Positions 1-64,000 of a stretch of 64,000 nucleotides of DNA are shown one piece after another. Below the pieces are notes generated by a model. The model was not told the origin of the DNA. It did not search any database and saw nothing but the letters and a program-made list of their open reading frames with translations. The first letter of the stretch is position 1. Each line of letters starts with the position of its first letter. The position numbers were made by a program, and so were the translations under genes. Origin of the DNA: an uncultured Sunxiuqinia sp. (GTDB lineage: Bacteria; Bacteroidota; Bacteroidia; Bacteroidales; Prolixibacteraceae); the NCBI RefSeq assembly GCF_947495665.1, contig NZ_CANLZV010000002.1:372001-436000 (forward strand), given 5' to 3'.

Positions 1-371
1 TCGTCATGATAACCCGTTGTCCATAATTTAGTTTAGTTAGACCAGAAAATAATTATTGGTTTAAAAGAGAAAAGGTATCTATAATTATTTCATTTAAAAG
101 CACTTGTTTTTAAATGCTCTGCTAATATAGCATATATTTCATTCCAATATTAAAAAAACCTTAAAATTTCTTAACAAATAGAAAACACAGCCGATTTCGG
201 CTATTATAAATAATTGTTTTTCAGGGTGTAAAAAATGCCAATATGTTATAGAATATATTTGCATTTATAACCAGCATTTTCGGAAAATGAGCAAAAAAGG
301 GCTGAACAGTTTACTTCTGCCAGTAGAGAAACACATTTAAAGATGCGCTACTCCTATATGGAAGGATTTTT
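1..371. other. Non-coding left edge, upstream of trhO
   Basis: I see no convincing gene in this AT-rich stretch. Minus-strand ATGs near the edge either hit a stop within a few codons or run off the window. A small AGCCG-ATTT-CGGCT hairpin at 189-202, followed by an AT-rich run, could be a weak terminator for something outside the window. The stretch ends in the trhO promoter. Confidence 0.6.
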
Positions 372-379
372 TATCTTTG
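372..379 (+). promoter_or_regulatory. trhO-dus promoter, -7 element
   Basis: TATCTTTG matches the Bacteroidota -7 consensus TAnnTTTG exactly. Transcription would begin near 386, so the ATG at 397, not an in-frame ATG at 343, is the usable start of trhO. I see no clear TTTG -33 element at the right distance. Confidence 0.6.
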
Positions 380-396
380 CAGCAAAATTTAGCAAG

Positions 397-1458
397 ATGC
401 ATTTGTATAACCGATACAGTAAAAAGGAGTTGACCAGGCGCTTGAATGAAGAGACTTTCAAGCGAAGAACGATTTCATTTTACCGCTATGTAGCGATTGA
501 TGAGCCTCAGGAGTTCCGGAATGAGCTTTATTTTCAATGGGATAAGCTTGGATGTTTGGGGCGCATCTATGTGGCCCGGGAAGGAATTAATGCCCAGATG
601 AGCGTGCCGGAGCAAGCCTTGCCTGCATTTCTGTCGCATTTGGAAGAAATGGAGCAGCTCAAGGCTATGCCGATCAAGTATGCCATTGAGGATGACGGTA
701 AGTCATTTTATAAGCTGACCATTAAAGTGCGTCCGAAAATTGTGGCCGACGGCTTGGACGAACGTGCTTTTGATACCACCAATGTTGGAACCCATTTATC
801 GGCGAAAGAATTTCATGATCTGGTTGATCAGCCGGACGTTTTGCTGGTGGATATGCGCAACCATTACGAGAGTGAGATTGGCCATTTCAGAGGAGCTATT
901 TGCCCTGAGGCGGATACTTTTCGCGAAGAAATTGAAATGGTTGTCAATGATTTGAAGGAGCAAAAAGAGCGTAAGATCCTGTTGTATTGTACGGGAGGTA
1001 TACGTTGTGAAAAAGCAAGTGCCTATTTGAGACACCATGGTTTCAGCGATGTTAACCAACTGCATGGAGGTATTATTGAGTATGCCCGGCAAATTAAACA
1101 GCTTGATCTTGAGTCAAAGTTCATAGGTAAAAACTTCGTTTTTGATCAGCGCTTGGGGGAAACGGTCAGTGGGGAAGTGATTGCCCACTGTCACCAGTGC
1201 GGACGTAAGTGCGATACGCATACCAACTGCGCCAATGACTTGTGTCACATCCTCTTTATTCAATGCGAGACCTGTGCTCTGCAATACGAAGGCTGTTGCA
1301 CTAGTGAGTGTCAGTCGGTATTGCATGCCACGGAAGAAGAGCGCTTGTTGCACGTTCAAACTTTCAAACGTAAATTTGGCAACCGAAAAAGTTTTCGAAA
1401 AAGCATTGATAACCGGCTAAAAACAGAAAGCCAAAGCGCAACCGTTGAGCATGACTAA
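397..1458 (+). CDS. trhO: tRNA uridine(34) hydroxylase TrhO (YceA-type rhodanese protein)
   Basis: This is an oxygen-dependent tRNA hydroxylase that makes 5-hydroxyuridine at wobble U34 (function known for the family). The roughly 353-residue protein has an N-terminal acylphosphatase-like domain, a central rhodanese domain with the catalytic loop YCTGGIRCEKA, and the family's C-terminal Cys-rich tail, which begins CHQCGRKC and ends in paired cysteines before SEC. I chose the ATG at 397 (MHLYNRYSKKEL) because the promoter -7 box lies inside the longer frame that starts at 343. The 3' end overlaps the dus gene by 8 bp, so the two tRNA-modification genes form one operon and may be translationally coupled. 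Confidence 0.93.
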   Translation: MHLYNRYSKKELTRRLNEETFKRRTISFYRYVAIDEPQEFRNELYFQWDKLGCLGRIYVAREGINAQMSVPEQALPAFLSHLEEMEQLKAMPIKYAIEDDGKSFYKLTIKVRPKIVADGLDERAFDTTNVGTHLSAKEFHDLVDQPDVLLVDMRNHYESEIGHFRGAICPEADTFREEIEMVVNDLKEQKERKILLYCTGGIRCEKASAYLRHHGFSDVNQLHGGIIEYARQIKQLDLESKFIGKNFVFDQRLGETVSGEVIAHCHQCGRKCDTHTNCANDLCHILFIQCETCALQYEGCCTSECQSVLHATEEERLLHVQTFKRKFGNRKSFRKSIDNRLKTESQSATVEHD

Positions 1459-2458
1459 TTTTTGGAAAGAGATAAAAGCTCCAATCATGGCCTTGGCGCC
1501 TATGGAAGATGTTACCGACACTTCATTTCGTGAGTTGGTAGCCCGCATTTCATATCCCGAATGTTTACATCTTTTGTTTACTGAGTTTACGGCAGTAGAC
1601 GGAATGAATCATCCGAAGGGGAAGGAAAGGGTTTCAGAGCGCCTGATTGTGAGTAAAAGTGAACGGGAAGTCCTGAAGGAAAAAGGGATTAAACTGATTG
1701 CTCAGATTTGGGGGAACAAACCAGAAGTTTTCCATAAAATTACCAAGGAGATTTCGGAAGAGTATGATTTTGATGGGATAGACATTAATATGGGCTGTCC
1801 GGTTAAAAATGTGGTAAAACAAGGATCATGCAGTGCACTGATCGATCAGCCTGCTTTGGCGCAGGAAATTATTCTGGCTTCGAAAGAAGCAACCAAGCTA
1901 CCTGTTTCAGTAAAAACAAGAACCGGAATCAGACAACACGAAACGGAGCGCTGGATTAATCAATTGCTGGAGACGAAACCGGCCGCCATCACGCTGCACG
2001 GGCGCATACAAAAGCAGCAGTCGGATGGTGAAGCCAATTGGGATGAAATAGCCAAAGCTGTGGATTTGCGCGATGCTTCAGGGCTTGAAATTCCTGTTTT
2101 GGGCAATGGCGATGTGCTTTCCTACGCCCAGGCCGTAGACTATACGCAACAGTATGGTGTTGATGGGGTCATGATTGGACGAGGGATTTTTCACAATCCC
2201 TGGTTTTTCAATTCAACTCCGCAAAATCCTACCCGGGAAGAAAAACTGGAACAACTTGTTTTTCACACCCGCTTGTTTGAGGCCAACTGGGGAGGTGTAA
2301 AGAATTTCAATATCCTTAAACGGTTTTACAAAATCTATGTCAATGGGTTTGAAGGTGCTGCCCATTTGCGCACCAGCCTAATGGGCGCTAATTCATTTGC
2401 CGATGTTTATCAGTTGATTAGCGCCCAGGTTCAATTCGCTGATTTCACTCAATCTTAA
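1451..2458 (+). CDS. tRNA-dihydrouridine synthase (Dus family)
   Basis: This is an FMN-dependent reductase that reduces uridines in the tRNA D-loop. The N-terminal TIM barrel opens with APMEDVTDTSFR (FMN-binding strand). DINMGCP carries the catalytic cysteine, and SVKTRTG, TLHGR and GNGDV...GVMIGRG follow in the standard order. The length of 335 residues is usual. An upstream TTG at 1445 is also in frame, but the ATG at 1451 is preferred; either start overlaps the end of trhO. The stop overlaps the convergent NifX-like gene by 4 bp. The Dus subfamily (A, B or C type) cannot be assigned with confidence. Confidence 0.93.
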   Translation: MTNFWKEIKAPIMALAPMEDVTDTSFRELVARISYPECLHLLFTEFTAVDGMNHPKGKERVSERLIVSKSEREVLKEKGIKLIAQIWGNKPEVFHKITKEISEEYDFDGIDINMGCPVKNVVKQGSCSALIDQPALAQEIILASKEATKLPVSVKTRTGIRQHETERWINQLLETKPAAITLHGRIQKQQSDGEANWDEIAKAVDLRDASGLEIPVLGNGDVLSYAQAVDYTQQYGVDGVMIGRGIFHNPWFFNSTPQNPTREEKLEQLVFHTRLFEANWGGVKNFNILKRFYKIYVNGFEGAAHLRTSLMGANSFADVYQLISAQVQFADFTQS

Positions 2459-2814
2459 TGCGAGCAACTTTGATGTTCAGTACAAATTGAAAGGTCTGCC
2501 GGAAAGTCTTTCGCTTTCCATTTGGCAATAACTTCTTCTATCGTTCCCTGGAAACCGGGGATTACCTCAATATGTTGAGACTTCAACTTATTAATGGCGC
2601 CTTGTCCAATTCCTCCTGCCAAAAGCAGTTGAACGCCCTCGCTGGCTAGCTCCTCGGCCAGGTTGCTTTTGCAGCCACAACTTTTATCGGTTGCTTTCGG
2701 ACTCACCCGGATTATATCAAGCTGTTCGTTTAACTCAACAATGGTTAAATATTCGCAATGACCAAAGTGGTTATCAATGCTGTTCTCTTTTGAAGGGATT
2801 GCTATCTTTATCAT
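2455..2814 (-). CDS. NifX/NifB-domain protein (dinitrogenase FeMo-cofactor family)
   Basis: A 119-residue single-domain protein of the family covering NifX, NifY and the NifB C-terminus (PF02579 type). It begins MIKIAIPSKENSIDNHFGHC, the family's DxHFGxC entry motif, and continues with LLAGGIGQGA. It adds extra cysteines (KSCGC in the middle and CTEHQSC near the C-terminus) that could bind metal or an Fe-S cluster. No nitrogenase genes are nearby, so a nitrogen-fixation role is unlikely; such stand-alone proteins are usually uncharacterised. The gene converges with dus (4-bp overlap) and diverges from the PepSY-helix gene across an 83-bp spacer with a perfect palindrome. Confidence 0.85.
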   Translation of the reverse strand: MIKIAIPSKENSIDNHFGHCEYLTIVELNEQLDIIRVSPKATDKSCGCKSNLAEELASEGVQLLLAGGIGQGAINKLKSQHIEVIPGFQGTIEEVIAKWKAKDFPADLSICTEHQSCSH

Positions 2815-2860
2815 CTTTTTTATGATTAATTTTTGTTTATTTTCGTTGCAAAATTCGATA

Positions 2861-2868
2861 CAAATATA
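2861..2868 (-). promoter_or_regulatory. -7 element for the NifX-like gene
   Basis: Read on the minus strand this is TATATTTG, a perfect TAnnTTTG. It gives a leader of about 40 nt before the ATG at 2814. The palindrome at 2871-2882 lies immediately upstream, inside the -33/-7 spacer. Confidence 0.6.
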
Positions 2869-2870
2869 AT

Positions 2871-2882
2871 GAACTTAAGTTC
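2871..2882. promoter_or_regulatory. Perfect palindrome GAACTTAAGTTC, probable operator
   Basis: A 12-bp perfect inverted repeat lies between two divergent genes. It sits directly upstream of the -7 box of the minus-strand gene and 15 bp before the start of the plus-strand gene. A dimeric repressor bound here could control both. No regulator gene is adjacent, so the binding protein is unknown. Confidence 0.5.
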
Positions 2883-2897
2883 GAAATAAAGAGAAAA

Positions 2898-3452
2898 ATG
2901 AACATGAGACGTTTTTTGAGGAAATGGCATCGGGATTTAGGGTATTTCATTACGGGAATCTTATTGATTTACGCCGTTTCAGGGATCGCGCTAAATCATC
3001 GGAAAGATTGGAATCCCGATTATTCTGTTGTTTCTGAATCCATTCAGCTAAAAAAAGGGGAGTGGAAAACATACAGTTCAGAAGAAATCGGGCAGCTTTT
3101 GCAGCAATTTGAGGCAGCCCCGGTTTACAAAAAGCACTTTAACAGCGACGAGGGTGTGGTGAAAGTATTTGTTGAGAACGGAATGGTTATTTTCGACCCG
3201 ACAGGTGGGCAAGCCAAGTTGGAGCTGCTGCTGAAACGACCGGTCTTTTATCACATCAATAAATTGCACATGGCTGCTACCTTAAAAGCCTGGGTGTGGG
3301 TTTCCGATGTATTGGCTGCCATTCTGATTTTTGTCGCCTTGTCCGGCTTATTTATTCTAAAAGGCCGAAATGGCTTAACAGGCAGAGGTTTGTGGCTTAC
3401 GCTGCTGGGGATTCTGCTTCCGCTGTTTTTTATTGTATTTTATATATCTTGA
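2898..3452 (+). CDS. PepSY-associated transmembrane helix protein
   Basis: A 184-residue inner-membrane protein. It opens with the family signature RRFLRKWHRDLGYFITG, then a first membrane helix (about residues 15-33), a periplasmic PepSY-like region of about 100 residues, a second helix near 130-150 (VWVSDVLAAILIFVALSGLF) and a third at the C-terminus (LWLTLLGILLPLFFIVFYI). PepSY-helix proteins often accompany iron uptake or redox functions, but no specific role can be assigned. It is followed 24 bp later by an OB-fold-like lipoprotein gene, probably in one transcript. It may be controlled by the palindrome 15 bp upstream of its start. Confidence 0.85.
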   Translation: MNMRRFLRKWHRDLGYFITGILLIYAVSGIALNHRKDWNPDYSVVSESIQLKKGEWKTYSSEEIGQLLQQFEAAPVYKKHFNSDEGVVKVFVENGMVIFDPTGGQAKLELLLKRPVFYHINKLHMAATLKAWVWVSDVLAAILIFVALSGLFILKGRNGLTGRGLWLTLLGILLPLFFIVFYIS

Positions 3453-3476
3453 TCATCAAAAGAAAAACCACTACGT

Positions 3477-4040
3477 ATGAGAAGACTAAGCTTTATTCTG
3501 GCGATGCTGCTGATTGGCTCGGCATGCCAGCAAACCTCGAAAAAGTCGGAAGCGGCTTCCGAAGAATTAACTGTATTTACTGTTGATGAAATTCAGCAAA
3601 AAGGCGATGCATTTGTTGGAAAAGAAGTGCTGATAACCGGTATGGTATCGCATGTTTGCAAGCACGGTGGCGAGCGTTGTTTTCTGATGGGAAGTAGCGA
3701 AGATGCAACCATTCGTGTTGAAGCCGGCAATCAAATTGGTTCATTCAATCAGGAGCAAATGGGCAGCGACCTGAAAGTAAAGGGAATTTTGCAGGAAATC
3801 AGAATTGACGATGCCTATGTGGCTGAAATGGTTGCAGAGCTGGAAGAAGAAGGAGTTGCCAGCAACGAAGATCATGCCTTAGGCCATGACGGCGAAGGTA
3901 ATCATGAAGTGGACGGAGGTAACCACAACCGGGATCAGCTGGAGCAAATTGCTGAAATGCGGGAAAAGATTGAGGCTACCGGCAAAGGCTATTACTCCAT
4001 TTTCTATTTGGATGGGATTACAAGCGAAGAGCTGCAATAA
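3477..4040 (+). CDS. Lipoprotein with OB-fold-like domain
   Basis: A 187-residue exported lipoprotein. The signal peptide ends in the lipobox IGSAC with the lipidated cysteine at residue 17. The mature part has strands typical of an OB-fold (FVGKEVLITGMVSHVC, ATIRVEAG, DLKVKGILQEIRI) and a striking CKHGGERC motif that could bind metal or form a disulfide. It has an acidic, His-rich linker (about residues 130-150) and a final helical segment (QLEQIAEMREKIEATGKGY). It follows the PepSY-helix gene and ends just before a terminator. I do not recognise a named family; the pairing suggests a periplasmic metal or redox role, which is inference. Confidence 0.75.
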   Translation: MRRLSFILAMLLIGSACQQTSKKSEAASEELTVFTVDEIQQKGDAFVGKEVLITGMVSHVCKHGGERCFLMGSSEDATIRVEAGNQIGSFNQEQMGSDLKVKGILQEIRIDDAYVAEMVAELEEEGVASNEDHALGHDGEGNHEVDGGNHNRDQLEQIAEMREKIEATGKGYYSIFYLDGITSEELQ

Positions 4041-4048
4041 ATTATTCG

Positions 4049-4074
4049 AAGGCTGCATCATTTGCAGCCTTTTC
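4049..4074 (+). terminator. Rho-independent terminator after the lipoprotein gene
   Basis: AAGGCTGCA / TGCAGCCTT form a perfect 9-bp stem with a 5-nt loop, followed by TTTTCTATTT. It lies 8 bp after the stop of the lipoprotein gene and just before the end of the convergent msrB. Confidence 0.85.
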
Positions 4075-4439
4075 TATTTCTTTTCAGCAACAAAGCTTAG
4101 CGAAACCGAATTAACACAATGGCGTGTGTTTTTCGGAGTAAACCCTTCGCCTTTAAAAACATGCCCCAAGTGTCCACCACATTGGGCGCAGGTTATTTCA
4201 GTTCGTCTGCCGTCTGCATCAAGTGTCTGGTGGACTGCTCCTTCAATTTCATCGTCAAAACTGGGCCAGCCACAGCCTGAGTCAAACTTGTCGGTCGATC
4301 GGTACAGTGGTGCATTACATTGCCTGCAGCAATAGGTTCCGGTCTCCTTATTTTTGTAATATTTCCCGGAAAAGGCCGGTTCAGTTCCTTTGTACCGGAT
4401 TACATGCTCTTCAAATGGATTCAAGGGATTTAGTTTCAT
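4074..4439 (-). CDS. msrB: Peptide-methionine (R)-S-oxide reductase MsrB
   Basis: This enzyme reduces methionine-R-sulfoxide in proteins using thioredoxin. The 121-residue protein carries the catalytic Cys108 in NTRHCVNS, the probable resolving Cys56 in SGCGWPSF, and two CxxC zinc-binding pairs (C38/C41 and C84/C87), so it is the zinc-containing form. It is a stand-alone MsrB, not fused to MsrA. It is divergent from the pseudouridine synthase gene (142 bp between starts) and convergent with the lipoprotein gene. Confidence 0.96.
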
Positions 4440-4581
4440 TGTTATTCTTTTTTAGGCCTTGGTGGCCATTTTTCTGCTTTATTTAAACGAGACAGCTGGA
4501 TTTATGAATTTGTTTAGTCAGATATGTTAAAAGTAAGGTATCTTGCAGCCGCAAACAAAAACAACCCATTTAAAACGCCTC

Positions 4582-5271
4582 ATGGATATACCAATTATTT
4601 TTCAGGATGACCATTTACTGGTGGTGAATAAACCTGTTGATTTACCTGTGCACAAAAATGATTTTATGCCGCACGATGCTCCATACCTGACCAAGTTGAT
4701 TGGCGATGAAACCGGTCAGTGGATTTATAACGTGCATCGGCTGGATTCAAAAACTTCAGGCCTGATTATTTTGGCCAAATCCTCAGAGGTGGCGCATGAT
4801 TTAACCCTTCAGTTTGAGCGCAAGGAAGTTGTAAAGGAGTACGCCACTATTGTGCTGGGAGAAGTAGCCGAGGAAGGTGTTTTTGATGAGAAAGTGGTGG
4901 TAAAGAAAAAAAGCAAATTCAAGAAAAGTGCGTTGACGCGTTTTCAGAGAATACGTACGGTTCAAACTGCCATTTCGTATAAGGAGCATACCAATGTGTG
5001 CTTGAGCTTGGTTCGCGTGCTGCCCGAAACCGGTCGCTGGCATCAAATCAGGCAGCATTTTGCTAAAAACCGGCACGACATTGTGGGTGATTCGCATCAT
5101 GGCGACTTTACCCTGAACAAGTTGATAAAAGCCGAATGGGGGTTCAATCGCCTTATGCTGCATGCCTCCAAATTGGGCTTTACCCATCCGATTACCTGTG
5201 AAAAGCTTGAGTTTGAGGCAACACTCCCGGAGGAGTTTGAACAGTTACTTGAAGCTGTGGCAATCAAATAA
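4582..5271 (+). CDS. RluA-family pseudouridine synthase, TruC-like
   Basis: This enzyme isomerises uridine to pseudouridine in RNA. HRLDSKTSGLIILAK is the RluA-family motif II with the catalytic aspartate, and the downstream motif TGRWHQIRQH is present. There is no S4 domain and the protein is short (229 residues), which fits TruC, the enzyme for tRNA U65, better than RluC or RluD. I chose the ATG at 4582 (MDIPIIFQDDHLLVVNKP); a TTG at 4543 would add 13 residues but sits inside a -7-like TATCTTGC. The exact target RNA is inferred. Confidence 0.87.
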   Translation: MDIPIIFQDDHLLVVNKPVDLPVHKNDFMPHDAPYLTKLIGDETGQWIYNVHRLDSKTSGLIILAKSSEVAHDLTLQFERKEVVKEYATIVLGEVAEEGVFDEKVVVKKKSKFKKSALTRFQRIRTVQTAISYKEHTNVCLSLVRVLPETGRWHQIRQHFAKNRHDIVGDSHHGDFTLNKLIKAEWGFNRLMLHASKLGFTHPITCEKLEFEATLPEEFEQLLEAVAIK

Positions 5272-5309
5272 ATTCATAGCGGAGAACTGGCAAGGTGTGT
5301 TGTGCCCGC

Positions 5310-5981
5310 CTAAATGGGAAGTAAATACAAAAACGAAAAGAAATGACACACCGAGCCACCCAAAATAAACAAGTGAAAAACCAGGTGAAAAAACGGTACT
5401 TTGGGAAATAAGTAAAACAAGGCACCCACTGTGTAGCTCAGCCCACCAGCCAGCAAAAACCAAAGAGAAACTGGGGGTACGTTTTTGATCATAGGCACAA
5501 TGGCGAACACGATTAACCAGCCCATCGCGACATAAAGCCAAGCTGACAGGTTGCGCCATTTGGATGAATAGAACCAGATTTTAAATACAATTCCTGCAAC
5601 AGCCATTGACCAGATCAAGCCAAAAATGGTCCAGCCAATCCAGCCGCGAAGGGCAATCAGCGATATTGGCGTATAGGAGCCGGCAATCAAAATGTAAATG
5701 GCTGAATGGTCAAAACGGTTCAATTTTGCTTTTAGCCGCGGATTTTTAACGCCGTGAAAAAGGGTAGAGGCCAGGTAAAGCAAAACCATGCTGGCGCCGA
5801 ACACGGCAAAACTTACAATGTGCCAGACGGTACCATAAAGTGCCCCAAAAACCGTTAAAAGGCATACTCCGGCAATAGCTAATGCGACACCAATTCCGTG
5901 TGAAACCGAATTGGCAATTTCCTCAGCCCGAATCAATTGTTTTCCTTTTCTTCTCACCATGCTTATTCGTTTGATTTCCAC
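5310..5981 (-). CDS. Hemolysin III / PAQR family membrane protein (TrhA-like)
   Basis: A seven-helix membrane protein of the YqfA/hemolysin III branch of the PAQR superfamily. The hallmark polar residues are present: STLFHG after helix 2, FDHSAIYILIAGSYTP in the middle, and HLVFHLFILGGSVCHF near the C-terminus, giving the three metal-binding histidine positions. The length of 223 residues is typical. The start is uncertain: GTG at 5981, or ATG at 5960 (MVRRKGKQ). Members are linked to membrane-fluidity control; true haemolysis is not expected. It converges with the pseudouridine synthase gene. Confidence 0.9.
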   Translation of the reverse strand: MEIKRISMVRRKGKQLIRAEEIANSVSHGIGVALAIAGVCLLTVFGALYGTVWHIVSFAVFGASMVLLYLASTLFHGVKNPRLKAKLNRFDHSAIYILIAGSYTPISLIALRGWIGWTIFGLIWSMAVAGIVFKIWFYSSKWRNLSAWLYVAMGWLIVFAIVPMIKNVPPVSLWFLLAGGLSYTVGALFYLFPKVPFFHLVFHLFILGGSVCHFFSFLYLLPI

Positions 5982-6306
5982 TTTTTAATTGGGGTATTTG
6001 GTCCTGTTTCTTACTGTTGACAAGACCTCAAAGGTATTAATTGTTCTTTTTGAATGGTAGCTGCAGGGCTTATTTGCCATCGCTTTTCATTAAGATCAGG
6101 CCTAAGTTCTTTGGACTTCAGTTTGTTGTGTCGTAACGCTTAAGTGTTTCTTATGTTTATTGGTTTACAGCTTTCTTGCAGTCTGAACTTCTGAAAAATG
6201 AAAGACAGGAAGTGTGGCGTCTTGCCGGTGATGGAGATTTGATTATTAGTGGTTTAATAAGGGCTGCATTTTTTGATTGCTTTCCAATGGATTTTTAAAA
6301 GAACAT
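5982..6306. other. Non-coding stretch between hemolysin III and DUF302 genes
   Basis: About 325 bp with no supported gene. Upstream of the hemolysin III start I see no clear CAAAnnTA (a reversed -7 box). It is bounded on the right by the DUF302 terminator. Confidence 0.5.
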
Positions 6307-6358
6307 AAAAAGCAGATGATTCCACCTTTTTTTTCGAAAGGAGTTACAATCTGCTTTT
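6307..6358 (-). terminator. Long hairpin terminator of the DUF302 gene
   Basis: AAAAGCAGAT (6308-6317) pairs with ATCTGCTTTT (6349-6358), and inside it CCTTT pairs with AAAGG, giving a long interrupted stem. On the minus strand it ends in CTGCTTTTTATGTTCTTTT, the U-tract expected after the DUF302 stop at 6386. Confidence 0.75.
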
Positions 6359-6385
6359 CATGGGTAATTGGTTGGAAGCTGCTTG

Positions 6386-6778
6386 CTAAACGGCAGCAAT
6401 AACGCGCTCCAGCCGACTGGTAATGTCCTCGGCAATTGTAGCCAGTTTCTGATTTTCCACCGCCATCATCGAGGCGATGGGGTTTACAGCAGCTACTTCA
6501 ACCTTTTTATCCAAGGTTTCCTGAACAATTACATTGCAAGGAAGCATGGTGCCAATTTTATCTTCGGCTTGCAAGGCCTGGTAGGCCGCCGGAGGATTGC
6601 AGGCTCCAAGTATGCGGTATTTTCTAAAGTCGACATCCAGCTTCTCTTTCAATTTATCATGAATGTCGATTTGTGTTAACACACCAAAACCTTCTTTTTT
6701 CAGTTCATCCGTTACTTTTTCAACGGCCTGGTCAAAGGTGTAGTTCGTAATTTTTTCAATGTAGTACTTCATGTGCAT
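6386..6778 (-). CDS. DUF302 domain protein
   Basis: A 130-residue soluble protein of the DUF302 family. Family marks seen are the N-terminal helix TFDQAVEKVTDELKKEGFGVLTQIDI, the YRILGACNPPAAYQALQ segment, and MLPCNVIVQE followed by a short helical tail. Function is unknown for the family; the two conserved cysteines (GAC, PCN) hint at redox or metal chemistry. It is a monocistronic gene with its own long terminator. Start is the ATG at 6778 or the in-frame ATG at 6772. Confidence 0.88.
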   Translation of the reverse strand: MHMKYYIEKITNYTFDQAVEKVTDELKKEGFGVLTQIDIHDKLKEKLDVDFRKYRILGACNPPAAYQALQAEDKIGTMLPCNVIVQETLDKKVEVAAVNPIASMMAVENQKLATIAEDITSRLERVIAAV

Positions 6779-7114
6779 TTTTGTTTTATGGTTTTTAATC
6801 TGTTTGGTTTTCCAGGACGAAATGGGCTGAGAAAGAATTCGTCATTTGTTCATTTCAGTCAATACTGTTAACGATTTTCACTTCTATTTGTTTAGGCTTC
6901 TTTACAAAGGCTTAACATAGCTGTAAACGAAGGGATTTGGGATCTCTGATCCGGGCTTAATTCTTGTTTGCCAGACTGAGGAGTAGCTTCAACCTGTAAG
7001 TTTTCAGCCCAGACTGAACTTATGTCCTTCCATGGATAAGGTATTGGTAATATTAAATCGGCGGCTTATAAGCAGTGCTGAAGAGTGCGATCAACCTAAG
7101 TAAGATTTAAATGC
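6779..7114. other. Non-coding stretch before the helicase gene
   Basis: About 340 bp between divergent genes. I see no open frame with a credible start and no strong inverted repeat. It leads into the helicase promoter. Confidence 0.5.
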
Positions 7115-7122
7115 TACCTTTG
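7115..7122 (+). promoter_or_regulatory. -7 element of the helicase gene
   Basis: TACCTTTG matches TAnnTTTG. It predicts a start of transcription near 7130 and a leader of about 60 nt before the ATG at 7190. Confidence 0.55.
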
Positions 7123-7189
7123 CGCCCTTTATTTATCATCCCATCATTTCTAATTCAGTTTATTTTTAGGTGGGAACAAAAATTAGTGA

Positions 7190-8443
7190 ATGACATTATT
7201 TGAAGAACTAGGAATTATTGAGCCTATCTTAAAGGCATTAAACGAAGAAAAATATACAGAACCAACACCCATACAAGGAAAAGCGATCCCAATTATTTTG
7301 CAACGCAAAGATGTACTGGGAAGTGCACAAACAGGAACCGGTAAAACAGCCGCTTTTTCAATTCCAATTTTACAACATCTTTTTCAAGAACAGCGCCAGC
7401 GAAACCATCAGCGTGCCATAAGGTCGCTGATTATCACTCCAACACGTGAGTTGGCCATACAGATTGGTGAGAGTTTATCGACCTATGGAAGATATACCGG
7501 CCTTAAGAATACGGTTATTTTTGGAGGCGTAAAGCAGGGGGCGCAAACCAATGCCTTGCGCAATGGGGTAGATATTTTAGTAGCAACTCCCGGGCGTTTG
7601 CTTGACTTGATGGACCAGGGATTTATCAAGCTGAACCACATTGAATATTTTGTACTGGACGAAGCCGACCGCATGTTGGATATGGGCTTTGTTCATGAAA
7701 TACGGAAGATTATTGCCAAGCTTCCGACAAAGCGACAGTCGTTGTTTTTCTCGGCTACCATGCCTAAAAACATCATGGAGCTTTCGACCAAAATTCTGCA
7801 TAACCCGGCCAAAGTAGAGGTTAGTCCGGTGTCGTCAACGGCGGAAACGATTAGTCAGTATTTGTATTACACCAACCGGGCAGATAAAAACAATTTGTTG
7901 GTACACATTCTGAAAAACCAGGACTTGGACCAGGTGTTGGTGTTTTCACGTACGAAACACGGAGCCGATAAAATTGTCCGTTATCTGAAAAAACATGGTG
8001 TCGAATCGGCTGCTATTCATGGCGATAAAGCCCAGAATCAGCGTCAAAAAGCTTTAGCTAAATTCAAAGATCGGGAAATTCGGGTGTTGGTAGCAACTGA
8101 TATTGCTGCCCGTGGAATTGATATTGATAGGTTGAAGTATGTTATTAATTATGATATTCCTAATGTGGCAGAAACCTATGTTCACCGGATTGGACGATCG
8201 GGTAGGGCTGGTGACGAAGGGATTGCTATTTCGATGTGCGAACCAGAAGAAAACGAGTACATCAGGGATATTGAGCGCTTGATTAAACGTAAAATTGATC
8301 AGGTGAAGGATAATCCGTTTCCACAAACCGACAAGCCAATGACGGCCAATGAAAAGAAAGCCTTTGAAAAGGAAAAAAGGCAGCGTAGGCAAGAATTCTT
8401 TGCCAACAGAAACAAAGCACAAAATCGCTCATTCCGACGATAA
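7190..8443 (+). CDS. DEAD-box RNA helicase, RhlE type
   Basis: An ATP-dependent RNA helicase for ribosome assembly or mRNA turnover. All core motifs are present in order: Q-motif EPTPIQ, Walker A AQTGTGKT, PTRELA, TPGR, DEAD (VLDEADRML), SAT (FFSATMP), then in the second RecA domain VLVFSRTKHGAD, ATDIAARGID and HRIGRSGR. After about residue 375 comes a short basic tail rich in K, R, E and Q, typical of RhlE-like proteins. Length is 417 residues. It has its own promoter and a strong terminator, so it is transcribed alone. Bacteroidota carry several paralogues, so no specific gene symbol is assigned. Confidence 0.95.
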   Translation: MTLFEELGIIEPILKALNEEKYTEPTPIQGKAIPIILQRKDVLGSAQTGTGKTAAFSIPILQHLFQEQRQRNHQRAIRSLIITPTRELAIQIGESLSTYGRYTGLKNTVIFGGVKQGAQTNALRNGVDILVATPGRLLDLMDQGFIKLNHIEYFVLDEADRMLDMGFVHEIRKIIAKLPTKRQSLFFSATMPKNIMELSTKILHNPAKVEVSPVSSTAETISQYLYYTNRADKNNLLVHILKNQDLDQVLVFSRTKHGADKIVRYLKKHGVESAAIHGDKAQNQRQKALAKFKDREIRVLVATDIAARGIDIDRLKYVINYDIPNVAETYVHRIGRSGRAGDEGIAISMCEPEENEYIRDIERLIKRKIDQVKDNPFPQTDKPMTANEKKAFEKEKRQRRQEFFANRNKAQNRSFRR

Positions 8444-8482
8444 ACAAAGAAAGAAGCCTTGCAAGGGCTTCTTTCTTTGTTT
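8442..8482. terminator. 17-bp-stem terminator between helicase and methyltransferase genes
   Basis: AAACAAAGAAAGAAGCC and its exact complement form a perfect 17-bp stem with a 7-nt loop, with T-rich ends on both strands. It follows the helicase stop directly and could also serve the convergent methyltransferase gene. Confidence 0.9.
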
Positions 8483-8548
8483 AATGGGATTATTAAATAG
8501 AAGGATTGTCCAGTTTAAAGGAGCAATCCTTCCTTTATTTCAGATGGA

Positions 8549-9322
8549 TTAAAGTTTCTTCCCGATGTAGAATACGTAGCCATAAAAGGCTTTGTACTTT
8601 TGGTATAGTTTTTCTTCATGGCGTTGGTTGGCAATAAACGCTTCTGCAGTTTGATTCCCGGCATGTTTTTTCAGAAAGGCTTCCTGTGCTGCAATTTGTG
8701 GCTTGTAAAAATGATCAAGCCAACACGTTTCAGGCAATATAAAACTAGCCACTGGAACATAGCCCGCATTTTGCATTTGAGCTACCTTATGGGGAATGGT
8801 GTCAATCTGAGGGTAGGCATCCTGCCAAAACTGGTCGATTTCGGCAGGGCGCTCGTCTGTAAACCACGACACTTCGGAGACAGCAATAAAACCGCCTGGT
8901 TTCAGAAATTTGCGCCACTCCTTTAGTCCTTGTTCAAAGCCAATATTGTAGATTGCTCCTTCAGACCAAATCAGGTCCAGTTCTTCTTTCTGAAAAGTGA
9001 GCTTGTCCATTGAGCTAACAAGTCCTTTTACTCGATGCTGTAGGTTCAGCCTGCTAGCATTTTGATAGAACAAGTCAATAAACAGTGGAAACAAATCAAC
9101 GCCGGTAATTTGTCCGGGCGCGTGCTGCGCCAAAACCATGGTTTGTCCGCCAGTGCCGCAACCAATATCCGCAATACGCGATTCATCGGTTAGGTGATCG
9201 ACAAAACTCAGGGCTTTTAGCGTCACTCCCGGGCTGCCAGGGCCTTGTCGGTCGATACTGGAAAAATACTCGCAGATTAGATTGAAGTCGAAATCGTGAA
9301 TGGATGTATTATCGTTACTCAT
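8549..9322 (-). CDS. Class I SAM-dependent methyltransferase
   Basis: A 257-residue methyltransferase of unknown substrate. The SAM-binding glycine loop [11 protein letters not shown] is at about residues 51-61, followed by the acidic end of strand 2 (ITGVDLFP) and the post-motif [15 protein letters not shown]. The N-terminal stretch [20 protein letters not shown] and the ERPAEI segment are, from memory, characteristic of a Bacteroides-type family with solved structures but no known function. It is transcribed toward the helicase terminator. Confidence 0.88.
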
Positions 9323-9622
9323 TGATGTTTGATTTTTAAAGGATTGAAACCATGCCCGATGAATTATCTGATTAGGGGGAAGGCCTCAAAATGTTATTAA
9401 CAAAATAGACATGAAAATACCTCCGACAAATTTATGCCTGAGTTTAGTTTTGGGATAACCTGAGACACTATATCAAAGGTTATTTACCAGACCTGATCCA
9501 TTTCAATTTTAAACATCAAACGTCTTTAGAATTGGTTAAAGGTAGAATTTTTTCCCGAAAACCTTGTTGGGTTAATATCAAGATCAGCTTAAATATAGGG
9601 AGTAATCATAAAATGAACCTTA
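9323..9622. other. Non-coding stretch
   Basis: About 300 bp with no credible gene. It contains an isolated plus-strand TAGTTTTG (9445-9452), and a weak ATAACC/GGTTAT inverted repeat 3 bp further on, but no -33 element and no downstream gene in that orientation. Confidence 0.45.
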
Positions 9623-10102
9623 TCAGCTAGTCATTTCAGCAACAAAATACCAAGCCATCATACCAGATACGATGAGCTTGAGCAGGGTTCCTGCAAGGAA
9701 GCCAAGGAATGATCCCAAGCCGGAGCGAAAAGCCTCGTGCGACTGTTTCCCACTGCTCAATTCGCCCAGTACGGCTCCCAGAAACGGCCCGATAATAATG
9801 CCAAAGGGAGGGAAAAATACCATGCCGACAACTAAGCCAATGATACTTCCCCAAACACCGCGTTTGCTTCCGCCAAACTTTTTAGTTCCCCATATCGGAA
9901 TAAAATAATCGAGCAGGTAAACCACGACAGTAATAACAGCCCAAAGAATTAAAAAACGGCTTGAAAAGTGGTATCGTCCGGTAATATGCAGCAGCAATAA
10001 ACCAATATAACTGAGTGGAGGACCGGGCAATACGGGAACAACGGCTCCCAAAATACCACTAATCAGAAACAGGATGCCCAAGACAATTAAAACGTAATCC
10101 AT
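9623..10102 (-). CDS. DUF456 family membrane protein
   Basis: A 159-residue inner-membrane protein of the DUF456 family. It has four to five hydrophobic segments; the conserved VPVLPGPPLSYIGLLLL motif lies at about residues 23-39, and the glycine-rich FPPFGIIIGPFLGAVLGEL lies mid-protein. Function is unknown. Its ATG overlaps the stop of the upstream CPBP protease gene as TAATG, so translation of the two is probably coupled and they may work together in the membrane. Confidence 0.9.
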   Translation of the reverse strand: MDYVLIVLGILFLISGILGAVVPVLPGPPLSYIGLLLLHITGRYHFSSRFLILWAVITVVVYLLDYFIPIWGTKKFGGSKRGVWGSIIGLVVGMVFFPPFGIIIGPFLGAVLGELSSGKQSHEAFRSGLGSFLGFLAGTLLKLIVSGMMAWYFVAEMTS

Positions 10103-10929
10103 TATGAAGAAAGCTGTTTGTTTGATTTATTTGAAAAGGTGGCCAGCAAGCCGATAAGAACCAGGCTGAACCCGGCGACCAGGTAGCTGATTGTTAATTG
10201 GTCTTCCTTTTCAAGCAAGAAGAAGGAAAACTGGGTCATTTCTTCCCAATATTCAATGGAAAGCAAAACCAGCAGATTATTGATGGAGTGCCCGATAATG
10301 CAGGCAAAGATATTTCGGGTAATGACCATAACCCAGCCCAGGAGCAGCCCAAGCAGGAAGGTGGCTGGAAATTGCCAGGGATTTAAATGAAACAAGGCGA
10401 AGAACAGGGCCGAAACAACAATCCCAACGATTTTAGGGTAGTTTCGCATAAAACCATGCATAATGACGCCACGAAAAATGAGTTCTTCAACAATGGGGGC
10501 AACAACAGCCACTTTAAGCAAGGCTCCCCAAAAACCGAAGTCATTTTCAAAAATCCGTGCGAAAAGCTCCCAAAACCAAGGCGGAGCCGGAAACACACGC
10601 TCGACTTCCCGGTTGATTTCTCCAAGAAACACATGAGCCGCTGCAAGAAATGTCAGGATTGGAATAAAGATAAGCAGGTTGAATCGTTTAGCCGGAAACA
10701 GCCTGCTGATTTTAGTTTGGGCTTTTCGGTAAGCAAAATACAGTATGAACAATATGGATCCGAGTGAAAGAACAATTTTTTTGATGGGGTGCGATAAATA
10801 CTCGGTGCCATGATAATAGTCCCAAATGGCCAACGGAAAATCAACAACCGTTTGAATAAAGATGTAAAGGATAACCAAATGAGCGGCTCCTAAAATCGTT
10901 GGATAATGGCGTATTTGAGTTGAATTCAT
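10102..10929 (-). CDS. CPBP family intramembrane glutamic endopeptidase
   Basis: A 275-residue polytopic membrane protease of the CAAX-processing/bacteriocin-processing (Rce1-like) family. The active-site motifs are present: EELIFRG with the Glu pair at 148-149 and Arg153, FFALFHLNPW with His181, and CIIGHSINN with His214. In bacteria these enzymes act in membrane protein maturation or bacteriocin immunity; no substrate can be named here. It is the first gene of a two-gene minus-strand operon with DUF456 (1-bp TAATG overlap). Confidence 0.92.
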   Translation of the reverse strand: MNSTQIRHYPTILGAAHLVILYIFIQTVVDFPLAIWDYYHGTEYLSHPIKKIVLSLGSILFILYFAYRKAQTKISRLFPAKRFNLLIFIPILTFLAAAHVFLGEINREVERVFPAPPWFWELFARIFENDFGFWGALLKVAVVAPIVEELIFRGVIMHGFMRNYPKIVGIVVSALFFALFHLNPWQFPATFLLGLLLGWVMVITRNIFACIIGHSINNLLVLLSIEYWEEMTQFSFFLLEKEDQLTISYLVAGFSLVLIGLLATFSNKSNKQLSS

Positions 10930-11111
10930 AGGTCAAATAAAACTTGCTCTAAAATAGCGGACTTTTCGATAAAAAGAAACAGGGCTGACGATTATTAGCA
11001 ATCCCCGTCTGACTTCCTTCAACAGGATGTCGTCATAAATGTTTTTATAGTTAGGTAAAAGTATCTCTTCCATTTTGGTAATAAGGGCTTTCCTTAACTT
11101 CGGGAAAAGAC

Positions 11112-11119
11112 TATCTTTG
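11112..11119 (+). promoter_or_regulatory. Distal -7 element upstream of the rpmB operon
   Basis: TATCTTTG is an exact consensus match. The only plus-strand gene it can serve is rpmB, about 190 bp downstream, or a small RNA in between. Confidence 0.45.
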
Positions 11120-11237
11120 CTGGGCAATTGATTCTAGAAAAGTTGTCATTTAAGAGCCTGTTGACACAGAGGAAGAAAAACTTTTTGATTTTTAAACCAT
11201 TAGTTGTTGAAAAAACCAAGAAAAAAAACCGAAACAA

Positions 11238-11269
11238 TTTGATTTTTACAAGAAAAAACGCTTATTTTG
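11238..11269 (+). promoter_or_regulatory. Proximal rpmB promoter
   Basis: A TTTG -33 element (11238-11241) is separated by 21 bp from TATTTTG (11263-11269), which is one base shorter than the TAnnTTTG consensus. It gives a leader of about 40 nt for rpmB. Confidence 0.45.
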
Positions 11270-11313
11270 CGAACTGTTTGAAAAATGTGTGATTCTGAAT
11301 AAAAAATAAGACA

Positions 11314-11556
11314 ATGTCAAAAGTTTGTCAAGTTACCGGAAAAAAAATGATGGTGGGAAACAATGTTTCACACTCAAAAAGAAGAACAAAACGTCGGTTT
11401 TTCCCGAATTTGTTCAAGAAGAAATTCTATCTTCCAGAGGAAGATCGTTGGATTTCGTTAACTGTTTCTGCAGCAGGTATCCGTACTATTAACAAAAAAG
11501 GATTAACTGCCGCATTAAAAGAAGCTAAAGAAAAAGGATTCGTAACGAATATTTAA
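11314..11556 (+). CDS. rpmB: 50S ribosomal protein L28
   Basis: An 80-residue large-subunit ribosomal protein bL28. The N-terminus [20 protein letters not shown] and the following basic [12 protein letters not shown] are diagnostic, and the C-terminal [15 protein letters not shown] is the usual family end. It is first gene of the rpmB-rpmG-bL38 operon (11 bp to the next gene), an order I recall as conserved across Bacteroidota. Confidence 0.97.
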
Positions 11557-11567
11557 AAGCGTAAACA

Positions 11568-11750
11568 ATGGCTAAAAAAGGAAATAGAGTCCAGGTTATT
11601 TTGGAATGCACCGAGCACAAAGAAAGTGGTGTGCCCGGAACATCAAGGTACATTTCAACGAAAAACAGGAAAAATACGCCTGATCGTTTGGAGTTGAAAA
11701 AGTACAACCCAATTTTGAAAAAAGTAACTGTTCACCGCGAAATTAAATAA
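11568..11750 (+). CDS. rpmG: 50S ribosomal protein L33
   Basis: A 60-residue bL33. The family core [35 protein letters not shown] and [11 protein letters not shown] are all present. Only one cysteine remains, so this is the zinc-independent (C-minus) form, not the four-Cys form. It is the middle gene of the trio, 8 bp ahead of the bL38 gene. Confidence 0.97.
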
Positions 11751-11758
11751 ATTGAGAT

Positions 11759-11911
11759 ATGGCTAAGAAAGCAGTTGCATCATTGCAAAAAGGTGCCGGT
11801 AAAGGTTTTGCCAAAGTAATTAAAATGGTAAAATCAGAAAAAACCGGAGCATACACATTTCAGGAAGAAATCGTTCCTAATGAAATGGTTAAAGACTTCT
11901 TTAAAAAATAA
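11759..11911 (+). CDS. DUF4295 protein, ribosomal protein bL38
   Basis: A 50-residue basic protein reading MAKKAVASLQKGAGKGF at the N-terminus and ending MVKDFFKK; it is too short for most gene callers. It lies 8 bp after rpmG and before a terminator, the usual position of the DUF4295 family in Bacteroidota. From memory, the Flavobacterium ribosome structure identified this family as a phylum-specific 50S protein named bL38. The family and position are clear; the bL38 identity rests on that recollection. Confidence 0.9.
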   Translation: MAKKAVASLQKGAGKGFAKVIKMVKSEKTGAYTFQEEIVPNEMVKDFFKK

Positions 11912-11933
11912 AGATATTAGTTTGACTTAACGG

Positions 11934-11965
11934 AAAAGCTTCCATCATTTGATGGGAGCTTTTTT
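11934..11965 (+). terminator. Terminator of the rpmB operon
   Basis: AAAAGCTTCCATC pairs with GATGGGAGCTTTT (one G-U pair), loop ATTT, followed by TTG after a run of six T. Confidence 0.88.
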
Positions 11966-12009
11966 GTTTGTATACCTTTGGCTTGTTTTGTGATTAGGGC
12001 CTGTAAGTA

Positions 12010-12780
12010 TTACTTGAGCGACTTTTCCGGAAGGAATTTCCAGTAGCGTTGGGGCATGTGTTGACGTTGCAGCTTAGGGTTCTTTCGTTCCTTGATGTTG
12101 ATGCTGTCAAAATAGTTTTTCCAGAGTCTTTGATAATTGACTTCATTTTCCTGCAAGAGATTGGCATCTACTTTCCCATCCCATGCCGAAAAATTCTGTT
12201 CTGAAAGAACGATTTCCTGTGTTGTTTTCAAATCGTAATAGAAGCCATAATTTCGCTTGATGTCATAAATGATCCACTGCTGATCGGCAAAACGATTTTT
12301 AAAATGGTGAAGAACAAAAGGCAATACATCGAAAGCAGGCTCAACGGGGGCGAAGTAGATGCCATCTTTGGTTTCCTGAAATCTTACAAATTCAAGTAGC
12401 CGGGCTGTTTCCTGCAGTACCTGGCGTTCAATTTTTTTGAGTTGAAGTACATCGGCATCTCCGTAATCGGTTTCAATGCTAAAATTGTTGTCAAACAAAC
12501 GACAAATGAAACGGTAAAGCATCATCTCAATGCCGGGTTGTTCTGATAGAAAAGTTCGGTAGGGCAAATCTTTATTGCGCCGATGGAGTTTTTTCTGCAG
12601 GCCTTTCCAAACCCTTTCTGCCTGTTTTTCATCGGTTGAAATGAATTGTTTTTCGGCAAACAGGATTTCTTGAAAAGCCGCTTCCCTGCAGATGTTTGCA
12701 GGGCTTAGGTCTTGCTGGTAACATTGAAAAATTACACTTAAGAAGCCTTCAAAACTTCCATCGTAAACCAAGTAAGTCAT
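12010..12780 (-). CDS. TIGR03915-type (DUF4130) putative DNA repair protein
   Basis: A 256-residue protein of the TIGR03915/DUF4130 family. It starts with the typical MTYLVYDGSFEGFLSVIF, continues with ERQVLQETARLLEFVRF and KDGIYFAPVEPAFDVLPFVLHHFKNRF, and ends in the RYWKFLPEK motif. The family is known mainly by its pairing with the radical-SAM protein TIGR03916 and, in other bacteria, by fusion to a uracil-DNA-glycosylase-like domain; its biochemistry is undescribed to my knowledge. It follows the radical-SAM gene by 4 bp in the same operon, so the two probably act on the same DNA lesion or modification. Confidence 0.9.
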   Translation of the reverse strand: MTYLVYDGSFEGFLSVIFQCYQQDLSPANICREAAFQEILFAEKQFISTDEKQAERVWKGLQKKLHRRNKDLPYRTFLSEQPGIEMMLYRFICRLFDNNFSIETDYGDADVLQLKKIERQVLQETARLLEFVRFQETKDGIYFAPVEPAFDVLPFVLHHFKNRFADQQWIIYDIKRNYGFYYDLKTTQEIVLSEQNFSAWDGKVDANLLQENEVNYQRLWKNYFDSINIKERKNPKLQRQHMPQRYWKFLPEKSLK

Positions 12781-12784
12781 AGCA

Positions 12785-14092
12785 TCAGTTTCTAAAATGA
12801 AGTTGTTTGGGAGTCTTGCTCATTCCCGTTTGAGGAGGAAATAGCATGAGCTGGGTGTCGCCAGCCTTTCTGCGTTTCATTAGGCTTTCAGCAATAATGT
12901 GGCTTTTTAGCTGCGCCGGATCCCAATCAGTCATTCGAGCAGGTAATTCGTTGCAGGTAATAAAGTACTGCGCACGCTTTAATACAACGCCTATTTTTTT
13001 GAGGTGGTAGCTCGTTAAGTGACGAAAGCGGCGGGCATCTACAATCATTCTGGCAGATTGCACACCTATGCCGGGGACCCGCAGGATCATGTGATAGTCG
13101 GCCTTATTGATATCAACCGGAAACAGGTGCAGGTTGCGGATGGCATAAGCCAGTTTGGGATCAACGTCCAAGTCGAGAAAGGGTTGTTCGGGACTCAATA
13201 TCTCATCAGCAGAGAATTCATAAAAACGCATCAGCCAATCGCTTTGGTAAAGCCGGTTTTCCCGAACAAGTGGGGGAGTCTGAATGGCCGGCAACCGTTG
13301 GTCGTATTCATTGACGGGCAGGTAGCCCGAGTAGTACACGCGTTTCAGCTTTTGACGTTGATAAAGGTTGGAGGACAATTGCAGGATTTGCCGGTCGCTT
13401 TCGGGGCTGGCACCAACAATGAGCTGAGTGCTTTGGCCGGCTGGTGAAAATTTCGGTATATGCCTGAATTTTCGGCGTTCATCTTTGTATTGTTGAATTC
13501 CCTGATGAATCTGGTCCATTGGTTGCAAGACGCTTTGAAAATCTTTTTCCGGAGCCAGCTTCTTTAGTTGCTGTTCAGTTGGAATTTCAATGTTCACACT
13601 TAGCCGATCAGCATAGTGTCCGGCAGCCTGTATCAGCTCTTGACTGGCACCCGGAATGGCTTTCATATGAATGTATCCGTTGTAGCGCTCTTCCAAACGT
13701 AATTTTTTAGCTACCAGCATCAGGCGTTCCATCGTATAATCCGGATTCTTAATTACCCCGGAACTCAGAAAAAGCCCTTCAATGTAATTTCTTCGGTAAA
13801 AGCCGATGGTCAAATCAACAACTTCCTGCACGGTAAACGTGGCACGCGGACGATCGTTGGTGCGTCGGTTAATGCAATAGGCGCAATCGTAAATGCAATG
13901 ATTCGTCATCAGAATCTTAAGCAAGCTAATGCACCGCCCATCGTCGGTAAAGCTGTGGCAAATGCCAGCCGCTACCGAATTTCCAACTCCTCCTGGCGTA
14001 TTTCTTCTGCTGCTTCCACTCGAAGAGCAGGAAACATCATATTTAGCAGCATCTGCTAATATTTTTAGTTTTTCCTGAACTTTTTGAGTCAT
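12785..14092 (-). CDS. TIGR03916-type radical-SAM DNA repair/modification protein
   Basis: A 435-residue radical-SAM enzyme. The [4Fe-4S]-binding motif NHCIYDCAYC gives Cys66, Cys70 and Cys73. The barrel continues with EGLFLSSGV and the IPTEQQL/KFSPAGQSTQLIVGA segments. At about residues 335-350, RVPGIGVQSARMIVDARR is a helix-hairpin-helix motif, a sign of DNA binding. An N-terminal Ser/Cys-rich stretch (residues 20-35) and further cysteines at 45 and 54 are seen. Its partner TIGR03915 lies 4 bp downstream and a LexA-like regulator is divergent. A role in repairing or marking damaged DNA is inference; the reaction is unknown. Confidence 0.92.
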   Translation of the reverse strand: MTQKVQEKLKILADAAKYDVSCSSSGSSRRNTPGGVGNSVAAGICHSFTDDGRCISLLKILMTNHCIYDCAYCINRRTNDRPRATFTVQEVVDLTIGFYRRNYIEGLFLSSGVIKNPDYTMERLMLVAKKLRLEERYNGYIHMKAIPGASQELIQAAGHYADRLSVNIEIPTEQQLKKLAPEKDFQSVLQPMDQIHQGIQQYKDERRKFRHIPKFSPAGQSTQLIVGASPESDRQILQLSSNLYQRQKLKRVYYSGYLPVNEYDQRLPAIQTPPLVRENRLYQSDWLMRFYEFSADEILSPEQPFLDLDVDPKLAYAIRNLHLFPVDINKADYHMILRVPGIGVQSARMIVDARRFRHLTSYHLKKIGVVLKRAQYFITCNELPARMTDWDPAQLKSHIIAESLMKRRKAGDTQLMLFPPQTGMSKTPKQLHFRN

Positions 14093-14136
14093 CTTGCCTT
14101 ATCTTTACCCGTTAATTCAAGGATTCTGGCTCCTTA

Positions 14137-14148
14137 TTGTTATAACAA
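14137..14148. promoter_or_regulatory. Perfect 12-bp palindrome TTGTTATAACAA
   Basis: It lies in the radical-SAM/S24 intergenic region, next to the main operator and overlapping the minus-strand -7 box. It may be a second operator site. Confidence 0.4.
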
Positions 14149-14153
14149 AAATA
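14146..14153 (-). promoter_or_regulatory. -7 element of the radical-SAM operon
   Basis: Read on the minus strand it is TATTTTTG, matching TAnnTTTG. The leader would be about 45 nt to the ATG at 14092. The palindromic operator covers its upstream side. Confidence 0.55.
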
Positions 14154-14177
14154 CTAATAATATTAGTACGTGCTAAT
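14152..14177. promoter_or_regulatory. Compound palindromic operator shared by both divergent promoters
   Basis: TACTAAT-AAT-ATTAGTA (14152-14168) is a perfect 17-bp palindrome. Its right half-site also forms ATTAGTAC/GTGCTAAT (14162-14177, one mismatch), giving three spaced half-sites. It touches the -7 box of the radical-SAM operon on one side and occupies the -33 region of the S24 regulator gene on the other. This is the arrangement expected for an autoregulated repressor controlling both units. Confidence 0.7.
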
Positions 14178-14185
14178 ATTTTTGG

Positions 14186-14193
14186 TAATTTTG
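14186..14193 (+). promoter_or_regulatory. -7 element of the S24 regulator gene
   Basis: TAATTTTG matches TAnnTTTG. Transcription from about 14200 gives a leader of about 33 nt to the GTG start at 14233. Confidence 0.55.
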
Positions 14194-14232
14194 TTAGGAA
14201 AGATATGATGGATTTTATAAAAAATTGAAGGT

Positions 14233-14991
14233 GTGAATTTCTTAGCTCAGAATATTAAATACTTACGCAGGAAAAAGAAGTGGACGCAACAGCAACTTGC
14301 GGACGAACTGGAGGTAAAACGTGCCTTAATCGGTTCTTATGAAGAGGGGAGAGCAACGCCCAAGATCCCGGTGCTCCAGCGTTTGGCGGCTTTGTCTGAA
14401 TCAACCATTGATCGCCTGCTTGATACGCCCTTGGAGGCAGAGCGGGCCCTAAGCAAGGCCATGCCACGGATATTGCCCATTGTGGTGGATCAGGATAATG
14501 AAGAACTTATACCAATTGTTCCGGCTAAGGCGTCGGCTGGTTACCTGAGCGGTTTTGCCGATCCGGAATATGTGGGAGCATTGCCCCGTTTTTATATGCC
14601 TATTCCCGAATTGTCGCGAACTGCTACTTATCGGGTTTTTCAGGTTCGAGGGGATAGTATGTTACCCGTAACACCCGAATCTTATCTTTTTTGCGAGTAT
14701 GTTTCGGATATCAATGACCTGCGCGAAGGGCAACCGTATGTTTTAATCACCAGGGAAGAGGGACTGGTTTACAAACGAGTATATTTCAAAACTGGAGATC
14801 AGCTGTTGCTGAAGTCGGATAATCCGGCCTATGAGCCTTATTCGCTTGATATGGAGCAGGTGCTGGAGCTCTGGAAAGCGAGAGGTGTTTTGAGCTTTGA
14901 GCTGCCGAAACCCGAAAATATTGAAGCCGCACACATTTCATCTGTCTTGAATGAGGTGAAAGAGGAAATTAAAAGACTTCGAAAGTCATAG
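14233..14991 (+). CDS. XRE-S24 (LexA-like) transcriptional repressor
   Basis: A 252-residue regulator that starts with GTG. Residues 5-60 form a Cro/CI-type helix-turn-helix (LRRKKKWTQQQLADELEVKRALIGSYEEG split over two helices). Residues 90-220 form a LexA/UmuD-like S24 domain with all self-cleavage elements: the scissile Ala102-Gly103 in KASAGYLSG, nucleophile Ser142 in VRGDSMLP and general base Lys181 in LVYKRV. The spacing (39 and 39 residues) is close to that of E. coli LexA. RecA-stimulated autocleavage is inferred, not shown. It is divergent from the radical-SAM pair across a shared palindromic operator, so it probably represses that pair and itself. Confidence 0.93.
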   Translation: MNFLAQNIKYLRRKKKWTQQQLADELEVKRALIGSYEEGRATPKIPVLQRLAALSESTIDRLLDTPLEAERALSKAMPRILPIVVDQDNEELIPIVPAKASAGYLSGFADPEYVGALPRFYMPIPELSRTATYRVFQVRGDSMLPVTPESYLFCEYVSDINDLREGQPYVLITREEGLVYKRVYFKTGDQLLLKSDNPAYEPYSLDMEQVLELWKARGVLSFELPKPENIEAAHISSVLNEVKEEIKRLRKS

Positions 14992-15086
14992 TATAGCCTT
15001 CGTGTTAAGTCTTTCACATCCTCGCTGATTTAATTAAATTATATCATTCAAATTTCGTAAATTGCGCCACTCAAATTCAGAAAGCT

Positions 15087-16037
15087 ATGGGTCTATTTGG
15101 ATCATTTACAAAATCAAAAAAGGAAAGCCTTGATCAGGGGCTTTCAAAAACAAAAGAAAGCGTATTCAAAAAGCTGGGACGTGCCATCATTGGTAAGTCA
15201 AAGGTGGATGATGAAGTGCTTGATAATCTGGAAGAAGTGTTGATTTCTTCAGACGTTGGTGTGGACACGACACTGAAGATTATTGAACGCATTGAAGCCC
15301 GGGTTTCAAAAGATAAGTATTTTGGTGTTGATGAGCTCAATCAGTTACTGAAAGAAGAGATTGAAAAACTTCTTGACGAGAATAATACCAACGAAGAAGC
15401 CGATTTTGAACTTCCTGCAAGTAATGATCCTTATGTGATTATGGTAGTGGGAGTCAATGGTGTTGGAAAAACAACAACTATTGGCAAATTGGCCTATAAT
15501 TTCAAAAAGGCCGGGAAAAAAGTGGTGCTTGGAGCAGCCGATACCTTTCGTGCGGCGGCTATCGATCAATTGCAGATTTGGGCTGAACGCGTGGATGTAC
15601 CTTTGGTAAAGCAAAGCATGGGGTCTGATCCGGCATCGGTTGCTTATGATACGTTGGCATCGGCAAAGGCCAATGGGGCTGACGTGGTTATTATTGACAC
15701 AGCAGGCCGCTTGCACAATAAGATAAACCTGATGAATGAGCTGACAAAAATTAAAAATGTGATGCGTAAAATCGTTCCTGATTCGCCACATGAAGTACTG
15801 CTTATTCTGGATGGCTCAACCGGCCAAAATGCCTTTGAGCAAGCCAAACAATTCACTAAAGCCACCGAGGTAAGCGCATTGGCTCTGACCAAGCTGGATG
15901 GAACAGCCAAAGGAGGCGTGGTGATTGGAATTTCTGACCAGTTTAAAATTCCGGTGAAGTACATCGGTATTGGGGAGAAAGTGGAAGATTTACAGCTTTT
16001 CCGAAGAAAAGCTTTTGTGGAGTCACTATTCTCTTAA
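15087..16037 (+). CDS. ftsY: Signal recognition particle receptor FtsY
   Basis: The SRP-receptor GTPase for co-translational membrane targeting. This 316-residue version has only the NG domain, without the acidic A domain of E. coli. The helical N domain spans about residues 1-105. The G domain shows P-loop GVNGVGKTT (122-130), the AADTFRAAA loop, DTAGR (about 206-210) and TKLDGTAKGG. A TAAATTGC near 15055 resembles a -7 box. It is followed by a terminator and then the structured region before rimO. Confidence 0.97.
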   Translation: MGLFGSFTKSKKESLDQGLSKTKESVFKKLGRAIIGKSKVDDEVLDNLEEVLISSDVGVDTTLKIIERIEARVSKDKYFGVDELNQLLKEEIEKLLDENNTNEEADFELPASNDPYVIMVVGVNGVGKTTTIGKLAYNFKKAGKKVVLGAADTFRAAAIDQLQIWAERVDVPLVKQSMGSDPASVAYDTLASAKANGADVVIIDTAGRLHNKINLMNELTKIKNVMRKIVPDSPHEVLLILDGSTGQNAFEQAKQFTKATEVSALALTKLDGTAKGGVVIGISDQFKIPVKYIGIGEKVEDLQLFRRKAFVESLFS

Positions 16038-16060
16038 AACACACTTCCCGAAGCAATGAA

Positions 16061-16093
16061 AGCTATCCCGAACTGGTTTCGGGAGCTGTTTTT
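16061..16093 (+). terminator. ftsY terminator
   Basis: AGCTATCCCGAA pairs with TTCGGGAGCT (one bulged base pair region) and is followed by GTTTTT. It lies 24 bp after the ftsY stop. Confidence 0.75.
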
Positions 16094-16121
16094 CCGGACA
16101 GAGAGCTAGGTCATATCCATC

Positions 16122-16168
16122 TTCAAAGTAAAATAAAAACCACTTCAGACTTTGTTTGTTGTAGTGGT
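16122..16168 (-). terminator. Minus-strand terminator-like hairpin
   Basis: ACCACT (16139-16144) pairs with AGTGGT (16163-16168). On the minus strand the stem is followed by TTTTTATTTT. There is no minus-strand protein gene here, so it may end a minus-strand RNA covering the structured element at 16178-16333. Confidence 0.45.
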
Positions 16169-16177
16169 CGAAGATTC

Positions 16178-16333
16178 TAACTTATAACCCTAAACACCTA
16201 CGGAACGAATGCTGCGCTTAAGCGCACTTCAACGAGAGACTCTTTTGAGCTTCCGAATAATTTGTGGCAACGAATTTAAAGTTGCCAGGCACAGAAGAGC
16301 ATGCTTAAAACTCGTAGCGTATATTATAAGTTA
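16178..16333. ncRNA. Candidate structured RNA between ftsY and rimO
   Basis: A nested set of complementary segments forms a closed fold of about 156 nt. TAACTTATAA (16178-16187) pairs with TTATAAGTTA (16324-16333), 10 bp; CTACG (16198-16202) with CGTAG (16313-16317); ATGCT (16209-16213) with AGCAT (16298-16302). Inside are the hairpin GCGC-TTAA-GCGC (16214-16225), CTTC (16227-16230) with GAAG (16294-16297), and TGGCAAC (16265-16271) with GTTGCCA (16281-16287). Strand is undecided: a U-tract terminator exists on the minus side, while on the plus side it would be a leader of rimO. I do not recognise the family; a 6S-like RNA is one possibility but the branched core does not fit well. Confidence 0.45.
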
Positions 16334-16362
16334 TTAATTAATTACAGACAATTTTTTATTCG

Positions 16363-17658
16363 ATGAAAAGAGGAAAAGTTAACATATCAACCCTGGGATG
16401 TTCCAAAAACTTAGTAGATTCCGAAATGCTGCTCAACCAGTTGGATTTGAATGGTTTTAAGGTTGTTCACGACAGTGAAGATGATGATGTCAACATTGTC
16501 ATTTTAAATACCTGTGGTTTTATTAAAGATGCCAAAGAGGAGTCGATCAATTCGATTTTGAACTATGCTGAAGCCCGAAAAAACGGGAAGCTGGATAAGT
16601 TGCTGGTAATGGGCTGTTTGTCGGCCCGCTATAAAAGCGATCTTGAAAATGAAATTCCTGAGGTGGACAAGTTCTATGGTAAGTTCGACTACAAAGAAAT
16701 TATCAAGGATCTGAATGCCAACTTCTTTGAGCAAAAAATGTATCGTCGGGTAAAAACCACACCAAATCATTTTTCATACCTGAAAATCAGTGAAGGTTGT
16801 AACCGACATTGTTCGTTTTGTGCAATCCCTCAGTTTACCGGAATTCATAAATCACGCAGCATTGAAAGCCTGGTTGAAGAGGCTGAAAACCTGGTCAATG
16901 AAGGAACAAAGGAGCTGTTGGTTATTGCTCAGGATTTGTCGTACTACGGTATTGATATGTATGGCGAAAGTAAGCTGGCCGAGCTGATTGACCGCTTGGC
17001 AGATATCAAAGGCCTGGAGTGGATTCGGTTGCATTACGCATATCCTTCAAAATTTCCGATGGATTTGTTGAAAGTCATTCGGGAGCGCGACAATGTGGCC
17101 AAATACCTGGATTTGCCTTTGCAGCACATCAGCAACCACATGCTGGGGCGTATGCGCCGCAAAATCACCAAAGAAGAAACCATTGCACTTCTGCAGAAGA
17201 TTCGTGAAGAGGTTCCGGGAATTGCCATACGTACAACCTTTTTAGTTGGTCATCCGGGTGAAACCGAGGCAGATTATGAGGAGCTGAAAGCTTTTGTTGC
17301 CGAGCAAAAGTTTGATCGGATGGGCGTTTTCTCCTATTCGGATGAAGATGATACCTACGCCTTTAAAATGTATGAGGATGATGTACCGGAAGAAACCAAG
17401 GAAGCGCGTGCTGCCGAATTGATGGAGATTCAACAGACGATTTCAGAGAAATTGAACACAGAAAAGGTTGGTAAAACCTTAAACGTATTGATTGATCGCG
17501 AAGAAGGCGACTACTTTATTGGAAGAACGGAATATGATTCACCTGAAGTAGATGGTGAAGTATTGATTGAAAAGGATGACCGTATTGAGATTGGTAATTT
17601 TTACCAGATTGCAATTTCCGATTCAACTGAATTTGACTTAATCGGCAGTCTTTCGTAA
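16363..17658 (+). CDS. rimO: Ribosomal protein S12 methylthiotransferase RimO
   Basis: A radical-SAM enzyme that methylthiolates the conserved aspartate of ribosomal protein S12. The 431-residue protein has an N-terminal methylthiotransferase domain with the auxiliary cluster ligands Cys13 (STLGCSKNLVDSE), Cys51 (NTCGF) and Cys85 (MGCL), the radical-SAM motif EGCNRHCSFC (Cys146, 150, 153), and a C-terminal TRAM domain (about residues 365-431). The CSKNLVDSE signature separates RimO from MiaB. No TAnnTTTG box is seen just upstream, so it may be read from a promoter before the structured element. Confidence 0.97.
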   Translation: MKRGKVNISTLGCSKNLVDSEMLLNQLDLNGFKVVHDSEDDDVNIVILNTCGFIKDAKEESINSILNYAEARKNGKLDKLLVMGCLSARYKSDLENEIPEVDKFYGKFDYKEIIKDLNANFFEQKMYRRVKTTPNHFSYLKISEGCNRHCSFCAIPQFTGIHKSRSIESLVEEAENLVNEGTKELLVIAQDLSYYGIDMYGESKLAELIDRLADIKGLEWIRLHYAYPSKFPMDLLKVIRERDNVAKYLDLPLQHISNHMLGRMRRKITKEETIALLQKIREEVPGIAIRTTFLVGHPGETEADYEELKAFVAEQKFDRMGVFSYSDEDDTYAFKMYEDDVPEETKEARAAELMEIQQTISEKLNTEKVGKTLNVLIDREEGDYFIGRTEYDSPEVDGEVLIEKDDRIEIGNFYQIAISDSTEFDLIGSLS

Positions 17659-17682
17659 GGCTGAACCAAAATAGAGGCTAAC

Positions 17683-17733
17683 AACAAAGCCGTATTTCAA
17701 GGATATTTTCTTTGAAATACGGCTTTGTTATTT
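17683..17733. terminator. 18-bp-stem bidirectional terminator
   Basis: AACAAAGCCGTATTTCAA (17683-17700) and its exact complement (17712-17729) enclose an 11-nt loop. T-rich sequence follows on the plus strand. It separates convergent rimO and the hydrolase gene and can serve both. Confidence 0.92.
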
Positions 17734-17735
17734 TA

Positions 17736-18758
17736 TTATTCTTCTGCAATGGGAAGGCTGGCGGCCTGCATTTTTAAAACTTCAGTGGCAAATTGAATGC
17801 AGGCTTGCTCTACTTCTGGCTGTGCTTTTGAGAATGCCTCACAGCCAATAACATGCGCCTGGGCATTAAAAGCCTGTTTGCGTTTCAAGGCAGATGGAGT
17901 TCCCAGTTGTTCGTACATTCTGAGCATGGCATCTACACGTACAATTTCATCCAGGTGTTCTTCGTCTTGGTAATAATACCCCAGAAAAACAGGTTGACTA
18001 ATCCGCTGAAACAGTTTTTTATGCATGGTATTTTTTACCAATTGTTGCAAGTAAACCATTGCTTCCACCCGGTAGCTGCAGTTCCAGTGTTTACACTCTT
18101 CGTGGGCAGGATTATCGTTCACCACACGGTACTTGCCTCCGCTAGCCTTTCGCCCGATTTGAAGCCCCCAAGGACCTGCTAACAACCATGCCCCTGGGTT
18201 GTTAATTCGGATGTTGGGCGACAAAAGAATGAGGGCATCTACCATATCCGGAAATTCTGCAGCAAGTTTCAAGGATAAGGTACCTCCGGTAGAGGTGCTC
18301 ATGATAATCACTTTCTTCCCGAGCAAATGAGCTATTTGAAGTGCTTCCTTGGCTGATTCGTACAAGCGGTCCGGAGTCATGTCCTGAAGCGGTTCAGGCC
18401 CATCCAAGCCATGGGAGGCAAGACGTGGCAGGTAAGCGTTGGCTTGAAAATGATGCGCAAAATTCAAATGCGTGGGCGTGCCTTCGTACCAGGAGGCTGA
18501 AAACCCATGCAAGTAGAGCAAGCAGTAGGGTGTTTTGGATTTCATGCTGTCGTTAGCCCAAACAATCCTTGCCTGGTTGTCCGGCTTTACCGGCTGCTTG
18601 GATTCCCGGTCCTGTATAAATGATTCAAGGTTGTTTATACTTACTTTTAAATCCTTTAATTCTGAAGAAAGTATCGGTTTCTCCGGACATGGACCGATTA
18701 AATAGAGTAAGACCAGAATGGCAAGGAAGGCTAACAGAATTCGAAAGAAGATTGTCAT
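17736..18758 (-). CDS. Membrane-anchored alpha/beta hydrolase
   Basis: A 340-residue alpha/beta-hydrolase with an N-terminal membrane anchor (about residues 3-20, FFRILLAFLAILVLLYLIG). The oxyanion motif YLHGFSA is at about 80. The nucleophile elbow reads MSTSTGGT, so the first glycine of GxSxG is replaced by serine. The acid (YYYQDEEHLD) and the histidine (NAQAHVIG) are in place. A CKHWNC pair may form a disulfide, consistent with a periplasmic location. The ATG at 18758 was chosen because the anchor begins there; a longer frame to 18881 lacks such support. Substrate unknown (esterase or lipase-like). Confidence 0.82.
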   Translation of the reverse strand: MTIFFRILLAFLAILVLLYLIGPCPEKPILSSELKDLKVSINNLESFIQDRESKQPVKPDNQARIVWANDSMKSKTPYCLLYLHGFSASWYEGTPTHLNFAHHFQANAYLPRLASHGLDGPEPLQDMTPDRLYESAKEALQIAHLLGKKVIIMSTSTGGTLSLKLAAEFPDMVDALILLSPNIRINNPGAWLLAGPWGLQIGRKASGGKYRVVNDNPAHEECKHWNCSYRVEAMVYLQQLVKNTMHKKLFQRISQPVFLGYYYQDEEHLDEIVRVDAMLRMYEQLGTPSALKRKQAFNAQAHVIGCEAFSKAQPEVEQACIQFATEVLKMQAASLPIAEE

Positions 18759-19113
18759 GAGATGTATTTTTAGGTTGCTGTTAAGATACTGAAAATTGGA
18801 ATATCGATCTATTTGTTGCAAGTTTAAAGTTTGTAAATCATCAGTTCTGTTAAATGACAGGAAAAAGTAGCCAATATACAATGTTCTGAAAAAGTTTGTG
18901 CTATAATCAGGAAATGAGTGTCTTGCAGATTCTGCTTCTGAGACCTGTAAAATTGAATCATGAATGTGTATGCGATTTTGAACACCCGAAATTGCAATTA
19001 AGACACCTGCTTTCTGAGCTTCCTTGCTTTTCTTTGGAAGGCTTACTAAACTTTAAAATCAGATGGATTGTTAATCTACAATAACTATTTTTATAGAACC
19101 ATAAAATCAACAT
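18759..19113. other. Intergenic region between divergent hydrolase and sucA genes
   Basis: About 355 bp without a supported gene. Near the right end TATTTTTA, just before the sucA start, resembles a -7 box with the final G changed. I see no strong palindrome. Confidence 0.45.
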
Positions 19114-21846
19114 ATGGATAAATTCTCTGAAGTCGGCAATCAAGAAATTGCTGCTGTTGAAGAGCTTTACCAGGATTACCTGAATGATCCGGAAAGCGTT
19201 GAAGAAAGCTGGAGAAACTTTTTTAAAGGTTTCGAATTGGCTCGGGCAAATTATGCTACGGAAAAGATTGATTGGAATGAACCAATTAATAAAGAATTTG
19301 CAATTCTCAATCTCATTCATGGCTATCGGCAAAGAGGACATTTGTTCACGAAAACAAACCCGGTACGTTCGCGGAGAACCTATTCACCGACATTGGCCAT
19401 TGAAAATTTTGGGCTGGAAGAAAGTGACCTGGATAAAGTTTTTGAGGCCGGAAAAAACATTGGTATTGGAGCGGCCAAGCTCAAAGATATCATTGCTCAT
19501 CTTGAAGCTACCTATTGTAACTCCATAGGAGTTGAATATTTGTACGTGCGCGACCCGCAGGTATTGAGCTGGCTGCAGGAAAAGATGGAAAGTACAAAAA
19601 ACTCACAGCCATTTACACCCGAAATGAAGAAGCATATTTTCTATCATTTAAAATTGGCAGTGGGCTTCGAAAGTTTTATTCATAAAAAATTTGTAGGCCA
19701 GAAACGCTTCTCGCTGGAAGGGGCCGAATCGCTGATACCGGCTTTAGATGCCGTTATTGAGCAAGGGGCAGAACTGGGCATTCGTGAATTTATCATTGGG
19801 ATGGCTCATCGCGGACGGTTAAATATTCTGGCTAATATCATGAAAAAGCCGTATGAATATATCTTCAAAGAATTTTATGGCACCGAATACGAGGAAGACA
19901 TTGCCTTGGGAGATGTGAAATACCACTTAGGTTATGAGAATGAAGTTATTTCGGACCAAGGGAAGAAGGTGAAACTGAGCCTAATGCCCAATCCATCGCA
20001 CCTTGAAACGGTTGCTCCATTGGTAGAGGGAATGTCGCGTTCGCGCATCAATTCGCTTTATGATGGCGACTATGATAAAGTAGCTCCTATCATTATTCAT
20101 GGTGATGCGGCTATTGCTGCGCAGGGAGTGGTGTATGAAGTGATTCAAATGTCGCAGCTTAAGGGATACAAGACAGGCGGAACCATTCACTTGGTGATTA
20201 ACAACCAGGTGGGTTTTACCACCAATTACCTCGATGCACGTTCAAGTACCTATTGTACGGATGTGGCCAAAGTGACGCGTTCTCCCGTTTTTCATGTGAA
20301 TGGCGATGACGTGGAGTCGCTGATTTACACGATTGAGCTAGCTATGGAATTCCGTCAAAAATTTAAAACGGATGTCTTTATCGATATTCTTTGTTACCGG
20401 AAATACGGACACAATGAGGGGGACGAACCCCGTTTTACCCAGCCTCAGTTATACAAAGCAATTTCGGAACATAAGAACCCACGAGATATTTATGCCGAAA
20501 AGCTAATTGCTCAGGGCATTATGACCGCTTCTGAAGTGAAAAATGACATCAAGGCTTTTGATGCATTGATGAATGCGAAATACAAAGATTCAGAAGAAAT
20601 TGAAAAGCTTAAAATCAAACAGTTTTTGGTTGATGAGTACAAATCATACGAGAAACCTCAGAAAGTAGATTTTTTTGAAGTTGTGAAAACCGGCGTTCCA
20701 AAAGCCAAGCTGGTGGAGCTGGCCGAAAAAATCAACTCGGTGCCGGAAGGGATGAAGTTTTTCAATAAAATCAATCGGATACTGGCTGACCGCCGGCAAA
20801 TGATTTTGGATGATCGCCTGGACTGGGGGATGGCCGAACTGCTGGCCTATGGAACCCTGGTTGACGAAGGACACCCGGTGCGTATCAGCGGGCAGGACTG
20901 CGAAAGAGGGACTTTTGCTCATCGTCATGCCGCTTTTGTTGTTGAAGACAAGGAAGATAAGTATTTTCCCCTAAAACATATCTCGCCAAAACAAGGGCCT
21001 TTTCACATCTATAATTCGCTGCTTTCAGAGTATGGAGTTATGGGGTTTGAATATGGTTACGCCATGGCTCAGCCTCAGGCATTAACGATCTGGGAAGCGC
21101 AGTTTGGTGATTTTAACAATGTTGCCCAGGTAATCATTGATCAATACATCACTTCAGCCAATGAAAAATGGGGGTTGATGAATAACCTGGTGCTTTTTCT
21201 ACCGCATGGTTACGAGGGACAGGGGCCTGAACACTCCAGCGCGCGAATTGAACGTTTCCTTGCACAGGCAGCCAACAACAACATGCAGATTGTTGAGCCG
21301 ACAACACCCGACAACTTTTTTCACATGCTGAGAAGGCATATGAACATGCCCACTCGTGTTCCCTTAATTGTTTTTACACCGAAGAGCTTGCTCAGACACC
21401 CAATGGTGACTTGTTCGCTGGAAGAACTGGCTCATGGGCATTTTCAAGAGTTAATTGATGATCAGTTAGCTGATCCGAAGAAGGTTAAACAGCTTGTTTT
21501 TACTTCCGGAAGACTGTATTATGATTTGGTCAAAAGGCGACGGGAGTCAAGTGCAGACACAACTGCGATTGTGCGGCTGGAGCAGGTTTATCCTATTCCA
21601 ACGAATCAAATCCATGAGATTCTGAAAAAGTACAAGAAAGCAGAGCGTATTGTATGGGCACAGGACGAACCTGGCAATATGGGAGCATGGCCGTTTATTT
21701 CCCGCAACCTGAAAGATATTCCTTTTGAGGTGATTTCGCGTTCGGAAAGCGGTAGCCCGGCTGGTGGGCTCATGAAGCAGCACAACAATCGATTAAATAA
21801 GATCCTGGAACAAGTATTTAATGCTGAAGAATTAGCAAAAGCATAA
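19114..21846 (+). CDS. sucA: 2-oxoglutarate dehydrogenase E1 component
   Basis: The thiamine-diphosphate decarboxylase subunit of the TCA-cycle 2-oxoglutarate dehydrogenase complex. The 910-residue protein opens with the E2-binding segment [20 protein letters not shown], followed by [16 protein letters not shown], the TPP/Mg motif [14 protein letters not shown]...[10 protein letters not shown], and the beta-like half with [17 protein letters not shown] and [20 protein letters not shown]. It is 10 bp upstream of sucB in one operon. The dihydrolipoamide dehydrogenase gene is not in the window. Confidence 0.97.
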
Positions 21847-21856
21847 GAAAAAAATC

Positions 21857-23149
21857 ATGATCATTGAAATAAAAGTACCAACACCCGGAGAGTCAATAAC
21901 AGAAGTCGAGCTTGGAAGATGGCTGGTAGAAGACGGTGCTGTTGTTGATAAAGATGACGAAATTGCCGAGATTGAATCGGATAAAGCAACCTTGACCTTG
22001 GTGGCCGATGAAGGCGGAAAAGTGAAATTTAACGCACAGGAAGGCGATACCATTGAAGTTGGCGCCATTGCCTGCACCATTGACACCTCATTTCAAGGGG
22101 AGGCATCGGAAGAAAAGCAGCCAGCGGAAAAAGCAACAAAATCAGCTACCGAAGAGCAGCAGGAAGAGGTTGAAGTCCCTGCGAAGACCCCGGATAAAAA
22201 GGGGTCTAAAGAGAAAGAGAAGCCCTCGCAGGCCGAAGAAACAACTGACCAGTCGCATGTGAAAATCACTTCTGTGGCCAAAAAAATGATGGAAGAAAAT
22301 AACCTGTCGGTGGATGATATTTTGCAAGGCTTAAAACGAATTTCAAAAAAGGAGGTTGAAGCGGTTATTGACTTGCCTAAGGCGCAAACAGCAGTTACTC
22401 CTTCGCAGACGGCCTTCTCGCGTGAGGAAAAGCGGGAGCGTATGAGTTCGCTACGCCGTAAGTTGAGTCAGCGCCTGGTGGCTGTAAAGAATGAAACAGC
22501 CATGCTAACTACTTTCAACGAGATTGATATGAGCCGGGTGATGGAGCTGCGCAAAAATCATCAGGCGCGTTTTATCGAAAAGCACGACTTCAAGCTTGGC
22601 TTTATGGGATTCTTTACAAAAGCGGCAGCTGTGGCCATGAACTTTCATCCGGCAATCAACTCCATGCTGGATGGAGAGGAGATTATTCAGCCTGAGTTTG
22701 TGGACGTGGGCATTGCTGTGCAAACCCCCAAGGGATTGATGGTTCCTATTATTCGAAATACTGAAAGTAAGTCGGTTCCTCAGATTGAGAAAGACCTGAA
22801 AGATTTGGCAGAAAAGGCTCGGAATAAGAAAATTTCGGTGGAAGAGTTAACCGGCGGTACCTTTACCATTACCAATGGAGGTACTTTTGGCTCTTTATTG
22901 TCCACGCCAATTATTAATCCTCCACAGTCAGCTATCCTAGGCATGCACAACATTGTTGACCGCCCGGTGGCCATCAATGGCAAGGTGGAAATTCGCCCGA
23001 TGATGTATGTGGCCTTATCCTACGATCACCGGATAATTGATGGAAAAGACTCTGTTGGATTCCTGGTGAAAGTAAAAGAACTGATTGAAAATCCGGAGCG
23101 TTTATTGAATCAGGGGATCAACCCCGAAGAATTGTTGCTGGACTTATAA
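21857..23149 (+). CDS. sucB: 2-oxoglutarate dehydrogenase E2 (dihydrolipoyl succinyltransferase)
   Basis: The core acyltransferase of the same complex. Domains in order: a lipoyl domain (about 1-75) with lipoyl Lys43 in IESDKATL; a long acidic/Lys linker (75-135); a peripheral-subunit-binding domain (about 137-172, [16 protein letters not shown]); and the catalytic domain from about 200 with [12 protein letters not shown] and the active site YDHRIIDG (His near 391). The linker is rich in E, K and P as usual. It directly follows sucA and ends before a terminator. Confidence 0.96.
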
Positions 23150-23173
23150 ACGTCAGCTTAGATAAAAATTTGA

Positions 23174-23204
23174 AAGACTGTCTCTGTATCAGAGATGGTC
23201 TTTT
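23174..23204 (+). terminator. sucAB terminator
   Basis: AAGACTGTCTCTG pairs with CAGAGATGGTCTT over 13 bp including two G-U pairs, loop TAT, followed by TTTT. Confidence 0.8.
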
Positions 23205-23230
23205 GCATGAATAAAGAATTATAGACGATA

Positions 23231-24082
23231 ATGTTAGGTCTGATAATTGGAGATATGGCCGGAGTAGAGGCCCAAATTAGCCGTGATGAGGTCAATGACA
23301 AGCGAATGCTCTTACATGCTCACTCCTGGTCTTTTTCGGCAGTACTGGCAATGGCTTGTGCTAATTGGCTTGTTTTTTCAGGAGAAAAAGGAATTATTTG
23401 CTCAGAGCGACTGGCCCTCATGGCCAAAGAAAGGGTTACTGCCCATCATGGAGTAAAATATTCTAAAGCACTTAAGGAAACTTTCTTTGCCGAAAGAAAG
23501 ACGCTGACACCTTCAGCAAAAAACCTTCCGGAAGTTTGCATTGGGCTAACACCCATTGGGGCTTTCTTGACAAGCTCAGAAGAAATAAAAGAATTGACAC
23601 ACAGTGCTTCTCAAGCGTTTTCTGTCCATGTAGAAACAGCGAAATTTTCAAGGGCAAGTTCACTCTTGGTCTCTTTGCTTATGCACTGCGAAAGGAAGGA
23701 AATGGCTTTGAGTCGTTTTTTTGAAGCATTTGAGGTCAATATTAATCAAAAGCCATTTGACAGATTAAAGAGGGAAGCAGGGAATCCAGAGGCCCCTGAA
23801 GACATTTTTTTGCGGGCACTGGCTGCCTTTACCGAAACGTATAGTTTTGAAGATGCGATAAGAAGAGGGGTTCAGCTAAATGTTGGAAATAGCAATGTTT
23901 CAGCCCTTACAGGAGCTTTTGCTGAGGCTTTTTATAAGAATATTTCGTATGATTCAATAACGAAAGCCCTAATGAAATTGCCTGTAAATGAGCAGAGAAC
24001 CATCAAGCAGTACTATGCTGTAATCGCGAATCGGTCTCAAGTCCTCTCAGCTCGAATTCATAACATCTTTGACGAGCTATAG
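23231..24082 (+). CDS. ADP-ribosylglycohydrolase-fold protein with degenerate active site
   Basis: A 283-residue protein that reads like the ADP-ribosylglycohydrolase (ARH/DraG) family end to end. Seen are GLIIGDMAGVEAQ at 3-15, CIGLTPIGAF (the family's middle PIG motif), LTHSASQAF, and near the C-terminus FEDAIRRGVQLNVGNSNVSALTGAFAEAFY split around residue 218. The metal ligands are lost: the usual TDDT region reads WSFSA (33-37), and the usual GDTDT reads GNSNV (219-223). It is therefore probably a non-catalytic relative. It follows sucAB but is separated by a terminator. Function unknown. Confidence 0.75.
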   Translation: MLGLIIGDMAGVEAQISRDEVNDKRMLLHAHSWSFSAVLAMACANWLVFSGEKGIICSERLALMAKERVTAHHGVKYSKALKETFFAERKTLTPSAKNLPEVCIGLTPIGAFLTSSEEIKELTHSASQAFSVHVETAKFSRASSLLVSLLMHCERKEMALSRFFEAFEVNINQKPFDRLKREAGNPEAPEDIFLRALAAFTETYSFEDAIRRGVQLNVGNSNVSALTGAFAEAFYKNISYDSITKALMKLPVNEQRTIKQYYAVIANRSQVLSARIHNIFDEL

Positions 24083-24274
24083 TTTGATGCCTTGTTAGTA
24101 TAGAAAGGCTTTGAGTTAAAAGGGCGGATTGTCTTTCTGGAATACATTATTGTGCCTCCGGATTTGATGCAATTTCAGTTTTTGAGCGGATAGCGTTTAG
24201 GTATCCTTGTAAGTTCCATTCCTTTTTTCAGCTTTATTTCCTTACTTTCGGCTTACTAATACAAAAGATTTAAA

Positions 24275-25228
24275 ATGAAAATAGTTGTTTTAGATGGGTT
24301 TACCTTAAATCCTGGCGATTTGAGTTGGGATGATTTAAAAGCCATTGGACAGTGCGACATATATGACAACACCCCGAACGAATTACGCATTGAGCGGATT
24401 GGAAATGCTGAAATTGTTTTCACCAATAAAGTGGTACTTGATGCAGCGCTTTTCAGTGCCTGTCCTTCGATAAAGTATGTGGGTGTTTTAGCTACGGGCT
24501 ATAATGTGGTTGATTTAGATGCCGCCAGTAAAGCGGGGATTGTGGTGACTAACATACCGGCTTATAGCACGGAATCTGTGGCGCAAATGGTGTTTGCTCA
24601 CCTGTTTCATATTGCCAACCAGGTACACCTGCATGCGCAGGCAGTAAGCCAGGGAGATTGGGTGAATTCTAAGAATTTTTCTTTTTGTGTTTCTCCACAG
24701 GTTGAGTTGAGCGGAAAAACACTTGGCATAGTCGGGTTTGGTCAAATAGGCCGAAAAGTGGCCGCTATTGGAGCTGCCTTAGGAATGACCATCTTATTTC
24801 AGAACAGGTCGGTAAAAACCGATATCCCCGAAGAATTTACCCAATGCCAGCTGGACGAACTGTTGACCCAATCAGATGTTGTAAGCCTCAATTGTCCGTT
24901 AACGGCAACTAACGCAGGGTTCATCAATAAAAGCAAGCTGGACTTAATGAAACCTGGCTCAATCTTAATCAATACCGGGCGCGGTCCATTAATTAACGAG
25001 CAGGATTTGGCAGATGCACTGAATAGTGGGCATCTGGCTGCAGCTGGGCTGGATGTATTATCAACCGAACCACCTGAAGCTGACAACCCACTGTTAACGG
25101 CCAAAAACTGTTACATTACTCCCCATATTGCCTGGGCTACAAAGGAAGCACGCCAGCGCTTAATGAGCATTGCGGTAGGTAACCTAAAAGCTTTCCTGAA
25201 TAGAAAAAAGCTTAATGTAATTAACTAG
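24275..25228 (+). CDS. D-2-hydroxyacid dehydrogenase (NAD-dependent)
   Basis: A 317-residue oxidoreductase of the D-isomer-specific 2-hydroxyacid dehydrogenase family. The Rossmann motif GIVGFGQIGRKVA starts at residue 151, and the catalytic triad is Arg236 (NTGRGPL), Glu265 (STEPPEADNP) and His284 (TPHIAW). The N-terminal LATGYNVVDLDAA is closest to glycerate/hydroxypyruvate reductases, so it may reduce hydroxypyruvate or glyoxylate; this is inference. A TACTTTCG at 24243-24250 is a near-consensus -7 box for it. Confidence 0.92.
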   Translation: MKIVVLDGFTLNPGDLSWDDLKAIGQCDIYDNTPNELRIERIGNAEIVFTNKVVLDAALFSACPSIKYVGVLATGYNVVDLDAASKAGIVVTNIPAYSTESVAQMVFAHLFHIANQVHLHAQAVSQGDWVNSKNFSFCVSPQVELSGKTLGIVGFGQIGRKVAAIGAALGMTILFQNRSVKTDIPEEFTQCQLDELLTQSDVVSLNCPLTATNAGFINKSKLDLMKPGSILINTGRGPLINEQDLADALNSGHLAAAGLDVLSTEPPEADNPLLTAKNCYITPHIAWATKEARQRLMSIAVGNLKAFLNRKKLNVIN

Positions 25229-25260
25229 CAGAAATGGTCGAAAAATGGAACTTGGAGTAT

Positions 25261-25449
25261 CTATTCGTATAAGTCTTCGCTTGAATTAAAGTCATTAAAA
25301 TCTATCTCATCATCAAATTCATCATAAATAGACAGGCGGCGTTTTGAACCTCGATCTTTTTTGGTACCCTTTGGTGATTTGCTCCCAGAATCAACATCTT
25401 CAAAGTCAAAGTGCTTTTGCATTTTTTTGGAGCTTTTCTTTGATTTCAT
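25261..25449 (-). CDS. Small highly charged protein
   Basis: A 62-residue protein with a Lys/Ser-rich basic N-terminal half (MKSKKSSKKMQKHFDFEDVD) and an acidic end (YDEFDDEIDFNDFNSSEDLY). It has no hydrophobic segment or cysteine. The segregated charge and the RRLSIYDEFDD segment look selected rather than random, and I believe similar small proteins occur in related bacteria, but no family name comes to mind. The leader carries a perfect 8-bp hairpin (25490-25509). Function unknown. Confidence 0.55.
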   Translation of the reverse strand: MKSKKSSKKMQKHFDFEDVDSGSKSPKGTKKDRGSKRRLSIYDEFDDEIDFNDFNSSEDLYE

Positions 25450-25489
25450 TTTTGTTTTAATAATCTTTAAATTAATAACTTACATCTAA

Positions 25490-25509
25490 ACAATACCCGG
25501 AGGTATTGT
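25490..25509. other. 8-bp hairpin upstream of the small charged protein gene
   Basis: ACAATACC-CGGA-GGTATTGT is a perfect 8-bp stem with a tetraloop, 41 bp before the start of the minus-strand gene. It could be a leader hairpin or an operator. Confidence 0.4.
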
Positions 25510-25703
25510 ATTTGTAAACTAGAAAATTTTTTTTCTAATTTCCAAATCAGATTAGATGTTTTTTTAGTTAGTCGTTACGAGATAACGTTCTGATTGGTTA
25601 TCAGGTACTGCTTTTTTTCGACCAGTAAATCCTTCAAAAGTTACTCCCAACAAGTTTCACCTTTCGCTTGTTACCTATTTTGTAACCTATAAAATGATAA
25701 ATA

Positions 25704-26288
25704 ATGAGTTTTACACTTGAAATAGGCGCCCAGGCTAAAGATTTTCGACTTCCTGCTACGGATGGCAAAGCGTACTCGTTGAACGATTTTGAGTCGGCCC
25801 GGTTTTTGGTCATATTTTTTACCTGTAACCATTGTCCCTATGTTGTGGGTAGCGATGAAATTACCCGCAGTACAGCTGAAAAATACAAAGCCGAAGGGGT
25901 TCAGTTTGTGGCTATTAATTCGAACAGCGGAAATACTTACCGGGAAGATGATTTTGACCACATGGTGGAGCGTATGCAGAATCATCGTTTTCCTTGGGTG
26001 TATTTACGTGATGAGAGTCAGGAGATTGCCCGAAAATATGGTGCTCTGAGAACGCCTCACTTTTATGTCTTTGATCAAAGCCGGCACTTGGTTTATACGG
26101 GCAGGGGCGTGGACTCTCCCCGGGATGCTTCACGCATTACCGAAAGCGACTTGGACCGAACGCTTCATGAGCTTGTTTCCGGAAAGAAAGTTTCTGTACC
26201 TGTTACCAATCCAATTGGTTGCAATGTGAAGTGGGAAGGCAAAGACAGACACTGGATGCCACCCGAAGCCTGCGACTTGGTCTTTTAA
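25704..26288 (+). CDS. Thioredoxin/peroxiredoxin-like protein with CNHC motif
   Basis: A 194-residue thioredoxin-fold protein of the AhpC/TSA-like group. The active-site motif [13 protein letters not shown] gives Cys41 and Cys44. The later [10 protein letters not shown] carries the cis-proline typical of the fold, and the C-terminus has the group's GCNVKW...[11 protein letters not shown]. No signal peptide is seen, so it is probably cytoplasmic. It lies alone; TATTTTG just upstream could be its -7 element. It likely reduces disulfides or peroxides, with no known specific substrate. Confidence 0.9.
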
Positions 26289-26346
26289 GCCAGAACTGAT
26301 CGGTAATTTCGATGGGAAATACTGCCACAGATTGCTTATGATATTG

Positions 26347-26354
26347 TATTTTTG
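26347..26354 (+). promoter_or_regulatory. -7 element of the outer-membrane barrel gene
   Basis: TATTTTTG matches consensus. Transcription from about 26361 places the longer in-frame start at 26332 outside the mRNA and supports the ATG at 26431. Confidence 0.55.
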
Positions 26355-26430
26355 GGTTTATATTCAAAGTAGCCAAAACAATTTATGTTATCAACTAGCG
26401 TTAGAGTTTAAACCAAACATTTATTATATC

Positions 26431-27003
26431 ATGAAAAAACTTGCAATCATTTTATTATTGACTTCTTTTTTACTTCCGGCAACAGCGCAACTACCTTTGG
26501 AGTTGGGATTAAAAGGGGGATTCACCAGCTCGAAATTGACAACTGATCTTAGTCAATACAACGAAGAAAGTATCAGTAAATTCCATGCGGGAGCTTTTGC
26601 TCGCGTAAATATTGGTCGTATTTATGTTCAGCCTGAAGCATATTTTAACTCCAAGGGTGGCGACTTGAAAGAAGATGGTGTCGTTAATTCATTCGACTTG
26701 AAAACCGTTGATGTTCCGGTACTGCTCGGACTTAATCTGATAAAAAAAGGGCCAGTGGCTTTACGAGCCAATGCCGGACCGGTCTTTTCATTTGTGACCA
26801 AGAAGGAGCTGAATAGTGTCGATTTTGATAAAGATCAATTGGAGGACAATTTCCTGGCTTGGCAATATGGACTTGGAATCGATTTTATGATGTTTACGCT
26901 AGATGCCCGGATGGAAAATGGTTCAGGAGATTTGTATTCAGGGCCAAACTTGGAAAGCAAGAGCAAAAGTTTTATTATTAGCCTTGGCTTTAAAATTTTA
27001 TAG
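26431..27003 (+). CDS. Small outer-membrane beta-barrel protein
   Basis: A 190-residue secreted protein with signal peptide MKKLAIILLLTSFLLPATAQ. The mature sequence alternates polar and hydrophobic residues in short strands (LELGLKGGFTSS, FHAGAFARVNI, IYVQPEAYFNSKG, LLGLNLI, ALRANAGPVFSF, FIISLGFKIL), the pattern of the porin/PorT-like eight-stranded barrel family, and ends in an aromatic-free but barrel-like strand. It is probably inserted in the outer membrane. No specific ligand can be inferred. Confidence 0.82.
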   Translation: MKKLAIILLLTSFLLPATAQLPLELGLKGGFTSSKLTTDLSQYNEESISKFHAGAFARVNIGRIYVQPEAYFNSKGGDLKEDGVVNSFDLKTVDVPVLLGLNLIKKGPVALRANAGPVFSFVTKKELNSVDFDKDQLEDNFLAWQYGLGIDFMMFTLDARMENGSGDLYSGPNLESKSKSFIISLGFKIL

Positions 27004-27095
27004 TCTGGCTTGTTGAATTACAGAATAATTCGATTGATTTGTGATTAAGCTAATTTTAGAGTTGTTAATAATCATAAAATACCAACTTAAAGGTT

Positions 27096-27124
27096 TTTGA
27101 TTGAGTCAATTCTTTCTATTTTTG
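27096..27124 (+). promoter_or_regulatory. Consensus promoter of the secreted protein gene
   Basis: TTTG (27096-27099) and TATTTTTG (27117-27124) are separated by 17 bp, a full Bacteroidota promoter. Transcription from about 27131 gives a leader near 11 nt to the ATG at 27142. Confidence 0.7.
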
Positions 27125-27141
27125 TTACAGCAAATTATCGA

Positions 27142-27660
27142 ATGAAAACATTTATTCTTTCTATATTATTTTTGATTTCAGGATTTATTGTATCAGCCCA
27201 ATCCGATTCGGTCCGGGTAAGTACAATAAATCCTGAATATGACTTTTTGTATAAAGAGTTATTCAACTTTTCACCCAACTCCACTTTTGGAAGCCTCGAA
27301 CTGGAGAGCGCTGCCGGCTTACAATCTAATTTGAACTTCAAACCCAATCTTGTTTTCAATCTTGATCCTTTCTCAAGTATGAAAACACTAAGTCTCTCCA
27401 ATGGAATGCCTTTTCTGCATCCCTTTGTTAATCAGCTCGAAATAACTAACCAGGAACAGTATCAGTTGAACGATAAACTAAGTTTAGGCGGGAGTAGCTT
27501 TGTTGGGAATTCTGTTTTTAATCCTCTTCCTGCGAATCCATCACTGAAAGACATAAGTATCTACGGAGCATCGATGTTTTTGGAATATAAAGTGTCCAAG
27601 AAATTCAAAATTGGTGGCGGTTTTAGCATTACCAATCAAAATCAGCCAGGCATCTGGTAA
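27142..27660 (+). CDS. Secreted protein of unknown function
   Basis: A 172-residue protein with a clear signal peptide (MKTFILSILFLISGFIVSAQ). The mature part has no family I recognise. The final 40 residues (SIYGASMFLEYKVSKKFKIGGGF...) read like two outer-membrane beta-strands, so it may be a surface or barrel-end protein. The start at 27142 fits the promoter; a longer frame to 27097 overlaps the promoter itself. It ends at a stop right after PGIW, so a truncation of a longer barrel protein cannot be excluded. Confidence 0.6.
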   Translation: MKTFILSILFLISGFIVSAQSDSVRVSTINPEYDFLYKELFNFSPNSTFGSLELESAAGLQSNLNFKPNLVFNLDPFSSMKTLSLSNGMPFLHPFVNQLEITNQEQYQLNDKLSLGGSSFVGNSVFNPLPANPSLKDISIYGASMFLEYKVSKKFKIGGGFSITNQNQPGIW

Positions 27661-28051
27661 TTTCATTCGGGTTTTCAACCCCGTTTCGTAGCGTTTAAAC
27701 GCTGTCAACCTTTCGTTTTCCACCCTTATTTTCTTCCGTTTCTATCAATTCCAGCCATAGTCTCATTTCTTCGAGCATGAAGGGCAAAATTTTTTGTGTT
27801 CTTCAATTCGAATACCTCTCTTTTCGTGCTAACTGGATTTTTTGTGCAAAATTTTTCTGCTTTTTGGTTGACGATTTTGGCGCGTTTACCCCTCAAAAAA
27901 GGTTGTTTGTCGAAAGTGCCCCAAGTAGCGGACCAAAAGGTGTAATTTTCTAAAAAGTTGCTCGTCTATTAAGTAAACAATTAGAAAACAATGGGATTGT
28001 AGCAAATCTCAATTCAGAACAGAAACAATTTGAACACTTAAATCCAAAGTC
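27661..28051. other. Non-coding stretch, possibly decayed sequence
   Basis: About 390 bp without an intact gene. It has a GGGTT-TTC-AACCC hairpin (27669-27681), a perfect palindrome AGCGTTTAAACGCT (27690-27703), and short minus-strand frames that read protein-like (for example ENERLTAFKRYETGLKTRM and FCPSCSKK) but are broken by stops. It may be a remnant of an old gene or element; I cannot identify it. Confidence 0.35.
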
Positions 28052-28522
28052 ATGAAAAACAGAATTATTACCGGAATTAGCCTTTTTGTATTTTGCCTGG
28101 TCGCACTTGCCTCTCAGGCAGCGGACACAAATCGTTCTTTCAACGATTACGACATTGTACCTGTAGCCAATGATGAATTGTCAGCCTCAGCTGATAAGGC
28201 CTGGGTACTATCCTACGATCATGATGAAACCCCAATCATCATTACACTGCATGAAAATAAACGCTCAAAAAATTATGTGGTACGTGGAGAGCATTTCGAA
28301 GTTTCTTATGTGTGTTGCAAGAAAGGATTTGGAGCAACACGGGTAAAAGCGCAGTACAGCGAAATTCCGGAGGAACTCGTAAGCAGCGTGCTTAATGAAA
28401 AAGAGTTGGATCGGCAACGAATTCTGACTCCTAATCAAGTGACCGATGATCAAGCTCTTGGCTTAATTGCTTCATATTTGCCAAGCTTGATTAATCCGAG
28501 CTATCAACATCTTCTGAACTAG
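28052..28522 (+). CDS. Secreted protein of unknown function
   Basis: A 156-residue protein with signal peptide MKNRIITGISLFVFCLVALASQA. The mature part has a few beta-like segments (KAWVLSYDHDETPIIITLHE, NYVVRGEHFEVSYVCCKKGFG) with a CC pair, and a helical C-terminus. I do not recognise a family. It is followed by a strong terminator, which supports it as a real gene. It probably acts in the periplasm or at the outer membrane. Confidence 0.65.
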   Translation: MKNRIITGISLFVFCLVALASQAADTNRSFNDYDIVPVANDELSASADKAWVLSYDHDETPIIITLHENKRSKNYVVRGEHFEVSYVCCKKGFGATRVKAQYSEIPEELVSSVLNEKELDRQRILTPNQVTDDQALGLIASYLPSLINPSYQHLLN

Positions 28523-28549
28523 TTTTTTAATAAAAACAGCATCAATTCG

Positions 28550-28579
28550 AAAGCTGCTTCCCCCCAGGAGCAGCTTTTT
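28550..28579. terminator. Terminator between the secreted protein and Cys-rich protein genes
   Basis: AAAGCTGCT (28550-28558) pairs with AGCAGCTTT (28569-28577), C-rich loop, followed by TTCTTTT. It lies between converging genes and could serve both, though the T-tract is on the plus strand. Confidence 0.85.
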
Positions 28580-28582
28580 CTT

Positions 28583-28765
28583 TTAAATACAGCCGCAAAC
28601 AAAGCCATCGGCCAGTCCTTCCGTTAAGGCTTGCACTGCTTCCTTTTCTTGCTCAGAGCCTTTGCATGAAGGACACACCGGAAGGTTTAATTCCTTGTTG
28701 ATAGTTGATGTTTGTGGATCAACTGTTTGTTGACACACAAAGCAGCACGTTGCAAAATCGTTCAT
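28583..28765 (-). CDS. Small cysteine-rich (zinc-ribbon-like) protein
   Basis: A 60-residue protein, MNDFATCCFVCQQTVDPQ at the start, with CFVC (Cys8, Cys11), CPSC in the middle and CGC at the end. The two CxxC pairs spaced by about 20 residues suggest a zinc ribbon. The start at 28765 is chosen because the only promoter box (28793-28800) lies inside a longer frame reaching 28885. No named family recognised; a metal-binding or regulatory role is inference. Confidence 0.65.
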   Translation of the reverse strand: MNDFATCCFVCQQTVDPQTSTINKELNLPVCPSCKGSEQEKEAVQALTEGLADGFVCGCI

Positions 28766-28792
28766 TTCTTTTCTTTCTTGTATTTTAGGCTG

Positions 28793-28800
28793 CAAAACTA
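28793..28800 (-). promoter_or_regulatory. -7 element of the Cys-rich protein gene
   Basis: On the minus strand it reads TAGTTTTG, a consensus match, giving a leader of about 20 nt to the ATG at 28765. Confidence 0.5.
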
Positions 28801-28954
28801 CTAAATTGCACGATTTATAAGGCGAAATCCTGTTGTATTGGCAGTTTATCGAACATGCTATGTTATTATGGCGTGTTTTCGTCAAAATAGGCGAGTGGCA
28901 CGATTATTATTGAAAAAAAACAAGACACAAATATATAAACTAGTACAGATTGAC

Positions 28955-28962
28955 TACTTTTG
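28955..28962 (+). promoter_or_regulatory. -7 element of secA
   Basis: TACTTTTG matches TAnnTTTG. Leader of about 30 nt to the secA ATG at 28999. Confidence 0.55.
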
Positions 28963-28998
28963 TGTCCGTTCACATTAAAATATAAGAAATTTTAGATA

Positions 28999-31900
28999 AT
29001 GGCATTTGTAAATAAAATTTTAGGCAAATTTTTGGGCAACAAATCAGATCGCGATATTCGTGAGATCACCCCAATCGTTGAACAAATCAAAATTGAATAC
29101 GAACGTATTTCAAAACTTTCCATAGATGAGTTAAGAGCTGAATCCAAACGATTAAAGCAGGTAATTCAGGATCGCATACAGGCTGATCTGGATGAAATTG
29201 CAACTTTGAAAGCTAAGGTTGAAGAAGTTGACATCCAGGAAAGTGAAAAAATATACCAACAAGTTGATAAAATAGAGGAACAAATTAATGAAAAGATTGA
29301 AGCTGTTCTGAATGAAATATTACCGGCTGCATTTGCTGTTGTGAAAGATACCGCACGCCGTTTTGCTGAAAATGAATCCTTGGTGGTGACAGCAACGGAC
29401 TTTGACCGGGAGCTTGCAGCAGGAAGAGATAGCATTGAAATAGACGGTGAGCAAGCTGTTTGGTATAACAAATGGGCTGCCGGAGGATCTGAGGTAACCT
29501 GGGACATGATTCACTACGACGTGCAATTGATTGGTGGAGTTGTGCTTCACCAGGGAAAAATTGCAGAGATGGCGACTGGTGAAGGTAAAACGCTTGTGGC
29601 AACATTGCCTGTTTTCCTGAACGCGCTGGCTGGTCGTGGGGTACATGTTGTAACCGTGAACGATTACCTGTCAAAACGTGACTCCGAATGGATGGGGCCA
29701 ATTTTTGAATTCCATGGTCTGAGCGTTGACTGCATCGATAAGCACCGGCCCAACTCGGATGCCCGTCGTAAAGCCTACAATTCGGATGTTACCTATGGAA
29801 CCAACAATGAGTTTGGTTTTGATTACTTGCGTGACAACATGGCCATTAACCCACAAGACTTGGTGCAGCGCAAGCACCATTATGCCATTGTCGATGAGGT
29901 TGACTCGGTATTGATTGATGATGCCCGTACGCCGTTGATTATTTCTGGACCTGTACCTAAGGGAGATAATCAGAAATTTGACGAACTGAAACCCAAAGTG
30001 GAGAAGTTGGTTTCGGCACAAAAGAATTTTGTTTCGCAATGTTTAACGGATGCCAAACGCCTGCTAACCAAAGATAATCCAACCAAAGAAGAGCGGGAAG
30101 AAGGGGCATTGCAGTTGCTTCGAGCGCACAAAGGGCTTCCCAAAACCAAAGCCATTATTAAATTCCTGAGTGAAGAGGGAATTAAAGCAGCGATGCAAAA
30201 GACGGAAAATTACTATATGCAGGATAACAGCAAAAACATGCATATTGTAACGGATCCGCTTTACTTTATCATCGAAGAAAAACAAAACTCAGTTGAGCTT
30301 ACCGATAAAGGAATTGACTTGATTTCGGCCGATGTGGATGATCCGGAATTCTTTGTACTGCCCGATATGGGCGGCATGATTGCTGAAATTGAGAATGACA
30401 GCCAGTTATCTCACGAAGAGCAATTGGAAAAGAAGGATGATTTATTGCAAAACTATGCCGTAAAATCAGAACGGGTACACACCATTAACCAGTTGTTGAA
30501 AGCTTACGCCATGTTTGAAAAAGACGTGGAATACGTGGTAATCGACAATAAAGTTAAAATTGTAGATGAGCAAACCGGCCGTATTATGGAAGGCCGTCGT
30601 TACTCGGATGGTTTGCATCAGGCGATTGAAGCGAAAGAACGTGTGAAGGTTGAAGCAGCCACCCAAACATTTGCAACAGTAACACTGCAGAATTATTTCA
30701 GGATGTACCATAAATTGAGTGGTATGACTGGTACTGCGGAGACCGAAGCTGGCGAATTATGGGACATCTACGAATTGGAGGTTGTGGTTATTCCTACCAA
30801 CCGTCCGATTATTCGGGATGACCGGGAAGATTTGGTTTATAAGACAAAACGCGAAAAATACAATGCCGTTATTCTGGAAATCGTTGAACTGAATAAAGCC
30901 GGACGCCCTGTCTTGGTGGGGACGACTTCGGTTGAAATTTCAGAATTGCTGAGCCGGATGTTGAAAATACGAGGAATCAAGCATAATGTATTGAATGCGA
31001 AAATGCATGCTCGTGAAGCAGATATTGTTGCTGACGCCGGTGTTGCTGGAATGGTGACGATCGCTACAAACATGGCGGGTCGTGGTACCGATATTAAACT
31101 GACAAAAGAAGTTAAAGAGCGTGGTGGTTTGGCCATTATTGGTACCGAGCGTCATGATTCGCGTCGCGTTGACCGCCAGCTTCGTGGACGTTCCGGACGT
31201 CAGGGAGACCCAGGTAGTTCTCAGTTCTTTGTTTCGTTGGAAGACGATTTGATGCGTTTGTTCAACTCAGACCGGATTACCGGAATTATGGACCGTTTGG
31301 GCTTGGATGAAGGAGAAGTGATTCAGCACTCGATGATTACCAAATCAATTGAGCGTGCCCAACGAAAGGTTGAAGAAAACAACTTCGGTATTCGTAAGCG
31401 TTTGCTTGAATACGATGATGTAATGAACTCGCAACGTGAAGTCATCTATAAAAAACGTCACCATGCCTTGTTTGGTGAGCGACTTGAAGTTGACTTGTTG
31501 AACATGATGTATGATTCACTGGAAAATCTGGTGAACGAATACTATGGCAGTGATCAGTTTGAAGACTTCAACTTGGAATTGGTTCGTTTAGTTTCTATTG
31601 AATCTCCGGTTTCTGAAGAGGATTTTGGGAAATTGAAGCCGGAAGAAATTATTGACAAAATCTACCAGGTCATGATCAACACCTTTACCCGGAAAGTTGA
31701 AACCATTTCAAAGCAAGCTTACCCGGTTATTAAGGATGTTTACGAGCGTAAATCTCATATTTACCAAAATATTGTTGTTCCAATTTCTGATGGGAAACGA
31801 ATTTTCCAAATTATTACCAACCTGGAGAAAGCGTATAATAACCACGGAAAAGAATTGGTGAAGTCATACCAAAAGCAAGTGGTTCTTTCTACCATTGATG

Positions 31901-32316
31901 AAGCATGGAAAGAGCAATTACGCGAGATGGATGACTTGAAACAATCGGTTCAGAATGCGACCTACGAGCAGAAAGATCCTTTGCTGATTTATAAGTTTGA
32001 ATCGTTCAACCTCTTTAAGGTGATGGTACAAAAGGTGAATAAAGATGTTGTATCAACTTTAATGAAGGGGCATATCCCAATTTCTGATCCGAATGAAGTA
32101 CGCGAAGCAGAAGACCGGAAACGGACGGATATGAGTAAATACTCAACTCAAAAGTCTGACATGCCGGAAGGTGGTTCGCGAAGTGCAGGACAGGACACCA
32201 GAGAGAAGCCCCGGGTTCAACCGGTAAGGGTGGAGAAAAGAGTAGGACGTAATGAGCCTTGCCCTTGCGGTAGCGGAAAAAAATACAAAAGCTGTCACGG
32301 CAAAAACGCCGAATAA
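28999..32316 (+). CDS. secA: Preprotein translocase ATPase SecA
   Basis: The motor of the Sec export pathway, acting at SecYEG on the inner membrane. At 1105 residues it is longer than E. coli SecA (901). Walker A MATGEGKT is near residue 190, the DEAD-like [16 protein letters not shown] near 296, followed by insertions (about 330-440) common in Bacteroidota SecA. The preprotein cross-linking region, GRGTDIKL and [19 protein letters not shown] in the second motor domain, and the C-terminal zinc motif [14 protein letters not shown] are all seen. It is 13 bp upstream of lgt, so the export ATPase and lipoprotein modification genes share a transcript. Confidence 0.98.
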
Positions 32317-32329
32317 AAAATAAAACTAC

Positions 32330-33139
32330 ATGGAATTTTTAGCCTTTATTCACTGGAATATAGATCCTGAAATTTTTAGTCTTGGTCCAATATCTGTTCG
32401 ATGGTACGGCCTGTTATTTGCCTTTGGCTTTTTATTTGGCTATTACCAGGCAGAGCGCATGTTTAAGTTTGAAAAGATTAACCCGGAGTGGTTGGAGAGT
32501 CTTTTTATCTATATGATTGTGGCCACGATTGTTGGCGCCAGACTCGGACATGTATTTTTCTATGGTTGGGACTATTATTCTCAGCATCCGGCTGAAATTC
32601 TGAAAGTATGGCATGGTGGACTCGCCAGTCATGGCGGTGCCGCCGGCATTTTTATTGCCTTAATGATTTGGAGCAAGAAAGTGTCCAAACGCTCGGTTTT
32701 CTGGGTTTTGGATCGGGTAGTGGTTCCTACTGCTTTAGTGGCTGCTCTGATTCGTACGGGTAACCTGATGAATTCTGAAATCTATGGAATTCAAACCAGC
32801 TTGCCTTGGGGAATGATCTTTGAGCGCAATGGTGAAACTGTTGCTAAACACCCAACCCAATTGTATGAAGCCTTTGCTTACCTGATAACTTTTGGAGTTA
32901 TGCTTTATACGTATTGGAAAACCGATTTACGCAATCGTCAGGGATTCATTGTCGGCTTGTTCTTTGTAATGATCTTCCTGGCTCGCTTCTTCATCGAATT
33001 TATCAAAGAAGACCAGGAGGCTTTTGAAGCGGGAATGGCTTTGAATATGGGACAACTGCTAAGCATCCCATTTGTTCTGGGCGGTTTATACCTGATGTTC
33101 CGGGCTCTGAAAAGAGCTCCGGTTATCTATAAAAACTAA
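32330..33139 (+). CDS. lgt: Prolipoprotein diacylglyceryl transferase
   Basis: The first enzyme of lipoprotein maturation; it moves diacylglycerol from phosphatidylglycerol to the lipobox cysteine. The 269-residue polytopic protein has the signature HGGLASHGGAAG, the conserved RTGNLMNSEIYG (normally RxGNxxNxE) and HPTQLYEA. The N-terminal FSLGPISVRWYGLLF is also typical. It follows secA closely and overlaps the convergent DUF6340 gene by 4 bp. Confidence 0.97.
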   Translation: MEFLAFIHWNIDPEIFSLGPISVRWYGLLFAFGFLFGYYQAERMFKFEKINPEWLESLFIYMIVATIVGARLGHVFFYGWDYYSQHPAEILKVWHGGLASHGGAAGIFIALMIWSKKVSKRSVFWVLDRVVVPTALVAALIRTGNLMNSEIYGIQTSLPWGMIFERNGETVAKHPTQLYEAFAYLITFGVMLYTYWKTDLRNRQGFIVGLFFVMIFLARFFIEFIKEDQEAFEAGMALNMGQLLSIPFVLGGLYLMFRALKRAPVIYKN

Positions 33140-34185
33140 TCGGAAAGAATCTTTTTAAATTCATCAACCGTTTTTTTGCGGCTTTTTAGTTGGTATAAAT
33201 ACAACTCCGTTTGTCTGCGGTATTGTGTTTTGTAGGATTGAGTAGCCCATTCAGCGGCTTCATTCAAATTGCCAATCATTTCACTGGCTACAGCCAAATT
33301 ATATTCCAGCTTGCTTTTATCAGAAGCTTTGCTTGTGCGGTTTAAAATTGACTTCCAGTGATCGTAGGCTTTGCCCCAGTTATTTTCTCGAATAGCTGCT
33401 TCCAATAAGGCTGAATCGGCTTCTTTCAGAACAAAATAGCTTCGTGCCTGGGTTTGCCATTGAGGCGCCAGTTTGGCGTCCAGTTCAAGTGCTACCTGAA
33501 TTCCAGTTTCAATCAAAGCCTGTTTTACAGGAACCAGTTGGTTGGTGAACAGATTCTTTTGTGAATAATCCTGTTCTTCCCAAAATATAGTGTCACCCAC
33601 CAACAGCTGCATTAGAATCTCTTCGCGCGAAGGATCGTAAATTTTTACCACGGCATCATATTTTGAATCAATGGAGGCCAGGTGAAAATCCGAATAAGGG
33701 ACTTTCATGTAGTCGGTCATGATTTTGTTTGTGTAACGCTCCAGGACCAGCAATGCATCGGTTTGGTAGGTTTCACATACTTCGGTGACGTAATCCCATT
33801 CCAGTGGTGGTAAAACTTTGTAATAAGTCTCGCTACGCGGTATATTTCGCTCTTCAGGAATGACCACATCATATCGTCCGGATTCAAACAGTAAATCAGC
33901 TAAAACCTTTAGAGTCGTATCTGAAGCTGAACTGTCCAAAACAGCGGCATCTACATTAAAAGCACGGCGGTAAAAATAGTTTTGCAGACTGTCTGCCGGG
34001 TAATTACCAAACTCATCAGTCAGACTCCGGTTCATCAAAGTCAGGCTAACAACATCATTGGGAAGCAGAAACTCCGAAGGTTTTGCCACCTCAATATAAA
34101 CTGTCTTTAAACTTGTTGCACAAGAAGCCAAAAATAAAATACAAACAGCTAATGCTGAATACTTATAGAGTTTGTTGATATTCAT
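33136..34185 (-). CDS. DUF6340 family lipoprotein
   Basis: A 349-residue lipoprotein: the signal peptide ends FLASCATS with the lipobox cysteine. The N-terminal half carries the family marks PSEFLLPNDVVSLTLMNRS and a long domain ending near 240, and the C-terminal part (about 265-335) is helical and TPR-like (NNWGKAYDHWKSIL, YNLAVASEMIGNLNEAAEWA). Function unknown. It follows the VWA membrane protein gene by 16 bp on the minus strand, so they form an operon, and its stop overlaps the end of lgt by 4 bp. Confidence 0.85.
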   Translation of the reverse strand: MNINKLYKYSALAVCILFLASCATSLKTVYIEVAKPSEFLLPNDVVSLTLMNRSLTDEFGNYPADSLQNYFYRRAFNVDAAVLDSSASDTTLKVLADLLFESGRYDVVIPEERNIPRSETYYKVLPPLEWDYVTEVCETYQTDALLVLERYTNKIMTDYMKVPYSDFHLASIDSKYDAVVKIYDPSREEILMQLLVGDTIFWEEQDYSQKNLFTNQLVPVKQALIETGIQVALELDAKLAPQWQTQARSYFVLKEADSALLEAAIRENNWGKAYDHWKSILNRTSKASDKSKLEYNLAVASEMIGNLNEAAEWATQSYKTQYRRQTELYLYQLKSRKKTVDEFKKILSD

Positions 34186-34201
34186 AGTGTTATTCCATGC
34201 G

Positions 34202-36301
34202 TTAGTATATGCCCCAGAATTTTCTCAAAAACCATTCCAAAGCTAATAAAAATAGAAGGACAAAGAAGATCCATCTGACTGATAACAATTCGCGATAAAT
34301 CTGCTGTTCAAGTTGATTGCTTTTTAAATTCGACTGTTCGTTCAGTTGTTCAATGAATTGATCGACTTGTTCTGCTAAATAAAAATTGCCCCCGGATTTT
34401 CGTGCTATTTGAGCTAATGTCTGAAAGTTGGCCTCGGTATCAACCAATTCAATTTGAATACGGCTGACCGTAAAAGTCCCGGACTCTTCATACGTCTTTT
34501 CTCCAAGAACGGTGCGAGCGGAGAATTCGTATTCACCAACAGGAAACCGCCCCATATTTAATTGATATTTTTCGCCTGCCTTATCAAAGACCGCTTCGTA
34601 TTGCTGTCCATTTTTAGCAGTAAGCTGAATGCTAATATCAGGAGAATTATCCAGCTCGAAGCTCTCGTTAAATAATTCAGCCTGAAGAATTACAGGCACA
34701 TCTTCTGCGTACTCGGTTTCATAAAAAAGATTGAAATTGTCTTCATTGTTTTTGAGAACCAAATAATGAATCGTTTTTTGAATCCAGCTGTCAAAGTTTT
34801 GATGCGATCCATTCTTCAGGTAATTGTGAATGCGCCAGCGCCACAAGCCTTCACCTGCAATAAAACCTCTTTTTTTACCATTAACCCTTCCAAATGCCAT
34901 TAATGGTCGGTTTGTTTCAATTGTCTGGATGGTCTGATTGGCCAAAACTTCCATGCCTGTATGGAGGTTTGCATCACCAAATGGAACCTGCAAAGGCGGA
35001 AAGCTCTCCAGTATTTGCATTTCTGAAACATCGAAATGGAACAAGCTAAAGTCTTCCCGAAGTAGCGGAGTAGCTTGTTCAAAGCTGTTGCCCTGCAAAA
35101 ACTCCAAGCCCGTTTGGAGCTCGTTAAAGCTAGCGATTGCTGTTTCTTGCCCAAGAATAAACAAAACGGGACGTCCACTTGCCAAAAGTTTTTGAAGCAA
35201 GGAAACAGATTCTAACGTTTGATCTGGCAACTGGTGAACAACAACTAAATCCGAATGGCTAAAATCAAGCTCCGATTTTGGATTATGAATTAATTCGATT
35301 TCATACTTGGCTTCATTTTCCAAACTTTTCAAAAGAGCGCCAACATCCGGATGCGGTCCATGCGTTAAGATTAGAATATGTTGTTTTTCTGAAACGACAT
35401 TCACGGAAAAATCAAAGCTATTGTTAGCTAAGTTCTGCTCGCCAGTCACTGTTTCTAGCTTTACTGAGTAGTTTACAATTCCTGCTTTGGTAGGTTTCAG
35501 ACTGATGTTTTCGGTAATGAAATAATGGTCGGATTCTAAGCGAATAGCCCGTGAATAATAGGTTTTGCCAGATTCTTCTACGGTTAAATTAACTAGTTGC
35601 CCTGCTGCTTTTGTAAAGCTGAGATCAATTTCAGCAGCAAAAGGGCTATCTAAAAAGACCCTGGAATTATGAGTCACTTTTCGAATGGCAGCATCGGTAT
35701 GAATGGTCGTGTCGCCAAAACCAATAGCATAAATAGGGTAGTTTACTGTTTCAGAAATGAAAGCAGGATCAGCTCCGGCATTGAAAATTCCATCACCCAG
35801 AAGAATCAACGCACCAACATCGGATGAAAGATGGGATTGATCAATTTCATCAAACAGTTTGCTGTAATCTGACCGCTTACCTGTAAAAGTTGGTTCTACT
35901 TCCCGAATAACCTCATTGTCAAATAAAATAACTTCGGGTGAATAGGCGTTTAGTTCTTGTTTCAAATAATTTTTCAGCGAAAGCACATCCTGCTGAAACG
36001 GAGATAAGGATTCGGAGTTGTCAATACCAATAATCAATGAGGGTTGGTATGACCGGTGTTTCAGGTACTTGACGGCTAATTGTAAAAATAGAACAGACAG
36101 CAAAAAAACGGAAATAAAACGCAAAGCACTTAAACTATACACTTGTCGCTCAGAAAGTGGAGAATTCTGGCCCGACTTCCAATACAGCATAAAGCTAAAA
36201 GCTCCTGCAAGAAGTAACGAAAACACAAGGATTCCAAAAGTATATGGTGAGTTGGCGTAGATTTCCAAAATTAAAATTTTATAAGTCTCCAAATTTAACA
36301 C
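34202..36301 (-). CDS. VWA-domain membrane protein with amidotransferase-like middle domain
   Basis: A 699-residue inner-membrane protein. Two N-terminal membrane helices (about 21-40 and 60-78) precede a von Willebrand A domain with an intact MIDAS motif DNSES (Asp94, Ser96, Ser98) and ILLGDGIFNAG. A middle region with ILILTHGPHPDVGALLKSL and GRPVLFILGQ resembles a class I glutamine-amidotransferase-like fold. One membrane helix near 674-692 ends the protein. Such proteins occur in Bacteroidota without known role, perhaps as scaffolds at the envelope. The start is uncertain (GTG at 36301); a CAAATTTA -7 box inside the first codons suggests a slightly later start. Confidence 0.8.
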   Translation of the reverse strand: MLNLETYKILILEIYANSPYTFGILVFSLLLAGAFSFMLYWKSGQNSPLSERQVYSLSALRFISVFLLSVLFLQLAVKYLKHRSYQPSLIIGIDNSESLSPFQQDVLSLKNYLKQELNAYSPEVILFDNEVIREVEPTFTGKRSDYSKLFDEIDQSHLSSDVGALILLGDGIFNAGADPAFISETVNYPIYAIGFGDTTIHTDAAIRKVTHNSRVFLDSPFAAEIDLSFTKAAGQLVNLTVEESGKTYYSRAIRLESDHYFITENISLKPTKAGIVNYSVKLETVTGEQNLANNSFDFSVNVVSEKQHILILTHGPHPDVGALLKSLENEAKYEIELIHNPKSELDFSHSDLVVVHQLPDQTLESVSLLQKLLASGRPVLFILGQETAIASFNELQTGLEFLQGNSFEQATPLLREDFSLFHFDVSEMQILESFPPLQVPFGDANLHTGMEVLANQTIQTIETNRPLMAFGRVNGKKRGFIAGEGLWRWRIHNYLKNGSHQNFDSWIQKTIHYLVLKNNEDNFNLFYETEYAEDVPVILQAELFNESFELDNSPDISIQLTAKNGQQYEAVFDKAGEKYQLNMGRFPVGEYEFSARTVLGEKTYEESGTFTVSRIQIELVDTEANFQTLAQIARKSGGNFYLAEQVDQFIEQLNEQSNLKSNQLEQQIYRELLSVRWIFFVLLFLLALEWFLRKFWGIY

Positions 36302-36970
36302 TCTTACGATAAACTTGCGAACGAAAACAAGGGAATCGTAGTCATATTCTTTGTTTGTGTAATCAAGTAAAATATATCACGCATTTATGAGGCAGTACAG
36401 AGGTCATTTTTCCCAGGTCCTTGAAGGGATTTCATGAAGTTCTTAAAGCTTGCATTTTCTGAATTTGGATGATCCAAATTTCAACAAACTATAAAATCTT
36501 CGAAGCCGGAAAATAGGGTGATGCCAACCAATTAAAATAAGCTTCAATCCATGCGAAGCGCCCATGAAATGGGGACTTCGTGATAATAATGGCAGCTAAT
36601 AATTTAAGAAAATTTTGTTGTTTTCAGACTAATTGTAAAACTGAATTTCGGGAATAAGCAGAAGAAAATTCCTTGGTGAATCGACATGAAAAAAGCGAAA
36701 GGCTGGCCTTTGGGCAGGGAGCGGGATTGGCCTGATGGCAGCAAGAATTTGCTGTATAATTAAATCCTACTGAAAGGATTGAACACCAGAGCAAAAAATA
36801 TCCAAATACAAGTCGGGTGGAATTCATGGCTTTTTTTATCTTTAGTGCTTTATGGGCAAAGCGGCTTGGTTCGCAGAGTGACTATGCCTCATTTTTCAGA
36901 ATTTAATTTTGAAGGATGGCTTCGCTTTTCTCAAATAAAATTCTGCTTCAAAAATCAAATATCCCTATAC
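36302..36970. other. Non-coding region before the large secreted metalloprotein gene
   Basis: An in-frame extension of the metalloprotein gene back to 36779 exists, but no signal peptide is encoded there. The region contains a 19-bp palindrome at 36462-36480 and a TATCTTTA -7-like box near 36838. No other gene is supported. Confidence 0.5.
36462..36480. promoter_or_regulatory. 19-bp palindrome AATTTGGAT-G-ATCCAAATT
   Basis: Perfect 9-bp arms around one base. It lies between divergent genes (VWA protein and the secreted metalloprotein). It is probably a protein-binding site, or an RNA hairpin with a five-base loop. No regulator gene is adjacent. Confidence 0.4.
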
Positions 36971-39889
36971 ATGAAACGAAACTGTCGGATAAAATGGTGC
37001 TTAAAGTTAGTTTTTGTGATTGTCTCAATGGCACCATTGGCGGGCTATTCGCAATATTTTTCAACAGGGCAGGAGCCTGCAAATATTCGTTGGCGACAAA
37101 TTAACACGGTCCATTTTCAATTAATTTATCCGGAAGATTACGAAGCGAAAGCCCAGCAGGTGGCTTCCATTTTTGAGAAAGTTTATGAGTTTGGCTACCG
37201 TACACTGGAGCATCCTCCAAGAAAAATATCTGTTATTCTACATACGCATACTGTTAAATCAAATGGCTTAGTGGCTTGGTCGCCAAAACGGGTAGAACTT
37301 TTTACGACACCTCACCAAGCCATTTATGCGCAGGATTGGCTGGAGCAATTAGCCATTCATGAATTTCGCCATGTTGTTCAGATGGATAAAATTCAACAGG
37401 AGCTCCCGGATATTCTTCCAATTTTGTTCGGCGAGCAAGCTGCAGCACTGGCTGTAGGGGCATATCTGCCTTTTTGGTTTATTGAAGGTGATGCCGTGGT
37501 AACAGAAACAGCTTTATCGCATGCGGGCCGCGGAAGAAAGGCTTCCTTTCTTATGGAGAATAAAGCTCAGAGCATTGAAAACGGGCTCTATTCGTTTGAC
37601 AAGGCCTACCTGGGATCGTATAAGGATTTTGTGCCTAACCGGTATAAGTTCGGATATTGGATGGTTGGCGGAGTGCGGCAGGCTTATGGTCCACAGGTTT
37701 GGTCCAGCATTTTAACAGAAATTGCCCGAAAGCCACTCTCCATTAGTCCTGTGAACCGAGTGTTAAGGCGTGAAACAGGCTTGACTCAAAAGGACTTGTA
37801 TCAAAAACTCTTTGAAAACTACAAATCAAAATGGACAGATGAGCTCAGTCAATTGGAGCAAACCACGGTTCGTCCTCTAACTCCAGCACCGAAATTTCCG
37901 ACGCAGTATACACAAGCTTATGCTTTGAATGATTCAACAATAATTGCCTACAAGCAAAGTCGATCGGATCTGGATCGGATTGTCAAAATAGTTTCGGGTA
38001 AAGAGCAAGTAGTAACAACTCCGGGACAAATTTTTCAAGAGTCATTTTCAGGAGAGGGAAATATGTTGATTTGGTCAGAGCGGCGGCCTGATGTGCGATG
38101 GACGCATGCCGATCGATCTGTGATTGTGGTGTATAATATGGCCAATGGAAGGAAACAGGAATTCCGCTACGAGAACAAATTGTTTAGCCCTCGGATTTCA
38201 TTGAAGCAGCTTCGTTTTGCAGCTGTTGAAGTAGACAAAAACAATCGGTACTTTCTATCGGTTTTTGATTTAACCACTGGCAAACGAGTTCAGCAATTTG
38301 GCTTGGCTGGAAATCCGTTTCTCTTTACGCCGTGCTGGGATCTTCGAGGAGAGAAGCTCTTTTTTGTGATGCTAACTTCTGCTGGAAAATCTCTTGCCTC
38401 ACTCGATGTTAATACCGGCGAGGTGACGAAATTGGTTGAAGGTGGGTTTCATGAAATCAGGAACCCTTATTTCGAAAATGACACCATCTACTTTACAGGT
38501 TCCTTCACGGGCATTGACAATATTTATGCGTATCGTTTTGATTCAGGAAAAACGGAACAGTTAAGCTCAGTACCTTTTGGTGCCGACTATCCAATTCGAC
38601 TTCAAAATGAAATCCTATTTAGTAACTATACATCTATGGGGTACCAGCTGGCAAATTTGAGCACAAGCCATTTTTTGAATAAGTCACTGACTGATATTCA
38701 ACCTAAAAAATACGAGCTGGCCGAAGCTCTGGCTCAGCAAGAAGGGAAGGTGCTTGATTTTGAGCAGGAAGAAGAGGTTACTTACCCCAGTAAGAAATAC
38801 AATAAGTTGGCTCATATTTTCAATTTTCATAGTTGGGCTCCGGTTTATGTCGATGTTGACAATACAGAAGTCAGGCCGGGGGTTTCGCTGTTTTCGCAAA
38901 ATAAACTGGGCACGGCCGAAACACGTTTAGGCTATGAATACAATTGGGAAGAAGAAGCCGGCAAGTATATCCTGGGTTTTCAGTATTCCGGTTTTTTCCC
39001 AGTCTTCGATTTTGAATTGACTTCGGGAAAAAGAAATGCCGACTTTAATGTAATCAGACAAGTTTCTGTCCCAACAACAACCGGCTACACAACGGTCAAT
39101 GATACGGTTAGGGAGAATATTGAATGGAAGGAGTTGGGCTTTAATGGGCAGGTTTTTATTCCATTACGGTTTAGTCAAGGTAAATACAGCCAATACATCC
39201 GTCCTGCTGTTGAGTATACCTATCAGAAAGTGGCGCACACCAGCACCACGCCGGAAGGCTTTTACAAGGGGTATTATCATTCGCTAAGCTATCAGCTGTT
39301 TTTGCAAAATACCATAGCCCGTTCCGAGTTGGATTTGCAGCCGCCTTGGGCGCAAATTGTAGACCTGAGCTACCGCGATGGACTGAGCGGAGGCAATGAT
39401 GTTGGAAGTTTATCGGCCATTGAAAGCTACCTGTTCTTTCCGGGTTTGTTCGATAACCACGGGATTAAGATTTACAATGGCTATCAGCAAAAAGAATCTG
39501 GCACATCAGTAACCTTTGGTAACACGGTACGTTTCCCGAGAGGCTATAACAGTTTTCAAAATAATGAAATGTACACTGGAGGAATCGATTATGTGATGCC
39601 CTTGTTTTATCCGGACTGGAACCTGGGACGCTTGCTCTACTTGAAGCGACTACGAACTTCTTTCTTTTTTGACTACAGCCAGGCCAATGGAAACATCTAC
39701 TCCGACGAAGGAGAAATTGTTGCCCGTTATTCATCCCAAATGAAGTCGCTTGGAGTTGAATTGATGGGCGATGGCCATTTTTTACGCTTAATTTCGCCCG
39801 TATCGGCTGGTGTTCGTTGTGCCTTTATTCCTGATTCGAAGAACTTTTACCTGCAGATGTTATTTTCTGTTAGCCTCGATTCACTTTGA
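36971..39889 (+). CDS. Secreted gluzincin-like metalloprotein with beta-propeller and C-terminal barrel-like region
   Basis: A 972-residue exported protein. The signal peptide is KWCLKLVFVIVSMAPLAGYSQ, so the ATG at 36971 is preferred over an in-frame ATG at 36779. Residues 130-134 are the zinc-peptidase motif HEFRH, with a third ligand candidate Glu172 in WFIEGDAVVTE, 37 residues on. From about 340 to 640 there are repeated YxxDxxT-like blades (for example VFDLTTGKR, SLDVNTGEV, IYAYRFDSGKTE), a WD40/TolB-like propeller. The C-terminal 300 residues are rich in alternating strands and resemble an outer-membrane barrel. The overall architecture suggests an outer-membrane-attached peptidase. Its stop overlaps the convergent phosphoesterase gene by 9 bp. 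Confidence 0.75.
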   Translation: MKRNCRIKWCLKLVFVIVSMAPLAGYSQYFSTGQEPANIRWRQINTVHFQLIYPEDYEAKAQQVASIFEKVYEFGYRTLEHPPRKISVILHTHTVKSNGLVAWSPKRVELFTTPHQAIYAQDWLEQLAIHEFRHVVQMDKIQQELPDILPILFGEQAAALAVGAYLPFWFIEGDAVVTETALSHAGRGRKASFLMENKAQSIENGLYSFDKAYLGSYKDFVPNRYKFGYWMVGGVRQAYGPQVWSSILTEIARKPLSISPVNRVLRRETGLTQKDLYQKLFENYKSKWTDELSQLEQTTVRPLTPAPKFPTQYTQAYALNDSTIIAYKQSRSDLDRIVKIVSGKEQVVTTPGQIFQESFSGEGNMLIWSERRPDVRWTHADRSVIVVYNMANGRKQEFRYENKLFSPRISLKQLRFAAVEVDKNNRYFLSVFDLTTGKRVQQFGLAGNPFLFTPCWDLRGEKLFFVMLTSAGKSLASLDVNTGEVTKLVEGGFHEIRNPYFENDTIYFTGSFTGIDNIYAYRFDSGKTEQLSSVPFGADYPIRLQNEILFSNYTSMGYQLANLSTSHFLNKSLTDIQPKKYELAEALAQQEGKVLDFEQEEEVTYPSKKYNKLAHIFNFHSWAPVYVDVDNTEVRPGVSLFSQNKLGTAETRLGYEYNWEEEAGKYILGFQYSGFFPVFDFELTSGKRNADFNVIRQVSVPTTTGYTTVNDTVRENIEWKELGFNGQVFIPLRFSQGKYSQYIRPAVEYTYQKVAHTSTTPEGFYKGYYHSLSYQLFLQNTIARSELDLQPPWAQIVDLSYRDGLSGGNDVGSLSAIESYLFFPGLFDNHGIKIYNGYQQKESGTSVTFGNTVRFPRGYNSFQNNEMYTGGIDYVMPLFYPDWNLGRLLYLKRLRTSFFFDYSQANGNIYSDEGEIVARYSSQMKSLGVELMGDGHFLRLISPVSAGVRCAFIPDSKNFYLQMLFSVSLDSL

Positions 39890-41083
39890 TCGTAAGGTGA
39901 GTACGGTAATTTCGGGCGCCATTTCCACACGCCCCAAAAGACCAACGCAGCCAAGGCCCCGGTTGACATATAAAAATTGGTTGCCTTTTTGGTACAGCCC
40001 TCCCCAGTATTCCTGAACAAAATACATGGGACTAAACTCAATACCAGCAAGCTGAACGCCGGATTGAGCAGCATGTGTATGTCCGGAAAGCGTTAGGGAA
40101 ATAGGGATATTGGGAACAACTTTCTGTCCCCAATGGGCCGGGTCGTGTGTGAGCAGTATTTTAAACGATTCAGCGTTTGTTTCTTGCAGCGCTTGATCTA
40201 AATCGGCATATTGCGGGAAAGGCGGATGCCCCCAATTTTCAACCCCTACAATTTCGACCAACGACTTGTTCTTCACAACCTCTGCCGATTCATTTAGCAG
40301 CAAACGGAAACCGGCAGCTTCTATTTTTTTTATCAAAGCCTGGTGGTCCAGTTTCTTTTCCTGTTGGTTTGGCCAGTTTGTATAATCGCCATAATCGTGA
40401 TTACCCAAAATGGCAAACTTGCCGTAAGTTGCTTTCATTGAGGCAAACTCATCTTCAAATCCATCCATTTCCTGGGCATAATTATTAACCATATCGCCAG
40501 TGAACAGGATGAAGTCAGGATTGTATTGATTTATGGTCTTTGCTGTCTTTTTCAGAAACTCGTCATTTTCAAAACTTCCTAAATGAATGTCAGATAGCTG
40601 AACCACCACGGTTTTGTCGAGTGAATTGGGGAGGTCATGAAGATAAACTTCCTGCTCAATAACTCGCAGTGATTTTCGGCCAAATAGAATGCCATAACCA
40701 AGTGAAAGCATCAAACCAAAGCACAAAATTAAAGTACTCATGAGCATAACTCGTGCATAGTGCTGGGCTTTGAATAAACGAAACACCAAGGACACGACAA
40801 AAGCAACAGCTAAGAGGAACTTCGGAAGTAAATTGAAAAACGAAACAGAAATAACAAAGTAAAAGAATTGGTAATTCGGAGTCTCCCTGATTTTATCCGG
40901 ATTTAAAAAGCCTGAAGCAAGGATGCCAACTAACAGGGCACTCATCAACCAGTAACCGTAACTGAACGTTTTTTTGACTTTGGGTTGCGGCAGTAGTTGC
41001 CTGATCGAAAAATAAGCCAATAATTCGATGATCAACACCAAGGCAAAAAAGATAAATACACCAGAGCTGGGAATTCCGCGCAT
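39881..41083 (-). CDS. Membrane-anchored calcineurin-like metallophosphoesterase
   Basis: A 400-residue protein with four N-terminal membrane helices (up to about residue 130, with hydrophobic runs at 8-24, 42-56, 68-94 and 105-130) followed by a YkuE-like metallophosphoesterase domain. The metal-binding motifs are in order: DIHLGSFEND, FTGDMVNN, GNHDYGDY, LTHDPAHW and SGHTHAAQ. It may hydrolyse phosphate esters of lipids or nucleotides at the membrane; the YkuE family includes UDP-2,3-diacylglucosamine hydrolase-like enzymes, but assignment is not possible. It is transcribed alone and its 3' end overlaps the preceding convergent gene. Confidence 0.92.
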   Translation of the reverse strand: MRGIPSSGVFIFFALVLIIELLAYFSIRQLLPQPKVKKTFSYGYWLMSALLVGILASGFLNPDKIRETPNYQFFYFVISVSFFNLLPKFLLAVAFVVSLVFRLFKAQHYARVMLMSTLILCFGLMLSLGYGILFGRKSLRVIEQEVYLHDLPNSLDKTVVVQLSDIHLGSFENDEFLKKTAKTINQYNPDFILFTGDMVNNYAQEMDGFEDEFASMKATYGKFAILGNHDYGDYTNWPNQQEKKLDHQALIKKIEAAGFRLLLNESAEVVKNKSLVEIVGVENWGHPPFPQYADLDQALQETNAESFKILLTHDPAHWGQKVVPNIPISLTLSGHTHAAQSGVQLAGIEFSPMYFVQEYWGGLYQKGNQFLYVNRGLGCVGLLGRVEMAPEITVLTLRSK

Positions 41084-41703
41084 GAGATAATTCTTTTGTT
41101 TCAGTTTAACAATTCAACCTGAAAATTTCGTGAGAGCGAATTTAAACAAGCTATTGAAAAAAAGACAATGGTTGAGACTGATTTTTCAAAATTTATAGAC
41201 AAAGTCCAAATAATTGGCGAGCAAAGACCTAAAAAATGAAAAATCATAGAAAATAGCTGTTAATGCGCTGGATTGAATGAACCGACAGAAATGCCGACTG
41301 ATGTGTAATCTGTTTATTTTCAACATGAAATGCTGAAATGTTGGTGTTTTTAAGTTCCTGAGGTTTGAATATTTATTTTCACCTCGGGGATTTATCGTGA
41401 AAAACGCCAGCTGCCACTAGCTAAGGCTACAATATAGCTGGATCAAAAAACAGGAAACATAAAACACGAAAATAAGAAGTATGAAGCAAGAATATAATTC
41501 AGAAAAAACCGGCCAGCTAAAATTAGTAGGGTAGTTGTACTCGGTTTTCCGGGATGTTAATAGTATACAAAACTGAATTCACATTTCCATTCAATACAAA
41601 AGAGGAGGGAAACACATATGTAATCCAAAAGAAGCTACTGGATTAACAAATAGCTCTTCGAGTGAGATTCTCCTAATTCAGTTTTGAAACTTCTCCACAT
41701 CGT

Positions 41704-41717
41704 TAACCGATCGGTTA
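41704..41717. promoter_or_regulatory. TetR-box-like perfect palindrome TAACCGATCGGTTA
   Basis: A 14-bp perfect palindrome with the CCGATCGG core common in TetR-family operators. No TetR gene is present within reach, so it is an orphan site. Confidence 0.4.
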
Positions 41718-41973
41718 GTCTAGGCGAACAGAATGGACATTAATCAGCAGTACATCAGTGACTTATTGCTATCCACTTGAAGTTATTTATAGTTTTTTTT
41801 GGGTATGTCTCCGAAAAGCGCCCTTGTTGGTCATTTTTATCAAATACACTGCATTGATGTTCAGTTACTTATGAGTTTTATCTTAAATATAGCTTTAAGG
41901 ATATTGGCGTAATCTAAACACGCTCGATTTCTTGCTGTTTACAAAAAAGAACTACTTGAGAGGTTAGAAGTGT

Positions 41974-42004
41974 TTTGAAATATGAATTTTATAGGTTAGT
42001 TTTG
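41974..42004 (+). promoter_or_regulatory. Consensus promoter of the XRE regulator gene
   Basis: TTTG (41974-41977), 19-bp spacer, TAGTTTTG (41997-42004). Leader of about 16 nt to the ATG at 42027. Confidence 0.75.
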
Positions 42005-42026
42005 TAAAGAACTAGAATTCTCATTT

Positions 42027-42470
42027 ATGAATAGCAGGATACAGCGTTTTATGGATCATAAAAGCATTACCGCTTCGGTACTGGCCGACACCATCGGTGT
42101 TCAGCGATCCAATGTTACACACGTACTTCATGGACGTAACAAACCAAGTTTTCAGTTTATCGCTAAACTATTGGAAACTTACCCTGAGATTAATGCCAAA
42201 TGGCTGATTATGGGAACCGGAAGCATGCTGGAGCAGGAAGAGTCGCTCCTTCAGGAACAGTCCGGGCAGCAGCAGCTATTTAAGGAAGAACCTAAGCAAG
42301 AGGAGCCTAGACCACCTGTAGAGGAAAAAAGTGAAGAACCCTTAACTGGTTTTGCTCAACCAATTGCTTTTGAGAACCGTATGCCTGAAACCGATAAAAC
42401 AAAGGAAATAGAGCGCATTGTTGTGTTCTACACCGACCAAACTTTTAAAGAATACGGTCCTTCAAAATAA
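42027..42470 (+). CDS. XRE-family helix-turn-helix regulator
   Basis: A 147-residue DNA-binding protein. The N-terminal HTH reads RFMDHKSITASVLADTIGVQRSNVTHVLHGRNKPSF, a Cro/CI-type fold, ending with YPEINAKWLIMGTGSML, which is the family's usual end of the domain. The second half is a Gln/Glu/Pro-rich linker (about 73-125) and a short conserved tail (IERIVVFYTDQTFKEYGP), seen in many Bacteroidota XRE proteins of unknown target. It has no S24 or ligand domain. It sits alone between a strong promoter and pyrK. Confidence 0.9.
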   Translation: MNSRIQRFMDHKSITASVLADTIGVQRSNVTHVLHGRNKPSFQFIAKLLETYPEINAKWLIMGTGSMLEQEESLLQEQSGQQQLFKEEPKQEEPRPPVEEKSEEPLTGFAQPIAFENRMPETDKTKEIERIVVFYTDQTFKEYGPSK

Positions 42471-42481
42471 ATTTTTCTGGC

Positions 42482-42489
42482 TATCTTTG
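42482..42489 (+). promoter_or_regulatory. -7 element of the pyrK-pyrD operon
   Basis: TATCTTTG matches consensus. Transcription from about 42497 gives a 105-nt leader that contains a terminator-like hairpin. Confidence 0.6.
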
Positions 42490-42517
42490 CCCGCGTATTA
42501 TGTATCTGTGAAACGAG

Positions 42518-42552
42518 CCAGGCCAAGGCTGACAGGAATTGGCCGGTTTTAT
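42518..42552 (+). promoter_or_regulatory. Terminator-like hairpin in the pyrK leader (possible attenuator)
   Basis: GGCCAA (42521-42526) pairs with TTGGCC (42539-42544), flanked by CC/GG across one mismatch, then GGTTTTATAT. It lies between the promoter and the pyrK start, where pyrimidine genes of many bacteria carry attenuators. No PyrR-type consensus loop is evident. Confidence 0.4.
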
Positions 42553-42602
42553 ATAATGGCGAGTGACATGTGTTACTTTTAAAAATTAAATATTACAAAC
42601 AC

Positions 42603-43376
42603 ATGAAAAAGACGGTTCAGGAACTACTTCTGGTTGATAATATTCAATTAAACCATGATAATTTCAAGCTAGTACTTCAGGCACCAACCAAATTACCTCA
42701 GATTTTTCCGGGGCAATTTGTTAATGTTGAAATTAAAAAGGCCACTGAAATCTTTCTAAGAAGACCCTTTTCGGTATTGGATGTCAATTACGAGAACAAT
42801 ACCTTTTCATTGCTGGTAAAAATATTAGGACGAGGCTCAAAAGTCTTGACAACCTACCAATCCGGCGATAAAATCAGTGTTATATTCCCATTGGGAAGCA
42901 GCTTTACGTTGCCGGATAAAAACGACCGGGTACTCCTGGTTGGTGGTGGCAGCGGTGTTGCCCCTATGCTTTTCTTAGCAAAAATATGTGGTTTAAAGCC
43001 CGAAAATGTTCATGTTATACTTGGAGCAAGGAGTCAGCAAGATCACATTGATATTAGTGCTTACAAAGCCTTTGGAAACTATTACTTCACGACTGAAGAC
43101 GGAAGTCTGGGCGAAAAGGGATTTGTTACGCATCATCCTGTTTTTAGCCAGGAATTAAGTTCATTTGATAAAGTTTACACTTGTGGACCGGACTTAATGA
43201 TGAAAGCAGTTGCCAAAGAAGCGGCTGACAAAAATATCTTTTGTGAAGTGTCGTTGGAGAATATGATGGCCTGCGGGTTTGGCGTTTGCCTATGCTGTGT
43301 CGAAAAAACAAAAGAAGGTAATAAATGTGTATGCACCGAAGGACCGGTATTTAATATTAATAAGCTAACATGGTAG
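42603..43376 (+). CDS. pyrK: Dihydroorotate dehydrogenase electron transfer subunit
   Basis: The FAD and [2Fe-2S] subunit that passes electrons from dihydroorotate dehydrogenase to NAD in class 1B enzymes. The 257-residue protein has the flavin motif RRPFSVLD, the NAD-binding loop [14 protein letters not shown] and a [2Fe-2S] cluster motif with cysteines at about 224, 229, 232 and 244 ([11 protein letters not shown]...C). A GTG at 42570 would add 11 residues. It overlaps pyrD by 7 bp, so they are translated together. Confidence 0.95.
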
Positions 43377-44281
43377 ATTTAAGTGTTCGTATAAAAGATT
43401 TAACGTTTAAAAATCCGGTTTTAACAGCCTCTGGAACATGCGGATTTGGGGAAGAGATCGCTGATTTTATGGACTTGTCGAAGCTTGGCGGCATTGTAAT
43501 GAAAGGAACCACGCTAAAGCCTCGTGAAGGGAATGATTACCCCAGGATGGCTGAAACCCCTTCTGGAATGCTTAATGCCGTTGGCTTACAGAACAAAGGG
43601 GTAGACAATTTTATTCAGAATATTTATCCCAATATAAAAGATATTGACAGTCAGTTCATCGTTAATGTTAATGGATCTACCATTGAAGAATATGTTGAAC
43701 TGACGGAAAAAATCAATGAGCTGGATAAAATTCCGGCCATTGAATTGAATATTAGCTGTCCGAATGTAAAAGAGGGCGGAATGGCTTTTGGTGTTAGCTG
43801 TCCTTCTGCAGAAGCAGTTGTACGCGCAGTTCGTAAGGTTTATAGCAAACCCATGATTGTTAAATTATCACCCAATGTGACCAACATTGCTGAAATTGCA
43901 AAAGCAGTTGAAGGCCAGGGAGCTGATGCCGTATCGCTGGTTAATACCTTCTTAGGAATGGCCGTTGATGCAAACACCCGGAAGCCAGTATTATCTACCA
44001 TCACAGGAGGACTTTCGGGGCCTGCGATTAAGCCAATTGCGCTGCGTATGGTGTGGCAGGTATATCAGGCCGTAAAGGTTCCTGTTGTTGGTATGGGAGG
44101 AATTATGAATGCCACTGACGCAATTGAGTTCATGCTTGCCGGTGCTTCAGCCGTTCAGGTGGGAACTGCGATTTTTATTGACCCAACCATTCCGGTTCAA
44201 ATTGTATCAGGTATTCAGAGCTACATGGAAACGCATGGAATTCAGTCAGCCAGCGAGCTTACTGGCAGTTTACAAATATAA
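43370..44281 (+). CDS. pyrD: Dihydroorotate dehydrogenase, class 1B catalytic subunit
   Basis: The FMN enzyme that oxidises dihydroorotate to orotate in pyrimidine synthesis. The 303-residue protein shows [27 protein letters not shown], the class 1 active-site cysteine at residue 130 in [25 protein letters not shown] and the FMN-phosphate motif GMGGI and ASAVQVGTA. The cysteine (not serine) and the partner PyrK make it class 1B. Confidence 0.97.
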
Positions 44282-44293
44282 AATATAGAAGTT

Positions 44294-44301
44294 TACGTTT
44301 G
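44294..44301 (+). promoter_or_regulatory. -7 box directly before the serine hydrolase start
   Basis: TACGTTTG matches consensus, but it ends only 7 bases before the ATG at 44308, so a transcript from it would be nearly leaderless. Otherwise the gene is read from the pyr operon, 26 bp upstream. Confidence 0.35.
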
Positions 44302-44307
44302 TAAAAT

Positions 44308-45609
44308 ATGAAATACTTGAAATATACGGTACTTGTCATTCTTTTTGTTCTGTCTTATGGATCAAAGAGAATTAATAGGCAGAAACAAATTCCGGCTTAT
44401 TATGAGCTCGAGATTAAAGGCCTGAACTACCGTATAAAAAATGATCTTTCAGATTTCGAATACTCCAAATACATCGACAAGCAAGTCAAACGTTTTATTC
44501 AGCGCTGGGAACTCAAAGGTGTTTCCATCGCTGTTATAAAAGACGAAAAACTAGTTTATGCCCAAGGGTTTGGCGAGGCCGATAGACAGGGCAATGAGGT
44601 GTATCCAGGCAGCCTTTTTCGCGTGGCCAGTGTGTCCAAGCTACTGACAGCCATTGCGATCATGCAATTGGTGGAAGAAAACCGCTTATCCTTATCTGAT
44701 AAGGTTTTTGGCCCTGGAGCCATTCTTGATAACAGCCACTTTGAGCGTGTCCGCGATCAAAAACTATACAACATTACGGTTCGTAATTTGCTTGCGCACT
44801 CTGGCGGGTGGTCACAGCGGTATGGTGATCCGGCATTTCACTCCTTAAGTATTGCCGATATTGTTGGGGATACACCTCCCGCTACGATGGATACGTATTC
44901 AAAATATGTGGCCAGCCGACGACTTTCGTTTGCGCCAGGTACTCAAGTTTCATATTCCAACCTGGGCTACATGTTTTTGGGAGAGGTTATCTCCGCCATC
45001 AGTGGGAAAAGCTATGAAGACTATGTTCGGGACGAAGTTTTGATTCCAAACGGAATTGTCGATATGCACATCGGACGTAGCCACGTTGAATACCGTTATC
45101 CCAATGAAGTCGATTATTTTGAACAACGCGGAAGCCAGCAGATTTTTGCTTATGAAGGAACCGGAATCAAGGTTCCCAAGTCAGACGGAGGAAATCCAAT
45201 TGAGCTTTTAGGAGCTGCCGGTGGGTGGATTTGTTCTTCGGTTGAATTGGCTCGCTTGTTGGTTTTAATTGACGGACACGAAGCGGTACGCGATATTTTA
45301 CAAGACAGTTCAATTCTGGAAATGACAGACAATACTTACGCCCAAGGGCCTCTGGGATGGCGGGCAACTACTGATCACGGCACATGGGCGCGCACAGGCA
45401 GTATGGCCGGCTCTGTAGCCATGCTCAAACGCCAAAACGATGGCCTTAGCTGGATCTTTCTTTCTAACACCAGCAGCTGGAAAGGCTCGCGCTTTTCCTC
45501 CGAAATTAACCGTTTTATGGGCAACCTAACCCGGCGCGTAAAAGAATGGCCACAACAGGATTTGTTTAATTATTACCCGATTGAAACGCTTCCGCTGGCA
45601 CTTAACTGA
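44308..45609 (+). CDS. Beta-lactamase-like serine hydrolase (class C fold)
   Basis: A 433-residue member of the serine beta-lactamase/penicillin-binding-protein-like family (AmpC/EstB type). An N-terminal membrane segment (KYTVLVILFVLSYG) could be an uncleaved anchor or a signal. The catalytic motifs are Ser108-x-x-Lys111 (ASVSKLL), Tyr216-Ser-Asn218 (VSYSNLGY) and RTG near 363 in place of KTG. It is probably a periplasmic esterase or peptidase; real beta-lactam hydrolysis is not implied. It lies 26 bp after pyrD, perhaps co-transcribed. Confidence 0.9.
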   Translation: MKYLKYTVLVILFVLSYGSKRINRQKQIPAYYELEIKGLNYRIKNDLSDFEYSKYIDKQVKRFIQRWELKGVSIAVIKDEKLVYAQGFGEADRQGNEVYPGSLFRVASVSKLLTAIAIMQLVEENRLSLSDKVFGPGAILDNSHFERVRDQKLYNITVRNLLAHSGGWSQRYGDPAFHSLSIADIVGDTPPATMDTYSKYVASRRLSFAPGTQVSYSNLGYMFLGEVISAISGKSYEDYVRDEVLIPNGIVDMHIGRSHVEYRYPNEVDYFEQRGSQQIFAYEGTGIKVPKSDGGNPIELLGAAGGWICSSVELARLLVLIDGHEAVRDILQDSSILEMTDNTYAQGPLGWRATTDHGTWARTGSMAGSVAMLKRQNDGLSWIFLSNTSSWKGSRFSSEINRFMGNLTRRVKEWPQQDLFNYYPIETLPLALN

Positions 45610-45690
45610 GAACCTGTTCTTCAGCATTATTCTGCGTTTACCCATTTCTTCTGATTTATTTTTTCCTATTTTTAACCGAAATCTGATAAG

Positions 45691-45696
45691 AGGAGG
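45691..45696 (+). promoter_or_regulatory. Strong Shine-Dalgarno-like AGGAGG before the 45705 gene
   Basis: AGGAGG lies 8 bases before the ATG at 45705. Bacteroidota genes rarely carry such sequences because the anti-SD is shielded in their ribosomes, so it is unusual here. Confidence 0.5.
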
Positions 45697-45704
45697 AATG
45701 ATTT

Positions 45705-46157
45705 ATGAAGTTATGTTTTTGTATCTGCTGTTTTCTAATTGCAGTATCTTCAAAGGGGCAGGAAACTTTTCAGTTTAAACAAATTGCTTGCGATTTTCCG
45801 GAAATTAAGGAATGTACGTACGATAAATTATTGGGAGAAAAGCTATCCATTAAGCTTGAACAGTTTAATCGGGTTTACACCAAAGAGGTTAATTGCGGTC
45901 CTCCCAACTATATTTCTTCCATTGAAATTCAAAAGCCCGACCTTTATTACTCCATCCAAAAGCTTACCAAGCACTACCGCAAGTGCAAAAAAAAGGATAT
46001 CCTGTCTCAGGAAAAAATAGAGAAAGAGATGGTTGAAATTATCGACAAGTCGATTCTTATTTTTAATCAGCAAACAGATTCGGTTGAGCAGGAATTGAGG
46101 CAGGCTAACAATTCGGAAGATATTATTGGTGTTTTCGAGCGAATCATTATTGAATAA
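45705..46157 (+). CDS. Small secreted protein of unknown function
   Basis: A 150-residue protein with a short signal peptide (KLCFCICCFLIAVSSKGQ). The mature protein is mostly charged helix (KKKDILSQEKIEKEMVEIIDKSILIF, ELRQANNSEDIIGVFERII) with six cysteines outside the signal region. No family is recognised. It has a strong ribosome-binding-like sequence and follows the serine hydrolase gene by 95 bp. It may be a lineage-specific envelope protein. Confidence 0.6.
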   Translation: MKLCFCICCFLIAVSSKGQETFQFKQIACDFPEIKECTYDKLLGEKLSIKLEQFNRVYTKEVNCGPPNYISSIEIQKPDLYYSIQKLTKHYRKCKKKDILSQEKIEKEMVEIIDKSILIFNQQTDSVEQELRQANNSEDIIGVFERIIIE

Positions 46158-46330
46158 CTGCAATTTGCTTCTAAATTATCTCATTGCTTTAGTCAGCTGT
46201 TAAAAGAACATTGGTTTTCTCCAATTTTATTTAGCACATCCCATTTGGGAACGCTTTGTTGACTTGAACTTTTCAATATCTAGCTTGTTGAATAAGTTGA
46301 ATTTTCAAGAATAATCAAATGTTAAATAAA

Positions 46331-46338
46331 TAATTTTG
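46331..46338 (+). promoter_or_regulatory. -7 box directly before the E2 gene
   Basis: TAATTTTG matches consensus but ends only 4 bases before the ATG at 46343, so transcription would start at or just after the start codon. Either a leaderless mRNA or a chance match. Confidence 0.3.
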
Positions 46339-46342
46339 GAGT

Positions 46343-47677
46343 ATGTCAGAGTTCAAGATCCTAATGCCTAAATTAGGCGAAAGTGTTCAGGAAGCTACAA
46401 TTACCAAATGGTTTGTCAAAGAGGGAGATACAATTGAGGAGGATGATCCTGTGTTTGAAGTGGCAACCGATAAGGTAGATTCTGAAATCCCATCGCCAGT
46501 AGATGGCGTTATCTCAAAAATCCTATTCCAGGAAGATGCATTGGTTCCTGTTGGTGAAGTGGTTGCTATTGTTAAAATTGACGGCGATGGTGACGATACA
46601 ACAGAAGATGCAGCACAAGCAACGGATAAAGAAACAGAAGCACCAGCACCGACTTCTGAGGTAGAAACAGAAGCGAAGGCCGAAGAAAGTCAGCCAGCAG
46701 AATCAGCTAAATCTGCAAGTGTTAAAACAACAGCTACACGCTTTTATTCTCCTTTGGTTAAAAGCATAGCCGAAAAGGAAAATATTAGCCTGGAGGAGCT
46801 CGAAACCATTCAAGGCTCGGGGCAAAATGGCCGTGTGCAGAAAAATGACCTGTTGAAATACCTGGAAGACAAAAAATCAGGTAAAGCGCAACCCGAAATT
46901 GCAACAACTGCCAGCACAAGCGAAGAAGTGAAACCTTCGGCTCCTAAAATCAGCCCATCAATTGGGGCCAATGAGCAGATCATTGAAATGGACCGCGTTC
47001 GTAAGCTGATTGCTGACCACATGGTACGGTCGAAGCAAACTTCACCTCACGTAACTTCTGTTGTTGAAGTTGATGTTACCAACCTGGTCCTTTGGAGAAA
47101 AAAGGTGAAAGATCAATTTCAGGAAAAATACGGCGAGAAAATTACATTTATGCCTGTGTTTACAGAAGCAGTAGCCAAAGCATTGATGGAGTTTCCAATT
47201 GTAAACTCCTCAGTTGATGGCGATAAAATCATCTTGCACAAGTCGGCCAATGTTGCAATTGCAGTAGCCAAACCCGATGGGAATCTGGTTGTTCCGGTGA
47301 TTAAGGAAGCTGAGCAAAAGAATTTGCTGGGTATTACTAAAAACCTGAATGAACTGGCAGAAGGAGCCCGTAATAATAAGCTCAAACCCGATGCTTATCA
47401 GGGCGGAACCTTTACCATCACCAATTTTGGCTCTTTCCGAAATGTTATTGGAACCCCAATTATCAACCAGCCTCAGGTAGCTATTTTGGCTACAGGAACG
47501 ATTGAAAAGAAACCGGCTGTCATGGAAACTCCAACTGGCGATGTAATTGTTGTCAGACACAAAATGTTCCTTTCGTTGTCCTACGACCATCGAGTTATTG
47601 ATGGAGCCATGGGTGGAGCTTTTGTCAGACGTATTGGTGATATTCTCGAGGCTTTCGATATCAATCGGGAAATTTGA
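46343..47677 (+). CDS. 2-oxoacid dehydrogenase E2 (branched-chain/pyruvate type acyltransferase)
   Basis: A 444-residue lipoyl acyltransferase. An N-terminal lipoyl domain has the lipoyl Lys44 in VATDKVDSEI, followed by an Ala/Glu-rich linker (about 80-130), a peripheral-subunit-binding domain at about 133-175 (RFYSPLVKSIAEKENISLEELE), and the catalytic domain with VTNLVLWRKKVKDQF and the active site SYDHRVIDGA. The lipoyl domain sequence MPKLGESVQEATI is the type found in branched-chain and pyruvate complexes. It is followed 45 bp later by the fused E1 gene, together forming an acyl-CoA-producing complex, most likely branched-chain type. Confidence 0.92.
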   Translation: MSEFKILMPKLGESVQEATITKWFVKEGDTIEEDDPVFEVATDKVDSEIPSPVDGVISKILFQEDALVPVGEVVAIVKIDGDGDDTTEDAAQATDKETEAPAPTSEVETEAKAEESQPAESAKSASVKTTATRFYSPLVKSIAEKENISLEELETIQGSGQNGRVQKNDLLKYLEDKKSGKAQPEIATTASTSEEVKPSAPKISPSIGANEQIIEMDRVRKLIADHMVRSKQTSPHVTSVVEVDVTNLVLWRKKVKDQFQEKYGEKITFMPVFTEAVAKALMEFPIVNSSVDGDKIILHKSANVAIAVAKPDGNLVVPVIKEAEQKNLLGITKNLNELAEGARNNKLKPDAYQGGTFTITNFGSFRNVIGTPIINQPQVAILATGTIEKKPAVMETPTGDVIVVRHKMFLSLSYDHRVIDGAMGGAFVRRIGDILEAFDINREI

Positions 47678-47722
47678 TCGGGATATTTTACTATTTACTA
47701 ATCATTTAGAGATAATTTAGAA

Positions 47723-49765
47723 ATGACAACCATACCTAAAGTATATTCAATAAAAGATACACCAAAGGAAACGCTCGAGTCATGGTTCAAACTAATGACT
47801 TTGGGACGGGCTATTGATGACAAGGCCCCCAATTACCTGAAGCAGGCTATTGGGTGGTCGTATCATGCGCCATATGCCGGACATGATGGTATTCAACTGG
47901 CTATTGGACAAATCTTTGAAAAGCAGAAAGATCATTTATTCCCTTACTACCGGGATATGCTAACAGCCTTTTCTGCTGGTTTAACCGCCGAAGAATTAAT
48001 TCTGAATGGAATTTCAAAGGCAACCGACCCCTCCAGTGGTGGGCGTCATATGTCGAACCATTTTGCCAAGCCCGAATGGAATATTCACAATGTTTCATCG
48101 CTTACCGGAAATCATACCTTGCATGCAGTGGGCGTGGCCCGAGCCATCAAATATTATGGCGAAAAAGCGGTGTCCATTAGCTCGCAGGGAGAGTCGTCTT
48201 TGTCTGAGGGCTACGTGTATGAAGCCATTAACGGCGCTTCGAAGGAAAAGCTTCCGGTTATTTTTACGGTGCAGGATAACGGCTATGGAATTTCAGTTCC
48301 TAAGAAAGACCAAACAGCTGCACGCAAAGTGGCCAATAACTTCAAAGGTTTTAAAAACCTGCGGATTATTCATTGCAACGGAAAAGATGTTTTCGATTCG
48401 ATGAATGCCATGACTGAGGCTAAACGCCATGTATTGGAGGCTGGGGAGCCGGTTATTGTGCAGGCCAACTGTGTGCGCATGCGTTCGCATTCCAACTCAG
48501 ACCGGCATGACTTGTACCGCTCAGAGGCAGAACGTCAATACGTGCTGGAATATGATCCATTGGCTAAGTTCAGAAGGATGCTAATTCGCTATAAGCGTTT
48601 TACTGAAGAAGAAATTGTGGCGATTGAGGCCGAAGCTAAGGCAACCTTAAAAGCTGCTCACAAAGCGGCCTTGGCTGCTCCGGATCCGGACCCGGATTCA
48701 ATCTTTGACTTTATATTGCCGGAAGCTTACACTTCTGAGAAATATCCGGAGGGCACCCACCAGGAAGAAGGCGAAAAGAAAAAGCTGATTACCGGCTTAA
48801 ATGAAACACTAAAAGCTGAGTTTCACCATAACCCCGATACATTTATGTGGGGGCAGGATATGGCCAATAAGGACAAAGGAGGAATCTTTAATGTGTCGAA
48901 AGGGCTTCAGCAGGAGTTTGGTCCAAAACGAATTTTCAATGCACCTATTGCCGAGGATTTTATCATGGGAACGGCCAACGGGATGTCTCGATTTAGTGAG
49001 AAAATACGTGTTGTTGTCGAGGGAGCCGAATTTGCCGACTACTTTTGGCCTGCCATGGAGCAATACGTTGATTCAAGTCACGACTATTGGCGCTCCAACG
49101 GTAAATTTACACCCAATGTAACAATCCGTCTGGCATCAGGGGGCTATATTGGTGGCGGACTTTACCATTCACAAAATATTGAAGGCGCATTAACGTCCAT
49201 TCCGGGAGTGCGAATTGTATATCCGTCTTTTGCAGATGATGCTGCCGGCCTGTTGCGCACATCAATTCGCTCGCGCGGAATGACTATGTTTATGGAGCCC
49301 AAAGCGCTGTATAACGATCCGAAGGCCGCAACGGTCATTCCTGATGACTTTGAAGTTCCGTTTGGAAAAGCACGAACACGTCGGGAAGGAAGCGATCTTT
49401 TCATTGTAACCTATGGAAATACAACGCATCACTGCCTGGAAGCAGCCGAAAAATTAGCTGAAGAAGGTATTAATGCAGAAGTTCTTGATTTAAGATCGCT
49501 GGTTCCGATGGATAAAGAGGCTATTATTAACGGCGTGAAGAAGATCGGTAAAGTACTTGTTGTTCATGAGGATAAAGTACATTCCGGCTTTGGTGCTGAA
49601 ATTACGGCAACCATTATGGAAGAAGCTTTTGAATACCTGGATGGGCCGGTACACCGCATTGGATCACCATTTATGCCGGTTGGCTTCCATCCTATACTGG
49701 AACGTGCTATTTTGCCTAATGCAACTAAAATTTACGATGCTGCCAAAAGTATCGTTGCTTACTAA
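47723..49765 (+). CDS. Fused alpha-beta 2-oxoacid dehydrogenase E1 (branched-chain type)
   Basis: A 680-residue TPP-dependent decarboxylase in which the alpha subunit (about 1-335) and the beta subunit (about 350-680) are one chain, as is common in Bacteroidota. The alpha part has YRDMLTAF, SGGRHMSNHF, and a TPP loop GESSLSEGYVYEA...VQDNGYGIS, where GES replaces the classical GDG. The beta part has WGQDMANKDKGGIFNVSKG, APIAEDFIMGTANGMS and VVHEDKVHSGFGAEI. It acts with the preceding E2. E3 is not in the window. The substrate (branched-chain keto acids versus pyruvate) is inferred. Confidence 0.92.
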   Translation: MTTIPKVYSIKDTPKETLESWFKLMTLGRAIDDKAPNYLKQAIGWSYHAPYAGHDGIQLAIGQIFEKQKDHLFPYYRDMLTAFSAGLTAEELILNGISKATDPSSGGRHMSNHFAKPEWNIHNVSSLTGNHTLHAVGVARAIKYYGEKAVSISSQGESSLSEGYVYEAINGASKEKLPVIFTVQDNGYGISVPKKDQTAARKVANNFKGFKNLRIIHCNGKDVFDSMNAMTEAKRHVLEAGEPVIVQANCVRMRSHSNSDRHDLYRSEAERQYVLEYDPLAKFRRMLIRYKRFTEEEIVAIEAEAKATLKAAHKAALAAPDPDPDSIFDFILPEAYTSEKYPEGTHQEEGEKKKLITGLNETLKAEFHHNPDTFMWGQDMANKDKGGIFNVSKGLQQEFGPKRIFNAPIAEDFIMGTANGMSRFSEKIRVVVEGAEFADYFWPAMEQYVDSSHDYWRSNGKFTPNVTIRLASGGYIGGGLYHSQNIEGALTSIPGVRIVYPSFADDAAGLLRTSIRSRGMTMFMEPKALYNDPKAATVIPDDFEVPFGKARTRREGSDLFIVTYGNTTHHCLEAAEKLAEEGINAEVLDLRSLVPMDKEAIINGVKKIGKVLVVHEDKVHSGFGAEITATIMEEAFEYLDGPVHRIGSPFMPVGFHPILERAILPNATKIYDAAKSIVAY

Positions 49766-49776
49766 AATCAGAAAAT

Positions 49777-50283
49777 ATGAGTACTGCAATTATCTATAGT
49801 TTTACCTCAAATAAAACCGCGAAGGCCGGCGAGAAGATTGTCGCTGCTATCGGTAAATCATTTGAAACAACCACGGTAGATGCCGATCAATTGACAGAGG
49901 AAGAATTTCTTGCTTACAATCAACTGATTCTTGGTGTGCCTACCTGGTTTGACGGAGAGTTGCCCCATTACTGGGATGAGTTTGTTCCAGCGATTGAAGA
50001 AATGGACTTGAAAGGCAAGAAGGTTGCTATTTACGGGTTGGCCGATCAAGTTGGCTACCCGGAGAATTTTGCTGATGGCATTGGCATCCTGGGACGCTTA
50101 ATGCGTGAGCGTGGTGCCGAACTTGTAGGTGAAACAGCCATCGAAAGTTACAAATTTGAATCATCTCATGCTATTGAGAATGATAAGTTTATGGGCTTGG
50201 TGCTTGATCAGGAAAATCAAGCCAGACTGTCTAAAAAGCGAATCGAAAATTGGGTAGAAGACCTGAAAAATATTTTCAAGTAG
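49777..50283 (+). CDS. fldA: Flavodoxin
   Basis: A 168-residue long-chain flavodoxin, a small FMN electron carrier. The phosphate-binding loop reads YSFTSNKTAKAGE, unlike the common TGNTE variant. GVPTWFDGELPHYWDEF is the FMN 60s loop with the conserved Trp, and GLADQVGYPENFADG the 90s loop with a Tyr. It lies 11 bp after the fused E1 gene, apparently in the same operon, and ends before a strong terminator. The link to a 2-oxoacid dehydrogenase may simply be shared expression. Confidence 0.93.
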   Translation: MSTAIIYSFTSNKTAKAGEKIVAAIGKSFETTTVDADQLTEEEFLAYNQLILGVPTWFDGELPHYWDEFVPAIEEMDLKGKKVAIYGLADQVGYPENFADGIGILGRLMRERGAELVGETAIESYKFESSHAIENDKFMGLVLDQENQARLSKKRIENWVEDLKNIFK

Positions 50284-50309
50284 ACTCTGACAGCTATTCG
50301 AAAGTGATG

Positions 50310-50340
50310 AAGCATGGGCTGTTTAGTCCATGCTTTTTTG
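50310..50340 (+). terminator. Terminator of the E2-E1-fldA operon
   Basis: AAGCATGGGCT pairs with AGTCCATGCTT over 11 bp (one G-U pair), loop GTTT, followed by TTTTT. Confidence 0.88.
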
Positions 50341-50375
50341 TTTGAACAGGATATTAAAACACTAATTGAAATACA

Positions 50376-50855
50376 ATGAAAACAATTAAGCAGAAAAAAG
50401 TTATTGCCTTGGTTGCTCACGACAACCGGAAAAAAGACATGATGGAATGGGTGTCATACAACTGGAAGGAATTGGTATTTCATAACCTCATTTGCACCGG
50501 AACAACGGGTAAGTTAATTCAGGAAACACTTTCAATGAAGTGCCATGAAAATGAGCTTATTCCGCCTGAAGTTATTCGGCTTAAGTCTGGCCCGCTTGGG
50601 GGAGACCAGCAATTGGGGGCCTATATTGCTGAAGAAAAGGTAGATATGCTGATTTTTTTCTGGGATCCAATGCAGCCACAGCCTCACGACGTTGATGTTA
50701 AAGCCTTGCTACGCATATCCACCCTATACAATATTCCCGTAGCAACTAATCGTTCAACAGCGGATTTTATAATCTCATCGAAATTGTTCCATGAGAAGTA
50801 CAATCCATTAATAAAGGACTATTCTACTTACATTTCGCGCAGTGTAGATATGTAA
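50376..50855 (+). CDS. mgsA: Methylglyoxal synthase
   Basis: A 159-residue enzyme that converts dihydroxyacetone phosphate to methylglyoxal, bypassing lower glycolysis when phosphate is low. Diagnostic motifs are IALVAHDNRKKDMMEW, CTGTTGKLI, LKSGPLGGDQQLGA with the catalytic Asp region, and FFWDPMQPQPHDVDVKALLRI. Length and all motifs match the family. It starts after the fldA terminator, with no clear promoter box. Confidence 0.97.
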   Translation: MKTIKQKKVIALVAHDNRKKDMMEWVSYNWKELVFHNLICTGTTGKLIQETLSMKCHENELIPPEVIRLKSGPLGGDQQLGAYIAEEKVDMLIFFWDPMQPQPHDVDVKALLRISTLYNIPVATNRSTADFIISSKLFHEKYNPLIKDYSTYISRSVDM

Positions 50856-50943
50856 ATTAGTGATAATAATTTGCTAAATGCGCATTGTGTTGAAATGTGA
50901 ATTACTCAATCCTAGTACCTTTAATTACTTGACCTGTAGTGTA

Positions 50944-50975
50944 TTTGGCAGTTCACATTTGTGGCATTAGTTTTG
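50944..50975 (+). promoter_or_regulatory. Orphan consensus promoter
   Basis: TTTG (50944-50947), 20-bp spacer, TAGTTTTG (50968-50975). Predicted transcription start near 50983. No protein gene follows for over 500 bp on this strand. Confidence 0.6.
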
Positions 50976-50982
50976 TGGCGTC

Positions 50983-51075
50983 AGTTTTGATTTAACTGTA
51001 ATCATCTAAGGGCAAGATTGCTCTTCAACAAACTGGCCAGTGCCAATAGTTGAAGTATGGCCTGGAAGATTTAAT
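50983..51075 (+). ncRNA. Candidate small RNA downstream of the orphan promoter
   Basis: Within it CTTCAAC (51023-51029) pairs with GTTGAAG (51049-51055), and TGGC (51034-51037) pairs with GCCA (51042-51045) around a CAGT loop, separated by a small internal loop. A weak T-rich run follows near 51070. Ends are approximate. No known RNA family is recognised. Confidence 0.4.
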
Positions 51076-51505
51076 TTTATAAAGGGATGATGATGCAGTT
51101 TGATGAATGGAAAGATCAAGTGCGATAGAAAAGCGGATATAACTGCAGAAGTATGCTGTTTATTAGAAAACATAATTAACTGCCTGAGCTTTTAATATTC
51201 TAAGTGATCCTTACCATTGATAAGAAATACCGGAATGCCATGGGTAGTCAGATTTGGAACTAATTTCTAGGATAATTAATCGCAACCAAGGTACTTGATA
51301 CTAGTTTGTGCAATGTGGGCATCGTCCGATGAATTAAGGATCCTTTTATTTGGAGACTATAGTTTTGAGTTGGATTAGCTAATTGGAAGGAAGATATCAT
51401 TGTTGTAGCAAAATGAAATATAAATGCTTAATCCATAAATTGAGGTTTTCAAATTTAACAAAAATACCTGTCCTATAGTTGATATTATGTTATTTCTGTG
51501 TATTC

Positions 51506-51534
51506 AAAAAAAGGAGAGCGAAAACTCTCCTTTT
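51506..51534 (-). terminator. Terminator of the TPR protein gene
   Basis: AAAAGGAGAG pairs with CTCTCCTTTT (10 bp, 6-nt loop). On the minus strand the stem is followed by a run of T, 12 bp after the stop of the TPR gene. Confidence 0.88.
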
Positions 51535-51545
51535 AATTTAGTCTA

Positions 51546-52754
51546 TTATTGTTGTAATTCTTCCAACTTAGCGTTAACCGTATCAAACTGATCCATCATT
51601 TTCAATCGGTAATAAACCGTTTTTAAGGTTTCCAACGCACTCATTTGAGTATCTTTTTCATTGGCAGCAGCTGCATATTTTGCGGCATTTTCCATTGGCT
51701 CAAGAGCTTTTTTGAACTCTATGTCAGCTTTTTCTTTTTCCTCTTCAAATTTCTCAGGCTGATTGGTTGGCACATCATTGGCCACTTCAATCTGCTTAAC
51801 TCCTTTGTTGTAATAAATAGCACCTAAGTTATAATAAGCATCTGCGTAATCTTCTTTTATTTCAATGGCTTTCTTATAAGCTTCTACTGCCTTATCCAAC
51901 TCATTGATTTTATCATACAAAGATCCGCGTGCGAAGTGAAATGAAGCATTGTTTGGATCGTTTTCAATCGCCAGCTCCAGGTATTTCATCGCCTCATCTA
52001 CCTTGTTTGAATTCAGGTAGATATTGATTAACTGAACCATAATCGAGCTATTATCCGGGTACTTTTCAAAACCTTCTTGCAATGCTTCAACAGCATTCAC
52101 AGTGTCTTGTTTTAAGATATAGCTTGAAGAAATTAGCTCATAAGTACGTGCTCCATTGTAATCATGCTTAGCTGCTTCCTCGTAGTATTTGATGGCTTCA
52201 TCGTATTTCTCTGCATTGTAAGCTGCAAGACCGGCATTGAAAATAATAACCGTATCAACAGCTTGTGGATTTTCAGCATCAACCATTAATGGCAAATCCT
52301 GAATTTCAAGAATTTGCTTAAATGACTGTAAAGCAAGCTCATAATTATTGTCATGGAAAGCTTGAACGGCCTGATCTGTAAAATCAGAAATCAACAAGGT
52401 CAGCTTAATTTTGATGCTGTTGTCGTTTCTGTCTTTTTCATCCAGGTCCAGTGCCTTTTTGTACGATTTTAAGGCTTCTGCCAGAGGATTGTCTGACAAC
52501 TTCTTAATATTGGCATCTTTACTCTGGTAAACGGCTTGAAAAATCTCACCTCTAACTTCCCAAGTTTTGGGCCAGTCTAAGGTTTTTTCAGATTTCTCAT
52601 TACTCGGATCAATCGTCATTTCGATTGTTTCAACCGCCTTATCGAGCTTTCCGCCATCCTTATAGCTTTGAGCGCTGGACACCTTCCCTTTCTGGGCAAA
52701 TCCAGCTGTTACTGAAAGTATAAGTACAAATAGAAAAATTGTTTTCTTCATCAT
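51546..52754 (-). CDS. Secreted tetratricopeptide repeat protein
   Basis: A 402-residue protein with a signal peptide (KKTIFLFVLILSVTAGFAQ) and several TPR units. Clear repeats include AALYNAGLAAYNAEKYDEAIKYYEEAAKH-like, ALQEGFEKYPDNSSIMVQL, AMKYLELAIENDPNNASF, KAVEAYKKAIEIKEDYADA and the following YYNLGAIYYNKGV. A helical C-terminal segment (about 315-400) completes it. It is periplasmic, probably a scaffold for protein interaction. The -7 box CAAATTTA (minus TAAATTTG) at 52777-52784 fits the start. Confidence 0.88.
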   Translation of the reverse strand: MMKKTIFLFVLILSVTAGFAQKGKVSSAQSYKDGGKLDKAVETIEMTIDPSNEKSEKTLDWPKTWEVRGEIFQAVYQSKDANIKKLSDNPLAEALKSYKKALDLDEKDRNDNSIKIKLTLLISDFTDQAVQAFHDNNYELALQSFKQILEIQDLPLMVDAENPQAVDTVIIFNAGLAAYNAEKYDEAIKYYEEAAKHDYNGARTYELISSSYILKQDTVNAVEALQEGFEKYPDNSSIMVQLINIYLNSNKVDEAMKYLELAIENDPNNASFHFARGSLYDKINELDKAVEAYKKAIEIKEDYADAYYNLGAIYYNKGVKQIEVANDVPTNQPEKFEEEKEKADIEFKKALEPMENAAKYAAAANEKDTQMSALETLKTVYYRLKMMDQFDTVNAKLEELQQ

Positions 52755-52776
52755 TCTTATTTTTAGATTTTTTTTA

Positions 52777-52784
52777 CAAATTTA
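52777..52784 (-). promoter_or_regulatory. -7 element of the TPR protein gene
   Basis: Minus-strand TAAATTTG matches consensus. Leader of about 16 nt. Confidence 0.5.
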
Positions 52785-52824
52785 ATTTTTTTACTATCAT
52801 TTCAAATCAAGATAGTAAAATGCC

Positions 52825-55362
52825 TTATAATTCATTTTCAGTGTTTTCTTCTGTATCTGGAGCATCCAGAATTTCTGGATTTTCAATTATTTCGCCGTCT
52901 TCTTCTTCAATTTCGCCATTACTCTCAAAGGTAACGCGGGCAACTGACGCAATTCGGTCTTCATCTTTCAGGTTAATTAAACGAACTCCTTGAGCTGCAC
53001 GGCCCATAACGCGCAATGAAGAAATAGGTAGGCGAATTGTCAAACCGTTTTGAGTGATAATCATCAAATCATTTGCGTCAATGACACTCTTAATGGCAAT
53101 TAATCCACCTGTTTTTTCGGTTATGTTAATTGTTTTAACTCCTTTTCCTCCTCGGTTTGTGATTCGATAACCGTCAATACTTGAGCGTTTACCGTATCCT
53201 TTTTCAGAAACAACCAGAACGTCTTCGGACTCATTCTCTACACAGATCATGCCAACGACTTCATCTTGCTCATTTCCAAGGGTAATACCGCGTACTCCGG
53301 ATGCCGTTCTTCCAATCGAGCGAACGATGTCCTCGTGGAAACGGATAGCTTTACCTGATTTTACAGCAATCATAATATCTTGTTTGCCGTTTGTCAATCG
53401 CGCTTCCAGCAGTTGGTCTCCTTCGCGAATCGTGATGGCATTTACACCATTCTGACGGGGACGAGAATAAGCTTCAAGCGAAGTTTTCTTGATAATACCT
53501 TTTTTGGTACAAAGAATAATAAAGTTATTGTTGATGTACTCTTCATCATCCAGACGCTTCACTTTATTGAAAGCCAACACTTTGTCGTCTGGCTCAATGT
53601 TTAGCAAGTTCTGAATTGCACGTCCTTTGGATGTTTTTGTTCCTTCCGGAATTTGATAAACTTTCAACCAGAAGCATTTACCTTTCTCGGTGAAAAGTAA
53701 CAAGGTATTGTGCATGGTGGCAATAAACATGTGTTCCAGGAAGTCTTCATCTCTGGTAGCACCTCCTTTTGAACCTTTACCTCCCCTGCCCTGTGTTTTG
53801 AATTCAGTCAGCGGCGTACGTTTAATATAGCCCATGTGTGAAATGGTAATAACCATTTCCTCGTCTGCATAAAAATCTTCCGGGTTAAATTCTTCGGCAT
53901 TCGGAACAATTTCTGTCTTCCGCTCATCACCGTATTTGGCCTTCACTTCGGACAGTTCGTCTTTGATGATTTGCATACGCAGTGATTCGTTGCCCAGAAT
54001 TTCGCGGCAGCGCTCAATGAAAGCCATAACTTCTTGATATTCTGAACGCAACTTATCTTGCTCCAGACCAGTTAGCTGACGAAGACGCATTTCAACAATG
54101 GCGCGTGCCTGAATTTCAGAAAGTTCAAACTTCTCCATCAAGCGTTCTCTGGCTTCATCCGGAGTTTTTGAGCTTCGAATCATGGCAATAACTTCATCAA
54201 TATTATCGCTCGCAATAATCAAACCTTCCAGAATGTGTGCACGCTTTTCGGCCTGTTCCAGTTCAAACTGAGTCCGTCGTACAACAACATCGTGCCGGTG
54301 CTCCACAAAGTGATGAATCAAATCTTTCAGATTCAACATTCTGGGACGACCTTTTACCAAAGCAATGTTGTTTACACTAAAGCTGGTTTGAAGCTGAGTG
54401 TATTTGTAAAGTTTATTTAGTACAACATTCGATATTTCGTCTTTCTTCACATCAACAACGATGCGCATTCCATCGCGGTCTGACTCATCATTGATATTCG
54501 AAATTCCTTCGATCTTCTTATCATTAACCAACTCGGCAGTCTTCATAATCAATTCTGCCTTGTTGACCAGGTAAGGAATTTCAGTAATAATAATTTTTTC
54601 GCGTCCGTTAGGTTGTACTTCAACGTGAGCTTTTCCACGTAAAACAATACGTCCACGGCCTGTTTCGTAGGCATCTTCCACGCCTTTATAACCATAAATA
54701 ACACCTCCGGTTGGGAAATCGGGGGCCTTTATAACAGATGTAAGTTCTGAAATTTCAATCTCCCGGTTGTCAATGTATGCCACGATGGCATCAATTGTGT
54801 CAGATAAGTTATGAGGAGGCATGTTGGTAGCCATTCCGACAGCAATCCCTGAAGCACCATTCACCAAAAGGTTAGGAATTCGGGTTGGTAGTACGGTTGG
54901 TTCATTCAACGACTCATCGAAGTTTGGTTGAAAATCAACCGTGTTTTTATCCAAATCCTGTAGAATTTCTTCTGCAATTTTTGCCAAACGTGCTTCGGTA
55001 TAACGCATTGCAGCCGGACTGTCCCCGTCAATGGATCCGTAGTTTCCTTGTCCATCAACCAAAGGATACCTCAAAGACCACTCTTGTGCCATCCGCACCA
55101 TTGTGAAATAAACAGAAGAGTCACCATGTGGGTGATACTTACCAAGTACCTCCCCTACGATTCTTGCAGACTTTTTGTAGGAACGGTTCGAGAATATACC
55201 TAACTCGCTCATTCCAAACAGCACACGCCTGTGAACAGGTTTCAATCCATCACGTACATCGGGCAATGCCCGTGACACAATGACTGACATCGAATAGTCG
55301 ATGTAAGCAGATTTCATCTGCTCTTCAATATTTATTTTTATAATTTTTTCGCCTTCAGCCAT
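52825..55362 (-). CDS. gyrA: DNA gyrase subunit A
   Basis: The DNA-cleaving subunit of gyrase. The 845-residue protein carries the catalytic Tyr121 in [10 protein letters not shown] and the GyrA-box QGRGGKG, which with the C-terminal beta-pinwheel marks gyrase, not topoisomerase IV. In the quinolone region [16 protein letters not shown], the position of E. coli Asp87 is Phe86, while Ser83's equivalent is Ser82. The acidic C-terminal tail ([15 protein letters not shown]) is typical. It has an AGGAGG sequence just before its start, uncommon in this phylum. Confidence 0.97.
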
Positions 55363-55367
55363 TTAAT

Positions 55368-55373
55368 CCTCCT
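55368..55373 (-). promoter_or_regulatory. Strong Shine-Dalgarno-like AGGAGGA before gyrA
   Basis: On the minus strand AGGAGGA lies 5 bases before the ATG at 55362. Such sequences are rare in Bacteroidota. Confidence 0.55.
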
Positions 55374-55408
55374 TTTAAAGAAATTTTATGTTGAAAAATT
55401 TTGACTTA

Positions 55409-55416
55409 CAAAAATA
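55409..55416 (-). promoter_or_regulatory. -7 element of gyrA
   Basis: Minus-strand TATTTTTG matches TAnnTTTG. Transcription start near 55402, leader of about 40 nt. Confidence 0.55.
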
Positions 55417-55650
55417 TAAAAATACTAATAAAATCAGCCATTATAAGTGGTATTAATTAGACTTCTTCAAACAAGATTTTAACAAGTCAATGTTTAAAAA
55501 TCCTATTGATTCAAGTTCCGTGTCTTTAAATATTGCTTACTTTTACTTTGAATTTCTGTTTCCAGTTCAAAAAGCCGAAATCCAACATTTCGGAATAGTA
55601 TTTGTTAAAACAGAAATAACTTACAAATTTATATTAAGGACATTTCAATT

Positions 55651-58170
55651 ATGGATTCTCAATTCTCACCAAGAATAAAAGATGTTCTGACCTATAGCCG
55701 TGAAGAGGCCATCAGGTTAGGAAATGAGCAGATTGGACTTGAGCATATTTTTCTGGGAATTTTGAGAGAGGGAGAAGGGATAGCAATTGATATACTCACC
55801 AATTTGGGAGTAAATTTATCTGAAATCAAAGAAGCCATTGAATCTGCGCTTCGTACCGATAATATTATTGATCCACAAGCTTCCGTTCAACTCTTAAAAT
55901 CAGCAGAAAAAGCGCTCAAGCTTGTTTATCTTGAAGCACGTGCATTCAACAGCTCAACAATTAATACGGGCCATTTATTATTGGCGCTGTTAAAAGACAA
56001 AGACAGTCAGATTTCAACCTTGCTGAGCGAATTTCATGTTAACTATTACATTCTAAAGTCAAGGCTTGAGGATTACAAACAGCCGGAAGCTAAATCAGAC
56101 TTTGGAGATGAAGAAGATATGGATGATCCGTTCTCAAAGCAGCAACCCCCGTCAGGTTCATCTTCAAAAAAATCAAGTAGCTCAAAATCAGAAACTCCGG
56201 TACTGGACAACTTTGGGATTGACATAACCAAAGCTGCGGAGGATAATAACCTGGATCCCATTGTAGGACGGAGCAAAGAAATTGAACGACTGGCACAAAT
56301 TTTATCGCGTCGCAAAAAGAATAATCCGATTTTGATTGGAGAACCGGGAGTTGGTAAGTCTGCAATTGCTGAAGGCTTAGCTATCCGGATTATTCAAAAG
56401 AAAGTATCTCGTGTACTGTTCGACAAGCGCGTTGTGAGTCTGGATATTGCGTCAATTGTGGCCGGGACCAAGTATCGCGGACAGTTTGAAGAGCGCATGA
56501 AAGCCATTCTGAATGAGCTTTCGAAAGTGAATAATGTTATCCTGTTCATCGACGAAATTCACACCATTGTAGGTGCCGGAGGAGCAACCGGATCGCTTGA
56601 TGCGGCCAATATGCTGAAACCAGCGTTGGCTCGGGGCGACATTCAATGTATAGGTGCCACAACCCTTGACGAATACCGCCAGCACATTGAGAAAGATGGT
56701 GCACTGGAGCGTCGTTTCCAGAAAGTTATGGTTGAACCAACTTCGGTTGATGAAACCATTGAAATTCTGAATAACATTAAGGAACGCTATGAAGATCACC
56801 ACAATGTCATTTATTCAGATGATGCCATTAAAGCTTGTGTCAAATTAACGGCGCGGTACATTACCGATCGTTACTTACCGGACAAGGCCATTGATGCGCT
56901 GGATGAAGCTGGTTCCAGGGTTCATATTGCCAACATCAATGTTCCGGAACGCATTGTCAAGCTGGAAGAAAAGATTGAAAGCACGCGCGAAGAGAAAATA
57001 AAAGCCGTAAAAAGTCAAAACTTTGAAGTGGCTGCCAACCACCGGGATAAGGAAAAAAACCTGCTTCAGTTACTGGATCAGGAAAAAGAAGCCTGGGAAA
57101 AGGAACTTATCAGCCATCGCGAAGTCGTTGAAGAGGAAAAAGTGGCCGAAGTGGTTGCCATGATGTCAGGCGTTCCGGTTCAACGAATAGCCCAGGCAGA
57201 GGGTATTCGACTGATGAATATGGGGGCTATGCTAAAAGGAAGTGTGGTTGGTCAGGATGACGCCATTGCCAAGATTGTGAAGGCAATCCAACGTAACCGA
57301 GCTGGACTGAAAGACCCCAACAAACCAATTGGTTCCTTTATTTTCCTGGGACCTACGGGTGTTGGTAAAACCCAGTTAGCCAAAGTATTGACCAAATACT
57401 TGTTCGACAGTATTGATTCGCTAATTCGCATTGACATGAGCGAGTACATGGAGAAATTTGCTGTTTCGCGACTGGTGGGTGCACCTCCGGGGTATATTGG
57501 CTATGAAGAAGGCGGACAATTGACTGAAAAAGTACGGCGCAAGCCCTACTCCGTTGTTTTGCTGGATGAGGTTGAGAAAGCGCATCCCGATGTTTTTCAC
57601 CTTCTGCTTCAAGTGCTTGACGAAGGTCGTTTGACTGACAGTCTGGGACGCAATATTGATTTCAAAAATACCATCATTATAATGACCTCCAACATTGGCT
57701 CACGTCAATTGAAGGACTTCGGGCGAGGCGTTGGATTCTCAACACCAAAAACGGCAGAAGAAGAAAGTGATCATGCCAAGTACATCGTTCAAAAGGCATT
57801 GAAACGTGCCTTTGCTCCGGAATTCTTAAACCGGATTGACGATGTTATCATGTTTAATACGCTTTCAAAAGAAGATATCTCTAAAATTATTGATATCGAG
57901 TTGAAAGAACTTTACGAACGCGTGGAAGCATTGAATTATAAGCTGAAAATCTCGAAGACAGCCAAGGATTTCATTGCTGAAAAAGGCTATGATGCACAAT
58001 ATGGTGCACGTCCGCTTAAACGGGCAATTCAGAAATACCTGGAGGACGAAATGGCCGAAGTAATCATCAAAGCGTCTATTTCAGAAGGCGATACGATTTC
58101 AATTGGCTACGATAAGAAGAATGATAAAATAAAGGTTCGCATACTTGCAACCGATGACAAAAAAGAATAA
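55651..58170 (+). CDS. clpC: ATP-dependent Clp protease ATP-binding subunit ClpC
   Basis: An 839-residue AAA+ unfoldase that feeds proteins to ClpP. Domains: the ClpN double repeat (about 1-145), a Ser-rich linker, the first AAA+ module with GEPGVGKSAIAEG near 230, a UVR-type coiled coil (NFEVAANHRDKEKNLLQLL, about 450-470) in place of the long ClpB middle domain, and the second AAA+ module with GPTGVGKTQ near 567. FGRGVGFS near 690 is the ClpP-docking loop. These mark it as ClpC, not ClpB. It is monocistronic and ends in a strong terminator. Confidence 0.95.
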   Translation: MDSQFSPRIKDVLTYSREEAIRLGNEQIGLEHIFLGILREGEGIAIDILTNLGVNLSEIKEAIESALRTDNIIDPQASVQLLKSAEKALKLVYLEARAFNSSTINTGHLLLALLKDKDSQISTLLSEFHVNYYILKSRLEDYKQPEAKSDFGDEEDMDDPFSKQQPPSGSSSKKSSSSKSETPVLDNFGIDITKAAEDNNLDPIVGRSKEIERLAQILSRRKKNNPILIGEPGVGKSAIAEGLAIRIIQKKVSRVLFDKRVVSLDIASIVAGTKYRGQFEERMKAILNELSKVNNVILFIDEIHTIVGAGGATGSLDAANMLKPALARGDIQCIGATTLDEYRQHIEKDGALERRFQKVMVEPTSVDETIEILNNIKERYEDHHNVIYSDDAIKACVKLTARYITDRYLPDKAIDALDEAGSRVHIANINVPERIVKLEEKIESTREEKIKAVKSQNFEVAANHRDKEKNLLQLLDQEKEAWEKELISHREVVEEEKVAEVVAMMSGVPVQRIAQAEGIRLMNMGAMLKGSVVGQDDAIAKIVKAIQRNRAGLKDPNKPIGSFIFLGPTGVGKTQLAKVLTKYLFDSIDSLIRIDMSEYMEKFAVSRLVGAPPGYIGYEEGGQLTEKVRRKPYSVVLLDEVEKAHPDVFHLLLQVLDEGRLTDSLGRNIDFKNTIIIMTSNIGSRQLKDFGRGVGFSTPKTAEEESDHAKYIVQKALKRAFAPEFLNRIDDVIMFNTLSKEDISKIIDIELKELYERVEALNYKLKISKTAKDFIAEKGYDAQYGARPLKRAIQKYLEDEMAEVIIKASISEGDTISIGYDKKNDKIKVRILATDDKKE

Positions 58171-58180
58171 TTGCTCAATG

Positions 58181-58207
58181 AAAGCCGGTGAATGCACCGG
58201 CTTTTTT
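58181..58207. terminator. Terminator between clpC and mscS-like genes
   Basis: AAAGCCGGTG and CACCGGCTTT form a 10-bp stem with an AATG loop, followed by TTTT. It lies between converging genes. Confidence 0.92.
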
Positions 58208-59240
58208 ATTGTTCTTCGAAGAGGTTGATGCGGCTTTTTGGCAGATGTTGCGGATATTCATTTTGCACAAAGCGAATAAGTTCTTCACGCACATGTACTC
58301 TTAAATCCCATGCTGTTGGAGAATCTTCGGCACTTACCAAAGCACGCAACTCCAAGGTTCGTTCATTGGAATTGGTCACCTGAAGTACGTTCACTTTTCC
58401 ATCCCACAAATCTGTTTGATTTAAAACTTCGGTTAGCTTTTCACGCATTTTCTCAACCGGAAAAGCATAATCAACATGCAGATAGACTGTTCCCAAAATT
58501 TCAGCAGAAGTTCGAGTCCAATTCTGAAATGGTTTTTCAATAAAATAGGTAATCGGAAGAATCAAGCGGCGTTTGTCCCATATACGCACCACCACATAAG
58601 TGAGTGTAATTTCTTCGATCCAGCCCCACTCCCCCTCTACAATCACGACATCTTCCAGCCGAATGGGTTGCGTAATAGCGATTTGGAAGCCAGCCAGAAT
58701 CATTGCAATGCTGCGCTGAGCGGCAAAACCAATAATAATCCCTGCAATTCCGGCACTGGCTAACAAGCTAAGCCCTATTTTACGTATCTGAGGAATGGTC
58801 ATCAGGATAATTCCGATGGCAATAATCACGACAATGGTAATCAACATACGCTCAAGCACCGACAGCTGTGTATGAATTTTTCGGGCTTTTAGGTTATCTC
58901 TTGTCGAAATATCATATTTTGCCAACACGTAGACCTTAATTCCCCGGATGGCACTAATTATTAGCCAGGCTAAAATCAAGGTATATACAATTCCCAGGAT
59001 GATATTGATACTGCTGTTTACTTCATCCAACAATGCGGTGGCAGGCACTAACATGGAACCTGCAATTAGCATCACCAAAAAAATGAAGGGCAGGCTTACG
59101 AAACGCATAACTTTTAGTCCTACTGTATGATTAGAGTTTTTTCGGATCAATTTCTTTAAGTACCCGATAATGAGAAAAGCAATAAAAACACCTAAAACAA
59201 GACCAGCAGCAACAATAGCAATTTGTAAAAATAAGGTCAT
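58206..59240 (-). CDS. MscS-family mechanosensitive channel
   Basis: A 344-residue inner-membrane channel that protects against osmotic downshock. Membrane helices are at about 4-27, 47-70 and 80-100, with more near 132-150. The pore helix and beta-domain core read LLASAGIAGIIIGFAAQRSIAMILAGFQIAI, followed by EEITLTYVVVRIWDKRRLILPITYF and the FENWTR-like PFQNWTR. The C-terminal alpha-beta domain follows. It is a small MscS of the YnaI/YbdG-like group. It sits downstream of the PP2C phosphatase gene on the same strand. Confidence 0.93.
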   Translation of the reverse strand: MTLFLQIAIVAAGLVLGVFIAFLIIGYLKKLIRKNSNHTVGLKVMRFVSLPFIFLVMLIAGSMLVPATALLDEVNSSINIILGIVYTLILAWLIISAIRGIKVYVLAKYDISTRDNLKARKIHTQLSVLERMLITIVVIIAIGIILMTIPQIRKIGLSLLASAGIAGIIIGFAAQRSIAMILAGFQIAITQPIRLEDVVIVEGEWGWIEEITLTYVVVRIWDKRRLILPITYFIEKPFQNWTRTSAEILGTVYLHVDYAFPVEKMREKLTEVLNQTDLWDGKVNVLQVTNSNERTLELRALVSAEDSPTAWDLRVHVREELIRFVQNEYPQHLPKSRINLFEEQ

Positions 59241-59296
59241 AACTTTAATTTAGTATTTCTTTGGATAACACCAAAAAGTGGAAGTCGTTCATTCGA

Positions 59297-61195
59297 CTAC
59301 TCGAACATACCTTTAAACTGAATGGCCATTAAACTAATATCATCAGCTTGTTTGGTTTCTCCTTTAAAGTTTTTCAGTTCGCTCATTACACCTTTTACAA
59401 GCGATTCAGGTGTCATGTTCTGGCTTTCTGTCATCAGACTGGATAACCGGTTCAGACCATACATTTCACCATACCTGTTTTTACATTCGGTGACCCCATC
59501 TGTATATAAAAACAGAATATCTCCTTTGGACAGCAACAGCGATTCAGACTCGTAGGTTTTGTTGGCGTAAAGGCCTATGGGCAAGCCGTGCGTTTGCTCC
59601 AGCTGGGTTACCCCTTTGTTTCGACGCAGCAAAAACGGATAATTGTGTGCAGCATTGCAATAATCTAGTATGCCTGTTTTAACATTCAGAACGCCAAGAA
59701 AAAGGGTTAGGAAGTGCTGATTGGAATTTTCTTTACTTAGGGCTTTGTTTACGACGTCCACAATCTTTTGAGCCGATACATCGGTTGACTTGCTTTTGAT
59801 CATCGTATTGGCAACTGCCATAAACAAAGCAGCAGGAATGCCTTTGCCGGAAACATCACCCATCGTAAAGAGCAGGTGTTCATCATCAATGAAGAAGAAG
59901 TCATACAAGTCTCCTCCAATACTTTCTGCGGGTTGGAGAATGGCAAAGAGATCAATTTCATGTCGTTTTTCCAGAAAACTGTAGTCTTGCGGAATGATTG
60001 TTCGCTGGATTTCTTTCGCTGATTTCAAGTCTTTCTCATACTTACGCTTGTCTTTCCGAATCTGGTTTTGCTCTGCCAAGTAGGTATTGTACTGAAATTG
60101 CAACTCCTTCAAACTATCACTCAGCAGCTCAATTTCATTCTTATCTCCCCTTCTTCTTCCCCGGTCTCCAAAACTAAAACGCTGAATAGAACGAACAATT
60201 TGTACCAATGGAGAAAACATCCGGGTAAAAATAACGACAATAAGTGCCAGTATTGCCAGGAAGCCGATAAGCGATACAACGACAATCTTACGAAAAACGG
60301 ACCGCAGGTCATCAAACAATTCCTTTGCCGGAATCACAATAACAACACGCCAGTCAGTATAGGGAATCGATGAAAAATAAAACCAGCTTCTTTCATAGTT
60401 GAACAATTCCGGATAAGCAAATCCGGATCCGGACTTGCCGGCTCTCAGCAGCTGCATGTAATAATCCCTGTCAGTTCTCAAAGTCTCGGAGGATACGTCA
60501 AAAACCTGTTTTTTCATCACCCAGTCTGGATTTGGGTGAGTCAGGTAATACCCTTGCCTCGATGCAATAAGGGCAAATCCGTTGGTTCCTATTTTGATGT
60601 CAGAAATGACTTTATTTAGAAATTCGAGATTGATGTCACCGGCAATAATTCCAACTGATTCCCCCTGTGGATTGACTATTGGTAAAAAAAAAGAAATCAT
60701 TAGTTTACTCGAATCCAGTGGACAGTAAAAAGGATCGGACCAAATACCCAAATTTTCTTGAAGGACTGAGTCTGCCAGATTTTCAAAATTGTATATCGCG
60801 CAAAAATCCAGATCTTGCCGGTCAACAAGCTCTCCGTCATGCGCATGGTAAGAAGAATAAATTAAGGTGTCTTGATTTTCAAACAGCTGAACGTGCAAAC
60901 CATTGAGCACCTGATTATTTTGTACAACCTGATGAAGAAAAAACTGTAAATCGCCATGTGAACGGTAATAAAGAGCCTGACTGGCAACATTGCGGGTTAT
61001 CTCCTGGCTGGCGACCACATTTTTTGAAATCTCATTGATAATCAAGCTGGATTGATGAATGGCCAATTCTTCAATTTTATCCATAATTATCTCCCGACTA
61101 TGCTTATAGTTTAGAAACACAATCAAGGAAATAACAATGAGTACGGCTGATGACACATAGAATCCCAGCTGAAAGGCAATACTTCTTTTATTCAT
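59297..61195 (-). CDS. Membrane sensor phosphatase: dCache, HAMP, PP2C (SpoIIE-type)
   Basis: A 632-residue transmembrane signalling protein. An N-terminal helix (about 8-28) anchors a periplasmic dCache sensor domain (about 30-285), a second helix (near 300-325) leads into a HAMP segment, and a short coiled coil links to a PP2C/SpoIIE-type serine phosphatase domain (about 390-630) with SIGGDLYDFF, TMGDVSGKGIPAALFMA and LYTDGVTE metal-binding motifs. Such proteins usually dephosphorylate anti-anti-sigma factors; none are nearby. It lies 56 bp upstream of the MscS gene on the same strand. Confidence 0.95.
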   Translation of the reverse strand: MNKRSIAFQLGFYVSSAVLIVISLIVFLNYKHSREIIMDKIEELAIHQSSLIINEISKNVVASQEITRNVASQALYYRSHGDLQFFLHQVVQNNQVLNGLHVQLFENQDTLIYSSYHAHDGELVDRQDLDFCAIYNFENLADSVLQENLGIWSDPFYCPLDSSKLMISFFLPIVNPQGESVGIIAGDINLEFLNKVISDIKIGTNGFALIASRQGYYLTHPNPDWVMKKQVFDVSSETLRTDRDYYMQLLRAGKSGSGFAYPELFNYERSWFYFSSIPYTDWRVVIVIPAKELFDDLRSVFRKIVVVSLIGFLAILALIVVIFTRMFSPLVQIVRSIQRFSFGDRGRRRGDKNEIELLSDSLKELQFQYNTYLAEQNQIRKDKRKYEKDLKSAKEIQRTIIPQDYSFLEKRHEIDLFAILQPAESIGGDLYDFFFIDDEHLLFTMGDVSGKGIPAALFMAVANTMIKSKSTDVSAQKIVDVVNKALSKENSNQHFLTLFLGVLNVKTGILDYCNAAHNYPFLLRRNKGVTQLEQTHGLPIGLYANKTYESESLLLSKGDILFLYTDGVTECKNRYGEMYGLNRLSSLMTESQNMTPESLVKGVMSELKNFKGETKQADDISLMAIQFKGMFE

Positions 61196-61256
61196 GAATG
61201 ATATACGATCTTAAAGAGCAAACAAGTTATGAAAAATCGAAGTGAAAGGAAAGCCC

Positions 61257-62117
61257 TTAGATTAGTTTATTCAGCCAGCTTCGAGGTCCTTTAAACAAAC
61301 AGGTTTTGGACGCAAATTCTGCTGATTTTTGCAGCGCTTGCAAATAATTATTTTTCGTTAAAAGATAATAACAGAATGCCCCATGAAAAAAGTCACCGGC
61401 TCCAAGTGTGTCGATAACATCTACTTGCGGGACGTCTAGCTCACAGTTCATTTCCCTGCTGCTAACTAAAATTGGCTGATTCCCCCGCGTAATTGCTTTA
61501 TGCGAAATGGCAAACTGATCTAAATAGTCAAAGATCTCCTTGGGTTGCTCACACGTTGGAGGATAAAAATCATTGGAGCAAATGGCATAATCCACATGTG
61601 GCAGCAATTCGGGAAGGTAGGATTTCCAGCTGCCACCATCAAAAACAACAGGAATTTGTCTGTTTTTTGCTTCGTGCGCCAGTTTTACAGCAACCTCTGG
61701 GTAAAAACCATCCAGCATTACAACCTCAGGCTGAAGTTGATCCAGCAGCTTTTTCTCATCAATAGGTTGTGTTATCCGATCCGGATAATGCGTAAAAATT
61801 GTTCGCTCGCCATTTGATGCACTAATGACAGAGGCAAGTACCGGCTGGGAATCCACCCGCTCTAAAAGGTCAATGTATTGAATGTTACATTGCTCAAAAT
61901 CATTTTTGAAAACTGATTGAAAAGCATTTTTCCCTACAGCTGTTACCAAGTGGGTGTTTCCATTGAGCTTTGCAAAGGCCACTGCAGCATTGGTTGCAGG
62001 CCCTCCAACCCAACAGTCGGGTGCCTGGGTTTTTATTTTCACATTCCCTGCCGGAAACTCATCAACAAAATACTGAATATCCAAGGTTGCTAAACCCAGA
62101 AAGAGTGCCTTTTTCAT
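61257..62117 (-). CDS. PfkB-family carbohydrate kinase
   Basis: A 286-residue sugar or nucleoside kinase. The family motifs are GLATLDIQYFVDEFPAGNVK with CWVGGPATNAAVAFAKL at the N-terminus and DTLGAGDFFHGAFCYYL with the catalytic aspartate at the C-terminus (near 240). The substrate cannot be told from sequence; ketohexokinase-like members share this size. It lies between fabG and the sensor phosphatase genes on the same strand, after fabG's terminator. Confidence 0.92.
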   Translation of the reverse strand: MKKALFLGLATLDIQYFVDEFPAGNVKIKTQAPDCWVGGPATNAAVAFAKLNGNTHLVTAVGKNAFQSVFKNDFEQCNIQYIDLLERVDSQPVLASVISASNGERTIFTHYPDRITQPIDEKKLLDQLQPEVVMLDGFYPEVAVKLAHEAKNRQIPVVFDGGSWKSYLPELLPHVDYAICSNDFYPPTCEQPKEIFDYLDQFAISHKAITRGNQPILVSSREMNCELDVPQVDVIDTLGAGDFFHGAFCYYLLTKNNYLQALQKSAEFASKTCLFKGPRSWLNKLI

Positions 62118-62137
62118 AAATACAATTCAAAAGAAAA

Positions 62138-62163
62138 GCCGTCACATTTTCAGGTGACGGCTC
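62138..62163 (-). terminator. fabG terminator
   Basis: AGCCGTCAC pairs with GTGACGGCT (9 bp), loop ATTTTCAG; on the minus strand the stem is followed by TTTCTTTTG. It lies 23 bp after the fabG stop. Confidence 0.85.
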
Positions 62164-62185
62164 TGTATTTTATATTTCAACAAGA

Positions 62186-62932
62186 TCACGTGTTCATGGC
62201 TCCACAAACATTAATCACTTGTCCACTTACATAGCTTGATAAGTCGGAAGCAAGGAACAAAGCAGTCTTGGCAACCTCATCAGGAGTACCACCGCGTTTC
62301 ATCGGAATATTGGCTTCCCAGGCTTTGCGGGCATCTTCCGGAATCTGAGCTGTCATCTCGGTAATGATAAACCCCGGAGCGATAGCATTGCTGCGAATAC
62401 CCCGTGATCCCAACTCTTTGGCGATTGACTTGGTAAAACCGATAATACCGGCTTTGGATGCTGAATAGTTAGATTGACCAGCATTTCCGCTCACACCAAC
62501 TACTGAGCTCAAGTTAACAATTGATCCTGAGCGTTGCTTCAACATGATTTTTTGAGCTGCCTTTGTGAAGTTAAATACAGACTTCAGGTTTACATTAATC
62601 ACGGCATCCCACTGCTCTTCTGTCATACGCATCAGCAGCGTATCTTTAGTAATTCCGGCATTGTTAACCAACGCATCAATTTGACCAAATTCTTTGACTA
62701 CTTCAGCAACTACCCGGTCAGTATCTGCAAAATCAGCAGCATTGGAAGCATACCCCTTAGCCTTTACGCCCATAGCGATCAGCTCTTCTTGAGTAGCCTT
62801 CATATTTTCATCGTCAAAAAGATCCGTAAATGCAATGTTACAGCCTTCTTCGGCAAACTTTACTGCAATGGCTTTACCAATACCTCTGGAAGCACCGGTA
62901 ATCAGAGCCGTTTTACCTTCTAATAATTTCAT
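62186..62932 (-). CDS. fabG: 3-oxoacyl-ACP reductase
   Basis: An NADPH-dependent reductase of fatty acid elongation, of the short-chain dehydrogenase family. The 248-residue protein has the coenzyme loop GASRGIG (13-19), NNAG (90-93), the catalytic Ser142/143, Tyr156 and Lys160 (NYSASKAG), and APGFIITEMT. The full set and length fit FabG. The -7 box CAAAAGTA (62965-62972, minus TACTTTTG) lies just upstream. It is a single gene ended by its own terminator. Confidence 0.95.
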   Translation of the reverse strand: MKLLEGKTALITGASRGIGKAIAVKFAEEGCNIAFTDLFDDENMKATQEELIAMGVKAKGYASNAADFADTDRVVAEVVKEFGQIDALVNNAGITKDTLLMRMTEEQWDAVINVNLKSVFNFTKAAQKIMLKQRSGSIVNLSSVVGVSGNAGQSNYSASKAGIIGFTKSIAKELGSRGIRSNAIAPGFIITEMTAQIPEDARKAWEANIPMKRGGTPDEVAKTALFLASDLSSYVSGQVINVCGAMNT

Positions 62933-62964
62933 AATTTTTTCTTTTATGGAAATTTATTTTCAAG

Positions 62965-62972
62965 CAAAAGTA
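62965..62972 (-). promoter_or_regulatory. -7 element of fabG
   Basis: Minus-strand TACTTTTG matches consensus. Leader of about 25 nt to the ATG at 62932. Confidence 0.5.
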
Positions 62973-63123
62973 TATAAAAAACAGTCAAAGTAAATCAAAA
63001 CCCGTCCTGAAACACATAAGCAAACGCGCTTTTTAGTCGCTAACCCCCGACTTTTAAACCATATAATTCAAAAATGAAAATATTAGGTTTTCATTTAAAA
63101 GTATAAAAAACAAAGATTTTAGC

Positions 63124-63131
63124 TATTTTTG
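63124..63131 (+). promoter_or_regulatory. -7 element of the glycosyltransferase gene
   Basis: TATTTTTG matches consensus. Leader of about 12 nt to the ATG at 63150. Confidence 0.55.
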
Positions 63132-63149
63132 GCATTTATTTAAATTGTT

Positions 63150-63935
63150 ATGATAATAACTTACAATATCCCATTTTCCAGACACAGAAAATTGGCCAGA
63201 ATATACTGCAAACTAGCAAGATCATTGAAGCGCCCCTTCATAAGGAGGCGTTTCCTCAAAAGCTTGAAAAGCAATGAGATTGACTATCGAGATATTCCGG
63301 TAATCATTAATAATTACAACCGTATAATTTGTTTGCGCAAGCTAATTTCATGGCTGGAGAAAGCAGAGATGAGAAACATTTATATTATCGATAATAACTC
63401 TTGCTATCCAGAATTATTAAACTTCTACCAAGAAACACCACATACTGTCATTCGAATGAATGCCAACATCGGATATAAATCGATTTGGGACACCTCCATT
63501 TACTTATGGTTTAAGGGACTTCCCTACATTTACACCGATCCTGATATTTTGCCAATAGAAAATTGCCCTTTGGATGTTGTCGGCTATTTTCAACAATTGT
63601 TAAATGAGTATCCAAGCTACACCAAAGTAGGATTTGGACTGAAAATAGATGACATTCCCGATTTTTATCCGCAAAAAGAAATGGTTATTAAATGGGAGAG
63701 AAAGTTTTGGGAAAAGCAGATCTCTTCTGATTTGTACGAGGCAGACATTGATACAACATTTGCACTGTATCGTCCAGGCACTAAAAATCAGCAATGGGGT
63801 AAAACCTTACGAACCGGGGGGAAATACATGGCTAGGCATTTACCTTGGTATGAAAATCCGACAACACTTTCAGACGAAGAGATACATTATCGAAGCAAGA
63901 CAATTGGAAGTTCATGGTACCAGAAGCCCGTCTAA
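63150..63935 (+). CDS. Glycosyltransferase-like protein, family 2 type
   Basis: A 261-residue GT-A-fold protein. After a basic N-terminus, IPVIINNYNR (49-58) starts the nucleotide-binding fold, with IYIIDNNS (77-84) and MNANIGYKSIWD. The metal-binding DxD motif is Asp130-Pro-Asp132 in YTDPDILP. The C-terminal half (KWERKFWEK, DIDTTFALYRP) resembles family 2-like transferases of surface polysaccharide clusters. The acceptor is unknown. It begins the window's right edge and may start a polysaccharide locus continuing outside. Confidence 0.8.
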   Translation: MIITYNIPFSRHRKLARIYCKLARSLKRPFIRRRFLKSLKSNEIDYRDIPVIINNYNRIICLRKLISWLEKAEMRNIYIIDNNSCYPELLNFYQETPHTVIRMNANIGYKSIWDTSIYLWFKGLPYIYTDPDILPIENCPLDVVGYFQQLLNEYPSYTKVGFGLKIDDIPDFYPQKEMVIKWERKFWEKQISSDLYEADIDTTFALYRPGTKNQQWGKTLRTGGKYMARHLPWYENPTTLSDEEIHYRSKTIGSSWYQKPV

Positions 63936-63965
63936 TTAATCAACTTTAATCATTGATAATAGCAG

Positions 63966-64000
63966 ATGAAAAAGACACCTACAATCGAACTTTATACCTT
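63966..64000 (+). CDS. Start of a gene cut by the window end
   Basis: An ATG at 63966, 30 bp after the glycosyltransferase, opens MKKTPTIELYT and runs off the window. Too short to identify; the close spacing suggests an operon with the glycosyltransferase. Confidence 0.4.
   Translation, partial: MKKTPTIELYT

Follow-up and report, generated by a model that had tools for sequence, protein, structure and literature searches.

An S24 Repressor Facing a Radical SAM-DUF4130 Operon in Sunxiuqinia: a Predicted DNA Damage-Responsive Divergon

Genes and operators of the divergon

The window analyzed here (64,000 nucleotides of an uncultured Sunxiuqinia sp. contig) contains two predicted divergent transcription units. 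On the plus strand, an open reading frame (ORF) with a GTG start (14233 to 14991) encodes a repressor-type protein with the Pfam domains HTH_3 and Peptidase_S24, which we refer to as S24. The minus strand carries a radical SAM (rSAM) ORF with a helix-hairpin-helix (HhH) region (12785 to 14092), matching NCBIfam TIGR03916 with 669.2 bits (cut-off, 343.5), followed by an ORF for a DUF4130 protein (12010 to 12780), matching TIGR03915 with 276.3 bits (cut-off, 112.25). The housekeeping genes ftsY and rimO, both matched above cut-off, lie downstream. The genes, residues, and main palindrome were found at the positions given in the original prediction, and its -7-like boxes were found letter for letter.

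The N-terminal domain of S24 is the CI-like HTH_3 (PF01381; 41.2 bits, cut-off 23). Ala102-Gly103, Ser142, and Lys181 are all present, and among 101 aligned homologues the corresponding columns hold Gly, Ser, and Lys in every sequence and Ala in 98 (Met in two and Gly in one). HTH_3, HTH_31, and HTH_19 matched at an E value of <=0.001 in the Pfam analysis, and no canonical LexA DNA-binding model did; a canonical LexA was considered and set aside, as no winged-helix LexA N-terminal domain was found. Features of a non-canonical LexA include an S24 domain with the A-G and S-K residues, HTH_3, and either CTAA-N5-TTAG or GGA-N5-TCC in the protein's own promoter. All three were found here, the last as CTAA-N5-TTAG, and by its sequence S24 is of the non-canonical (CI-like) LexA type of Bacteroidota.

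Between the genes lies the palindrome TACTAATAATATTAGTA (TACTAAT-N3-ATTAGTA; 14152 to 14168), the core of which is an exact CTAA-N5-TTAG that we designate predicted operator O1 (CTAATAATATTAG; 14154 to 14166). The Bacteroidota -7 box has the consensus TAnnTTTG. O1 abuts a -7-like box on the rSAM side (TATTTTTG; 14146 to 14153, minus strand), and a box for the S24 gene, TAATTTTG, is found at 14186 to 14193 on the plus strand. What had been read as a third half-site is instead a second predicted operator with one mismatch, O2 (CTAATATTTTTGG; 14173 to 14185), 19 bp from O1; its counterpart is exact in Sunxiuqinia L096 and L097, and the 19-bp spacing is kept. An alternative S24-side -7-like box, again TATTTTTG, lies within O2 at 14177 to 14184. 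An exact CTAA-N5-TTAG that had been overlooked, candidate operator O3, occurs within the rSAM gene at 14056 to 14068 (coding strand, CTAAAAATATTAG), where it spans the codons L-K-I-L and the first base of A. The second predicted palindrome, TTGTTATAACAA, is indeed present at 14137 to 14148 but is absent from all 80 named homologous loci and hence is not conserved there. Scans for sigma-70 promoters and terminators returned no more than the shuffle level.

The rSAM and DUF4130 proteins

The CxxxCxxC motif of the rSAM protein is formed by C66, C70, and C73; these and three further cysteines (C22, C45, and C54) are invariant in 68 aligned sequences. By fold, the rSAM model best matches LIAS/LipA, BioB, HydE, and MiaB, several of which carry extra cluster cysteines beyond CxxxCxxC. 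The extra-cysteine motif of LipA is CX4CX5C, a spacing that differs from that of C22, C45, and C54, and unlike all four matches, the rSAM protein adds an HhH region. It probably holds two Fe-S clusters, and its substrate presumably is DNA. The Pfam HHH_3 match falls slightly below cut-off (24 versus 27 bits), and comparison with the PDB by sequence gave two weak matches only, one to an HhH protein and the other to an entry of the HydG type.

The DUF4130 protein stands alone, with no uracil-DNA glycosylase (UDG) domain found. Both genes score far above the cut-offs of the NCBIfam TIGR03916-TIGR03915 pair; unlike that pair, they lie here beside an S24 regulator and lack a UDG domain. TIGR03915 proteins with a fused UDG domain exist elsewhere. 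The COG1573-COG4277 operon is said to involve UDG in a 2021 paper (PMC8565304), and as that wording implies, the pair could be a base-excision system built on UDG. We consider this very unlikely, since DUF4130 was matched in all 71 Bacteroidota partners scanned (chosen from 88 collected proteins and the window's own) and no UDG model matched any of them at an E value of <=0.01. All 88 collected proteins are 243 to 309 amino acids long. The length filter of 230 to 420 amino acids would have removed longer fusions; the longest of the listed open frames has 371 amino acids. Three DUF4130 proteins gave one stray weak match each, to other families.

Against the PDB, the matches of the DUF4130 sequence were confined to S100-type and CSC1-like proteins (E >= 0.02). 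A DHH/RecJ-like phosphoesterase was suggested by the order of the Foldseek matches, the first of which were mostly DHH-type (TMq, 0.21 to 0.43; none at E <= 0.001), but was rejected when a profile comparison with NrnA-type DHH proteins gave a probability of 0.2%, versus 22.7% for the NrnA-RecJ control. DUF4130 is called a predicted mutagenesis-related enzyme in PMC3765255. In the open-licence PMC literature, we found neither a mention of TIGR03915, TIGR03916, or rSAM_link_UDG nor a described reaction for the pair.

Conservation of the divergon and its operators

The rSAM gene is directly divergent from the S24 gene in 40 of the 80 named S24 loci and, in the order sample, in 6 of 20 genomes with TIGR03916 above cut-off (the window counted), although the loci often come from related MAGs and the counts are not independent. 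Conservation of the palindrome beside homologous loci had been suggested as a check on the original prediction, and it is borne out for the core: of 45 distinct intergenic regions from homologous loci, 37 contain exact CTAA-N5-TTAG (49 sites in total) and eight do not. Dinucleotide shuffles of these regions gave a mean of 0.47 sites and a maximum of 3, the reversed control gave 1 site, and spacers other than 5 (0 to 11) gave 0 to 2 sites each. CAAAnnTA starts 0 to 9 bp left of the operator (<=1 mismatch) in 25 of the 45 regions. Conserved operators that are shared with the TIGR03916-TIGR03915 operon and abut the rSAM-side -7-like box are consistent with the earlier proposal that S24 represses itself and the pair, and support it to that extent.

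CTAA-N5-TTAG also is retained upstream in 7 of 41 rSAM loci without an adjacent S24 gene (two samples; L077, L084, L205, L206, L208, L214, and L220). The same divergon is found in L211 and L215 (genomes G130 and G182) with GGA-N5-TCC sites, and in L164 the rSAM, DUF4130, Y-polymerase, and DnaE genes stand in a single row. In 36 of 48 listed rSAM loci, none of the three motif classes was found within 250 bp upstream or in the first 60 bp of the gene; S24 wiring of this kind is thus by no means general.

XRE-S24 proteins are common in phages, and the top NCBIfam models for the S24 HTH are RstR and HipB-type (all below cut-off), as would suit a prophage-type or toxin-antitoxin-type repressor that lies beside the pair by chance, with no damage control. 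We find this scarcely credible, because the arrangement and its operators recur across many loci, because the arrangement recurs in G130 and G182 under a different operator class, and because housekeeping genes lie downstream.

For O3, protein constraint (a conserved L-K-I-L-A) or shared ancestry might account for the site with no binding involved. The peptide is conserved in general, and linked and unlinked rSAMs are mostly separated by clade, so that the association of O3 with linkage, once corrected for phylogeny, comes down to four independent pairs on the starred branches, too few to give the test power. L231 and L233 were counted as unlinked in that test because these loci stop short of the S24 gene; it is visible in L215 and L211, which overlap them. 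Against mere constraint, of the 29 linked genes that were eligible, 18 use the synonymous combination CTA plus TTA, versus 1 of 20 unlinked genes (Fisher P = 5.8e-5, a statistic that ignores phylogeny); from the leucine codons used in the rest of these linked genes, about 1.75% (0.088 x 0.199) would be expected. We regard constraint or ancestry as a sizeable possibility, though the less probable account of O3.

Published relatives, sister repressors, and the proposed circuit

CI-like S24 non-canonical LexA proteins of Bacteroidetes, with the operator CTAA-N5-TTAG, were reported by Sanchez-Osuna et al. in 2021 (PMC8565304), a paper that gives EMSA binding and mitomycin RT-qPCR induction for family members from other species and names the COG1573-COG4277 operon as a predicted target. 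The regulator family, operator, and predicted regulation thus are published, and the locus cannot be called an undescribed system; the regulatory idea was right but largely in print already. S24 resembles these proteins in its A-G, S, and K residues, its HTH_3 domain, the CTAA-N5-TTAG in its own promoter, and the predicted COG1573-COG4277 target. It differs in facing the rSAM-DUF4130 operon directly, in being seemingly restricted to this divergon, and in coexisting with two paralogs that use GAYTA-N5-TARTC; the strings GATTA and TAATC are absent from the main text of PMC8565304. That source describes the non-canonical LexA groups as absent from the order Bacteroidales; in our sample of the order, 48 of 119 genomes match at an E value of <=1e-30. 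The nearest named relative belongs to NCBI's Marinilabiliales, and we found nothing on SOS or LexA in Prolixibacteraceae in the open-licence PMC literature. As judged from sequence, the present analysis adds the direct rSAM/S24 divergence, predicted operators O2 and O3, the paralog/operator partition, the GGA-N5-TCC divergons, the six invariant cysteines, and the lack of a UDG domain in the 71 DUF4130 proteins scanned.

The family and operator are those of published master regulators, and large CTAA-N5-TTAG regulons are described in Hymenobacteraceae, Sphingobacteriaceae, and Chitinophagaceae (PMC8565304). S24 likewise could be a global SOS master repressor with the divergon as one of many targets, but the genome makes this unlikely. 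Only 14 CTAAWN3WTTAG sites occur in 4.73 Mb, 2 of them at this divergon and 98 bp apart. Six of the other 12 sit within ORFs of >=100 amino acids, and none adjoins a recognised repair gene (neighbours at 9 of the 12 were run against Pfam, and the L193 and L196 ORFs matched no family), for which reason the other strong-looking sites were rejected as regulon members. Exact CTAA-N5-TTAG is absent at recA and the three Y-polymerase loci (one-mismatch matches occur in L176 and L177), so that exact sites reveal no multi-operon regulon of polymerases or recA. The perfect TACTAAT-N3-ATTAGTA occurs once in the genome; with <=3 mismatches it matches 210 places versus 491 for the reversed control, so loose matches are not in genome-wide excess.

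A search for the same motif at imuB/dnaE2-type genes had been suggested, but in this genome the motif is not borne out there. Instead, at each of two other divergons an S24 paralog faces Pol IV-type and DnaE genes with a different operator, GAYTA-N5-TARTC; the paralog-type motif GATTAT-N3-ATAATC, with two mismatches allowed, occurs 270 times in the genome versus 104 for the control. In this genome, S24 looks restricted to its divergon and the SOS response looks split, although the search covered exact or near-exact sites and weak operators at other genes could escape it, so that a "dedicated" regulator is not proven.

We consider it likely that the locus is a self-contained DNA damage divergon in which S24 represses itself and the TIGR03916-TIGR03915 operon through CTAA-N5-TTAG until relieved by damage. 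S24 dimers probably bind the intergenic operators O1 and O2, and O3 within the rSAM gene may be bound as well; bound S24 would cover both -7 regions and so repress its own gene and the operon. RecA filaments assembled on damaged DNA would prompt Ser142/Lys181 to cut the Ala102-Gly103 bond, and induction of both operons would follow. Damaged or modified bases would then be the direct targets of the rSAM protein, which would bind DNA through HhH, and of its DUF4130 partner. Regulation of the Pol IV-type polymerase and DnaE genes would fall to the two paralogs, with their different operator.

More tentatively, and with slightly less than an even chance of being right, we propose that SOS in this lineage has been divided into circuits of one divergon each, under paralogous CI-like LexAs whose operators do not overlap: a direct repair arm (a two-cluster rSAM plus DUF4130) would use CTAA-N5-TTAG, and a mutagenic polymerase arm would use the third class, GAYTA-N5-TARTC. 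The repair arm would have been wired to S24 at least twice, with different operators, and its array would reach into synonymous rSAM codons. If true, such a split SOS with orthogonal repressors would let repair and mutagenesis be induced separately and would offer clean material on how S24 repressors and operators co-diverge. The adjacent damage-type regulator and its defined predicted operators make TIGR03916/TIGR03915 induction and the inducing lesion directly testable; this regulator with its operators also is present in named Sunxiuqinia strains.

A published parallel to the two paralog loci is the E. anophelis S24 paralog that faces an error-prone polymerase gene at the site TTAC-AAATT-GTAA (PMC8565304). 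It shares with them the divergent S24/polymerase pair and a diverged N5 dyad; its operator sequence differs, and the divergon described here serves rSAM-DUF4130 and no polymerase.

Operators between the rSAM and S24 genes

The S24 gene (14233-14991, plus strand) encodes a LexA-like repressor and lies divergently from the genes for a TIGR03916 radical SAM protein (rSAM; 12785-14092, minus strand) and a TIGR03915 protein (DUF4130; 12010-12780, minus strand). These genes, the self-cleavage residues (A102-G103, S142 and K181), the palindromes and the -7-like boxes were all found where the original prediction had placed them. Both TIGR03916 and TIGR03915 scored far above cut-off, and the DUF4130 protein had no second Pfam family at E <= 0.001. 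ftsY and rimO lie downstream of S24. The surrounding genome comprises 4.73 Mb in 70 contigs. The nearest named S24 relative found (69% identity; the window's own genome records were perhaps excluded from the search) was from Sunxiuqinia indica, a member of the Prolixibacteraceae placed in the Marinilabiliales by NCBI taxonomy.

The palindrome proposed as a shared operator (14152-14168) contains CTAA-N5-TTAG (O1, 14154-14166). What had been called a third half-site is a second operator-type site with one mismatch, 19 bp away (O2, 14173-14185); its counterpart in two Sunxiuqinia loci (L096 and L097) is an exact match at identical spacing. The other proposed palindrome, TTGTTATAACAA (14137-14148), was present in 0 of 80 named loci. 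Exact CTAA-N5-TTAG was observed in 37 of 45 distinct rSAM/S24 intergenic regions, a set that includes the window's own and in which related MAGs are not independent. The 45 regions held 49 sites, whereas shuffled sequences averaged 0.47 and never exceeded 3; the reversed motif gave 1 site, and the other spacers between 0 and 11 gave 0 to 2 apiece. Adjacent sites that together had no more than one mismatch lay 17 bp (3 cases), 18 (1), 19 (6), 21 (6), 30 (1), 31 (1) and 42 (7) apart. The rSAM-side -7-like box, CAAAnnTA, starts 0 to 9 bp left of an operator (<=1 mismatch) in 25 of the 45 regions. Two of the eight regions with no exact site, L211 (G182) and L215 (G130), show the same rSAM-DUF4130/S24 divergon, but each contains three copies of GGA-N5-TCC, the other published operator class (PMC8565304), at spacings of 18 and 23 bp in both genomes.

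The predicted regulation of S24 and the pair by the S24 protein is well supported by this conservation, but most of it has already been published. The text of Sanchez-Osuna et al. (PMC8565304) describes the regulator family and both its CTAA-N5-TTAG and GGA-N5-TCC operators, EMSA and mitomycin induction for the family, and paralogs with diverged dyads, and it predicts that COG1573-COG4277 is under the family's control. It also states that the family is absent from the Bacteroidales, whereas 48 of the 119 genomes sampled here from the order matched S24 at E <= 1e-30; taxonomy and the paper's complete-genome basis may account for the difference. The strings GATTA, TAATC, Prolixibacter and Marinilabili were not found in its main text. 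What we add is a seemingly local, paralog-split circuit and the GAYTA-N5-TARTC operator class, together with recurrence under the second published operator class, a codon-embedded candidate site (O3) and extra rSAM cysteines.

Spread of the arrangement and reach of the regulator

TIGR03916 was over cut-off in 20 of 119 genomes of the order-level sample, and an S24 match divergently adjoined it in 6 of those 20 (window counted). Among the 80 named S24 loci, rSAM lay inside the locus in 43 and was directly divergent within 700 bp in 40; in 29 of these 40 an exact operator lay no more than 250 bp from the S24 start, and allowing one mismatch raised the number to 33. In Cryomorphaceae/Schleiferiaceae loci, the same S24 lineage is often accompanied instead by a Y-family polymerase and a DnaE gene. 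At phylum level, 60 of 198 sampled genomes had TIGR03916 over cut-off and 62 had TIGR03915. Across 48 rSAM loci from both samples, 12 had one of three motif classes and 36 had none; S24 was not adjacent in 41, of which 7 (L077, L084, L205, L206, L208, L214 and L220) had an upstream CTAA-N5-TTAG. On these counts, the predicted control of the pair is limited to some lineages.

In L164 (Bacteroidetes bacterium GWF2_33_16), S24 faces a single row of genes encoding rSAM, DUF4130, a Y-family polymerase and DnaE. At G134:C1:2991563-2993126, an S24 match is divergent from a partial-length DUF4130 match, and no TIGR03916 match is listed for that genome. The S24 homologue at L041 (G234) has three in-frame stops; the G234 rSAM gene, on a different contig, has a CTAA-N5-TTAG site upstream.

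In the window's genome, CTAAWN3WTTAG occurs at 14 places, two of them at the rSAM/S24 divergon. Six of the other 12 are inside ORFs of >=100 aa, and no recognized repair gene is beside any of the 12. A Pfam scan of ten ORFs at nine of these sites (leaving out genes at L189, L198 and L199) returned HlyD, PFL-like, AraC, TetR, glycosyltransferase and DUF families, with two ORFs unmatched. Allowing one mismatch revealed no CTAA-N5-TTAG at the recA locus, and GATTA-type sites were also absent there at the thresholds applied. Given these neighbors and the recA result, the S24 regulator of the pair looks local here as judged by exact-type sites, although weak ones could escape. The motif is rarer genome-wide than its reversed pattern (14 versus 42), perhaps because stray operators are avoided or because of codon choice.

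S24 paralogs and their putative operator class

Two more S24 paralogs of full length, with 39% and 37% identity, are encoded in the genome: L180 (G000:C2:193280-194044) and L181 (G000:C6:41692-42468). Both are divergent from a Pol IV-type Y-family polymerase gene (279.3 and 277.6 bits; cut-off, 256) followed by a DnaE gene. Neither promoter contains an exact CTAA-N5-TTAG; each instead carries a pair of GATTAT/GACTAT dyads with a spacing of exactly 24 bp. In 23 paralog-clade upstream regions (L045-L065 plus the two from this genome), GAYTA-N5-TARTC was found in 16, with 24 sites, and CTAA-N5-TTAG in none. The reversed motif gave 0 sites, mononucleotide shuffles gave a mean of 0.06 (maximum, 1), and among spacers 1-9 only 5 was represented. 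In a tree of 101 S24 proteins, which took in 40 of the 80 named loci, a single change separates the two operator classes; 42 rows have neither motif. Genome-wide, the GATTAT-type motif with up to 2 mismatches gave 270 matches versus 104 for the control. The S24 promoters of L028 and L030, which face Y-polymerase genes, share a near-identical perfect palindrome, TGATACAA(A/T)TTGTATCA, possibly a further operator class.

A codon-embedded candidate site and the two enzymes

A third site, O3 (14056-14068), this one an exact match, lies within the rSAM gene, where it depends on CTA and TTA encoding the two leucines of the peptide [KR]-L-[KNSTR]-[IV]-L-[ASG]. Among deduplicated eligible genes, both codons were present in 18 of 29 linked to S24 (within 3 kb) versus 1 of 20 unlinked (Fisher p 5.8e-5; 17 and 21 more genes, respectively, were ineligible). 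Leu usage elsewhere in linked genes predicts a rate of about 1.75%. Linkage is clade-like on the tree (5 changes) and so provides only 4 independent pairs, too few to exclude shared ancestry. We therefore regard O3 as a candidate operator that is supported but unproven.

The DUF4130 structure model was confident (93.7) and had no PDB match at E <= 0.001. Since none of 71 DUF4130 proteins scanned had a UDG match, the published description of the COG1573-COG4277 operon as involving a UDG is probably a poor fit for them. The rSAM model had a mean pLDDT of 84.0, with some low values at residues 11-50; its best fold matches were HydE, LIAS/LipA, MiaB and BioB, resemblances of the radical SAM core that do not establish a reaction. 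Six cysteines are conserved without exception across an alignment of 68 rSAM proteins, namely, C66, C70 and C73 of the CxxxCxxC motif plus C22, C45 and C54, which suggests a second Fe-S cluster; C380 is kept in 60 of the 68.
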